In this document: positions 1 through 36,559 of the stretch, one piece after another
How the letters are laid out: the number at the start of each line of letters is the position of its first letter
Position numbering within the stretch: the stretch's first letter is position 1
Source: a virus
Length of the DNA stretch: 36,559 nucleotides
IMG/VR virus record: IMGVR_UViG_3300003690_001792
Location: 1-36,559 of that record
Direction: 5' to 3' (one strand)
Program-made: the position numbers and the translations under genes
The notes under the pieces: generated by a model
What the model saw: only the letters and a program-made list of their open reading frames with translations
Database searches by the model: none
What the model was told of the DNA's origin: nothing

Positions 1-2
1 GA

Positions 3-1793
3 GAGCGTGACGTGCTACTATGGGATGGTGAGGACGACAGGAAGGTTATACTTCAGTTCGCTGAATATATCAATGACTATGACCCAGATATAATTATTGG
101 TTATAACCTAGTGGGTTATGATATACCCCAAATACTACACAGAGCAAGGTTTCATGGTCTTAAGGGATATAAAAAGATTCTCAACCGTGATAATTCTACA
201 TGGGGTTGGGAACAAGGTAAGAACGATAAAGACCTTAAGATGAACGCTGGAGGGCGCATAATCCTCGATTTACTACGCTGGACTAGGCTAGACTACTCCC
301 TTTCGGGAATACCAAGAGGTCTTAAGTCTGTCTCACAGAGCTTTGGGTTAGAGCCTTTGGAGCTTGATTTCGCAAACAACGACCTTCTAGACTACAGCAT
401 AGAGGAGATAAATGACTATGTATTGTCTGATGTTGATTGTACCATGTATCTATATAACCACTACTTCCCTCAGATACAATATATCGCAGAGACCTTGTGT
501 GTGCCTTTAGCAACATATGTCAATGCTCCAGCTAGCTATATAACTAAGATACTTCAAGGCAGGTCTCTATTTAAGCAAGGGATGGTTACGCTAGACAGGA
601 ATAAAGAGCGACATCCAGAGATATATAAAGCTGATAAGGGTAACTATCAAGCTGCCCATATAGAGCTATATCAGCCCGGTTTCCACAAAAGAAATATAAA
701 AATAGACTTTGGTTCTTTTTATCCTTCTATCTCAATGATGCTTAATCTCGGACCAGACACTACGCAGATAGTAGGCTACGACGAGTATAGTGAGAACATA
801 GAGGAAAAAGATGGTATATTATATATCCCTGATAACAACGTAGGGAAGAGAATAATGGTGCGGATAGATAACTCTAAGAAGAGTTGTTTATACGATATGT
901 GTAGAGAGTTTAATGAAATGCGAAAGCCTTATAAACTTGGTAAGACGAGAGAAGATAAGAGCAAGTCCGATGCTCTTAAAATAATGGTGAATACCTTTTA
1001 TGGTGCCAATGCAAATCCTTATATTAGTTACGGTGATATGGGCGTTAGTATCACTATTACGTCAGTGGCACGCTGGCTACTTCTCTCGGCAGTATCAATC
1101 ATCAGAGGGAGATATGGCGAGGACGCTGTCGTTTATGTACATACGGATGGTATTAATTGCAATGTTGATGTTGATGCTACGTGGCTGGTCAATAGACTAA
1201 GAATACTACTGAAGCACACTTTCTCTAACTGTGAGCCCGAACATATAACAATGGATAAAGACTACTATAGAGAAGGAGTATGGTTACAGATAGGTAATTA
1301 TGTCCTTCGTAATGAAGATGGTAGTCTCACTAAACACGGTAGTACTTTCAAAGCTACCACCCGTTCTAAGTTCTACTTAAAGGTCTTAGAGAGACTAATA
1401 GAATCTAGAATCAATAATACTATAACACAAAAGTTTATAGATAGTTTATATAACTTGGAGGAATATGAGATTAATGACTTTGTTATGCGTAAGTCTATGG
1501 GAAGAGCAAAGGACGCTTATAAGTCACAGACTGATTTAATACTTAAGCTAATAGAGCAGGGAGAGGGTATAGGTATGACTCCTAGCGAAGGAACTACCTT
1601 CTACTATGTTAAAACCAGAGAAGGTTATAAGTTAGAATCTATGGTAAAGGATGTAGATGAGATAGATATAACTTATTACTGGGACACTATAAGCACCCTC
1701 CTTCAGAAGTTTACTCTACAGGAATGGATTAAAAAGTCACCTCCTTTAACCTTACTAGACAAGAAACAACAGAGTTTAATGGAGTGGATATGA
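3..1793 (+). CDS. polB: Family B DNA polymerase, 3' part (5' end outside window)
   Basis: Replicative DNA polymerase of the virus. The reading frame is open to the left edge, so the start and the Exo I region lie outside. Visible in order: Exo II (IIGYNLVGYDIP), Exo III (YVLSD), motif A (DFGSFYPS), motif B (KIMVNTFYG) and motif C (YVHTDG), then a PolB-like C-terminal thumb stretch ending ...LMEWI. All are as expected for a proofreading family B enzyme, except that motif C reads HTD where most relatives have DTD. The second Asp, the better-established metal ligand, is kept. The protein-primed subfamily is not suggested, because no clear TPR insertions are seen and a primase gene lies downstream. 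The last codons overlap the start of the next gene (ATGA) and form part of a 22-bp repeat. Assignment is secure; whether it is archaeal in origin is inference. Confidence 0.95.
   Translation, partial: ERDVLLWDGEDDRKVILQFAEYINDYDPDIIIGYNLVGYDIPQILHRARFHGLKGYKKILNRDNSTWGWEQGKNDKDLKMNAGGRIILDLLRWTRLDYSLSGIPRGLKSVSQSFGLEPLELDFANNDLLDYSIEEINDYVLSDVDCTMYLYNHYFPQIQYIAETLCVPLATYVNAPASYITKILQGRSLFKQGMVTLDRNKERHPEIYKADKGNYQAAHIELYQPGFHKRNIKIDFGSFYPSISMMLNLGPDTTQIVGYDEYSENIEEKDGILYIPDNNVGKRIMVRIDNSKKSCLYDMCREFNEMRKPYKLGKTREDKSKSDALKIMVNTFYGANANPYISYGDMGVSITITSVARWLLLSAVSIIRGRYGEDAVVYVHTDGINCNVDVDATWLVNRLRILLKHTFSNCEPEHITMDKDYYREGVWLQIGNYVLRNEDGSLTKHGSTFKATTRSKFYLKVLERLIESRINNTITQKFIDSLYNLEEYEINDFVMRKSMGRAKDAYKSQTDLILKLIEQGEGIGMTPSEGTTFYYVKTREGYKLESMVKDVDEIDITYYWDTISTLLQKFTLQEWIKKSPPLTLLDKKQQSLMEWI
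1772..1793 (+). repeat. 22-bp direct repeat, copy 1 (polB 3' end)
   Basis: Identical to 2238-2259. It contains the last polB codons, then GGAG, a 5-nt spacer and ATGA, so it holds both the polB stop and the ribosome-binding site and start of the HNH gene. Because it is constrained by polB coding, this is probably the original copy. Confidence 0.9.
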
Positions 1794-2245
1794 TGGAGTG
1801 TACAAAGTGTGGTAAGGATTTCCTCGCTAACTCTGAATTTTGGGAACGGCATCATTTAAAAGAAGGGTTGGCGGGTAGGTATTGTCGATGTAAAGAATGT
1901 ACTAGAGCCTGTAATAGAGCAAGATATCAAAAACCAAGAGGGTGGGGGCGCCAGACCATTTATAATAAGAAGGCTGCTGGACACGTTGTAGATATAGACC
2001 CTGAATATATAGAAAAAATATGGCCTAAAGATAATAAATGCCCATTGCTAGAGCGTGAATTCATAATAGGTATAGGAATACTAAATAAAATGTCACCAAC
2101 CCTAGATAGAATTATACCTGAAAGGGGATATATAAAGGGTAACGTGCTTATAGTATCACATTTAGCTAATCGTATTATGACTAACGCTACAGCGGAACAG
2201 GTAAGGCAAGTAGGAGAGAACATGGAAAAAATAAGAGGAGTTTAA
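1790..2245 (+). CDS. HNH / endonuclease VII-like nuclease, probably free-standing homing type
   Basis: Predicted DNA endonuclease of about 151 residues. The N-terminus carries a Cys-rich zinc site (CTKC at residues 4-7, CRCKECTRAC near 32-41). The C-terminal half has the phage HNH signature: W-x-D-x-x-CP, then SPTLDRI-x5-GYIKGN and an SHLAN asparagine. This pattern is typical of recombination endonuclease VII-like and mobile HNH proteins. The start is taken at the ATG overlapping the polB stop, because GGAG lies 5 nt before it; an in-frame GTG six bases earlier would sit inside the ribosome-binding site. The whole gene lies between two copies of a 22-bp direct repeat, which suggests it was inserted between polB and the next gene. 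Family assignment is good; homing activity is inferred from sequence type and setting. A resolvase role is the alternative. Confidence 0.85.
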   Translation: MMECTKCGKDFLANSEFWERHHLKEGLAGRYCRCKECTRACNRARYQKPRGWGRQTIYNKKAAGHVVDIDPEYIEKIWPKDNKCPLLEREFIIGIGILNKMSPTLDRIIPERGYIKGNVLIVSHLANRIMTNATAEQVRQVGENMEKIRGV

Positions 2246-2259
2246 TGGAGTGGATATGA
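2238..2259 (+). repeat. 22-bp direct repeat, copy 2 (HNH / GIY-YIG junction)
   Basis: Exact second copy of 1772-1793. Here it overlaps the HNH stop (TAA) and supplies GGAG, spacer and ATG for the downstream GIY-YIG gene. Together with copy 1 it brackets the HNH gene. Confidence 0.9.
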
Positions 2260-2714
2260 CCAGTCTGGAAAGCACTATACAAAGAATCAATGAAGTTACT
2301 GCGACTATGGAAGCGCAGGGATTGAAAATCACACCCGCAGTTGTGATTGAATTAACTAAGCAAGCACATAATGAATTTATGAAAGGACAAAGGCGTCCAG
2401 CAATGCCTGATTTTTCTGAACCTCGATTCAACACGGAGATGATAGTTTATACTATACAAAATTCGCAAAACCGAAAGGTATATATAGGAAAAACAATACG
2501 GACGTTCTGTAAGAGGTATTCTAAAGGCAAGTGGTGGAAACACACTGATAACATTGACCTTAATTTTGACCTTGAGAAATACGGATACGCTAATTTTAGA
2601 GTAAACATATACCGTTGTGATACTAAAGAACATATGGATGAAATGGAAGCTAGTTTAATAAGTATAAATTGGGCTGTACGTTATAATAGACGCCCTGAAG
2701 CAGAGGTGAAATAA
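2256..2714 (+). CDS. GIY-YIG endonuclease-domain protein
   Basis: About 152 residues. Residues 63-78 read MIVYTIQN...NRKVYIG, a GIY-YIG core in which the first tripeptide is YTI. It is followed by KTIRTFCKRY, with the expected conserved basic positions, and EMEASLI near 130, which fits the conserved metal-binding Glu. About 60 helical residues precede the nuclease domain and may bind DNA or a partner. Start: the ATG 5 nt after GGAG; a GTG at 2250 is in frame but overlaps that site. It ends in TAATG, shared with a possible next start. It may be a second free-standing homing nuclease or a nuclease with a role in viral replication; the sequence does not decide. With the HNH gene it makes two nuclease genes directly behind polB. 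Confidence 0.8.
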   Translation: MTSLESTIQRINEVTATMEAQGLKITPAVVIELTKQAHNEFMKGQRRPAMPDFSEPRFNTEMIVYTIQNSQNRKVYIGKTIRTFCKRYSKGKWWKHTDNIDLNFDLEKYGYANFRVNIYRCDTKEHMDEMEASLISINWAVRYNRRPEAEVK

Positions 2715-2917
2715 TGGGCCAATCTTTATATAGGTATATCACTCATAGGTTAAGTAGGCTAGATGTCTACGTCGGTAAGTACGGCATCTTTGGCCTACTA
2801 AGGAGAATAAAAAAATGGACGAAAATGATGGTAAAAAGCTTTCTGCGTTTCTTAAAGACGCTGAAGTCAAAGTGGTTTGGCGAGAAGAAGAAAGAACAAA
2901 AGTTGGGAGGGGAATGA
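2714..2917 (+). CDS. Possible small basic protein (uncertain)
   Basis: A 67-codon frame starting in a TAATG overlap with the GIY-YIG stop and preceded by a strong GAGGTGA ribosome-binding site. The product is very basic, with a Lys-rich C-terminal half (RRIKKWTK..., GEKKKEQK), and resembles nothing I recognise. Against it: the last third overlaps the better-supported gene at 2815 in another frame, and its 5' part covers a TATA-like element. Either it is a real overlapping gene or the segment to 2814 is a leader region for the next gene. Confidence 0.4.
   Translation: MGQSLYRYITHRLSRLDVYVGKYGIFGLLRRIKKWTKMMVKSFLRFLKTLKSKWFGEKKKEQKLGGE
2724..2732 (+). promoter_or_regulatory. Candidate archaeal TATA box
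   Basis: CTTTATATA, followed by GG, matches the archaeal TATA consensus exactly. It lies about 90 nt before the ATG at 2815, so initiation some 25 nt downstream would give a leader of roughly 60 nt. The same 11-mer stands before the tail tube gene on the other strand. CTTTATATA also occurs inside coding sequence near 8419, so sequence alone is weak proof. Confidence 0.4.
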
Positions 2918-3009
2918 TTACAAATGATGACGAAAATTTTGTATACCTCACTGGCGAAAAAGGGACGGTTATTGTTAATAAAAAGGACATTATCGCAATC
3001 AAGCAGTGA
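2815..3009 (+). CDS. Small protein, probably a beta-barrel
   Basis: 64 residues, starting 9 nt after AGGAG. I do not recognise a family. The pattern KVVWREE...VGRGMITNDDENFVYLTGEKGTVIVNKKDIIAIKQ alternates short hydrophobic strands with turns, as in small Sm-like or KOW-like barrels, so a nucleic-acid or protein-binding barrel is a reasonable guess but no more. It ends 6 nt before the glycosyltransferase start and is probably co-transcribed with it. Confidence 0.7.
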   Translation: MDENDGKKLSAFLKDAEVKVVWREEERTKVGRGMITNDDENFVYLTGEKGTVIVNKKDIIAIKQ

Positions 3010-3015
3010 GGTAGT

Positions 3016-4536
3016 ATGATGACGCTTCCCGCGACCTCGCAAACGACCAGTAACCTCACGCACATTGCAAACAAACTAAGCGGCCCAGAGACAGGAGAAC
3101 TTAAATGGGATACTCCTAAAAAGGGTAAGCTCAGAATAATGCCTATATCTGATAGCCCATGGGCTCCTACTGGGTTCGGTACTAATACTAAAAATGTATC
3201 TGCTATACTAACCAAAGATGGCCATCATATAGGTTATGCTGGTTGCCAAAATCCTGTGCATACTAAATATACTACTGAGTGGCCTTTAGGACAAACAGAG
3301 GAAAAGGTAGAGTGGGAGAACCTACCCATAATATATCCGGGCAAAGAACGGTTCGGAGAACAGAGTTTTAAACATTGGCAAGCAAATTTCAAGCCTGATG
3401 TGATATGGACACACTTAGATTTCCAAATGTTCCAGCATGTAGCTGGTTTCAAACGACCAGATAAAGCTACTATTCCCTTATATAATGACGATGGGAACTT
3501 ATTAAATAGAAAGGAACGGACTCAACTTGTAACTAATATGTTCAAAGAGATAGCCAAGGGCCCTCCGTGGAAATGGGCTGCTACTATTCCTTTTGATGGT
3601 CAACCATGCGTCAAAAGTTGGCAACAACTTCTCGACCAAATAGATTATAAAATTTGCATGTCTCGATATGGTCAATTGTGTATGGAAGAAGACTTCGTGG
3701 GGTGCGAAGAGTCATGGTATATGCCTCATGGTGTAGATTGTAATTTATTTAAACCTAAGCTCAATCCTATGTATGGGAAAAAACCATTGAAAGATATAGC
3801 TGATGGGGCATTTGTGGTAGGGTGCGTAGCAAGAAATCAACATAGAAAGAATATACCTCGGTTGGTAAAGGGGTTTAAAGAATTTGTAGATAGAAACGAT
3901 TTAGGACCAGACCAAGCTAAACTTATATTACATATGGATTGGAATGATGATATGGGTTGGAAATTCCCAGCCTTTGCACAAATATATAACTTAGAAAAAT
4001 ATTTGCTACCTACTTTGATGGGAGTCTTAGATGCAGGTGAAGCTCCAGATGAGGCAGGAATGGTTGATTTATACAATTGTATGGACGTCTTTGTCTTACC
4101 TACGGCTGGAGAAGGCTTTGGTATTCCCACCATAGAAGCGATGGCGTGTGGAGTGCCAGTGTGTGTGACAAATTATACTACAGCTTGGGAAATTATAAAA
4201 GAAGATAACCCAGAAACAGCGGTATTTCCTCTCTTTCCTTTAGGACAGGATGCTAAGGGTGGTAGAGACTACCTAGAAGAAGAAGATATATGTAAGGCTG
4301 GTATATTGCTCCCTTATAAAGATATGTGGTGGGACACACCTAAACGGGCATCCCCTCAAAGAGCCATATGTTCTGAAATAGCTATAGCCGATGCGCTAGA
4401 CTACTACTATCACAATCCAACGGAAAGAATTAAAGCAGGAAAAGCTGCAAGAGAAAAATGTAAAAAGGAATATGACTGGCCGGTATTAGAAAAACGATGG
4501 TTGGCACTGGCTAAGGTATGGGAGGAAAGAAAATGA
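3016..4536 (+). CDS. Glycosyltransferase, GT4 type (GT-B fold)
   Basis: About 506 residues. It would transfer a sugar from a nucleotide-sugar donor to an unknown acceptor, possibly modified DNA bases, a virion protein or a host surface glycan. The N-terminal Rossmann half carries the glycine loop WAPTGFGTNT near residue 49-58. The C-terminal half carries GCVARNQHRKNIPRLVKGF, the HMDWND strand and the donor-binding signature GEGFGIPTIEAMACGVP, with Glu at about 366 and 374 (E-x7-E). This is the standard GT4 retaining layout. About 35 low-complexity residues precede the first domain. The start is one of two adjacent ATGs after GAGGT. The stop overlaps the next start (ATGA), so it is coupled to the HAD-like gene. 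Fold is secure; donor and acceptor are unknown. Confidence 0.9.
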   Translation: MMTLPATSQTTSNLTHIANKLSGPETGELKWDTPKKGKLRIMPISDSPWAPTGFGTNTKNVSAILTKDGHHIGYAGCQNPVHTKYTTEWPLGQTEEKVEWENLPIIYPGKERFGEQSFKHWQANFKPDVIWTHLDFQMFQHVAGFKRPDKATIPLYNDDGNLLNRKERTQLVTNMFKEIAKGPPWKWAATIPFDGQPCVKSWQQLLDQIDYKICMSRYGQLCMEEDFVGCEESWYMPHGVDCNLFKPKLNPMYGKKPLKDIADGAFVVGCVARNQHRKNIPRLVKGFKEFVDRNDLGPDQAKLILHMDWNDDMGWKFPAFAQIYNLEKYLLPTLMGVLDAGEAPDEAGMVDLYNCMDVFVLPTAGEGFGIPTIEAMACGVPVCVTNYTTAWEIIKEDNPETAVFPLFPLGQDAKGGRDYLEEEDICKAGILLPYKDMWWDTPKRASPQRAICSEIAIADALDYYYHNPTERIKAGKAAREKCKKEYDWPVLEKRWLALAKVWEERK

Positions 4537-4895
4537 ATTTAATATTTAATTTAGATGGAGTTATATGTAATGAAGAAGATGTTCTTCTAATGAAACACTG
4601 TAGGCCCCTTGTTAACGTTACTGAATTTATGCAGTGGCTTGTAAAAGAAGGTCATCATATAACTATATGGTGTGAAAGAGAAAATACTCTGGAAATGAAA
4701 ATGATGACTGAATCTTGGTTAATGTTAAATCAAATCCCTTATGATAGGCTTTTGTTTGATAGACCAAAAGACCCAGTTTATGTTAGCGACACACCCCCCA
4801 ATGCAAAGTATTTAAGAGGATGGGGAGATAATGAAATAGTCGCAGCAATGTTTGAGGAATGGAAAGCATGGATAACCAACAAGGAACAGGAATAG
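4533..4895 (+). CDS. HAD-like fold protein with altered catalytic residues
   Basis: 120 residues, starting at an ATG 7 nt after GGAGG inside the end of the glycosyltransferase gene. It resembles small phage HAD proteins: motif I region LIFNLDGVIC at residues 3-12, then EGHHITIWCER where motif II is normally WTAR, then RLLFDRPKDPVYVSDTP covering motifs III-IV. The nucleophile Asp of DxDG is Asn here, and the motif II Thr/Ser is Cys. Phosphatase activity by the usual aspartyl mechanism is therefore unlikely. It may be a binding or structural version, or use different chemistry. Its coupling to the glycosyltransferase suggests work on a sugar phosphate, but that is inference. Confidence 0.7.
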   Translation: MNLIFNLDGVICNEEDVLLMKHCRPLVNVTEFMQWLVKEGHHITIWCERENTLEMKMMTESWLMLNQIPYDRLLFDRPKDPVYVSDTPPNAKYLRGWGDNEIVAAMFEEWKAWITNKEQE

Positions 4896-5167
4896 GAGCG
4901 GTTGGACCGCTAGTAAAAGTCACATGGAATGACGCAGCAGCGCAGATAAAGATACACAGAATCAATGCCTTAGACCCAACAGAACATCTAGCGGTATGTG
5001 AAACTATAGGGGAACTAATAATAGATGACCCAAAGGCTTTAATACTACTGCAACACTGGTCTGATACAGATGGCATAGACATCTTAGCAATCCCTAGGGA
5101 TTGGTGTCAAAAAATAGAAGTGATAAAGGAATGTATTACAGAGAGTTCGGAATCCCAGCCAGAATAG
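4868..5167 (+). CDS. Small protein of unknown function
   Basis: 99 residues if started at the ATG 9 nt after GAGGA (an earlier ATG at 4859 touches that site). It overlaps both the HAD-like gene and the primase gene. Features: KVTWNDAAAQ near 18-27, CETIGELIIDDPKALILL, and a C-terminal IPRDWCQKIEVI strand. This W-x-DA ... TIGxL ... IPxxW layout is common in short phage proteins that look like small beta-barrels, but I know no function for it. Confidence 0.65.
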   Translation: MDNQQGTGIGAVGPLVKVTWNDAAAQIKIHRINALDPTEHLAVCETIGELIIDDPKALILLQHWSDTDGIDILAIPRDWCQKIEVIKECITESSESQPE

Positions 5168-6198
5168 ATAGATGTTATACAGTTGAAGAACTGGAAACAA
5201 ATATTAAAAAGTATAATGGCAAGAAGAATTGCTATGCTAGTGTTTATGTATTTGATGATGAAGCTGAGATAGTAAAGGGTAAGACCAACTATGAATCAGC
5301 TATGATTAACACTATATGGTTCGATTTCGACCACAACAAGGATGTAGAAAAATGTTTAAAGGATGTAAGGAAATTTATACGCCGGTTTTGCAACCCGCTA
5401 AAGATTACCCCGAGGATATATCTTACAGGGGGAAAGGGCTTTCAAATGAATATAGACTTTCTCACCCCAGTGGACTTACCGGCACACATAAAGCGACAAG
5501 CTATTCAAAAGTATTTAGCCTTTCTTAAAAAGAAATACTACTTGAATACGCTGGATGATATATGCATTAAGAATAGTATCTCGAGTATGAGGCGTATAGT
5601 TAATACTGCCTATATTTCAAAAATAGAAGGAACTCCTACAGGGGTGTGGTGCACCCAATTTACTGTAGACGCTATTATGTCTAATGATATAGCTGCAATT
5701 TATGCTATGGCTATGGAAGATAACGGAGGCGTTATTGCCCCAGTTAAAAGTGCTAAAGCACAGAGAAGATTTATAGAATTTATCTGTGATGAACACGAAG
5801 TTAAGCACACCGTTTCTAACGGTATAGATTTACTGTTGAGGAGAATAGAAGAGGCTACAAGCTCTATTAGTCATAGCTTTGGTATGACTAGTGGTAATAT
5901 TAAGCCCCCTAGGGAGATAGTATTAGACTTAATAGAGCGCAATATAAAGCTTGGATGTAGCAACCACGAGGAGAATAAGGTCATCGCGTTTGAATTAATC
6001 AACGCCGGATGGTCTGATAGTGACATATCTTTCGTGTTCAGGAGTATATATAATGAGCCCGCCGGAAATTGGGGTTGGTATTCGAACGACCCTAATAAAG
6101 CTGGTTCTAATATAATAGCTCTTAGAGCGAAAGGTATAAATAGGTACTCGGGTGATAAGTTACATGAGTTAAAGGTCCGCATAGCTGCGGATAAGTGA
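5131..6198 (+). CDS. Archaeo-eukaryotic-type primase (AEP superfamily)
   Basis: 355 residues. It would make primers for the PolB encoded upstream. Motif I is NTIWFDFD, with metal-binding Asp at about 65 and 67. Motif II is YLTGGKGFQMNIDF, which matches the G-G-x-G-F-H block of viral AEP primases but with Gln (about 105) where the nucleotide-binding His is usual. SSMRRIVNTAYI near 151-162 fits the motif III region. The C-terminal 90 residues (LGCSNHEENKVIAFELINAGWSDSDI...) look like a helical PriCT-like domain. Start: the ATG at 5131 with GTGAT 6 nt before; a TTG/GTG frame extends ten codons further upstream, so a longer start is possible. No separate large subunit or helicase is seen nearby. 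Family assignment is good, activity is unproven. Confidence 0.85.
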   Translation: MYYREFGIPARIDRCYTVEELETNIKKYNGKKNCYASVYVFDDEAEIVKGKTNYESAMINTIWFDFDHNKDVEKCLKDVRKFIRRFCNPLKITPRIYLTGGKGFQMNIDFLTPVDLPAHIKRQAIQKYLAFLKKKYYLNTLDDICIKNSISSMRRIVNTAYISKIEGTPTGVWCTQFTVDAIMSNDIAAIYAMAMEDNGGVIAPVKSAKAQRRFIEFICDEHEVKHTVSNGIDLLLRRIEEATSSISHSFGMTSGNIKPPREIVLDLIERNIKLGCSNHEENKVIAFELINAGWSDSDISFVFRSIYNEPAGNWGWYSNDPNKAGSNIIALRAKGINRYSGDKLHELKVRIAADK

Positions 6199-6211
6199 AA
6201 CAGGTGATAAA

Positions 6212-6592
6212 ATGGCAAACATGAAACGACTAGAGAAAAGGCTAGAAAATATGGAAAAGTGGGCGAAGGATTTAGAACGTGGTTCTGGACCAGCGCAAAC
6301 TATGGAGAACATGAATTGGCTGGTTGGCCAAACTAGACTGTTGGGTGACAGACTTCAACAGGCTGAAGAAGCAGCAAATGGTGCTTCAATGGCTATACAG
6401 CGTAACAATGAGATTCTCCAAGAATTTCTTGACAAGCACGACATGATACGTGACTGGCAAGTATATTTGGAAGAGCTCCAAAAACGAGCAGAAGAGGAAG
6501 AGAAAAATGCCCTTCAAAAGCAAGAAACAGAGAGCGTGGATGCACGCAAAGAAGCCGAAGATGGCGAAGAAGTGGGAGAAGGAGACGCCTAA
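6212..6592 (+). CDS. Coiled-coil protein, unknown function
   Basis: 126 residues after an AGGTGAT site. Almost entirely charged helix: MKRLEKRLENMEKWAKDLE at the start, a central RLLGDRLQQAEEAANGASM segment, and a Glu/Lys-rich acidic tail (EEEEKNALQKQETESVDARKEAEDGEEVGEGDA). A coiled-coil oligomer is likely. Its acidic tail is encoded in the same DNA as the very basic protein starting at 6507 in another frame. No enzyme motif is visible. Confidence 0.75.
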   Translation: MANMKRLEKRLENMEKWAKDLERGSGPAQTMENMNWLVGQTRLLGDRLQQAEEAANGASMAIQRNNEILQEFLDKHDMIRDWQVYLEELQKRAEEEEKNALQKQETESVDARKEAEDGEEVGEGDA

Positions 6593-6662
6593 AGGCGCTA
6601 AATTACCCACCAAAGCCAAGAAGCGAAAGAAAAAAACGGGACGCCGTAAAAAGAAAAGGTGA
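6507..6662 (+). CDS. Small Lys/Arg-rich phage protein (PFKSKxQRxWM type)
   Basis: 51 residues, beginning inside the previous gene after GAGGAAGAG. The N-terminus MPFKSKKQRAWMHAKKPK, followed by MAKKWEKETPKGAKLP, is a pattern I recognise from many small phage proteins of unknown function, which is why this start is preferred over an upstream in-frame ATG at 6450. The C-terminus is a run of Lys and Arg, so nucleic-acid binding is plausible. Its stop overlaps the ribosome-binding site of the next gene. Confidence 0.8.
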   Translation: MPFKSKKQRAWMHAKKPKMAKKWEKETPKGAKLPTKAKKRKKKTGRRKKKR

Positions 6663-6668
6663 TTAATC

Positions 6669-6896
6669 ATGGCAAAAGATAAAAAAGAGACGAAAGCGGA
6701 ACCAAAGCCGGAGCCTGAGCGCAAAGCCCAGCCCGAGCCCGCACCAGCGCCCGAACCTGAAGTATTAGCAGCTTTGGGTGTAGGGGACAAGCATGACACG
6801 CTGCCTAAAGATGATAATACTGGGGATGACCTAGTTCTTCATGACTCTGGACAGCTAGGACGATGGAAAGAAGGGAACTTCATACCCGTAAGGTGA
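6669..6896 (+). CDS. Small Pro/Glu-rich protein
   Basis: 75 residues behind AGGTGAT. The first 30 residues are a disordered EPKPEPE/APAPEPE tract. The rest (DDLVLHDSGQLGRWKEGNFIPVR) may be a short folded or binding tail. No family recognised. It sits in the middle of the chain of six tightly spaced small genes between the primase and the methyltransferase. Confidence 0.7.
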   Translation: MAKDKKETKAEPKPEPERKAQPEPAPAPEPEVLAALGVGDKHDTLPKDDNTGDDLVLHDSGQLGRWKEGNFIPVR

Positions 6897-6900
6897 TAAC

Positions 6901-7011
6901 ATGGTATTCGGAAAAAAGAAAGCAACTAAAAAGGCTGCGCCTAAAAAGGAACTGATGCATACTTGCAAACCCAGAGATAAAACTGGTTGCAAGGCTTGCG
7001 CGGAGAAATAA
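6901..7011 (+). CDS. 36-residue micro-protein with Cys/His cluster
   Basis: Starts after AGGTGATAAC, the same type of ribosome-binding site as its neighbours. A Lys/Ala-rich N-terminus (FGKKKATKKAAPKK) is followed by HTCKPRDKTGCKACAEK, giving H-x-C-x7-C-x2-C. That could bind one zinc ion, perhaps as a dimer. The stop overlaps the next ATG (TAATG), which supports translation of both. Confidence 0.6.
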   Translation: MVFGKKKATKKAAPKKELMHTCKPRDKTGCKACAEK

Positions 7012-7280
7012 TGCCCACAGAAGAACTATATAAGAAGGTTCAGGATGACCCTATAGGTGATGTGAAAGACCTAACGTTTGAACACCCTTCGCAACAAGAG
7101 ATTAATGATATGGCCCGTGCTTCTCATAGGCCTACATTAAGTTATTACAGCTTACCAGATAAGGATAAAGATAAGCCCTGTATGGATTCAATAGACTATA
7201 TGCCTAATGTAAGATACCTAGAGGCAGTAGGAGCTACACAAAAACCGGGAGACCGGAAGTATGGCGCTCAAGACGATTAA
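7011..7280 (+). CDS. Small protein of unknown function
   Basis: 89 residues, starting at an ATG 5 nt after GGAG and overlapping the stop of the 36-residue gene. The sequence is polar, with EHPSQQEINDMARASHRPTLSYYSLPDKDKDKP in the middle and a GDRKYGAQDD tail. No motif, signal peptide or membrane segment seen. It ends in another TAATG overlap. Confidence 0.7.
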   Translation: MPTEELYKKVQDDPIGDVKDLTFEHPSQQEINDMARASHRPTLSYYSLPDKDKDKPCMDSIDYMPNVRYLEAVGATQKPGDRKYGAQDD

Positions 7281-7396
7281 TGGTTAAGCTTAGCGCTAAT
7301 TTAGCAGCAGGGTTTGAAACTTCAAACCAAGTTTGTAAGTGTGATGAAGACGAAGACTGCACTTGTGGGTGCCGCGTTTTGATTGATTACAAATAG
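7280..7396 (+). CDS. 38-residue metallothionein-like micro-protein
   Basis: Starts within the stop of the previous gene (TAATG) and seems to depend on translational coupling, since no clear ribosome-binding site is present. Residues 19-31 read CKCDEDEDCTCGC, five cysteines with a dense acidic linker (CxC-x5-CxCxC). The pattern is that of a small metal-binding peptide. Its role is unknown; metal buffering or a virion Zn/Fe site are guesses. Confidence 0.6.
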   Translation: MVKLSANLAAGFETSNQVCKCDEDEDCTCGCRVLIDYK

Positions 7397-7411
7397 ACGG
7401 GCGGTGAACGA

Positions 7412-8071
7412 TTGAAACTAACAGACTTTGCTGAGAAGTATCCAATAGCTGTAGAGACAGGTACCTTTATAGGTGACACTGCTAGGCAGCTCGCAACGTA
7501 TTTTAAAGAAGTCCATACTATCGAATTGGATAAAGGTCTATATCTACAATCTCTTAGAGGCCTGCAAGGTGTATCAAACGTGTCTTCTTATTTGGGAGAC
7601 AGTTCATTTATACTAAGTAGCGAATTAATAGATAAATTAAACCATAAAGATGAAAAGGTGTTTTTCTTTTTAGATGCACATTGGAGTGGGGATGATACAG
7701 TTGATTGGGAAAATTCTAAATGGAAAGGAGCACGGAGTTGGGATAGAGGAAAAAATACAGCTCATAGAGGAAATAATACCAAACCAACAGCCGAGGAGCA
7801 AAATCCTTTAGAAGAGGAAATCATGCACATATATAATATGTTTAATAACGAATGTGTCATTGTGATTGATGATTGGGATAATATTGGGAGTGATGGTATT
7901 GGTCTTAAAGATGAAGGATTCATAGGAGAGGATTGGTCTAATATTGATATGAATAAAATTGAAGAAAATATTAAAGATAGATTGTTTGACATAGGAACTA
8001 TCTTTATAGATGACGATGTTTTAGACCAACATAAAACTGTTCTATATATTAAGCTTACGCACAACCTTTAA
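7412..8071 (+). CDS. Class I SAM-dependent methyltransferase-like protein
   Basis: 219 residues from a TTG start, chosen because GGTGA lies 5 nt before it and no better start exists nearby. The glycine loop is VETGTFIGDTARQL (14-27), followed by the acidic IELD (37-40) at the usual end of strand 2 and GDSSFIL near 62. Strand 4 is FFFLDAHWSGDDT (84-96), a DxH-type motif seen in methyltransferases of glycan and small-molecule pathways. A 60-residue polar insertion with Asn/Lys/Gly follows, then CVIVIDDWDN. It probably methylates a sugar, lipid or small molecule rather than DNA, as no NPPY-type motif is present. Its partner could be the upstream glycosyltransferase, but they are not adjacent. 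Confidence 0.7.
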   Translation: MKLTDFAEKYPIAVETGTFIGDTARQLATYFKEVHTIELDKGLYLQSLRGLQGVSNVSSYLGDSSFILSSELIDKLNHKDEKVFFFLDAHWSGDDTVDWENSKWKGARSWDRGKNTAHRGNNTKPTAEEQNPLEEEIMHIYNMFNNECVIVIDDWDNIGSDGIGLKDEGFIGEDWSNIDMNKIEENIKDRLFDIGTIFIDDDVLDQHKTVLYIKLTHNL

Positions 8072-8116
8072 GTAGAGGCTCGTGTTACTGTAATGAACCG
8101 CAAAAGGAGTGGTCAA

Positions 8117-9979
8117 ATGTTTAAGAACGAAGTAGCAGAATTTATATATAAGAGAACATATTCTCGATGGATTGAAGAAGAAAAGAGACGGGAAGATTGG
8201 CCCGAAACGATAGATAGGTTTCTAGATTTTTTAATTTCAAAAAGAAAGGATATACCTGAGAAAACTATAAGGAAAATAAGGAAGTATATGCTAGAGTTTG
8301 CGGTTATGCCTTCCATGCGTTTCTTATGGGCTGGTGGCCCTGCGGCTGAATTTGATAACACATGTATATATAACTGCGCGTTTGCAAAGATAAACTCCGT
8401 GACGGCCTTCGCTGAATGTCTTTATATACTGATGTGTGGCACTGGGTTCGGATTTTCGGTAGAACAAGAAGAAACAGACAAGCTTCCTGTAGTTCCTGTT
8501 ATTAAATCGGGACGGACTTTAGAAAAAATAACACTTCCAGATACTAAAAAAGGATGGGCCGATTCAGTTAAGATACTAATGAATAGTCTCTATGAGGGGC
8601 AAAACCTCTATTTTGATTATTCATTAATAAGACTAGAGGGGGCTCGCCTCAAAACCATGGGTGGCCGTGCATCTGGCCCGCAACCCCTCATAAAACTGCA
8701 TGATTTCATTCGTGAAACTATGCATAACGCACAAGGAAGAAAACTCACATCTCTCGAATGTCACGATATCTGTAATCAGATAGCTGAGATTGTTGTAGTT
8801 GGTGGAGTACGGCGCAGCTCCCAAATATCCTTGAGCGACCTAAACGACACAGACATGCGCCATGCTAAGGAATGGCCTTACCCTATTAGACGCGCTATGG
8901 CTAATAATAGCGCTATATACAGGGAACGGCCCTCCGCAGCTGCATTTTTAAAGGAATGGGGGTCATTAGCTCTATCAGGCACAGGAGAGAGGGGCATATT
9001 TAATCTCCAAGCTGCACAGAGCAAAGCTCCATCACGCAGATATGCTCCATTAATCCAAGGCACTAACCCTTGTGGCGAAATAATGCTTAGAGACATGCAG
9101 TTCTGTAACCTGAGCGAAGTGGTGGTAAGGCCTAATGATGACCTCGACAGCTTATTAGACAAGGTAGAGACTGCTACATGGCTCGGGCTTATACAGAGCA
9201 CATTCACCTACTTTCCATACCTGAGAAAGTCATGGAAAAAGAATTGTGACGTAGAGCGGCTTCTAGGCGTCAGTTTGACCGGTCAGATGGATAACCCCAC
9301 CCTAATGAACTCTGAGGCCTTAAAAGCGCTTAAAAGCCGTGTATTGAGGATTTCTCGCAAGGCTTCTAAGTTACTAGGAGTAAACATGCCAACTGCCACG
9401 ACTTGCGTGAAGCCTTCAGGCACAGTCTCTCAACTCGTAGACTCAGCTTCAGGAGTGCACCCAAGGTTCTCTCAATATTATATCAGGAGATATAGGATAG
9501 CAGCCCGCGACCCTTTATTCAAAATGATGAAAGCTATGGGCATACCAGCTCATCCAGAAGTAGGACAGAAAAAGAAGAACGCCACTACATGGGTAGTAGA
9601 GTTTCCTATCAAATCCCCAGATGACTGTATCACTCGTAAAGATGTAACGGCCCTAGAGCAGCTGCACCATTATAAGAACTTGCAACATAACTGGTGCGAA
9701 CATAATGCCAGCATGACTGTGTACGTTAGAGAAGATGAATGGTTCGAGGTGGGTAACTGGGTCTATCAGAACTGGGACATCATAAATGGGGTATCCTTTT
9801 TACCTTATGATGGGGGACATTACGAATTAGCTCCCTATGAGGAAATAGACCATAGAACCTACGAAAGGCTTATAAAGAAGCTACCCCGAATAGATTATAA
9901 GCAATTGTCTAAGTACGAGCTAGAAGACAACACTCAGGGCAAAGCTGAGTATGCTTGTAACGGCGACAAGTGTGAGTAG
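8117..9979 (+). CDS. nrdJ: Class II (adenosylcobalamin-dependent) ribonucleotide reductase, monomeric RTPR-like
   Basis: 620 residues. Reduces ribonucleotides to deoxyribonucleotides for viral DNA synthesis, without oxygen, using B12. The active-site block TNPCGEI gives the thiyl Cys at about 319 and Glu at 321; FCNLSEVV carries a redox Cys. GGVRRSSQISL and the SASGVHPRFSQYYIRRYRI region are typical. The C-terminus YACNGDKCE supplies the CxxxxC pair that is re-reduced by thioredoxin-type donors. It is shorter than the roughly 740 residues of the Lactobacillus enzyme; which part is missing needs an alignment. Start: the ATG 7 nt after GGAG; an in-frame ATG at 8093 precedes that site and has no good one of its own. 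No small subunit or activase gene is needed or seen. Confidence 0.93.
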   Translation: MFKNEVAEFIYKRTYSRWIEEEKRREDWPETIDRFLDFLISKRKDIPEKTIRKIRKYMLEFAVMPSMRFLWAGGPAAEFDNTCIYNCAFAKINSVTAFAECLYILMCGTGFGFSVEQEETDKLPVVPVIKSGRTLEKITLPDTKKGWADSVKILMNSLYEGQNLYFDYSLIRLEGARLKTMGGRASGPQPLIKLHDFIRETMHNAQGRKLTSLECHDICNQIAEIVVVGGVRRSSQISLSDLNDTDMRHAKEWPYPIRRAMANNSAIYRERPSAAAFLKEWGSLALSGTGERGIFNLQAAQSKAPSRRYAPLIQGTNPCGEIMLRDMQFCNLSEVVVRPNDDLDSLLDKVETATWLGLIQSTFTYFPYLRKSWKKNCDVERLLGVSLTGQMDNPTLMNSEALKALKSRVLRISRKASKLLGVNMPTATTCVKPSGTVSQLVDSASGVHPRFSQYYIRRYRIAARDPLFKMMKAMGIPAHPEVGQKKKNATTWVVEFPIKSPDDCITRKDVTALEQLHHYKNLQHNWCEHNASMTVYVREDEWFEVGNWVYQNWDIINGVSFLPYDGGHYELAPYEEIDHRTYERLIKKLPRIDYKQLSKYELEDNTQGKAEYACNGDKCE

Positions 9980-10137
9980 ATGACCACACAGAAGAAGCAG
10001 CCACCTTGGCAGCAGTCTTAGCTAAATTAGAAACTAAATTAGAAACAATAGTAAATACTAAAACTATACGTTTAATTTCAGTTCAGCAAATAGGCGCAAG
10101 TGTATGGTCTTATGCTTTAGTTGTGGACGCAGCTTAA
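9976..10137 (+). CDS. Possible small protein without a standard start codon
   Basis: After an in-frame TGA at 9973, an open frame of 53 codons runs to TAA. It reads like a natural protein: DDHTEEAATLAAVLAKLE, then KLETIVNTKTIRLISV and VWSYALVVDAA. The first codon is GTA, followed directly by GAT GAC; the only usual start is a TTG at 10006, without a good ribosome-binding site. The next gene starts 2 nt after its stop, as in an operon. It may begin at an unusual codon, be altered by a base change or assembly error, or be spurious. Confidence 0.4.
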   Translation, partial: VDDHTEEAATLAAVLAKLETKLETIVNTKTIRLISVQQIGASVWSYALVVDAA

Positions 10138-10139
10138 AT

Positions 10140-10442
10140 ATGACACAATTTGACACAGATATAACTGGATATGGCCGCAAGATGGGCCGAGACGCCGGTA
10201 TACTACCAGAAGGTAGAATGGACGGAGTACACTATCTGGGAGAAATATCAGGAACGGAGGCCGAACAGTTATCCCGATGGATGCCTAGCGGGTCTATTTC
10301 AGCTCGAACTATGAATCCAGCCAGCGGAGAATCATCTGGTGGTGGAGCATGGATGGGTAATTATTGGGGAGTTAATCGTATTAATACTGTATCTGGTTCA
10401 GGCAGTCCACAAATTTGGCAGACTGGCTACCCACGCACTTAA
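10140..10442 (+). CDS. Gly/Ser-rich protein of unknown function, last gene of the left arm
   Basis: 100 residues. The start is set at the ATG 2 nt after the preceding open frame; an in-frame ATG at 10104 would add 12 residues with a CFSC pair. Both have weak ribosome-binding sites. The N-terminal half (TDITGYGRKMGRDAGILPEGRMDGVHYLGEI) is followed by a Ser/Gly-rich end with aromatic residues (GGGAWMGNYWGVNR). No family is recognised. It lies against the tail module, facing it, and its stop codon overlaps that of the opposite gene. Confidence 0.6.
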   Translation: MTQFDTDITGYGRKMGRDAGILPEGRMDGVHYLGEISGTEAEQLSRWMPSGSISARTMNPASGESSGGGAWMGNYWGVNRINTVSGSGSPQIWQTGYPRT

Positions 10443-11497
10443 TTATCACTACTACTAATGTATTCAGCTAGAGTAGGTAATTTCTTATTTATAGTTAACG
10501 AAACTCCAAAAGAACTAGTACTAAAAGATATACCTTTACCTAAAATTCTATAGTTGCCTGAAAATTCAGGTTCATCTGTCTGTATTCTTATTACATCATT
10601 TTCATTAAGATACGCACCTTCAAAAGAAGTGATTCCATATTCATATTGTACTTTTAAATTTGCTTCAAAAAGTTTAGCTGCAAAATCTTGAGCTTCTGCG
10701 CCCGACTTTAAATCTTTATTATCTACTTCTAAATAGCTTCTATCATATGCACTCAGAGCAGAAGTATGGGTAAACGTACCTTTTTGGTCATACTTCGCAT
10801 TTACTATTATAACAGTGGGTATCTTTCTATTAATAATACTAAGCTCTATTATGTTATCATACTCTGTAAAGACATGCTGAATAGTAGCAGTATCATCTAT
10901 TAAGCTTTCAAGCTCTATTACGAATTGACTATTAGTACCATCATCTATTAAGCGTGCTATATTAGGTCTAGGTAAAGTGCCTGATGTATCAATAGCTTTA
11001 CTAAGTAATTCCTTTATTACGTCTAATACTACTATAGTGCCTCTTATAGGGTCAGATTGATTTACCCCTATTACGGGGGTAGTGTTCCCCATTATATCTG
11101 TCTTTATCTTAGTATCTAGCTTCGCAAGAGCAAACAATTTAATAATAGCCGCTCCCAAAGATAGACCATCTACATTAATCTTATCTGTTAAAGCAATTTT
11201 AGCTACACTCTGTTCTCCTCCTTTAAGCATATATCCTATAGCGTCTTCCGCATATATCTCTATGTCGTCAAATGTAGGATTGGTTCTCTTTATCCAACCG
11301 CGAAACATGGGCGTAGAATCGAATTCATTTAAAAAGAAAGTCACTTCCTGATTCCACAGTCTTTTCATACCACCATAAGTCAAAGGTAATTTAAAAGTCA
11401 ATGATGCAGCAGTCAACCCACCATTAATCTTATAAGCACCTTCTAAATAATCTACTTCCTTTCCTTCTATACAAACTCTAGGTGTAACTTCTATCAT
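10439..11497 (-). CDS. Tail hub / baseplate beta-barrel protein
   Basis: 352 residues. The layout resembles phage hub proteins of the gp27/XkdQ type: an N-terminal IEVTPRVCIEGKEVDYLEGAYKINGG strand series, VTFFLNEFDSTPMFRGWIKRTNP with YAEDAIGYML, and a C-terminal barrel ending FSTSSFGVSLTINKKLPTLAEYI. Hubs form the ring at the tail tip through which DNA passes. The start is an ATG with GGAG 8 nt upstream; an in-frame GTG at 11506 lies too close to that site. It overlaps the upstream gene by 20 nt and is the last gene of the structural operon. Assignment rests on pattern and position, not on a catalytic motif. Confidence 0.55.
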   Translation of the reverse strand: MIEVTPRVCIEGKEVDYLEGAYKINGGLTAASLTFKLPLTYGGMKRLWNQEVTFFLNEFDSTPMFRGWIKRTNPTFDDIEIYAEDAIGYMLKGGEQSVAKIALTDKINVDGLSLGAAIIKLFALAKLDTKIKTDIMGNTTPVIGVNQSDPIRGTIVVLDVIKELLSKAIDTSGTLPRPNIARLIDDGTNSQFVIELESLIDDTATIQHVFTEYDNIIELSIINRKIPTVIIVNAKYDQKGTFTHTSALSAYDRSYLEVDNKDLKSGAEAQDFAAKLFEANLKVQYEYGITSFEGAYLNENDVIRIQTDEPEFSGNYRILGKGISFSTSSFGVSLTINKKLPTLAEYISSSDN

Positions 11498-14400
11498 GCT
11501 CCACACTCCCTAATGGAAATACATCCGTCATAAGTTTAAAGTTAGCATCTATCAAAGCTATTTCTTCTACTACCATATTAAAAGTATAGGTGATAATTAC
11601 CCGAGGACCACCTGCCGGATGAGTTTCGGCAACATCAGTTACTACACCCCAGAAACGAACATAGGTTCCATCCTTTTGGGGCTCATCCCAATACACTCGA
11701 ACACCATCTGCTTGAATCTTTCTCACCATATGCAAGTGCCCATAGAGGGTATTCCGTGCACCCCAAGTAGTAAAGGGGGTAGCAGAGGTAGTATCTCCCA
11801 GAGCAACACTACCGAAGGATATAGTTTGAATAGGAGTTCCTACTCGTGCAATGAATACCTTACCCTTCCTTGTTATAGCTTGATAATAATTACCTGCTCG
11901 ACTTACACCTACATCACTAGTGAGGGATAAAGAATTGAGATTATATGCACTATTATCTACTTCACGCACTATATCTCCGTAGCCCCTAGTAGCATCAAAA
12001 ATATTCCATATTTCAGGAAATATGTTAGTTGATGGAGCGTCCGTACCAGAGAGAATCACCTTCAAAAGATATTTTTCCGTTCCAGCCCAAGCATCTTCTA
12101 ATGCATCTCCTACGGTAGAACCAGAAATTATATTGTAAGAGTTATTCCATGGCACGCCCCAATTACTTGCATCATCTCCTACTCCGAATAACTGTGTTGC
12201 ACTTCCCCCTGAAGGCATATATACTTTACTGAAGCCATCTAATACGTCATAGACATTTACTCGTCTAATATATCCTTTAATAATTCCTGCTCCTGTAGTA
12301 CTTGATTTATCCCCGAGATGTAAATAAATCTTATCGTTGTCTGAGTCATAGCCATCTGCGCCATCTTTGGTAATCCAGTATGCTCCCGAAACGGCAGGAG
12401 TTCCATCATCAACACGTATAAACATATATTTAAAAGAACCTATGCCTGAATTACTTACAGTGGAAGGTATAGGATTAGTGGTCATAGTAAAGGGTATATA
12501 ATCCCCAATAACAGTTCCGTCTGCCGCCGTCCCCACAGAACCAATAGCCAACTCCGCACCTAAATCAAAAGTACCTGTCTCTGTAGGAATGGTAGTTTTA
12601 TTAAATACTCCACCACAAGCTCCAGATAAACTTATATTCTGCCAATCTAGAGGCATATCAAAAGATAGATAACCGGACTTAGAGAGAGAAGCTTTCATAT
12701 TAGTATACTTCTCATTCGTTACATCCCTATATTCCTTGTTAACTGCTGTAGTATCATTAAATTCCAAAGGCCGCCAATATGCATTTTGTAAAGGGGTGTC
12801 CTTATTTTCTACAGCCAAATATGAAACGCCCGCAATGCCCCAGACGGGGTCCGTTCCTAAAGACGACATTATATTATCTGCATAGGGACTCATATTAAAA
12901 AATAGTTTGTTGGTTTTTTCATCAAACATTAAAAATAAGTATTCGCGTGCATTAGCACGAGCTGTATTAGAGACGTCATAAAAGGTCATATCATTCATTG
13001 CAGCCAAATCCACAAGACCAGAAGAACCACTAGTATTGTTAAATGCCTCAGCGGTATACAGTTTAGACCGTGATGCGTTAGTGCCTGAATCAATTACCTT
13101 CGAGGGAAATATTCTAGCATTAGCCTGAGTAGCGGTTGTTGTATCCGAATTGATGGACCATGAAATAGCAGGAGTTATCCTAAATACGTCAGGCTTGTTA
13201 TCTGTAATAGTACTCACAAAGCTCGCGGAAGATGATGGCATAGCTGACATCCTAGTCTGGTGATACTGAGGATAAAATCTACCATAGTCATCTAACACTA
13301 TTTGGTCTTGTATTGTATCTGAAGCTGTAGTATCCCATATACTCGTAGCCGCAGTGCTAAAGACATTATAAGCAGCAGTGGCACCATATAAACCATCTGG
13401 TCGTGTCATATAAGTATACGCACCTACCTTTGTTACGCTTGTTCCTGAAGTAGCATCTGAAAAGGTAGTAGCAGAACCCGTCCCCCACGCATTAGCTGAT
13501 TGGAACCATGATTTTCCTATATCATAACGATAGCTAGCTAAAGATATATTAGAAGCTTTAGCCCTACTCTGAGAAAAATCCATCGTAAAATTGCTTATGG
13601 GTTCACTAGCTTTCTTTATAGGGTCTCCAGCACTTACATAAGTTACGGGGACATACTTAGCCAAAGCACTAGATGAAGCTACAAAAAATACTTTAAATCT
13701 ATTAAATACTTCATTCTCCGTATAGGCCGCTGTGTTCGTGCCCATGTATTTGGGATTTTTATATTTAACTTCCAAGATATTAGATACCTGAGCTCCAGAT
13801 TCCAAAGCTCCTAAATTATGAGCCCCACTCGCTAAAACATTTCTAATACCTGTAACGTTCCCAGTTAGATTAGCACCACTCAAAACCAATGAAAGTGTCT
13901 TAACAATTTTTTCTCCTCCTGTATCAGTTTGGGTGCCTGCTCCACCATCTCCATCCCTGATACCATATGTTAATTCACACTTGACATCTATCTCTACTTT
14001 ACCTGTAGCTGCTGCTCCAGTTTCACATAAATATGCTAATTCGGTAGCACTTAATGTAGGAGCTACTGAGACAAACAAATCCTTAGGTCCCTCAACATTG
14101 AATATACTATTATCTATACCACTTTTAACTGTCCTATTTTCGATTTTCATTATACCCGTAGATGCACCGTCATCCATAGCCAGCGTAGGCCACGTTCCCG
14201 CTGTAGTAGCATCAGTATAAGGTTTAGGACTATCACTCGCTGCTGCACCAGAGCTAGTATAGCGAGAAAAGAACCCTTTAGAATTCACGGTCTGCACAAC
14301 AGGATTAAAAGTCCCTGAAGCTGTATATGTGTGTTTAAGCACTACTACTTTTTTTGGTTCTGTTGTTTGATACCACTGATAAACAGCTTCCTCTTTTTTA

Positions 14401-14540
14401 TTGGACTGTGCTCCTGCACTATCTGTCCCATCATCCCAATCCATATATACCGCACGTATATCATCATCATTGAATGTAAGAGTGGCAGTCACCTCGGTAA
14501 AGACTGTCTCTGAGGCTGATGGAGTCCAAGCTAATATCAT
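11478..14540 (-). CDS. Large tail tip protein with N-terminal PKD-like domain
   Basis: 1020 residues. The first 90 residues fit a PKD/Ig-like fold: DWDDGT near 33-38 and HTYTASGTFNPVVQTVNSKG near 69-88, the usual first and last parts of that domain. Most of the rest is Ser/Thr/Gly-rich beta structure. The last 150 residues (RKGKVFIARVGTPIQTISFGS ... YVRFWGVVTDVAETHPAGG...) look like a separate domain that joins the tail tip, perhaps distal-tail or baseplate-like. The start ATG overlaps the previous stop (ATGA), with AGGTGA just upstream; an in-frame start 36 nt earlier lies inside the previous gene. PKD domains often mediate surface or sugar binding, so a host-recognition role is plausible. 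Confidence 0.6.
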   Translation of the reverse strand: MILAWTPSASETVFTEVTATLTFNDDDIRAVYMDWDDGTDSAGAQSNKKEEAVYQWYQTTEPKKVVVLKHTYTASGTFNPVVQTVNSKGFFSRYTSSGAAASDSPKPYTDATTAGTWPTLAMDDGASTGIMKIENRTVKSGIDNSIFNVEGPKDLFVSVAPTLSATELAYLCETGAAATGKVEIDVKCELTYGIRDGDGGAGTQTDTGGEKIVKTLSLVLSGANLTGNVTGIRNVLASGAHNLGALESGAQVSNILEVKYKNPKYMGTNTAAYTENEVFNRFKVFFVASSSALAKYVPVTYVSAGDPIKKASEPISNFTMDFSQSRAKASNISLASYRYDIGKSWFQSANAWGTGSATTFSDATSGTSVTKVGAYTYMTRPDGLYGATAAYNVFSTAATSIWDTTASDTIQDQIVLDDYGRFYPQYHQTRMSAMPSSSASFVSTITDNKPDVFRITPAISWSINSDTTTATQANARIFPSKVIDSGTNASRSKLYTAEAFNNTSGSSGLVDLAAMNDMTFYDVSNTARANAREYLFLMFDEKTNKLFFNMSPYADNIMSSLGTDPVWGIAGVSYLAVENKDTPLQNAYWRPLEFNDTTAVNKEYRDVTNEKYTNMKASLSKSGYLSFDMPLDWQNISLSGACGGVFNKTTIPTETGTFDLGAELAIGSVGTAADGTVIGDYIPFTMTTNPIPSTVSNSGIGSFKYMFIRVDDGTPAVSGAYWITKDGADGYDSDNDKIYLHLGDKSSTTGAGIIKGYIRRVNVYDVLDGFSKVYMPSGGSATQLFGVGDDASNWGVPWNNSYNIISGSTVGDALEDAWAGTEKYLLKVILSGTDAPSTNIFPEIWNIFDATRGYGDIVREVDNSAYNLNSLSLTSDVGVSRAGNYYQAITRKGKVFIARVGTPIQTISFGSVALGDTTSATPFTTWGARNTLYGHLHMVRKIQADGVRVYWDEPQKDGTYVRFWGVVTDVAETHPAGGPRVIITYTFNMVVEEIALIDANFKLMTDVFPLGSVEHDRSYT

Positions 14541-17500
14541 GCTGTCACCTTCCATGTAACTTGGTCTGAAGAGCACACTTCATCTCTATTTTTACCTCTA
14601 ATATTATGGTGGTCATATAAAAATAATCTAGCGTTATGAGGAACATACTTATCAGCAGCATTAACATCTGATAAAGGTGAAGTATCGTAAAGATATAAAT
14701 CGGAATCCTCGACTATTTCCCACCTTTTTTCATAGATTATTATTTCCTCTACCAATCCTTTATACAGGGTAGTTGCTTGCGCCGCGCTAGGGTCATAATT
14801 TGCACCCACCCTAATCTCTGTAGCAGTAGTAGTAACATTACCAAGAGCAGTTACAACATAGTCTTCAATACGCCCATTAATATATAGCCGTAAATCAGGG
14901 CCTAAACCATCTGTATTTGAATCCTTTCTGTAAGTAACTACGATAGACGTAGGGGTTTCACCGTCCGTGGGTATAACCGACGTACCAGTCAAGAAAGCTC
15001 CATCTTGGCTCACTACTATTTTTTCATCAGTATTAATATATATATCAAATCCGTTTCCTACGGAATTACCACTACCCTGACTGAAGAGGCAGACACTATC
15101 TCTATTGCTTGCTTGGTCATCGGGAATAACATGCATCACAAAGGTATATTCATCCAAATTCTTCAAGGCTGAATTATCAGCCGTAGGGACGAAAACATAT
15201 CCTTCAGGCTGGGGAGCATGAGATACACTACCACTTACTATGCGAGAAGCATAACCTTGTAAACCTTGAATATCTTGGAGAACTTCATCTCCTACTGTAC
15301 AAGTTCCACTTTGTGCTGTTCCCCAATAGGCTGAAGAAGGGTCTACATACCAATTCAAAGTAGTTTTGATAGTAGGAGTAATATCATCAGGAGATTCGTT
15401 CAACGGTATCCACAGCTTGGCTTTATGATATTTATTACGGATAGGAACATCATCTATCATAAGCATCCTGTACCACATGTCTCCTGCTTCCTGCCATGTA
15501 AAATTAACCGCATTTAGATTTTCTTTTTCAAGTTCATAAAGATTCACATCCTTTTCTAAAGCATTGAAAACAGGACTAACAGCGAAATCGGTCACAGTAG
15601 GAAGAGGAGATTTATATTGCCAAATATACTGGGGATTCAGAGCATTAATGCTATCATAATTATAAGCAGTCCAAACTCCGTCATTGGCTTCACAGGTGGT
15701 TTTGGTGGTATAATCAGTTAGATTACACACTCCCGCGATTTGAGAATCGAAATCGTCCCCAAAAATGACAACCTTTTTCTGGGCAGTTAAATTAGATAGG
15801 CCAAGTACTAGAACTATGGGTTTATCAGAAGGGGCTCCTCCTCCCGCGCCCGGTATACCACCCATCATACCACCTCCAGCCACAACACCGCCTATATCCA
15901 TAGTATTCAACCTGTTATTCAATATAGCAAGTTTTCCTGCCGCACCCCCTGTGTCCTTGTCTGAATCAAACGCACCATGTCCAAAATCCTGAAGGTCAAG
16001 GGAAGTAACTTCTCCACCAGCTTCTAAAATCCATGGATTATTTGTTAGGGCAGCTGCTCCCTTAGTAATTTGGTCCGCAGCATTATAAGAGTAGACAAAT
16101 TCATTATAAGTTGAGCCTAGTTGTGGAAAATCAGCATCGACATCTTCATTAGGCGTACTGTTAATATTACAAATTGATTCATAACTTCTCTTAGAAGCAG
16201 AATCGGTATTTAGGAAACACATTGTTATCCAGTACTTTTTAGGAGATATGTACAATTCTGATAAATGTTTTTCTATACATAAATCTGTTGAATTATCATC
16301 CGCTTTCTGAATACCATCATCTCTTGCAGTTGCAGAGCCTGAGGAAAATACTGCCAAAGCAATGGTAGTTCCTTGAATAGGTTGTTTCACAGTAGCTAAT
16401 TTAACTGTAGAGTGAAATCCTAAAGCATACTGAGTGTCGGAGTTAGAAGCATTGTTGTGTTCGGAGGCGGGGAATTTACCAGTGCCATCCGCATTATTAG
16501 GTTCCATCATATGCCGCTGATTGCCCTCCGCACCTTTACGCATTCTATAAATAATATAATCATCATCTGCCTCAGCACTAAATATTTCAGGATTATCTAC
16601 TACTATCAAGCTAGAATTCTCTAAAGATTCATCTAAAGCTCCCCCACCCAATACAGGAGTTCCCTCAATCCCTAAAATTTTAGCAGAAGCTAATATATTT
16701 TCACGGGGCGCCCATTTACTATAAGTATCAAAAGATAAATTGTACTCTTGCATGTCATTATACTGGGCAGAATTAGAACCTGCGTTGCTAGAATTATCTA
16801 TGTTCACACTAACAAATCCCTTTTGAGTAAGGCCATCTGTAGAAAAGAAATCCCCAGTTGTGCCAGTTCCAAACATCAAATAAGACCCATTGATATTAGC
16901 ATTCCACCTGTTCGTGCCTCCTCCAGCAGACCCCGGATAAGTAGTAATACCTAGTGTACTATTAACAAAACCAAAGCCGGGATAAAACGTAGTATCATCA
17001 TATGAATCAACGCTCCCGCTTGAAAAAGTTCCTGATACGGGACAAAACTCATATCCACAACCTGCCCACGCAGCCTGATTAGAAGCCTGAGATGTGCCAT
17101 GATTATTAATTACCCATCCAGTGAAAGTAAATCCATTATCAGTGTATCGCAGCGACTGAGTATTTAAATCACCACTACCTGAAACTAATGGACTATAAAT
17201 CGCTAAATTCCTACCTTCACACTGAGTACCAAATCTCCAGTGGAATCCACCATCATGATAGGGAACAAATCCATAAGCAGAACCAGCTGATTTCGTGGAT
17301 TTGTAAGGTGGTAGCGTAGAAACAAATGTTAAATCAGGCTGTGTTCGTAAAAGAGTGCCTAAATCACCCGTAGCAAAATTATTCCATAGCTGGTAAGCCG
17401 CTCTATTAAAAGCGTTATCATCATAAGTCCCACCCCCATCACCTAATGCATCTATAACCTTTAGAGAAGCGCTGGGAGTAGAATTATATGCACCGCTTAT

Positions 17501-20500
17501 AGGAAGGTCTTTAGGACTATCAAATCCAAAACACACGTAATGGCCTGAATTATGGCCTTGCCAATTACCTGAAGGGTCAAACCCTTTGAGGTGTCCTGTC
17601 ATAGTAGTATCGTCATCATAAAAAGTTGCCACAGGACTCATGAGTTGTCTATGCCCTAATTGCACAAACCTCTGAAGCTGTCCCGCATTTATACTATGAT
17701 TGACCATTTCATTATTCCAATTTTTAAATGTAATATTGTCTACAAAGACTTCAGCTTCAGCGTCCAGACCCGAAGGATAAGCTTTAGAATCTGCTCCTCG
17801 ATATTTACAGTTAGCACTAGTTAACTTATTATAATACTGTCCTCTCCACCATTCATAGTCTCCGGTATCTTCATCATCACTATATTGGGTATACCTATAA
17901 TTTTGTACCCATATAGTCATATGTTTAGGCCAATTATTACCTCTCAATAATTGTGTGCCCACCACTTCCGTAGACGTGGTTGCATTACCACTACAGGCCA
18001 GACTATTCAACGGGAGTGCCAGATTTAAATAAGGCAATTGCGAGGTCTCGTCTCCAGTGGGCTGCCCACCTACTTCTGCGCCTTCAAAGTAGACTCTAAT
18101 GGGAACGCCAAAATCATTAAGATAATCTATGGTGGAGCCACCCTTGAGATTACTCAGATTATAGTCTCTAGCATCACCATCAATACTACCATCCCCTACA
18201 GATTGACAATAGGAGCCTCCTCTCGCATCCTGTGGAGCATCGCCGTTGTCCCATGCTTTTGATATTCCATTAGGACACGCGGGATTAAATACTACTTTCA
18301 TCGTAAACCATTCATCTTTCTTTATCTTTACATAAGAGGGTTCGTGTAAAGAACCACTGTCTCCCCACGGCGTCCCACTTACATTGGCAGAACCTGTATA
18401 TCGAGGACTTTTATAAGTTCTCCATACGCCTCCCTCGGCCTCACACTTCGCTAGAGTATTATAGTCATCCTGCCCCTGTCCTATTGAACAAGCACCACCG
18501 CCGACGGCTGGTGAAGAATTACCTATTTGGGAAAGTCCTATACGAGCATCTCTCACTAGTAACATTCCTCCATTAGTGGCATCACTTCCGTCAAATTTAG
18601 CCATCCCTCCACTAGCGACAAGTCCACCAAGGGCGCCCGCCTGCGCCTCAGTATATCTACACATAGGAAGTGCTGAAGCATATATAAGAGAAGGATTTAT
18701 GTCTTGGTCCTTTTTCCGAGGAGTTTCGTCGAGTTCAAGGTTGTTACCACCTTTCTTGGCCGAATATTCACTATTACCATAAAAAGTTTGAAAGACCACT
18801 CCACACGCAATTTTTCTCGGGCTCCCGCTTGGAATTGATACATTTCCAGTCAAGTCAACTCCATATCTTTCATCTAAACACTCTGCTAAAAATTCATCTA
18901 GTGTATTATATCCTTCAGGAGTATAATTAGAAAACGTTACCACTACACTTCTTAAAAACGTATTAAGACCACCTTTGGAACCACTCCAAAGAGTGGCAGT
19001 ATTAGTATATTCTTCTTTTAACCATTTAGATTGAGTACTTGAAGCATTATTCTGTCCAACAGTACAATAAGCTTGTGGGGTAGTACCAAAATTAGCTGTT
19101 CCTGTTGCTAATTGAGGAGAAGGATACAATTGTGCAATGTTCATCTTTACATCTATTTCTGGGAAAGATACCCTTTTATCAGTAAGATGAGCACCGCTAA
19201 GCAGCCCGTCTGCGTCTGGTGTCACGTCTAGTATAGTGTCGTCTTCATTAAAACTATAATTAAAAGCCCCTACATCTATAGGAGTTGGCATAGGTATATT
19301 ATATATAGAACAGCGCGCTACCTGAGGATTAACTATGTAATCGCCCATTTTTCTTTCAATGTTTTTATAAAAATCCCAATCCGCTGCCGAGGCTTTATCA
19401 CCCAAATCCTCTGATATATTCTGGCTATTGTCTATAGACCCCCATAAATGGTATAATCTTAGAGATTGACCTCCACTAACTTTCTTAGTGGTCGATAATT
19501 CAACTACTGACTCTAATAGTGGTTTAGAAGCAGTTGTAGTTAAAACATTACCAAACGACTCAGTGCTAGTAATGTGGTTAAAAATAGTATTATTTTCGTT
19601 AGCTTCTTTAGCTGCATCAAGGTCGTCTGTAGCAGGTGTTTGAGCACCAAACTGTACTAAACCTGATATATCTTTCCACTTCCAAAATGGAGCGTATATA
19701 GACCATTTCTGTTTATCTTTACGATTGTCCACTGTAGAGGTCCATATGCCATTTATTTTACCCTTTTTGACAGGGCGAATATATACTCTGTCATCTTCAG
19801 CAGAAAAATATTTCTTTAAATTATGAGAAATATCGTCGCTCGCTCCTCCCCCAAAAAAGGCGTCCCCACCGGCAAAAATCTTTTCTTCTCCGTCTTTAGG
19901 AGTCAAGAATATGTCTTTTAGTGAAAGTGTAGCCGTACCTTGGTCTCCTAACAGAGAAAAGGTACCTAGAGTTTTATCCGCACCATCAAAAGTTTCTTCT
20001 AGCCAAACCATATCCCCATCTAAAAAGGAAGAAATCACCGTCATATTATTTCCCACTGGGTCTTTATCATAAGTTCCCTTAAAAGTAAGAGTTACAGGGT
20101 CTGTAGATGCAGTAGCAGCCTGATTCATTTCAAATTCTGTTGTTGAAGTTATAGATTCAATGAAAGACCCCGCAGAAATGCCTGTTCCAGATACGTTCAA
20201 TCCTCTCACAATTCTAGTATCAGCAGTATGAGTAACAGTTTCATCTGTATCTACCGTAACGCAACCTTCAGTAAAGGATGGGTAAACGCCATCATAATTA
20301 TATCTAGCCAATTCAAAGGCAGGATATACTGCCGAACCTGATTGGCTCTCTGTGGGTCCAACCCCATCTATAACTTTATATACTTCAGCGACAGGTAGTT
20401 TAGCTGCCCCACTGAGAATAGTCCCACTTACGAAAAATTGTAAATAGCCACCAGTCAACTCCCCACTTCCATAAGACGGGGCACTTGCCACCGCCCCAGA

Positions 20501-20647
20501 TAATACATAATTTCTAGGATTTATCCCTCCTTCCAGAGTTACAGTGGTTTCCTTCCCTGTTGGAAAATCCTTAAATCTAGGATAAAGTGCTACAGCATTT
20601 CCTATCAATTGCCTTCTATAAAAACTATTCTTTTGAATTTCTACCAT
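14537..20647 (-). CDS. Giant tail tip / adhesin protein with LamG-like domain
   Basis: 2036 residues, probably the main host-contact protein of the tail tip. It starts right after the tape measure stop, with GGAGG 9 nt upstream. It is mostly Gly/Ser/Asn-rich beta structure. A concanavalin/LamG-like domain lies near the C-terminus: YTFVMHVIPDD, DIYINTDEKIVVSQDG, then ITVVTYR-like SIVVTYRKD, LRLYINGRIEDYV, IRVGANYD and GLVEEIIIYEKR. Two widely separated short modules share a C-x(14)-C-x(3-5)-GVW pattern (about 18413-18500 and 15660-15735), ending CEAEGGVWRTY and CEANDGVWTAY. The first 300 residues (NSFYRRQLIGNAVALYPRF...) have no match I know. Substrate is unknown; LamG folds commonly bind sugars. 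Confidence 0.65.
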   Translation of the reverse strand: MVEIQKNSFYRRQLIGNAVALYPRFKDFPTGKETTVTLEGGINPRNYVLSGAVASAPSYGSGELTGGYLQFFVSGTILSGAAKLPVAEVYKVIDGVGPTESQSGSAVYPAFELARYNYDGVYPSFTEGCVTVDTDETVTHTADTRIVRGLNVSGTGISAGSFIESITSTTEFEMNQAATASTDPVTLTFKGTYDKDPVGNNMTVISSFLDGDMVWLEETFDGADKTLGTFSLLGDQGTATLSLKDIFLTPKDGEEKIFAGGDAFFGGGASDDISHNLKKYFSAEDDRVYIRPVKKGKINGIWTSTVDNRKDKQKWSIYAPFWKWKDISGLVQFGAQTPATDDLDAAKEANENNTIFNHITSTESFGNVLTTTASKPLLESVVELSTTKKVSGGQSLRLYHLWGSIDNSQNISEDLGDKASAADWDFYKNIERKMGDYIVNPQVARCSIYNIPMPTPIDVGAFNYSFNEDDTILDVTPDADGLLSGAHLTDKRVSFPEIDVKMNIAQLYPSPQLATGTANFGTTPQAYCTVGQNNASSTQSKWLKEEYTNTATLWSGSKGGLNTFLRSVVVTFSNYTPEGYNTLDEFLAECLDERYGVDLTGNVSIPSGSPRKIACGVVFQTFYGNSEYSAKKGGNNLELDETPRKKDQDINPSLIYASALPMCRYTEAQAGALGGLVASGGMAKFDGSDATNGGMLLVRDARIGLSQIGNSSPAVGGGACSIGQGQDDYNTLAKCEAEGGVWRTYKSPRYTGSANVSGTPWGDSGSLHEPSYVKIKKDEWFTMKVVFNPACPNGISKAWDNGDAPQDARGGSYCQSVGDGSIDGDARDYNLSNLKGGSTIDYLNDFGVPIRVYFEGAEVGGQPTGDETSQLPYLNLALPLNSLACSGNATTSTEVVGTQLLRGNNWPKHMTIWVQNYRYTQYSDDEDTGDYEWWRGQYYNKLTSANCKYRGADSKAYPSGLDAEAEVFVDNITFKNWNNEMVNHSINAGQLQRFVQLGHRQLMSPVATFYDDDTTMTGHLKGFDPSGNWQGHNSGHYVCFGFDSPKDLPISGAYNSTPSASLKVIDALGDGGGTYDDNAFNRAAYQLWNNFATGDLGTLLRTQPDLTFVSTLPPYKSTKSAGSAYGFVPYHDGGFHWRFGTQCEGRNLAIYSPLVSGSGDLNTQSLRYTDNGFTFTGWVINNHGTSQASNQAAWAGCGYEFCPVSGTFSSGSVDSYDDTTFYPGFGFVNSTLGITTYPGSAGGGTNRWNANINGSYLMFGTGTTGDFFSTDGLTQKGFVSVNIDNSSNAGSNSAQYNDMQEYNLSFDTYSKWAPRENILASAKILGIEGTPVLGGGALDESLENSSLIVVDNPEIFSAEADDDYIIYRMRKGAEGNQRHMMEPNNADGTGKFPASEHNNASNSDTQYALGFHSTVKLATVKQPIQGTTIALAVFSSGSATARDDGIQKADDNSTDLCIEKHLSELYISPKKYWITMCFLNTDSASKRSYESICNINSTPNEDVDADFPQLGSTYNEFVYSYNAADQITKGAAALTNNPWILEAGGEVTSLDLQDFGHGAFDSDKDTGGAAGKLAILNNRLNTMDIGGVVAGGGMMGGIPGAGGGAPSDKPIVLVLGLSNLTAQKKVVIFGDDFDSQIAGVCNLTDYTTKTTCEANDGVWTAYNYDSINALNPQYIWQYKSPLPTVTDFAVSPVFNALEKDVNLYELEKENLNAVNFTWQEAGDMWYRMLMIDDVPIRNKYHKAKLWIPLNESPDDITPTIKTTLNWYVDPSSAYWGTAQSGTCTVGDEVLQDIQGLQGYASRIVSGSVSHAPQPEGYVFVPTADNSALKNLDEYTFVMHVIPDDQASNRDSVCLFSQGSGNSVGNGFDIYINTDEKIVVSQDGAFLTGTSVIPTDGETPTSIVVTYRKDSNTDGLGPDLRLYINGRIEDYVVTALGNVTTTATEIRVGANYDPSAAQATTLYKGLVEEIIIYEKRWEIVEDSDLYLYDTSPLSDVNAADKYVPHNARLFLYDHHNIRGKNRDEVCSSDQVTWKVTA

Positions 20648-23600
20648 TTAAAACAGCCTCCCCAACTTTTGGCGCGCAGTCCGGTAAGCTTCGCCAGCCT
20701 CACGTTCAGCTCTGCGGTGCAATCCTGCTGGAGAAAAGGGGTCTATACCCATTCTTGTCTTTCCAGCATCCATATTACTAGCGCTTAAGTGGTTTACCAC
20801 CAATTCATTTATTACCATTGCTTCTTGAGGGCCTGCGCCGGGTTTTTTACCATCGAACGCACTCCTTAACATATCTCCGACGCGCCTAGTACTTAAATCT
20901 TTCGTTGGGTGCATCCTACCGCCAGTCTTGGGCATGAACAATTCTGGCCCCTTTTCTCCTACAACATAAGGCATAGACTTACCCATATAATCCAACATTC
21001 CTCCTTGAACGGTACCACCTTCAGCCCAAAATTTAAGCTTTTTAACAGTGGATGTGGCTGCACTGGCTAAGTCTTGTGCTCCACCCACAACTGCCTGACC
21101 AGCACCAACAACGGCGCCCGCCGGGTCCTCGTAAACCTGTTGTGCTCCCTCGTACGCTGCCCGTGTAGTGGCAACAGCAGCCTCCGCACCAGCTTTTGCT
21201 GTATCTACAACTGCCTCACCAACGGCAACAGCTCCTTCAACACCCGGAATTTGCTTAACTAAATCTATAGCAGCCCCAACTAAGTTCTTAACTACGTCTA
21301 TTACTTTTTGGACCAAATCAATAATAAATTGTATTGGTTTCATCGCCGCATCCTTTATACCACCAAATAGGTCTCCCCATGTAGAGCCGGGATGGAGAAT
21401 CAAATCTATTAAATTTTTGAACGCTTGCCACAGCTTATCAACTGCGCCAGTAAAAGCTTCCCATATAGTAGCCCCAACACCAAGCAACCAATCTTTTAGT
21501 TCTCCAAGAGCCTTAAGGGGGTTCTTAACGATTTCTATAATTCTTGCAGCTATTGCCACCAGTGGGTCAATTAGATATGGCTTTAAATAATCATTATAAA
21601 GCATACTTAATGTATTCATAATCGGAGTTAGCAAATTATCAACAAACTTTGTCTTCAAGTCATTGAAAATATACGAAAGCATCTTGAAAAGATGCGTTAT
21701 AAATAAGACAAACTTAAACATGGGCCCTTCTAATACATTGGCAACCGCAGTCCCAAGCCATACAAAGGGTGAAATAATCCATTTAACCAAGTCGATAAAC
21801 ATATCCTTTAAATGTACTACAAATAGTTTAAACTTGAACCATAAATCAAATTGCTCATTCATCTTTATTGCTAACACCGCTAAACCTATCACCAAAAGAA
21901 TTGCCGCCGCCGCTAATAGGCCTAAAGGATTGGCTAGAATAGCTGCCGTAAAGAGCCATGTCGCCGCCGAAGCTACTATCATTCCTCCTACCAAAATTAT
22001 GGTTGCAACAGCAGCTATAGCAGTAACAATAGCCTGTCCAATTTTAGCAGCAATATTAGCTAAATCTGCTGAAGTATTCCACCACACTACTACTGTAGCC
22101 ATGGCTGTTACGATAGCATTTTGAATCTTGCCCGGAATCGTAAGAGCATACATAAGAGCGCCACCTACAGCAGCTAATATGTTAGAGAAAGCTACGCCTG
22201 CATTATGAGCCCAGTTCGACAAAGTACTACGAATTGTTGCAGTACTGTCCCATATCTTCAGGAAAATGCTCTGTTTCCTTTGATAGTTCTCCGTCACAGA
22301 AAGACTATTACCAGTTATTTTTGCTATTATGCTCGCATATGCTGCTTTAAGTCCTTTCCATGTTAAAAGGGTAGATATAGCTTTATACAGATTGCCTATC
22401 CTCGTTTGTGCGTTCTCTACCAGTTGCCACATTACCTTTGTAATAAGCGTCCCTAATCCAATCCGTTTCACGTATCCCATCAGGAATTCCGTCTGGAATT
22501 CTTTAACCATCAGTGGATACTTTATGGTCATAAGAGCAATAACAATTTTCTCCCAGAAAAGCTTTAGCTTTGTTTGAACGATGTCTACTCCTCGCAAGAA
22601 TATTTTGTGAATCAGAAATAATATACTTCGGCTCTCTAATTTATGTTTAACCAATCCTACGCCTACAAGTTTACTCTCTAGAGGAAAGGCTAGCCTATTA
22701 AGCGCTAATTTAATTGACATAAGAGTATTGCTATATGCCATTTGCGCATTTTCCTTTATATTAAGACCAATTTTAAACACTAATTGGCCTATACTACGGC
22801 CTTCTAATTTATGTCTAACCAATCCTACGCCTACAAGTTTACTCTCTAGAGGATAAGCTAATCTATTAAGCGCTAATTTAATGGAATAAAGAGTGTTGCT
22901 ATATATCATTGACGCATTTTCCCTTATGTTAAGACCAATTTTTATGAATTGGCTCTTAATAGTTCGATTTTGTAAATTATGAGCTATTAAACCAGTCCCT
23001 AATCTCTTCATTTCTAGAGGGTAGGCTAAATAATTAAGAGCGTATATAAGCTTCTGGTTGACATAATCTATCCCATCCAGTATAATTTTCTTGTTTTTAA
23101 GGAATATCTTTGTAATTATTTGTTTTATAGACATATTTCGCAAGAAATTCCTTCTAAATTCAACGCTCATGAGCTTCATGTTCCAACCATGAGATAGTTT
23201 AGATAAACCTAACTTGATGGCCATTAAAGGATTCTCAAGCTGTCTCATGGCTACACGTTTCCTTTGTAATTTGAAGCCTAATTGTTCTATAAATATGGTC
23301 TTCTTAAGCCAAAGCCATTCCAATGGCAGCATAATAAGGCGTTTAACCATTAAAAGTATACCTACTTCATCTACTGCAACATTAGCCCATTTAGCTGTCA
23401 CCATTTTCCAATTCTGCCATATAAGCGCCATTTGCTGCTTAAAGGTCATATTACCGACACCCAAACGCATAATTTCACTTTGAGTTATTCCCCACGTAGC
23501 TTGTGTTTCTAAAATTAATCCTTTTCTTCGCATTTCGGCAATTATTATTGCACGAGTTTCCTTCTCAACATATTTTCCCTTTACCTTAATACCCATTATT

Positions 23601-25889
23601 TCAGCCATTTGGAGATATCCTAGAGCGGCAGTATGATGAATTAAACTCCCCTTTGAAAGCATAACAGCGCCCGTCATTATATTTTGCCATAATGCCGCAG
23701 TCATCAACGCAGCAGTGCGTCCCTTTGTAACTAGAGTACTAGCAGTAGCCATCTCTATTTCCTTCGCTGTTACCTTGGTCCCTCTTAGTTGTGATAACTG
23801 AAAGGCATAATTAGCCGCAGTAGAAATAGGAACTATTTTATTAAGTAAGTGGAAAGATATAAGGACTTTAGTCATTGTGGGGCCCAACATATCTAAAAAT
23901 TTAATAACCAATTTAATAGGAATTAGATAGATTTTAAATACTTGAATGCCCAATTTCCCTAACATTGTAAAACGCTCTACCAAAGGAAGGGCGTCGTGTA
24001 GTATTTTCTGTAATTCTTTTATACCAGTAACAGCTACAGTATGAATAGCGAGCCCAAAATCAGTAAGCACTGAAACACCATCTCTCTCTACAACAAGCAG
24101 GCCTCTAAAAGATGTAACTGTTGTAATAATAGCTTCATGAAAGGAATTCAAAAATCGAGTTCCTTCGTAAGAAGCGTCTCTATACATGAACATCATGGCT
24201 ACGTTATTTTTAAGAATTTGTATCTGGGCTCCAATAGATTCATTCTGAATCCTAACCATCTGGTCCAACTCGCCACCAGCATTCTTTGTAGCTTCCACTG
24301 CCTCAGTGAACTCATCAGACGCCTGAACCAAGTGGACAAACGCTGTTGCACCACGAACATTCAAATCTTCAATCAAAGTAGTAAGTAGCTCAGTATCATT
24401 AATTACACCCGCTTGCAAAACATCTGAAAAATTAGCTGCTATCTCAGTCAATTTAAGCATATTACCCTGAGCATCCGTAACCTCTACTCCATACTCTCTG
24501 AATTTAGCAGTATTATCTCCTATACTCTCAGCAAGCTCTGCTAAGCCCTGTCGCAGACCACGCCCAGCAATACCTGCCTCAAGAGCCCTATTAGTCAATA
24601 TCTGTAGAGCCCCTAACAGTTGGTCTATAGATTGCCCTGTAGTGGTAAAGAAAGGTAGAGCAAACTATAAGAGACTTCTGAATAGCATACGCGAACTTAT
24701 CCGTAACTTCTGCTGCCTGCGACATTTCCATGTCGAAACCAAATAGGGTCTGCGTAACCAATTTAGAAATAGTGTTATGGTCTCCCTGAACAGCCATGGA
24801 TAGTTTTAGGGTTTCGGTTAAAACTTCCATAGATTGTGAAGCAGAGAGACCCGCCGATGCTAACTGGTAAAGCCCTTCGGCCCCGTTTTGCATCTCTAAT
24901 CCAAACTCTTGTCCAAATTGAACAACTGTGTCTCCAACACTAAAAAGTTCATCATTAGTTACGCGAAAGACCGAATTTGCATTCAATAATTCTCTTTCGA
25001 AATTAATCAATTCCTGAGTGTTTTGATTAAGTTTGTAATAGAACGCTGTCAAAATTGATACTGATTCACGAACAGAATCTACAAAATTAGTTTTCAATTC
25101 TCCTGCAAAGGCATGAGCTGCTGCTGTTAATTTTGTCTGAACAACGAGTTGGGATTTTTGTGCATCAGTCAGTTCTTTTCTAGCTACGCGTTCTTTTACA
25201 AGACCTTTTTGAACATCTTCTGAGTATTTTTTATGTTTAGCATTATATTTCCTATCGTGGGCAGTCCGTTCAGCATGATAATCACCATATTCCTTTGTCT
25301 GTGACTGCAAAATTTTTATTTCTTTTTTAGTATTTTTTATTTCTTTTTCGGAAAGCTCTTTCCCTTCGACACCCAAATCCAACTTTTGCTGGAGTGCATT
25401 CTTCCTAACCTTTATCCCACGTAGCACTTCCATACGCTCTTCTTTATTTAATTTGATGAAATTTTCCATCATTTTCTTATAGTCGCCAGCATCTTTCAGG
25501 TCCTTACTAAGGCCACTAAAAAGTTTAACTCTTGTGGGTTTACCTAATGTAGTCTTAAGTCCCTTCATAGCGCCCGCGCTCATCACCGCAGTTTTCCCTA
25601 GCGCACCATAAGACTTTGTTAGCTTATTTACTGCCGCTTTAGCACTATCATCTAATTGTTTCTTTGAAGAAGCTGAATGGGCCGCCAGCCTAGCTTTCGC
25701 CTTTGCCAAGCTCTTTGAGGCATTATTAAGATTGTTTTTAGCAGCTTGAACACTTTTCTGATTAAGCTGCGAATACATCTTGGAGGCAAAACCCCCTACT
25801 AAGGCACCTGCCGCATTAAATGCCTTCGGGGAAGGCATAGCCAACCCTACGGCTACTCGTGCTGCAAATACTTGGCCTGCGAAACCCAT
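20648..25889 (-). CDS. Tape measure protein, split by a frameshift near 24660
   Basis: Sets tail length and is ejected ahead of the DNA. Two reading frames join into about 1746 residues if one base is skipped. The upstream frame (to 24591) carries a coiled-coil N-terminus and the tape measure core GLYQLASAGLSASQSMEVLTETLKL...AAEVTDKFAYAIQKS. The core resumes in the +1 frame as ALPFFTTTGQSIDQLLGALQILTNRALEAGIAGRGLRQGL. Other features are a 56-residue repeat zone (22621-23124), a strongly hydrophobic stretch (about 21880-22100) suited to membrane insertion, and the C-terminal AEGG...PYVVGEKGPELFMP motif typical of tape measures. Using the common rule of about 1.5 angstrom per residue, the tail would be about 260 nm. 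The shift may be programmed, mutational or an assembly error. Start: ATG with a weak GTGAT site, 4 nt after the chaperone stop. Confidence 0.88.
22621..23124 (-). repeat. 168-bp (56-residue) tandem repeats in the tape measure gene
   Basis: Three successive copies in register, anchored at CTCTAGAGG (22676, 22844) and its variant (23012), exactly 168 bp apart. They encode LALNRLAYPLESKLVGVGL...SI...KIGLNIKENA. The first two copies on this map are nearly identical in places and the third has diverged. Fainter copies seem to continue on both sides. Confidence 0.8.
24594..24667 (-). other. Frameshift window in the tape measure gene
   Basis: The downstream frame is closed by a TAG at 24667-24665, and the upstream frame stops at 24593-24591, so the change of frame must happen between. 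Skipping one T of GTTTGC (24665-24660) gives a continuous SLIVALPFFTTTGQ. CTTTACC a little further down is an alternative slip point. Confidence 0.75.
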
Positions 25890-25893
25890 ACTA

Positions 25894-26208
25894 TCACTTT
25901 CTTATTTGTTGCTTCAGTTCCGCCACTGCGTCTTCAGTTTTCACTCCTCTACCCATTAAAGAATCATATTTTCTTCTTTGGGCCATATATCTACTCCAAT
26001 CACTACGAACATTGGGCCTATGTTTGGCCAAATCATTTATGTCTTTCGCTTCATACCCATCCATGGAATGTAAGAGGTTATATTCTTGACAGGCTGCTAA
26101 AACGCCTTCAAGTTCCATTCTGGGTGTTCGTTTAATTTCCTCCCATGTCATATTTGTTTCCTTCATCAAAGGAACAAAAAGAGTTACAGCCTCAGGACTG
26201 TTCGTCAT
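25894..26208 (-). CDS. Tail assembly chaperone, downstream frame (gpT-like)
   Basis: 104 residues from its own ATG, which shares one base with the preceding stop (TGATG). Directly upstream of the tape measure, where tailed viruses keep the second chaperone frame. It contains TWEEIKRTPRMELEGVLAACQEY and an Arg-rich HRPNVRSDWSRYMAQRRKYDSLMGRG segment. It is probably made mainly as a -1 fusion to the upstream frame, through the heptamer at 26217-26223; the fused protein would recruit tail tube subunits to the tape measure. Independent initiation at its ATG cannot be excluded. Confidence 0.75.
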   Translation of the reverse strand: MTNSPEAVTLFVPLMKETNMTWEEIKRTPRMELEGVLAACQEYNLLHSMDGYEAKDINDLAKHRPNVRSDWSRYMAQRRKYDSLMGRGVKTEDAVAELKQQIRK

Positions 26209-26633
26209 CAGAGAAGAAAATTTTCTCGGCTCTCCTGTTCAATGCCCATTATATCGTTAGATATAGCGTATCTCAATGTAGTTGGTAAAAGTGGCCAATG
26301 TTCCCTTGTAATAGCAGGTCCATCAGGCTCTTTATCATTAGCTTTTTCTAACATAGCTAATATTCTGTTACCACCGATTTCGGTATAATAAGCCATTTTT
26401 TCATCTTCAGTGGCTCTATCTGAAAGAGGCCTAAATCTAGGTTCTTCCTTTTCCACTAACTCGCAAAATTGGTATTTCACTACCTTCTCTCTAAACTCTA
26501 TTTCTCCTTGCTGCACTTCATCAGTGAGCGCAACTAGGTCATCCATTGTCCACATTTCTGTTTTTACTTCTTCGACAACTTCTTCTTTTTCTTCAACAAC
26601 GTCTTCGTTATCTTTGTTTTCGTCTTCTGTCAT
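26208..26633 (-). CDS. Tail assembly chaperone, upstream frame (gpG-like)
   Basis: 141 residues. An acidic N-terminus (EDENKDNEDVVEEKEEVVEEV) is followed by a helical domain (MDDLVALTDEVQQGEIEFREKVVKYQFCELVEKEEPRFRPL...). The ATG at 26633 is preferred because AGGTGATT precedes it; a GTG nine bases earlier lies inside that site. Position between the tail tube and tape measure genes, and the -1 slippery site 7 nt before the stop, fit the lambda G / GT arrangement, although sequence similarity alone would not reveal it. Confidence 0.75.
   Translation of the reverse strand: MTEDENKDNEDVVEEKEEVVEEVKTEMWTMDDLVALTDEVQQGEIEFREKVVKYQFCELVEKEEPRFRPLSDRATEDEKMAYYTEIGGNRILAMLEKANDKEPDGPAITREHWPLLPTTLRYAISNDIMGIEQESRENFLL
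26217..26223 (-). promoter_or_regulatory. -1 ribosomal slippery heptamer A AAT TTT
   Basis: Read on the - strand in frame as gaA AAT TTT, it is a perfect X XXY YYZ heptamer. A -1 slip here replaces the 2 codons and stop that follow with TCT TCT CTG and runs straight into the downstream chaperone frame. Confidence 0.8.
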
Positions 26634-26651
26634 TTTAATCACCTTGTGTTA

Positions 26652-26680
26652 GAAGGGCGCAGGTTCAAACCTGCCCCTTC
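26652..26680 (-). terminator. Strong hairpin between tail tube and chaperone genes
   Basis: Arms GAAGGG + GCAGGT and ACCTGC + CCCTTC pair over 12 bp with one bulged C and a 4-nt loop. It begins about 18 nt after the tail tube stop and ends about 19 nt before the chaperone start. On the - strand no T-run follows directly, so partial termination, RNA processing or protection of the tail tube message are all possible. Read on the + strand it resembles a tRNA acceptor/T-arm minihelix (GCAGG-TTCAAA-CCTGC). Confidence 0.65.
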
Positions 26681-26697
26681 CGTGTGTTATGTTATAT

Positions 26698-27291
26698 CTA
26701 CAACTCAGCAGCAGTAAGGTCAGTAGTGACAGCTGCATTAGTAACCTTAGGAGTAATGTAAGTCATAAACTCCATGGTTTCTTCCGACGTGCCGTCTGCA
26801 TTAATAGAGACAGTATGTCCCTGAACGCAGCAACCACGTACACTAAATACATCCGTGCTTCCACTTAAAACTACATGAATACGATATCCAGTATCAATGG
26901 TAGGCTCTTGTAGTGAGGAAACCTCTGAGGAGTTCGCACACCCCTGCCTGCCACCATTATTGAAAATAGCGTCCCATGTTATGTCGTTCTTCTTGCGCGT
27001 GATAGACACCGTAGTCTCTTTCTTAATCTCTGCCTTTGTGATGTTTCTAAAACCTACATAGGTGATATCTTCATCCACGGCCCCGATTGATAAATCAACT
27101 CCGGTAATATCTGCTTCTGCTGTTCCTCCGGCACCTGTGCCTAAAGGAACTGCAAAATTAAAAGCGCCAGCTGTTCCAGAAGTAGCGTTGAAACCTACAG
27201 CTCCAGCCGCCGAAACTCCTGCATAGCTCTCTGCTTGCGTGTCTTCAGTTGTAATATAAACTGAACAATCTCTTCCTAAAAAATATGCCAT
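26698..27291 (-). CDS. Tail tube protein paralogue 2
   Basis: 197 residues, closely related to the gene just upstream (27303-28022). Shared blocks: YFLGRDxSVYI at the start, TGVDxSIGAxDEDITYxG, SITRKKxxxTWDxIFN, GYRxxVVL and QGHTVSINADGTSEETMEF. This is the pattern of a tube-forming beta-sandwich. It is shorter because the middle segment and N-terminal loop are reduced. It starts after GAGGTAATTAAAT, 11 nt behind the first paralogue, and is followed by the hairpin. One of the two is presumably the main tube subunit; the other may be a minor tube, a cap or a decorated version. Confidence 0.8.
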   Translation of the reverse strand: MAYFLGRDCSVYITTEDTQAESYAGVSAAGAVGFNATSGTAGAFNFAVPLGTGAGGTAEADITGVDLSIGAVDEDITYVGFRNITKAEIKKETTVSITRKKNDITWDAIFNNGGRQGCANSSEVSSLQEPTIDTGYRIHVVLSGSTDVFSVRGCCVQGHTVSINADGTSEETMEFMTYITPKVTNAAVTTDLTAAEL

Positions 27292-27302
27292 ATTTAATTA
27301 CC

Positions 27303-28022
27303 TCAATATTCTGCCAAGACAGTTTGTGTTATGAATAAGGTATCGCCGTCTTTTCCGGTACCCATAGTGCCTTGCGTGACGAATTCCATAGTTTCCTCAC
27401 TTGTTCCATCAGCGTTAATACTTACTGTATGACCCTGAACCAAACAATTGGGGAATGCTATGCTTTCTCCAGCATCGCCAGTCTTAAGAACAACAAAAAG
27501 GCGATATCCCGCTTCAACCACGGTAGAGGTAGCATAATCTTTAGGATTTGCTAACCCACTCGCAATTTTGGGAGCCGCTTCTGTACTGTTACCATAATCA
27601 CCCGCTAAACCCCAGCGAGCACCATGTTTACCAGCAGCGTCTTCAGCTTTTGCTGCCAATGTGGGCCCATTGAAAATCATGTCCCACGTATTGTTCTTCT
27701 TTTTTCTGGTGAGGGAAACGGTGTATTCATTTTTAACTTGAACCTTACCCACACCTTTCTGTCCTATATAGGTGATGTCTTCATCAGTAGCACCTATACT
27801 TACATCTACACCTGTCACATCAGCAATAGCCGTCCACGCAGATGTTTCAATACCTAAATTCAAACTTTGCGCAAAAACGTCAATAGCCGTAGTAGAACCC
27901 GAATCAACTGTACAGACGGTAGTACCGCTAGCGGTACCGCTCAGAACACCTATATCCATACTAGCTGTATTGGATTCAGTACCTATGTAGACACTTACAT
28001 CTCTTCCTAGGAAATATACCAT
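27303..28022 (-). CDS. Tail tube protein paralogue 1 (likely major)
   Basis: 239 residues, first gene after the only clear promoter in the structural arm and with a good GAGGT site, which suggests high expression. N-terminus MVYFLGRDVSVYIGTES; core DVTGVDVSIGATDEDITYIGQKG, VSLTRKKKNNTWDMIFNG; C-terminal LVQGHTVSINADGTSEETMEFVTQG. Compared with its paralogue it has an extra 35-residue insertion (AAKAEDAAGKHGARWGLAGDYG...). Position before the chaperones and tape measure identifies the pair as tail tube proteins; the sequence itself only shows they are beta-rich and homologous. Confidence 0.8.
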   Translation of the reverse strand: MVYFLGRDVSVYIGTESNTASMDIGVLSGTASGTTVCTVDSGSTTAIDVFAQSLNLGIETSAWTAIADVTGVDVSIGATDEDITYIGQKGVGKVQVKNEYTVSLTRKKKNNTWDMIFNGPTLAAKAEDAAGKHGARWGLAGDYGNSTEAAPKIASGLANPKDYATSTVVEAGYRLFVVLKTGDAGESIAFPNCLVQGHTVSINADGTSEETMEFVTQGTMGTGKDGDTLFITQTVLAEY

Positions 28023-28091
28023 TTTTAATACCTCTTACTTTTTTGTCTAGACAACAATACACTTCATTCAATATTGTATAATGAATTGTCC

Positions 28092-28100
28092 TATATAAAG
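28092..28100 (-). promoter_or_regulatory. Archaeal TATA box before the tail tube genes
   Basis: CTTTATATA, followed by GG, read on the - strand, in one of the few real gaps (28023-28121) of the structural arm. Initiation about 25 nt downstream (near 28070) would leave a leader of about 50 nt with GAGGT before the ATG at 28022. Position and exact consensus make this the best promoter in the window. Confidence 0.65.
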
Positions 28101-28121
28101 CTTATGCTAAGAAAGGTTAAT

Positions 28122-29942
28122 CTAACCTCTAGTCAGACTCGATGCTTCGCTTCCCCAAATACCTCGTTTTCTATATCCTTTCCCCTTAGGCCCGTGGAAC
28201 TGTGTAATGTATTTAGTACGAGGGTCAATAAATCCTTTAGCTTTAAAAGTCGCTGCCGAAGGTGTTTCTTTAACTTTAAACAACATAAAAGCAGAAGCAT
28301 CTCTTCCCTGCGAATACCAGAAAGGTATACCTATTCCCTCTAATCCTGCTTCAGAAGGATTCCAAAAAGGAGGTCCAAAAATCCCGCTTGCGTGAGGTAT
28401 TTTGTGTTTATTCTGAAGATTAAGGTTGGCTTTCCAAAGGTCAGTTAAGCTATTAGATGCATTAGCAGCTTTTTTATAGAACTCGGACATATCTGATATG
28501 AATTTAGGGTCTTTGAAGAATTCCCTAAATTGTTGTTTAAATGTCTCTGCCGCTTCTTTAGTGGATAGCACTTCCGCAGCTGTCACAACTGTCGCCCCAC
28601 CTACTACACCTGTACCCGACATCGCAGTTTGAATCTCTATTGCCGAACCTACCATCTCTCCCCTGTGCTGCATAAGCGCCAATTGGTCAACTGTTGCTTG
28701 AGATTCCTCCATAGTAAAGGCAAGCGCTGCTTCATCAGAAATTTTATATCTTGTTATAGCATCATCGAATAGCATAGCGCGGTGTGTAGAATATAAATAT
28801 CTTGAACCAACGGTACGGAAAATCTGGTCTTGATATTTTTCCACTAACTCTTCGGCATTTTGAAACTCAATTACTTCAGTATGAGGTCCTCCATCTTTCG
28901 ACCTAACCGCCATAAGTATACCATCTTTAAAAACGGGCTCAAGACGCGCAACACCTAAAGCATATTTAGCAACCGGGGCAGAATAAATATATGCCTCACC
29001 TAAGCCTTCAGTATACTGAATTTCTAGAAATCTTGAAAGCATCTGTCTTGTAGCATACGCTAATGTTTCTGGCCCCTTGCGGAACTTATAACCACCTAAT
29101 TGGGCCGCTGCTTTAGCTTCAGCCGTTTCTTGAGCAACTGCCTTCTGAGCCTCCTCATAAATTGGCCATAGGTCTTTACCAATGATGTCCCACTTGTCTA
29201 TAATCTCATTCATAGACTTCTCAACTGCCTTGTTCCAGTTGGTATGTATGTCATCCTGCCATTTAGGAATGGCGTGCAGCTTAGTTTGGAAAAATTTCTT
29301 AGCAGTCATATTAGTAGTTTCTATAGTTTTAACCCCTTTAACAAAGGCAGGCCCATCAGCCCCAATACGGTTTGCCAAAATATGCAAGTTATAATCTATA
29401 ACATCTGCGGATTTCTGGTCTCTAGCTATCATATCAAATGTAGTATTCCATGTTGTCGGCCCCATTAATTTTGTTACTAGTTCAATCTGAGTATCAACCG
29501 CAGGATTTTTCCAGTCTTTTTCCTCAAAGGTATCTAGCATTATCCTAGCTATGGCTTGTTCTTCTATTTCTCCTTTGACTGTCGTTTCAAATTTACCTAC
29601 TATACCCTCTCTTTCCAAAAGTTTAGATAGTTCCATAGACAGTGATGCTGCTTGAGAACCTATACCTTTAGCCTTTTTCGTCATATCCCCAATTGTCTCT
29701 CCTCGCTCCTCTTCAAATCTTTGCACTCTCTTCATCCATGGTTTTTTCTTGCTTCCTTCTGTGGGATGAATATCAAAAGCATTAGTCCCAGTTATCCATC
29801 TCGATTCCATTGCATATTTTTTAGAAAATGGAACCCATGGAACAAAGCCTACTTCAATGGTTGTAAAATGTTGCTGAGTGAAGTCTCTAATATTGGCTTC
29901 TGTAAATTCCTGAAAACCTAGTCGTTCATGAGTAATCGCCAT
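28122..29942 (-). CDS. 606-residue protein of unknown function in the tail module
   Basis: It starts after GAGGTAG, 3 nt behind the tail terminator gene. Residues 1-110 are mixed (FVPWVPFSKKYAMESRWITG...). The middle is long helices (KKAKGIGSQAASLSMELSKLLEREG; EEAQKAVAQETAEAKAAAQLGG). The C-terminal 130 residues hold SGIFGPPFWNPSEAGLEGIGIPFWYSQGRDASAFMLFKV and a basic GPKGKGYRKRG tail. It does not look like a tail sheath and has no enzyme motif I can name. Tail modules rarely carry a gene of this size between terminator and tube, so it may be a virion protein special to this virus group. Confidence 0.7.
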   Translation of the reverse strand: MAITHERLGFQEFTEANIRDFTQQHFTTIEVGFVPWVPFSKKYAMESRWITGTNAFDIHPTEGSKKKPWMKRVQRFEEERGETIGDMTKKAKGIGSQAASLSMELSKLLEREGIVGKFETTVKGEIEEQAIARIMLDTFEEKDWKNPAVDTQIELVTKLMGPTTWNTTFDMIARDQKSADVIDYNLHILANRIGADGPAFVKGVKTIETTNMTAKKFFQTKLHAIPKWQDDIHTNWNKAVEKSMNEIIDKWDIIGKDLWPIYEEAQKAVAQETAEAKAAAQLGGYKFRKGPETLAYATRQMLSRFLEIQYTEGLGEAYIYSAPVAKYALGVARLEPVFKDGILMAVRSKDGGPHTEVIEFQNAEELVEKYQDQIFRTVGSRYLYSTHRAMLFDDAITRYKISDEAALAFTMEESQATVDQLALMQHRGEMVGSAIEIQTAMSGTGVVGGATVVTAAEVLSTKEAAETFKQQFREFFKDPKFISDMSEFYKKAANASNSLTDLWKANLNLQNKHKIPHASGIFGPPFWNPSEAGLEGIGIPFWYSQGRDASAFMLFKVKETPSAATFKAKGFIDPRTKYITQFHGPKGKGYRKRGIWGSEASSLTRG

Positions 29943-29945
29943 ACA

Positions 29946-30464
29946 CTACCTCGTATTCTTAAAGAGAACTACCATACCAGTAACACCACCCCAAACTTCT
30001 GAATCTGGGTCGTAACCTATATCTCTAAACCCTGTATAATATCTTTCTACTACTTCGGTATCAGTGGTAGTAAAATCACAATCCATAATGACATTAGCGC
30101 AATTAAGCATGAGATAATTAATCAACCTACGTTGCTTATATGGAACAGTGCTTACCGTAATAGAGCTATCTTTATCTACCCCTACATGCACATTAAAAGC
30201 TACTCCATAAAGCTCACCTACAGCTTCAGTGCTTCCGCTCGTCACCCGTTGTCCCATAAATTGTTCTTCAATACCATTAGCTATCATTTGCACAACAATA
30301 GCGGGATACTTTAAGTTTACTGCATCGGGAAATTGCCCAAACACTGTAACATCCGAAGTTGTCCATGCACTACCAGAGCCTATTCCAGCCGTGGTATTAT
30401 AAGTGCCTGTTCTCAAATTATCAATTATCTTTCTCTCTACTATATTAAGGTGGTCAGTTGCCAT
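29946..30464 (-). CDS. Tail terminator / completion protein
   Basis: 172 residues, starting in a TGATG overlap with the upstream stop, after GGAGG. N-terminal helix NIVERKIIDNLRTGTYNTT, then PAIVVQMIANGIEEQFMGQRV and YGVAFNVHVGVDKDSS strands, helix RRLINYLMLNCANVIM and a final VWGGVTGMVVLFKNTR strand: the alpha/beta layout of gpU/gp17-like terminators. Location between the connector and the tube genes supports it. It would cap the tail tube and join it to the neck. Confidence 0.6.
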   Translation of the reverse strand: MATDHLNIVERKIIDNLRTGTYNTTAGIGSGSAWTTSDVTVFGQFPDAVNLKYPAIVVQMIANGIEEQFMGQRVTSGSTEAVGELYGVAFNVHVGVDKDSSITVSTVPYKQRRLINYLMLNCANVIMDCDFTTTDTEVVERYYTGFRDIGYDPDSEVWGGVTGMVVLFKNTR

Positions 30465-31450
30465 CAGTATGCCCTCCTGAGTTTATCGCTCTTACCGCGA
30501 GTACGCACACAGGTATATACTGTAAAATCAGTATTACGCTCTTTTAAAGAATGAACGTGCCATGATATAGATTTGTAATATTTTATATCTCTAACCATAA
30601 CAGTGTTACCACTTTCGGCTCCTGAAATCCCAAATTCAAAATCACGGAAATTAGCTTCATAATCAAAACTAGTTCCTGAAGTAACCGTTACTGCATACCT
30701 CGTACCATCCCTATAGATAGATGTACCACTAGCAACGGTGCCACTAACAAAGGGCAAATCCACAGTTAGCCAACTACCAGTGGGTATGCTTAATGAAGCA
30801 GGAGTATAAGTAATAGCATAGTCAGTATCTTGCGTTCCTCCATTAAAGCTCTTAAAGTTACTAAGCTCTATATTGCTTGCTCCACTAGCCATTATTTGAA
30901 AGCGTAATCTATCTGCTTCTAAGGTATTAGTAGCTCCAGTGGTATAATAAAAACCACCATCATAATCAGTGCCTAATGTAGCTGTAATAGCTTGCCCATC
31001 AGAAGCAAACGTAACATCAGCTGTTCCAGAGGTCCAACCAGTTGTTGTTGAAGTAGGAACTTGATAAATATCACGAGTAGAGTCAATAAAGCTATCCCAT
31101 CCCTCTATCTCATTAAAATCAGGATTAGTGACAGTTTGTTCAAAATTAGAATATCCTTTAATAGTTTGCATATTAGGAGTATAAACTCTAGCTACTCCGA
31201 TAATATTATGCCCTCCGGCTTCGAGCTTGTAATCAGCTGTTACTGCTGGCCTTATTAAAGCAGGAAGGTCTGGATATAGAAGTTCTTCAGTTACAATACC
31301 ACCACCTTCTACCCCATAATCGTCTCTTCCAAATACAGGTGGCCTATGATATACTACTTTACGACTTTGATTAGAATGATGTCGCAATTGACGCAAAATA
31401 CGAGCCATATTAATAGAGCCCGGTCTAACGCCCTGCTCGCTAAGCATCAT
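30464..31450 (-). CDS. Head closure / neck protein with inserted carbohydrate-binding-like domain
   Basis: 328 residues. The outer parts (about 1-105 and 295-328: RQLRHHSNQSRKVVYHRPPVFG...PALIRPAV...GVARVYTPN and WHVHSLKERNTDFTVYTCVRTRG) look like one small beta-barrel of a head-closure protein. Between them lies about 190 residues with a jelly-roll pattern: WTSGTADVTF...ATLGTDYDGGFYY, RLRFQIMASG, GSWLTVDLPF, FEFGISGAESGNTVMVRDIKYYKS, as in CBM or galactose-binding-like sandwiches. The insertion is in frame and would project from the neck. Two adjacent ATGs follow AGGGG; the start overlaps the previous gene by 11 nt. Confidence 0.6.
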   Translation of the reverse strand: MMLSEQGVRPGSINMARILRQLRHHSNQSRKVVYHRPPVFGRDDYGVEGGGIVTEELLYPDLPALIRPAVTADYKLEAGGHNIIGVARVYTPNMQTIKGYSNFEQTVTNPDFNEIEGWDSFIDSTRDIYQVPTSTTTGWTSGTADVTFASDGQAITATLGTDYDGGFYYTTGATNTLEADRLRFQIMASGASNIELSNFKSFNGGTQDTDYAITYTPASLSIPTGSWLTVDLPFVSGTVASGTSIYRDGTRYAVTVTSGTSFDYEANFRDFEFGISGAESGNTVMVRDIKYYKSISWHVHSLKERNTDFTVYTCVRTRGKSDKLRRAY

Positions 31451-31907
31451 AATTTACCCCTTGTACCCTTGGATACATGTCTTTAGTGGCATCAATTCCT
31501 CTAACGTTCTTGAGCCAATTGACAGTTCCAAGGAATGGGGCTGCGTTGTAAGCTGTTCTCTTTATACTGAGACCAATTTTCATTACTAGAGACTGGTTTG
31601 CAAGGGTCTCCCAAACATCATAATCTTTAGTATCATAATAAACCTGAAGGTCTCCGATAGCAATCCTATCAACGCCTACACCATTCTGTGCTAGGCAAGA
31701 TAAATAGCAGGTATAAAACATTACAGCGTTGTCATATGTATCGTCATCATTAAGAACAAAGGTGGCTCCTGTGTTTTCAGCAAACCATTCAGCTGATATA
31801 TTAGCCAAAATATCCATAGTGGTATTATCTAATTCTTCCTGTTCAATACCCGCTAACAAGCGAACTCTATCACGGAATGTCGCATTCCATGTAACACTAA
31901 CTGCCAT
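31440..31907 (-). CDS. Head-tail connector (adaptor) protein
   Basis: 155 residues. Helical N-terminus (WNATFRDRVRLLAGIEQEELDNTTMDILANISAEWFAENTG), then a central helix YDNAVMFYTCYLSCLAQNG, a DRIAIGDLQVYYDTKD strand pair and VWETLANQSLVMKIGLS. This matches the size and order of gp6-like adaptors that bind below the portal. The start follows directly on the previous stop (TAA ATG), and GAGGT is embedded in the end of the previous gene. Function is assigned by pattern and neighbours. Confidence 0.55.
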   Translation of the reverse strand: MAVSVTWNATFRDRVRLLAGIEQEELDNTTMDILANISAEWFAENTGATFVLNDDDTYDNAVMFYTCYLSCLAQNGVGVDRIAIGDLQVYYDTKDYDVWETLANQSLVMKIGLSIKRTAYNAAPFLGTVNWLKNVRGIDATKDMYPRVQGVNYDA

Positions 31908-32120
31908 TTATATATACCTCAACGCTGCAATCACGCCAGCCATCAGGGTGGCTAAAATACCCAAGCCCCAACGAAGCTGCGTCTTCATGTCGTCTTCCCA
32001 GACCTCATGGTGATGAAGATGATTATTAAACATAGTGTCAAAATCATCCATCTTATTGAATACAGTTTTGACGCGCTCGTCCATGCGTATCATGAGCTCG
32101 TCGCGCTCTCGTGCATTCAT
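31908..32120 (-). CDS. Small single-span membrane protein (XhlA/holin-accessory-like)
   Basis: 70 residues: a charged helix (RERDELMIRMDERVKTVFNKMDDFDTMFNNHLHHHEVWEDD) followed by one C-terminal membrane segment (WGLGILATLMAGVIAALRYI). This layout is shared with XhlA-type phage proteins and some Rz-like spanins, but no lysis enzyme is visible in the window. It could instead anchor something in the membrane during assembly. GGAG lies about 13 nt before the start, which is long, and a TATA-like CTTTAAATA sits 20-30 nt upstream. Confidence 0.5.
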   Translation of the reverse strand: MNARERDELMIRMDERVKTVFNKMDDFDTMFNNHLHHHEVWEDDMKTQLRWGLGILATLMAGVIAALRYI

Positions 32121-32151
32121 ATTTAAAGTATATCTCCTGTCATATTTAAAG
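32118..32151 (-). repeat. 11-bp direct repeat CTTTAAATATG, possible promoter
   Basis: Two identical copies, 23 bp apart (32118-32128 and 32141-32151), in the 40-nt gap after the fibre gene. The lower copy contains the start codon of the small membrane protein. The upper copy is TATA-like and at the right distance for a nearly leaderless message. Weak evidence. Confidence 0.35.
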
Positions 32152-32160
32152 GTTTCCTCG

Positions 32161-35100
32161 TCATAGTTGAATCCAAACGGGCCAATAATAATCAGTCGGC
32201 CCTACTGCTACTGTTAAGTATCCATCAGGAACCATACCTACTCCAGCCATATCAAAGAATTCTACAGCACTAACTCCTCCCCACGTTACGGGAACTAAAC
32301 CTACTAACGCTGTACCACCAGTACCACCATGAGCAATTGTTGCACCGCCGCCACCACTAGTACCTTGTGTACCCTGAGTTCCTGCTCCTCCTGTCGTTCC
32401 TGTAGTTCCCTGTGTGCCTGTCGTACCAGTTGTTCCCTGTGTTCCTGCTCCAGTTGTCCCCTGTGTTCCTGTAGTTCCCTGAGTCCCTGTCGTTCCCTGA
32501 GTACCAGTACCTAACTTTCCCTGAACTCCTTGAATACCTTGAATACCTTGAGAGCCCGTACCACCGCCACCAGTAATACCTTGGGTTCCTTGTGAACCAG
32601 CACTACCAGCACTACCATCATCACCAGTTCTAGTGAAATAATAAACAATGTCCTCTTCATCACTAAACGGTGGGTCTGCAAATCGAGCTACTGGAGTAAC
32701 ATCTATCTTGAAATAGCCAGTAGCTTCAGTAATTCCAGTTACTTGGCAAATGAAAAGTGAACCATCGGTTGAAGTTCTTGATTGAAATACTAGATGACCC
32801 TCAACAGTTGCAGTACTATCATCCCAGCTTCTCATAAAGAGCTGCATGTCTGTACCATACGCATCTTCATCATCAATATATATCTTTGTTACTGAAAGTG
32901 AAGTACTGTGGTTGAATCTAATTACTCCTTGGCCGGGGTCACTATCTGTAGTGGATGTATCAAATTCATAATTGACGCCTCCTCTATATCCAGCAGTACC
33001 CGTAGTTCCTTGTGTTCCTGCTCCTGTAGTGCCCTGAGTTCCTGTCGTTCCAGTTGTGCCTTGTGTTCCTGTAGTTCCCTGCGTTCCTGCTCCAGTTGTC
33101 CCCTGTGTTCCTGTAGTTCCCTGAGTCCCTGTCGTTCCCTGAGTACCAGCACCAGCTGTACCCTGAGAACCAGCTGGACCTATCTCACCACGTATACCTT
33201 GAATACCTTGTGTTCCTGCTCCCGTTGTTCCTTGAATTCCCTGAGTTCCTGTAGTTCCCTGAATTCCCTGTGTTCCTGTAGTTCCCTGCGTTCCAGTTGT
33301 GCCCTGCGTACCCGCTCCAGTAGTTCCCTGTGTTCCTTGAGCACCAGAGTCACCTAACTTTCCCTGAACTCCTTGAGTTCCTATTGTTCCCTGTGAACCA
33401 GCAGGTCCGGGCGCTCCGTCAGCACCCTGAGTACCAGCACCAGTTATACCCTGAGTGCCCTGACTACCCGGAGTACCCAGAATACCCCTCTGTCCCTGAG
33501 TTCCCTGAGACCCTTTATCTCCCGTTCTATTAAATTCTAAAGTAATTCTTTCACCATTAGCGAATGGTGGATTACCTGACCCAACTAATGGGTCCACATC
33601 TATCTGGAAATATCCTGAAGCCTCTGTAACTGTATCTACTTCCATAGATGCGTATGATGTATCACTGCCATCAGCAGATTGTATGATTATAACACCTTCT
33701 ATTGTACTTGAAGAATCGTCCCACGTACGCATCCAAGCTTGTTGGTCATTACCGTCTTCATCGGTGTCATCAATAAATATTTTTGTAACACTAGCAAATG
33801 TAGTGTGATTAAATCTTATATCTCCTGCGCCGGGGTCCGCATCAGCGGTAGCCGTGTCGAAAGTCCATGCTGTCCCCCCACGATAACCTGTAGTACCAGT
33901 CGTACCTTGAGTTCCTGTAGTTCCCTGAGTGCCTTGGGTGCCTGTATCACCAGTATCACCCTTGATGCCCTGAATTCCCTGAGTTCCTGTAGTTCCCTGT
34001 GTACCTTGAATACCTTGAGTTCCCTGAGATGCTGCTCCACCTTCCGTCCCTTGTGTTCCTTGAGAGCCCGTACCACCGCCAGTACCAGTAGCTCCTTGAG
34101 TTCCAGTAGTTCCGGTTGTCCCCTGTGTTCCTGTAGTCCCCTGCGTACCTTGAGTTCCCTTTATACCTTGAATTCCTTGTGTACCTTGAGTTCCCTGTGT
34201 TCCCGTAGTTCCCTGAGTTCCCTGTGTTCCTGTAGTTCCCTGCGTTCCAGTTGTGCCTTGTGTTCCTGTAGTTCCCTGCGTCCCTGTAGTTCCCTGCGTT
34301 CCTGTAGTTCCCTGAGTTCCTGTAGTTCCCTGAATACCCTGAGTTCCTGTAGTTCCCTGAATACCCTGAGTTCCCTGAGTTCCTGTAGTTCCTTGTATAC
34401 CTTGAGTACCTTGGGCTCCTTTATCTCCAGTTCTAATGAATTCTAAAGTAACTCTTTCACCATTACTGAATGGTGGATTTCCTGAACCAACAACTGGTGC
34501 TACATCTAATTTGAAATAGCCACTCTTCTCTTCGGTATCTGTCACTTGTAAAGAAGCGAATGATGTATCCGAACCTGTAGCTGATTGAATTATAATTGTT
34601 CCTAATACCGTTGATGAACTGTCGTCCCATGTTCTAAACCACGCCTGTTGGTCGTTTCCATCTTCGTCGGTATCATCTATATACATTTCGTCAACACTAG
34701 TAAACGTAGTATGATTAAATCTTATATCTCCTGCGCCGGGGTCCGCATCAGCGGTAGCCGTGTCGAAAGTATATGGTGTTCCTCCACGATATCCTGTAGT
34801 TCCTTGTATACCCTGAATGCCCTGCGTTCCTTGTGTTCCCGTAGTTCCTTGAGTTCCTTGAGTACCAGTAGTTCCCTGTGTTCCCTGTGTTCCCGTAGTT
34901 CCCTGAGTTCCTGTAGTTCCCTGTGTTCCCTGTGTTCCTGTAGTTCCCTGTGTTCCTTGAGTACCAGTAGTTCCCTGTGTTCCCGTAGTTCCTGTAGTTC
35001 CCTGTGTTCCCGTAGTTCCCGTAGTTCCCTGAGTTCCTGTAGTTCCCTGTGTTCCAGTTATACCTTGTATACCTTGAGTTCCCTGAGTACCAGTAGTTCC

Positions 35101-36559
35101 CTGAATTCCCTGAATTCCCTGAGTTCCAGTCGTGCCCTGTATTCCTTGAGTTCCTTGAGCGCCTGTTATACCTTGGATACCTTGAGTGCCAGTTGTGCCT
35201 TGAATTCCTTGTGTGCCTTGTGCGCCTTTATCTCCAGTCCTATTAAATTCTAGGACACATTGCTCTCCAGCACCAAATGGTGGATTACCTGAACCTATTA
35301 CTGGAGTAACATCTATCTTCCAGTATCCTGTAGCTTCAGTAACTCCTGTTACTTGCATCGAAGCATATGAAGCATCAGCACTACCCGCAGATTGTATAAT
35401 TATAGTACCTTCAATAGTACTAGTAGAGTCATCCCATGTATCATACCAGTCTTGCTGGTCTATACCTAAGGCATCCTCATCGTCTATATATAATTGAGTT
35501 ACGGAAGTAAACGTTGCGTGATTTAATCTAAATTCTCCAGCGCCGGGGTCTGCGTCTCCAGTGGAATTATCGAAATCATACCTAGTACCACCTCTTACTC
35601 CCCTAGTTCCTTGGGTACCTTGTGAACCACCAGTTACTACACCTGCTATTCCTTGTATACCTTGTATACCTTGTGTTCCTTGAGCACCTTGAATGCCCTG
35701 AATGCCTTGGGCTCCTGTAGCTCCCTGAGCGCCCGTTGTACCTTGAGTACCTGTAGTTCCCTGTGTGCCTTGAGTACCTGTAGTCCCCTGCGTACCTTGA
35801 GTTCCCTTTATACCTTGAATTCCTTGTGTACCTTGAGTCCCCTGTGTTCCTGTAGTTCCCTGTGTTCCTTGAGTACCAGTAGTTCCCTGTGTTCCCGTAG
35901 TTCCCTGAGTTCCTGTAGTTCCCGTAGTTCCCTGAGTTCCTGTAGTTCCCTGTGTACCAGTAGTTCCCTGTATGCCTTGCGTTCCCTGAGTACCAGTAGT
36001 TCCCTGTATGCCTTGCGTTCCCTGAGTACCAGTAGTCCCCTGTATGCCTTGCGTTCCCTGAGACCCTTTATCTCCCGTTCTATTAAATTCTAAAGTAATT
36101 CTTTCACCATTAGCGAATGGTGGATTAGCTGACCCAACTAATGGGTCCACATCTATCTGGAAATATCCTGCGGCCTCTGTAACTGCATCTACTTCCATAG
36201 ATGCGTATGATGTATCACTGCCATCAGCAGATTGTATGATTATAACGCCTTCTATTGTACTTGAAGAATCGTCCCATGTACGCATCCAAGCTTGTTGGTC
36301 ATTACCGTCTTCATCGGCGTCATTAATAAATATTTTTGTAACACTAGCAAATGTAGTGTGATTAAACCTAATGTCCCCAGCGCCGGGGTTCACATCAGCG
36401 GTAGCCGTGTCGAATGTCCATGCTGTCCCCCCACGATAACCTGTAGTACCAGTCGTACCTTGAGTTCCCTGAATGCCTTGAGTTCCTTGAGTTCCCTGCG
36501 TTCCAGTTGTGCCTTGTGTTCCTGTAGTTCCCTGCGTTCCTGTAGTTCCCTGCGTTCCT
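32161..36559 (-). CDS. Collagen-like fibre protein with five repeated globular domains (5' end outside window)
   Basis: At least 1465 residues, frame open to the right edge. Gly-x-x tracts of GTQGTTGTQGIQG type, very rich in Thr and Gln with almost no Pro, alternate with five homologous globular domains of about 125 residues at 36062-36441, 35222-35605, 34412-34796, 33509-33888 and 32614-32996. Each begins YRGG, has DADPGAGDIRFNHTTF, a Trp-rich DQQAWMRTWDDSSSTIEG strand and ends LEFNRTGDKG. After the last tract there is a short C-terminal domain (HGGTGGTALVGLVPVTWGG...YWPVWIQL). The tracts would form triple helices, giving a long trimeric fibre. It precedes the head-tail connector genes, where capsid decoration genes often lie, so a head or neck fibre is as likely as a tail fibre. 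The in-frame GTG at 36393 is inside domain 1 and is not the real start. Confidence 0.9.
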   Translation of the reverse strand, partial: GTQGTTGTQGTTGTQGTTGTQGTQGTQGIQGTQGTTGTTGYRGGTAWTFDTATADVNPGAGDIRFNHTTFASVTKIFINDADEDGNDQQAWMRTWDDSSSTIEGVIIIQSADGSDTSYASMEVDAVTEAAGYFQIDVDPLVGSANPPFANGERITLEFNRTGDKGSQGTQGIQGTTGTQGTQGIQGTTGTQGTQGIQGTTGTQGTTGTQGTTGTTGTQGTTGTQGTTGTQGTQGTTGTQGTQGTQGIQGIKGTQGTQGTTGTQGTQGTTGTQGTTGAQGATGAQGIQGIQGAQGTQGIQGIQGIAGVVTGGSQGTQGTRGVRGGTRYDFDNSTGDADPGAGEFRLNHATFTSVTQLYIDDEDALGIDQQDWYDTWDDSTSTIEGTIIIQSAGSADASYASMQVTGVTEATGYWKIDVTPVIGSGNPPFGAGEQCVLEFNRTGDKGAQGTQGIQGTTGTQGIQGITGAQGTQGIQGTTGTQGIQGIQGTTGTQGTQGIQGITGTQGTTGTQGTTGTTGTQGTTGTTGTQGTTGTQGTQGTTGTQGTQGTTGTQGTTGTQGTQGTTGTQGTQGTTGTQGTQGIQGIQGTTGYRGGTPYTFDTATADADPGAGDIRFNHTTFTSVDEMYIDDTDEDGNDQQAWFRTWDDSSSTVLGTIIIQSATGSDTSFASLQVTDTEEKSGYFKLDVAPVVGSGNPPFSNGERVTLEFIRTGDKGAQGTQGIQGTTGTQGTQGIQGTTGTQGIQGTTGTQGTTGTQGTTGTQGTTGTQGTTGTQGTTGTQGTQGTTGTQGTQGTQGIQGIKGTQGTQGTTGTQGTTGTTGTQGATGTGGGTGSQGTQGTEGGAASQGTQGIQGTQGTTGTQGIQGIKGDTGDTGTQGTQGTTGTQGTTGTTGYRGGTAWTFDTATADADPGAGDIRFNHTTFASVTKIFIDDTDEDGNDQQAWMRTWDDSSSTIEGVIIIQSADGSDTSYASMEVDTVTEASGYFQIDVDPLVGSGNPPFANGERITLEFNRTGDKGSQGTQGQRGILGTPGSQGTQGITGAGTQGADGAPGPAGSQGTIGTQGVQGKLGDSGAQGTQGTTGAGTQGTTGTQGTTGTQGIQGTTGTQGIQGTTGAGTQGIQGIRGEIGPAGSQGTAGAGTQGTTGTQGTTGTQGTTGAGTQGTTGTQGTTGTTGTQGTTGAGTQGTTGTAGYRGGVNYEFDTSTTDSDPGQGVIRFNHSTSLSVTKIYIDDEDAYGTDMQLFMRSWDDSTATVEGHLVFQSRTSTDGSLFICQVTGITEATGYFKIDVTPVARFADPPFSDEEDIVYYFTRTGDDGSAGSAGSQGTQGITGGGGTGSQGIQGIQGVQGKLGTGTQGTTGTQGTTGTQGTTGAGTQGTTGTTGTQGTTGTTGGAGTQGTQGTSGGGGATIAHGGTGGTALVGLVPVTWGGVSAVEFFDMAGVGMVPDGYLTVAVGPTDYYWPVWIQL
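33509..33888 (-). repeat. Fibre globular domain, copy 4
   Basis: Near-identical to copy 1 at 2553 bp distance, a multiple of three, so recombination between them would remove or add 851 codons in frame. Confidence 0.85.
36062..36441 (-). repeat. Fibre globular domain, copy 1
   Basis: About 370 bp nearly identical to copy 4 (33509-33888). I count roughly 16 differences by eye, far fewer than between other copies. One difference changes the usual ADADPG to ADVNPG. Confidence 0.85.

Follow-up and report, generated by a model that had tools for sequence, protein, structure and literature searches.

Among the closest described systems are the free-standing endonucleases of T4-type phages, for which co-conversion and the separation of cleavage and insertion sites are established (PMC2988022). 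The seg and mob genes of T4-type phages resemble the genes described here in being small GIY-YIG or HNH genes with conserved genes on either side, often close to replication or nucleotide genes; many are promoterless inside an operon, and they spread with co-conversion of neighbouring DNA (PMC2988022). A further likeness is to the Cluster J mycobacteriophages, in which clean intergenic HNH insertion was seen by comparison of close relatives (Courthouse 46, Omega 51) and one site is used by unrelated HNHs (PMC3706429). With the arrival of Omega 51 the 3' end of lysin A, the gene upstream, was altered, a change ascribed to faulty repair or to the context of a distant donor (PMC3706429). Association with a DNA polymerase, as found here, is also known for the HNHs of Vi06, ULINTec4, HTVC119P, S-TIP28, and DSS3_MAL1 and for I-PfoP3I, which lies in a DNA-polymerase intron (PMC3428280). 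Homing endonuclease genes near DNA polymerase genes (PMC10448857) and classes of homing (PMC12724721) have been described, and the F-CphI and Endo VII-motif homing endonucleases are, like the candidate enzyme here, free-standing in phage (PMC6083498).

The locus examined here lies at the beginning of a 36,559-base virus fragment from IMG/VR (IMGVR_UViG_3300003690_001792), the whole of which we refer to as the window. It begins with polB (3..1793, forward strand, as are all features of the locus), which encodes the C-terminal 596 aa of a family B DNA polymerase (Pfam DNA_pol_B_exo1 1e-14 and DNA_pol_B 2e-11; PHROG 262 3e-23), has its 5' end off the contig and keeps an intact TGA at 1791-1793. 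Behind it stand an HNH gene (1790..2245) and a GIY-YIG gene (2256..2714). Whereas I-PfoP3I is intron-borne and some of the other polymerase-associated HNHs lie inside the polymerase gene, the arrangement here is intronless and the family B polymerase is uninterrupted. The cultured-phage genes share no more than about 30-40% protein identity with the HNH of the window. An endonuclease encoded by a group I intron was ruled out, as the window has no match in Rfam, group I introns included, and polB reads through to its stop; the window also contains no tRNA. In contrast to the seg and mob genes, entry appears to have been exactly at the stop codon, with the tail of the invaded gene left behind as a 22-bp repeat, in what is possibly an archaeal virus. 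Omega 51 lost 35 bp of its target (PMC3706429), whereas here 22 bp were gained as a direct repeat, together with a diverged polB tract of about 160 nt.

The HNH-type endonuclease gene encodes 151 aa, with an N-terminal CxxC...C-x-C-xx-C motif and a C-terminal SPTLDRIIPERGYIKGN...HLANR core. The protein matches the phrog_3322 endonuclease (E 1.4e-22, residues 2-147 on profile positions 4-150 of 162) and is weakly similar to phrog_1035 endonuclease VII (8e-11), although the DHDH signature of F-CphI (PMC6083498) is absent. Pfam gave no match for the protein, a PDB sequence search with the HNH profile no relevant match, and the AlphaFold model is poor (pLDDT 57). Across 14 relatives N118, S123, and N127 are invariant and D106/R107 nearly so, within a conserved core of SxxLDR...GY..GN...S..AN; the canonical first histidine of classical HNHs is absent from the window protein, and the related protein of locus L017 has an H at that position. 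Cultured-phage matches found by tblastn have about 27-41% identity, and 7 of the 13 inspected are located within or immediately behind DNA polymerase genes (Vi06, HTVC119P, ULINTec4, S-TIP28, AhaP_PT2, VTCCBPA_211, DSS3_MAL1), the remainder adjoining thymidylate synthase, ribonucleotide reductase or other genes. Between the contigs that carry the gene, dN/dS is about 0.5-0.8, with one pair above 1 (few sites), and this weak constraint fits a gene that would be of low value to its host. Given the clean empty site in close relatives, we regard the product as a putative free-standing homing-type endonuclease, an identification that belongs to the explanation we favor with moderate confidence.

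The HNH gene is bracketed by two copies of GAGTTTAATGGAGTGGATATGA, at 1772..1793 and 2238..2259, which are 100% identical over 22 bp and spaced 466 apart; the whole record holds no third copy. The left copy comprises the end of polB, a GGAG ribosome-binding site and the HNH ATG overlapping the polB TGA, and the right copy comprises the HNH stop TAA (2243-2245), GGAG and the GIY-YIG ATG (2256). In both, GGAG is followed after a 5-nt gap by an ATG that overlaps a TGA (ATGA). No longer exact direct repeat occurs in positions 1-4500 of the window, where 300 first-order shuffles gave a maximum of 16 nt, and the 22 nt shared by the flanks of the HNH open reading frame compare with a maximum of 14 at random same-spaced positions. 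An earlier, sequence-only reading of the window had described the repeat, and had read each copy as a ribosome-binding site, a start codon and the polB stop; both descriptions hold, the repeat lying far above the shuffle and position nulls. The identity of the copies is a property of the window, as the other carriers show one mismatch (L003, L004, L031) or two (L005) between their copies. The placement of the gene exactly between the copies needs a refinement, in that the repeat brackets an intact gene with its stop codon inside the right copy. That polB was left intact and the downstream genes translatable also agrees with what we see, since the polB end is complete and each downstream gene keeps a GGAG-ATG signal from which it would be translated.

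Relatives were found in IMG/VR by scans with polB, HNH, GIY-YIG and DNA patterns. Five contigs carry both the HNH and the GIY-YIG gene (the window, L003, L004, L005, and L031), and all five have two repeat copies. Four others have the GIY-YIG gene without the HNH gene (L006, L007, L008, and L030), and in all four a single copy runs directly into the GIY-YIG gene (ATGAACAGTCTAG, with the ATGA overlap). These single-copy junctions support the proposal, made beforehand from the window, that the HNH gene is an insertion; the junction itself had been foreseen correctly as one 22-mer leading straight into the GIY-YIG gene, but with ATGACCAGTCTG downstream in place of the ATGAACAGTCTAG that is found. 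The relatives without HNH have polB at 96% amino acid identity (where full length) and GIY-YIG at 93%. The polB sequences of L006, L007, and L008 are identical, so the empty state probably represents one genotype.

The last part of polB upstream of the HNH gene (about -174 to 0; 1617..1790) is strongly diverged. Carriers differ from L008 at 15.6-16.7% of the last 180 polB nt and at 3.4-4.9% of the first 1608 compared positions, and among themselves by 1.1% in the tail. The last 180 of 1788 nt hold 28 of the 59 fixed differences between carriers and L008, a density reached in 0 of 20,000 codon-position-matched permutations. Fisher p values are 4e-7 to 8e-11. In 150-nt blocks the tail reaches 19-20% divergence against 0-11% elsewhere in polB, and dS rises from 0.13-0.20 in the body, where dN/dS is about 0.06, to 1.05-1.25 in the tail. 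This leads us to revise the suggestion that the insertion duplicated its own translation signal: compared with the relatives that lack HNH, the polB tail before the HNH gene is itself foreign. On the other side, the GIY-YIG gene and the leader behind it diverge from those relatives by 8-13%, with no step at the junction, an even 8-11% along the GIY-YIG side and 96% identity in the first 80 nt. A diverged flank such as co-conversion would leave is thus present on the left side only, and is to be read against mosaicism elsewhere. Over the first 300 polB nt L003 has 3 differences from L008 and 28 from L004, and over polB 1050-1350 both L003 and L004 have 1-2 differences from L008 and 9-10 from the window. 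The carriers therefore have mixed polB backgrounds and a common tail, and HNH and tail act as a single unit superimposed on these backgrounds. Other sharp divergence peaks (about 20%) between close relatives occur at window positions 3003-3153, 4203-4353, and 4953-5100. Since the genomes are mosaic and these downstream peaks are comparable, the island at the polB end could be a patch left by ordinary recombination. Outgroups do not tell which of the two tail versions is the foreign one (41 vs 43 cells), and a 25-mer from the carriers' polB tail matched known carriers only, without pointing to a donor virus.

We compared 42 related polB 3' ends, comprising the window and related loci, and assigned nucleases to groups by profile scans of group representatives. 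Thirteen ends are empty, 26 have nuclease-like genes and three have other genes (L070, L072, L076). In the empty loci a conserved leader, which contains a CTTTATATA-like box, comes right behind the polB stop. The 26 filled ends include the pair found in the window (HNH-A + GIY-A, five) and its GIY-YIG gene alone (GIY-A, four), and L017, which carries an HNH of 58% amino acid identity behind polB without a GIY-YIG gene. There are four other phrog_3322 architectures (L012/L024/L015/L025/L019/L020/L021; L016/L022; L027; L057), phrog_2255 HNHs (L071, L080) and a GIY-YIG-like protein with at best a weak T5orf172 match (L014, L018, L091). The inserts begin on the polB stop or a few bases from it, most with an ATGA or TAATG overlap. 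By this comparison the polB stop is an insertion hotspot, repeatedly invaded by unrelated nucleases.

The 22-bp repeat is restricted, among hotspot loci, to the group with both HNH and GIY-YIG. At other insertions (11 cultured-phage, five other IMG/VR HNH and nine other hotspot loci) the longest flanking word is 11 nt, about the random level, and at the other hotspot inserts tested no flanking repeat exceeds 9 nt; the 22-bp repeat is therefore particular to the HNH and GIY-YIG junction. A 9-nt match at the HNH end of L017 (AAACTCTAG) was considered as a remnant repeat and rejected, as L027 has the same AGGGATAACTTTATATA context after a different insert and chance is likelier. The commonest occupant of the hotspot is a compact HNH of 128-132 aa (MPARKYKDPFGRL...) in L012, L015, L019, L020, L021, L024, and L025. 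Between L019 and L020, which both carry it, the last 160 polB nt are 81% identical and the preceding 160 nt 94%. One contig binned as a Maricaulis MAG (L091) has a related polB (69% amino acid identity) whose stop codon is likewise occupied by a GIY-YIG-like insert; it is probably a viral contig wrongly binned, or else a hint of the host.

The GIY-YIG gene of the window encodes 152 aa resembling homing endonucleases (phrog_314, 9e-14; Pfam GIY-YIG 0.0067, below the cut-off). Searches of phage records with the protein gave no match, nor did a nucleotide search of the same records. The gene shows zero amino acid change among carriers and a dN/dS of 0.11 against L008, and it is absent from the empty loci, such as L051 and L009. 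Behind it, the conserved leader (TAATGGGNCAATCTTTATATA...; 2711..2814), which has a TATA-like box at 2724-2732 and directly follows the polB stop in empty relatives, leads to a small conserved gene (MDENDGK..., 64 aa; 2815..3009), the next shared gene past the hotspot, which nearly every related locus has downstream. When empty and filled junctions are compared, the original stop/ATG context of the leader proves to be now the GIY-YIG stop; a TAATG resembling the empty polB stop likewise serves as the insert's stop in several loci, L014 and L018 among them. Because such a TAATG now ends GIY-A, the most suitable reading is that this gene was itself inserted earlier and that the window shows two stacked insertions. 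In L023, L026, and L029 the leader between the hotspot and the MDEN gene contains a small hairpin (e.g., GGACAGCACGTGTGCTGCTCC) and an overlapping short open reading frame of non-conserved length.

The explanation that we consider reasonably probable is that a related virus, with HNH behind its own polB, was the source from which the gene came into an existing polB/GIY-YIG junction by repair-coupled transfer. The HNH product would nick or cut the polB tail of the recipient, either close to where the repeat starts or upstream of that point. The upstream end would then be repaired from the donor through polB homology, bringing in the donor's last ~160 polB nt and the HNH gene; the tract of about this length is observed, while the process that brought it is our reconstruction. 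The donor would have no GIY-YIG gene, so that the downstream end would find no homology, and the 3' end of HNH would be joined without homology to the surviving polB tail of the recipient. The product would have a donor polB tail before HNH, forming the left copy, and the recipient's own 22-nt tail after it, forming the right copy, so that the repeat would arise without a copying step. We thus think that the left copy probably arrived with HNH from a donor polB and that the right copy is probably the recipient's original tail. The last 17 polB nt are the same in both versions, so the repeat itself does not show which copy came from where. In the product polB would end intact, HNH would start on the polB stop and take its own stop from the right copy, and the GIY-YIG start would be kept; the structure would survive on account of what each copy supplies, either polB-end coding or a GGAG-ATG signal. 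Since both 22-mers are intact, an enzyme that does not tolerate its own site cannot have a recognition site wholly within the 22-mer; a site that reaches into the diverged polB tail, or that the insert interrupts, is to be expected.

The order of events could also have been the reverse, with HNH present first, as in L017, and GIY-YIG arriving later from a virus with polB next to GIY-YIG, together with 22 nt of that polB's tail and with its downstream end joined through homology in the leader, so that the right copy would be the imported one. The final junction sequence is the same under both orders, and the related HNH of L017 does stand behind polB without GIY-YIG, but the diverged polB tail upstream of HNH would go unexplained, the divergence of GIY-YIG and leader is lower and uniform, and the relatives without HNH already have GIY-YIG at the same exact position; we consider this order unlikely. 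Loss of an ancestral HNH gene by recombination between the repeats would make the state without HNH the derived one. Direct repeats favor precise excision, yet excision would leave the carrier's polB tail, and L006-L008 differ from it at 28-30 of the last 180 positions. The tails thus contradict simple excision products unless a second, later tail replacement is assumed, and the origin of the repeat itself would stay unexplained, which makes this account highly improbable.

A perfect 22-bp repeat is what an insertion that copied 22 bp of its target would leave, by a transposase or by repair of a staggered cut and with no polB tail from a donor, or what a tandem duplication would leave. For HNH enzymes a stagger of 22 bp is long, the copies enclose nothing but the HNH gene, with no transposase or recombinase, and a transposon with target-site duplication was rejected on this ground and on the lack of repeats longer than 9 nt at other hotspot inserts. 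In the loci examined no 22-bp target duplication accompanies further insertions of the same HNH, and the upstream polB island would have no explanation, so we give target duplication little credence. It is improbable, too, that HNH is a domesticated phage nuclease, no longer mobile, with the repeat kept for translation only. Some phage HNH genes did become packaging factors (PMC10448857), but here the gene is present or absent among close relatives and weakly constrained, and several unrelated nucleases use the one site. Going beyond the repair-coupled transfer that we prefer, we tentatively suggest that the polB stop is a dedicated landing site at which different nucleases stack, each rebuilding a stop, a ribosome-binding site and a start so that expression of the polymerase and of every gene downstream is kept, and that the repeat is the trace of one-sided homing whose right end was joined without homology.

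Elsewhere in the window, TTTATATA/TTTAAATA boxes at 2724-2732, 28092-28100 (minus strand), and 32143-32150 (minus strand) stand upstream of gene starts; GAAACCTTTAAATA, for instance, lies about 30 nt before the gene at 32120. The TATA-like motif was observed 6 times against 1.2 expected. The boxes resemble archaeal TATA promoters, and the virus may infect an archaeon. The window also encodes a class II (B12-dependent) ribonucleotide reductase (8093-9979; PHROG 367, E 8e-157) and, in the structural-gene region, a 1410-aa protein with collagen triple-helix repeats (32161-36393, minus strand; Pfam E 2e-86).

Free-standing homing endonucleases and co-conversion are already known; new here are the duplicated tail with its ribosome-binding site and the two stacked nucleases. 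In the literature searched (open-licence papers only) we found no report of a direct repeat of a host gene tail formed in this way. How homing endonucleases reach new neighborhoods without harming host genes is poorly documented in nature. In this group of related viruses the empty, single-nuclease and double-nuclease states all survive, the foreign polymerase tail is measurable, and the repeat allows one particular order of events to be put to the test. One gene end used by several HNH architectures and two GIY-YIG-like types amounts to a natural collection of nucleases, which may target the same conserved polymerase sequence. If the proposed origin is true, one-sided homing would be a route by which homing endonucleases enter new neighborhoods.
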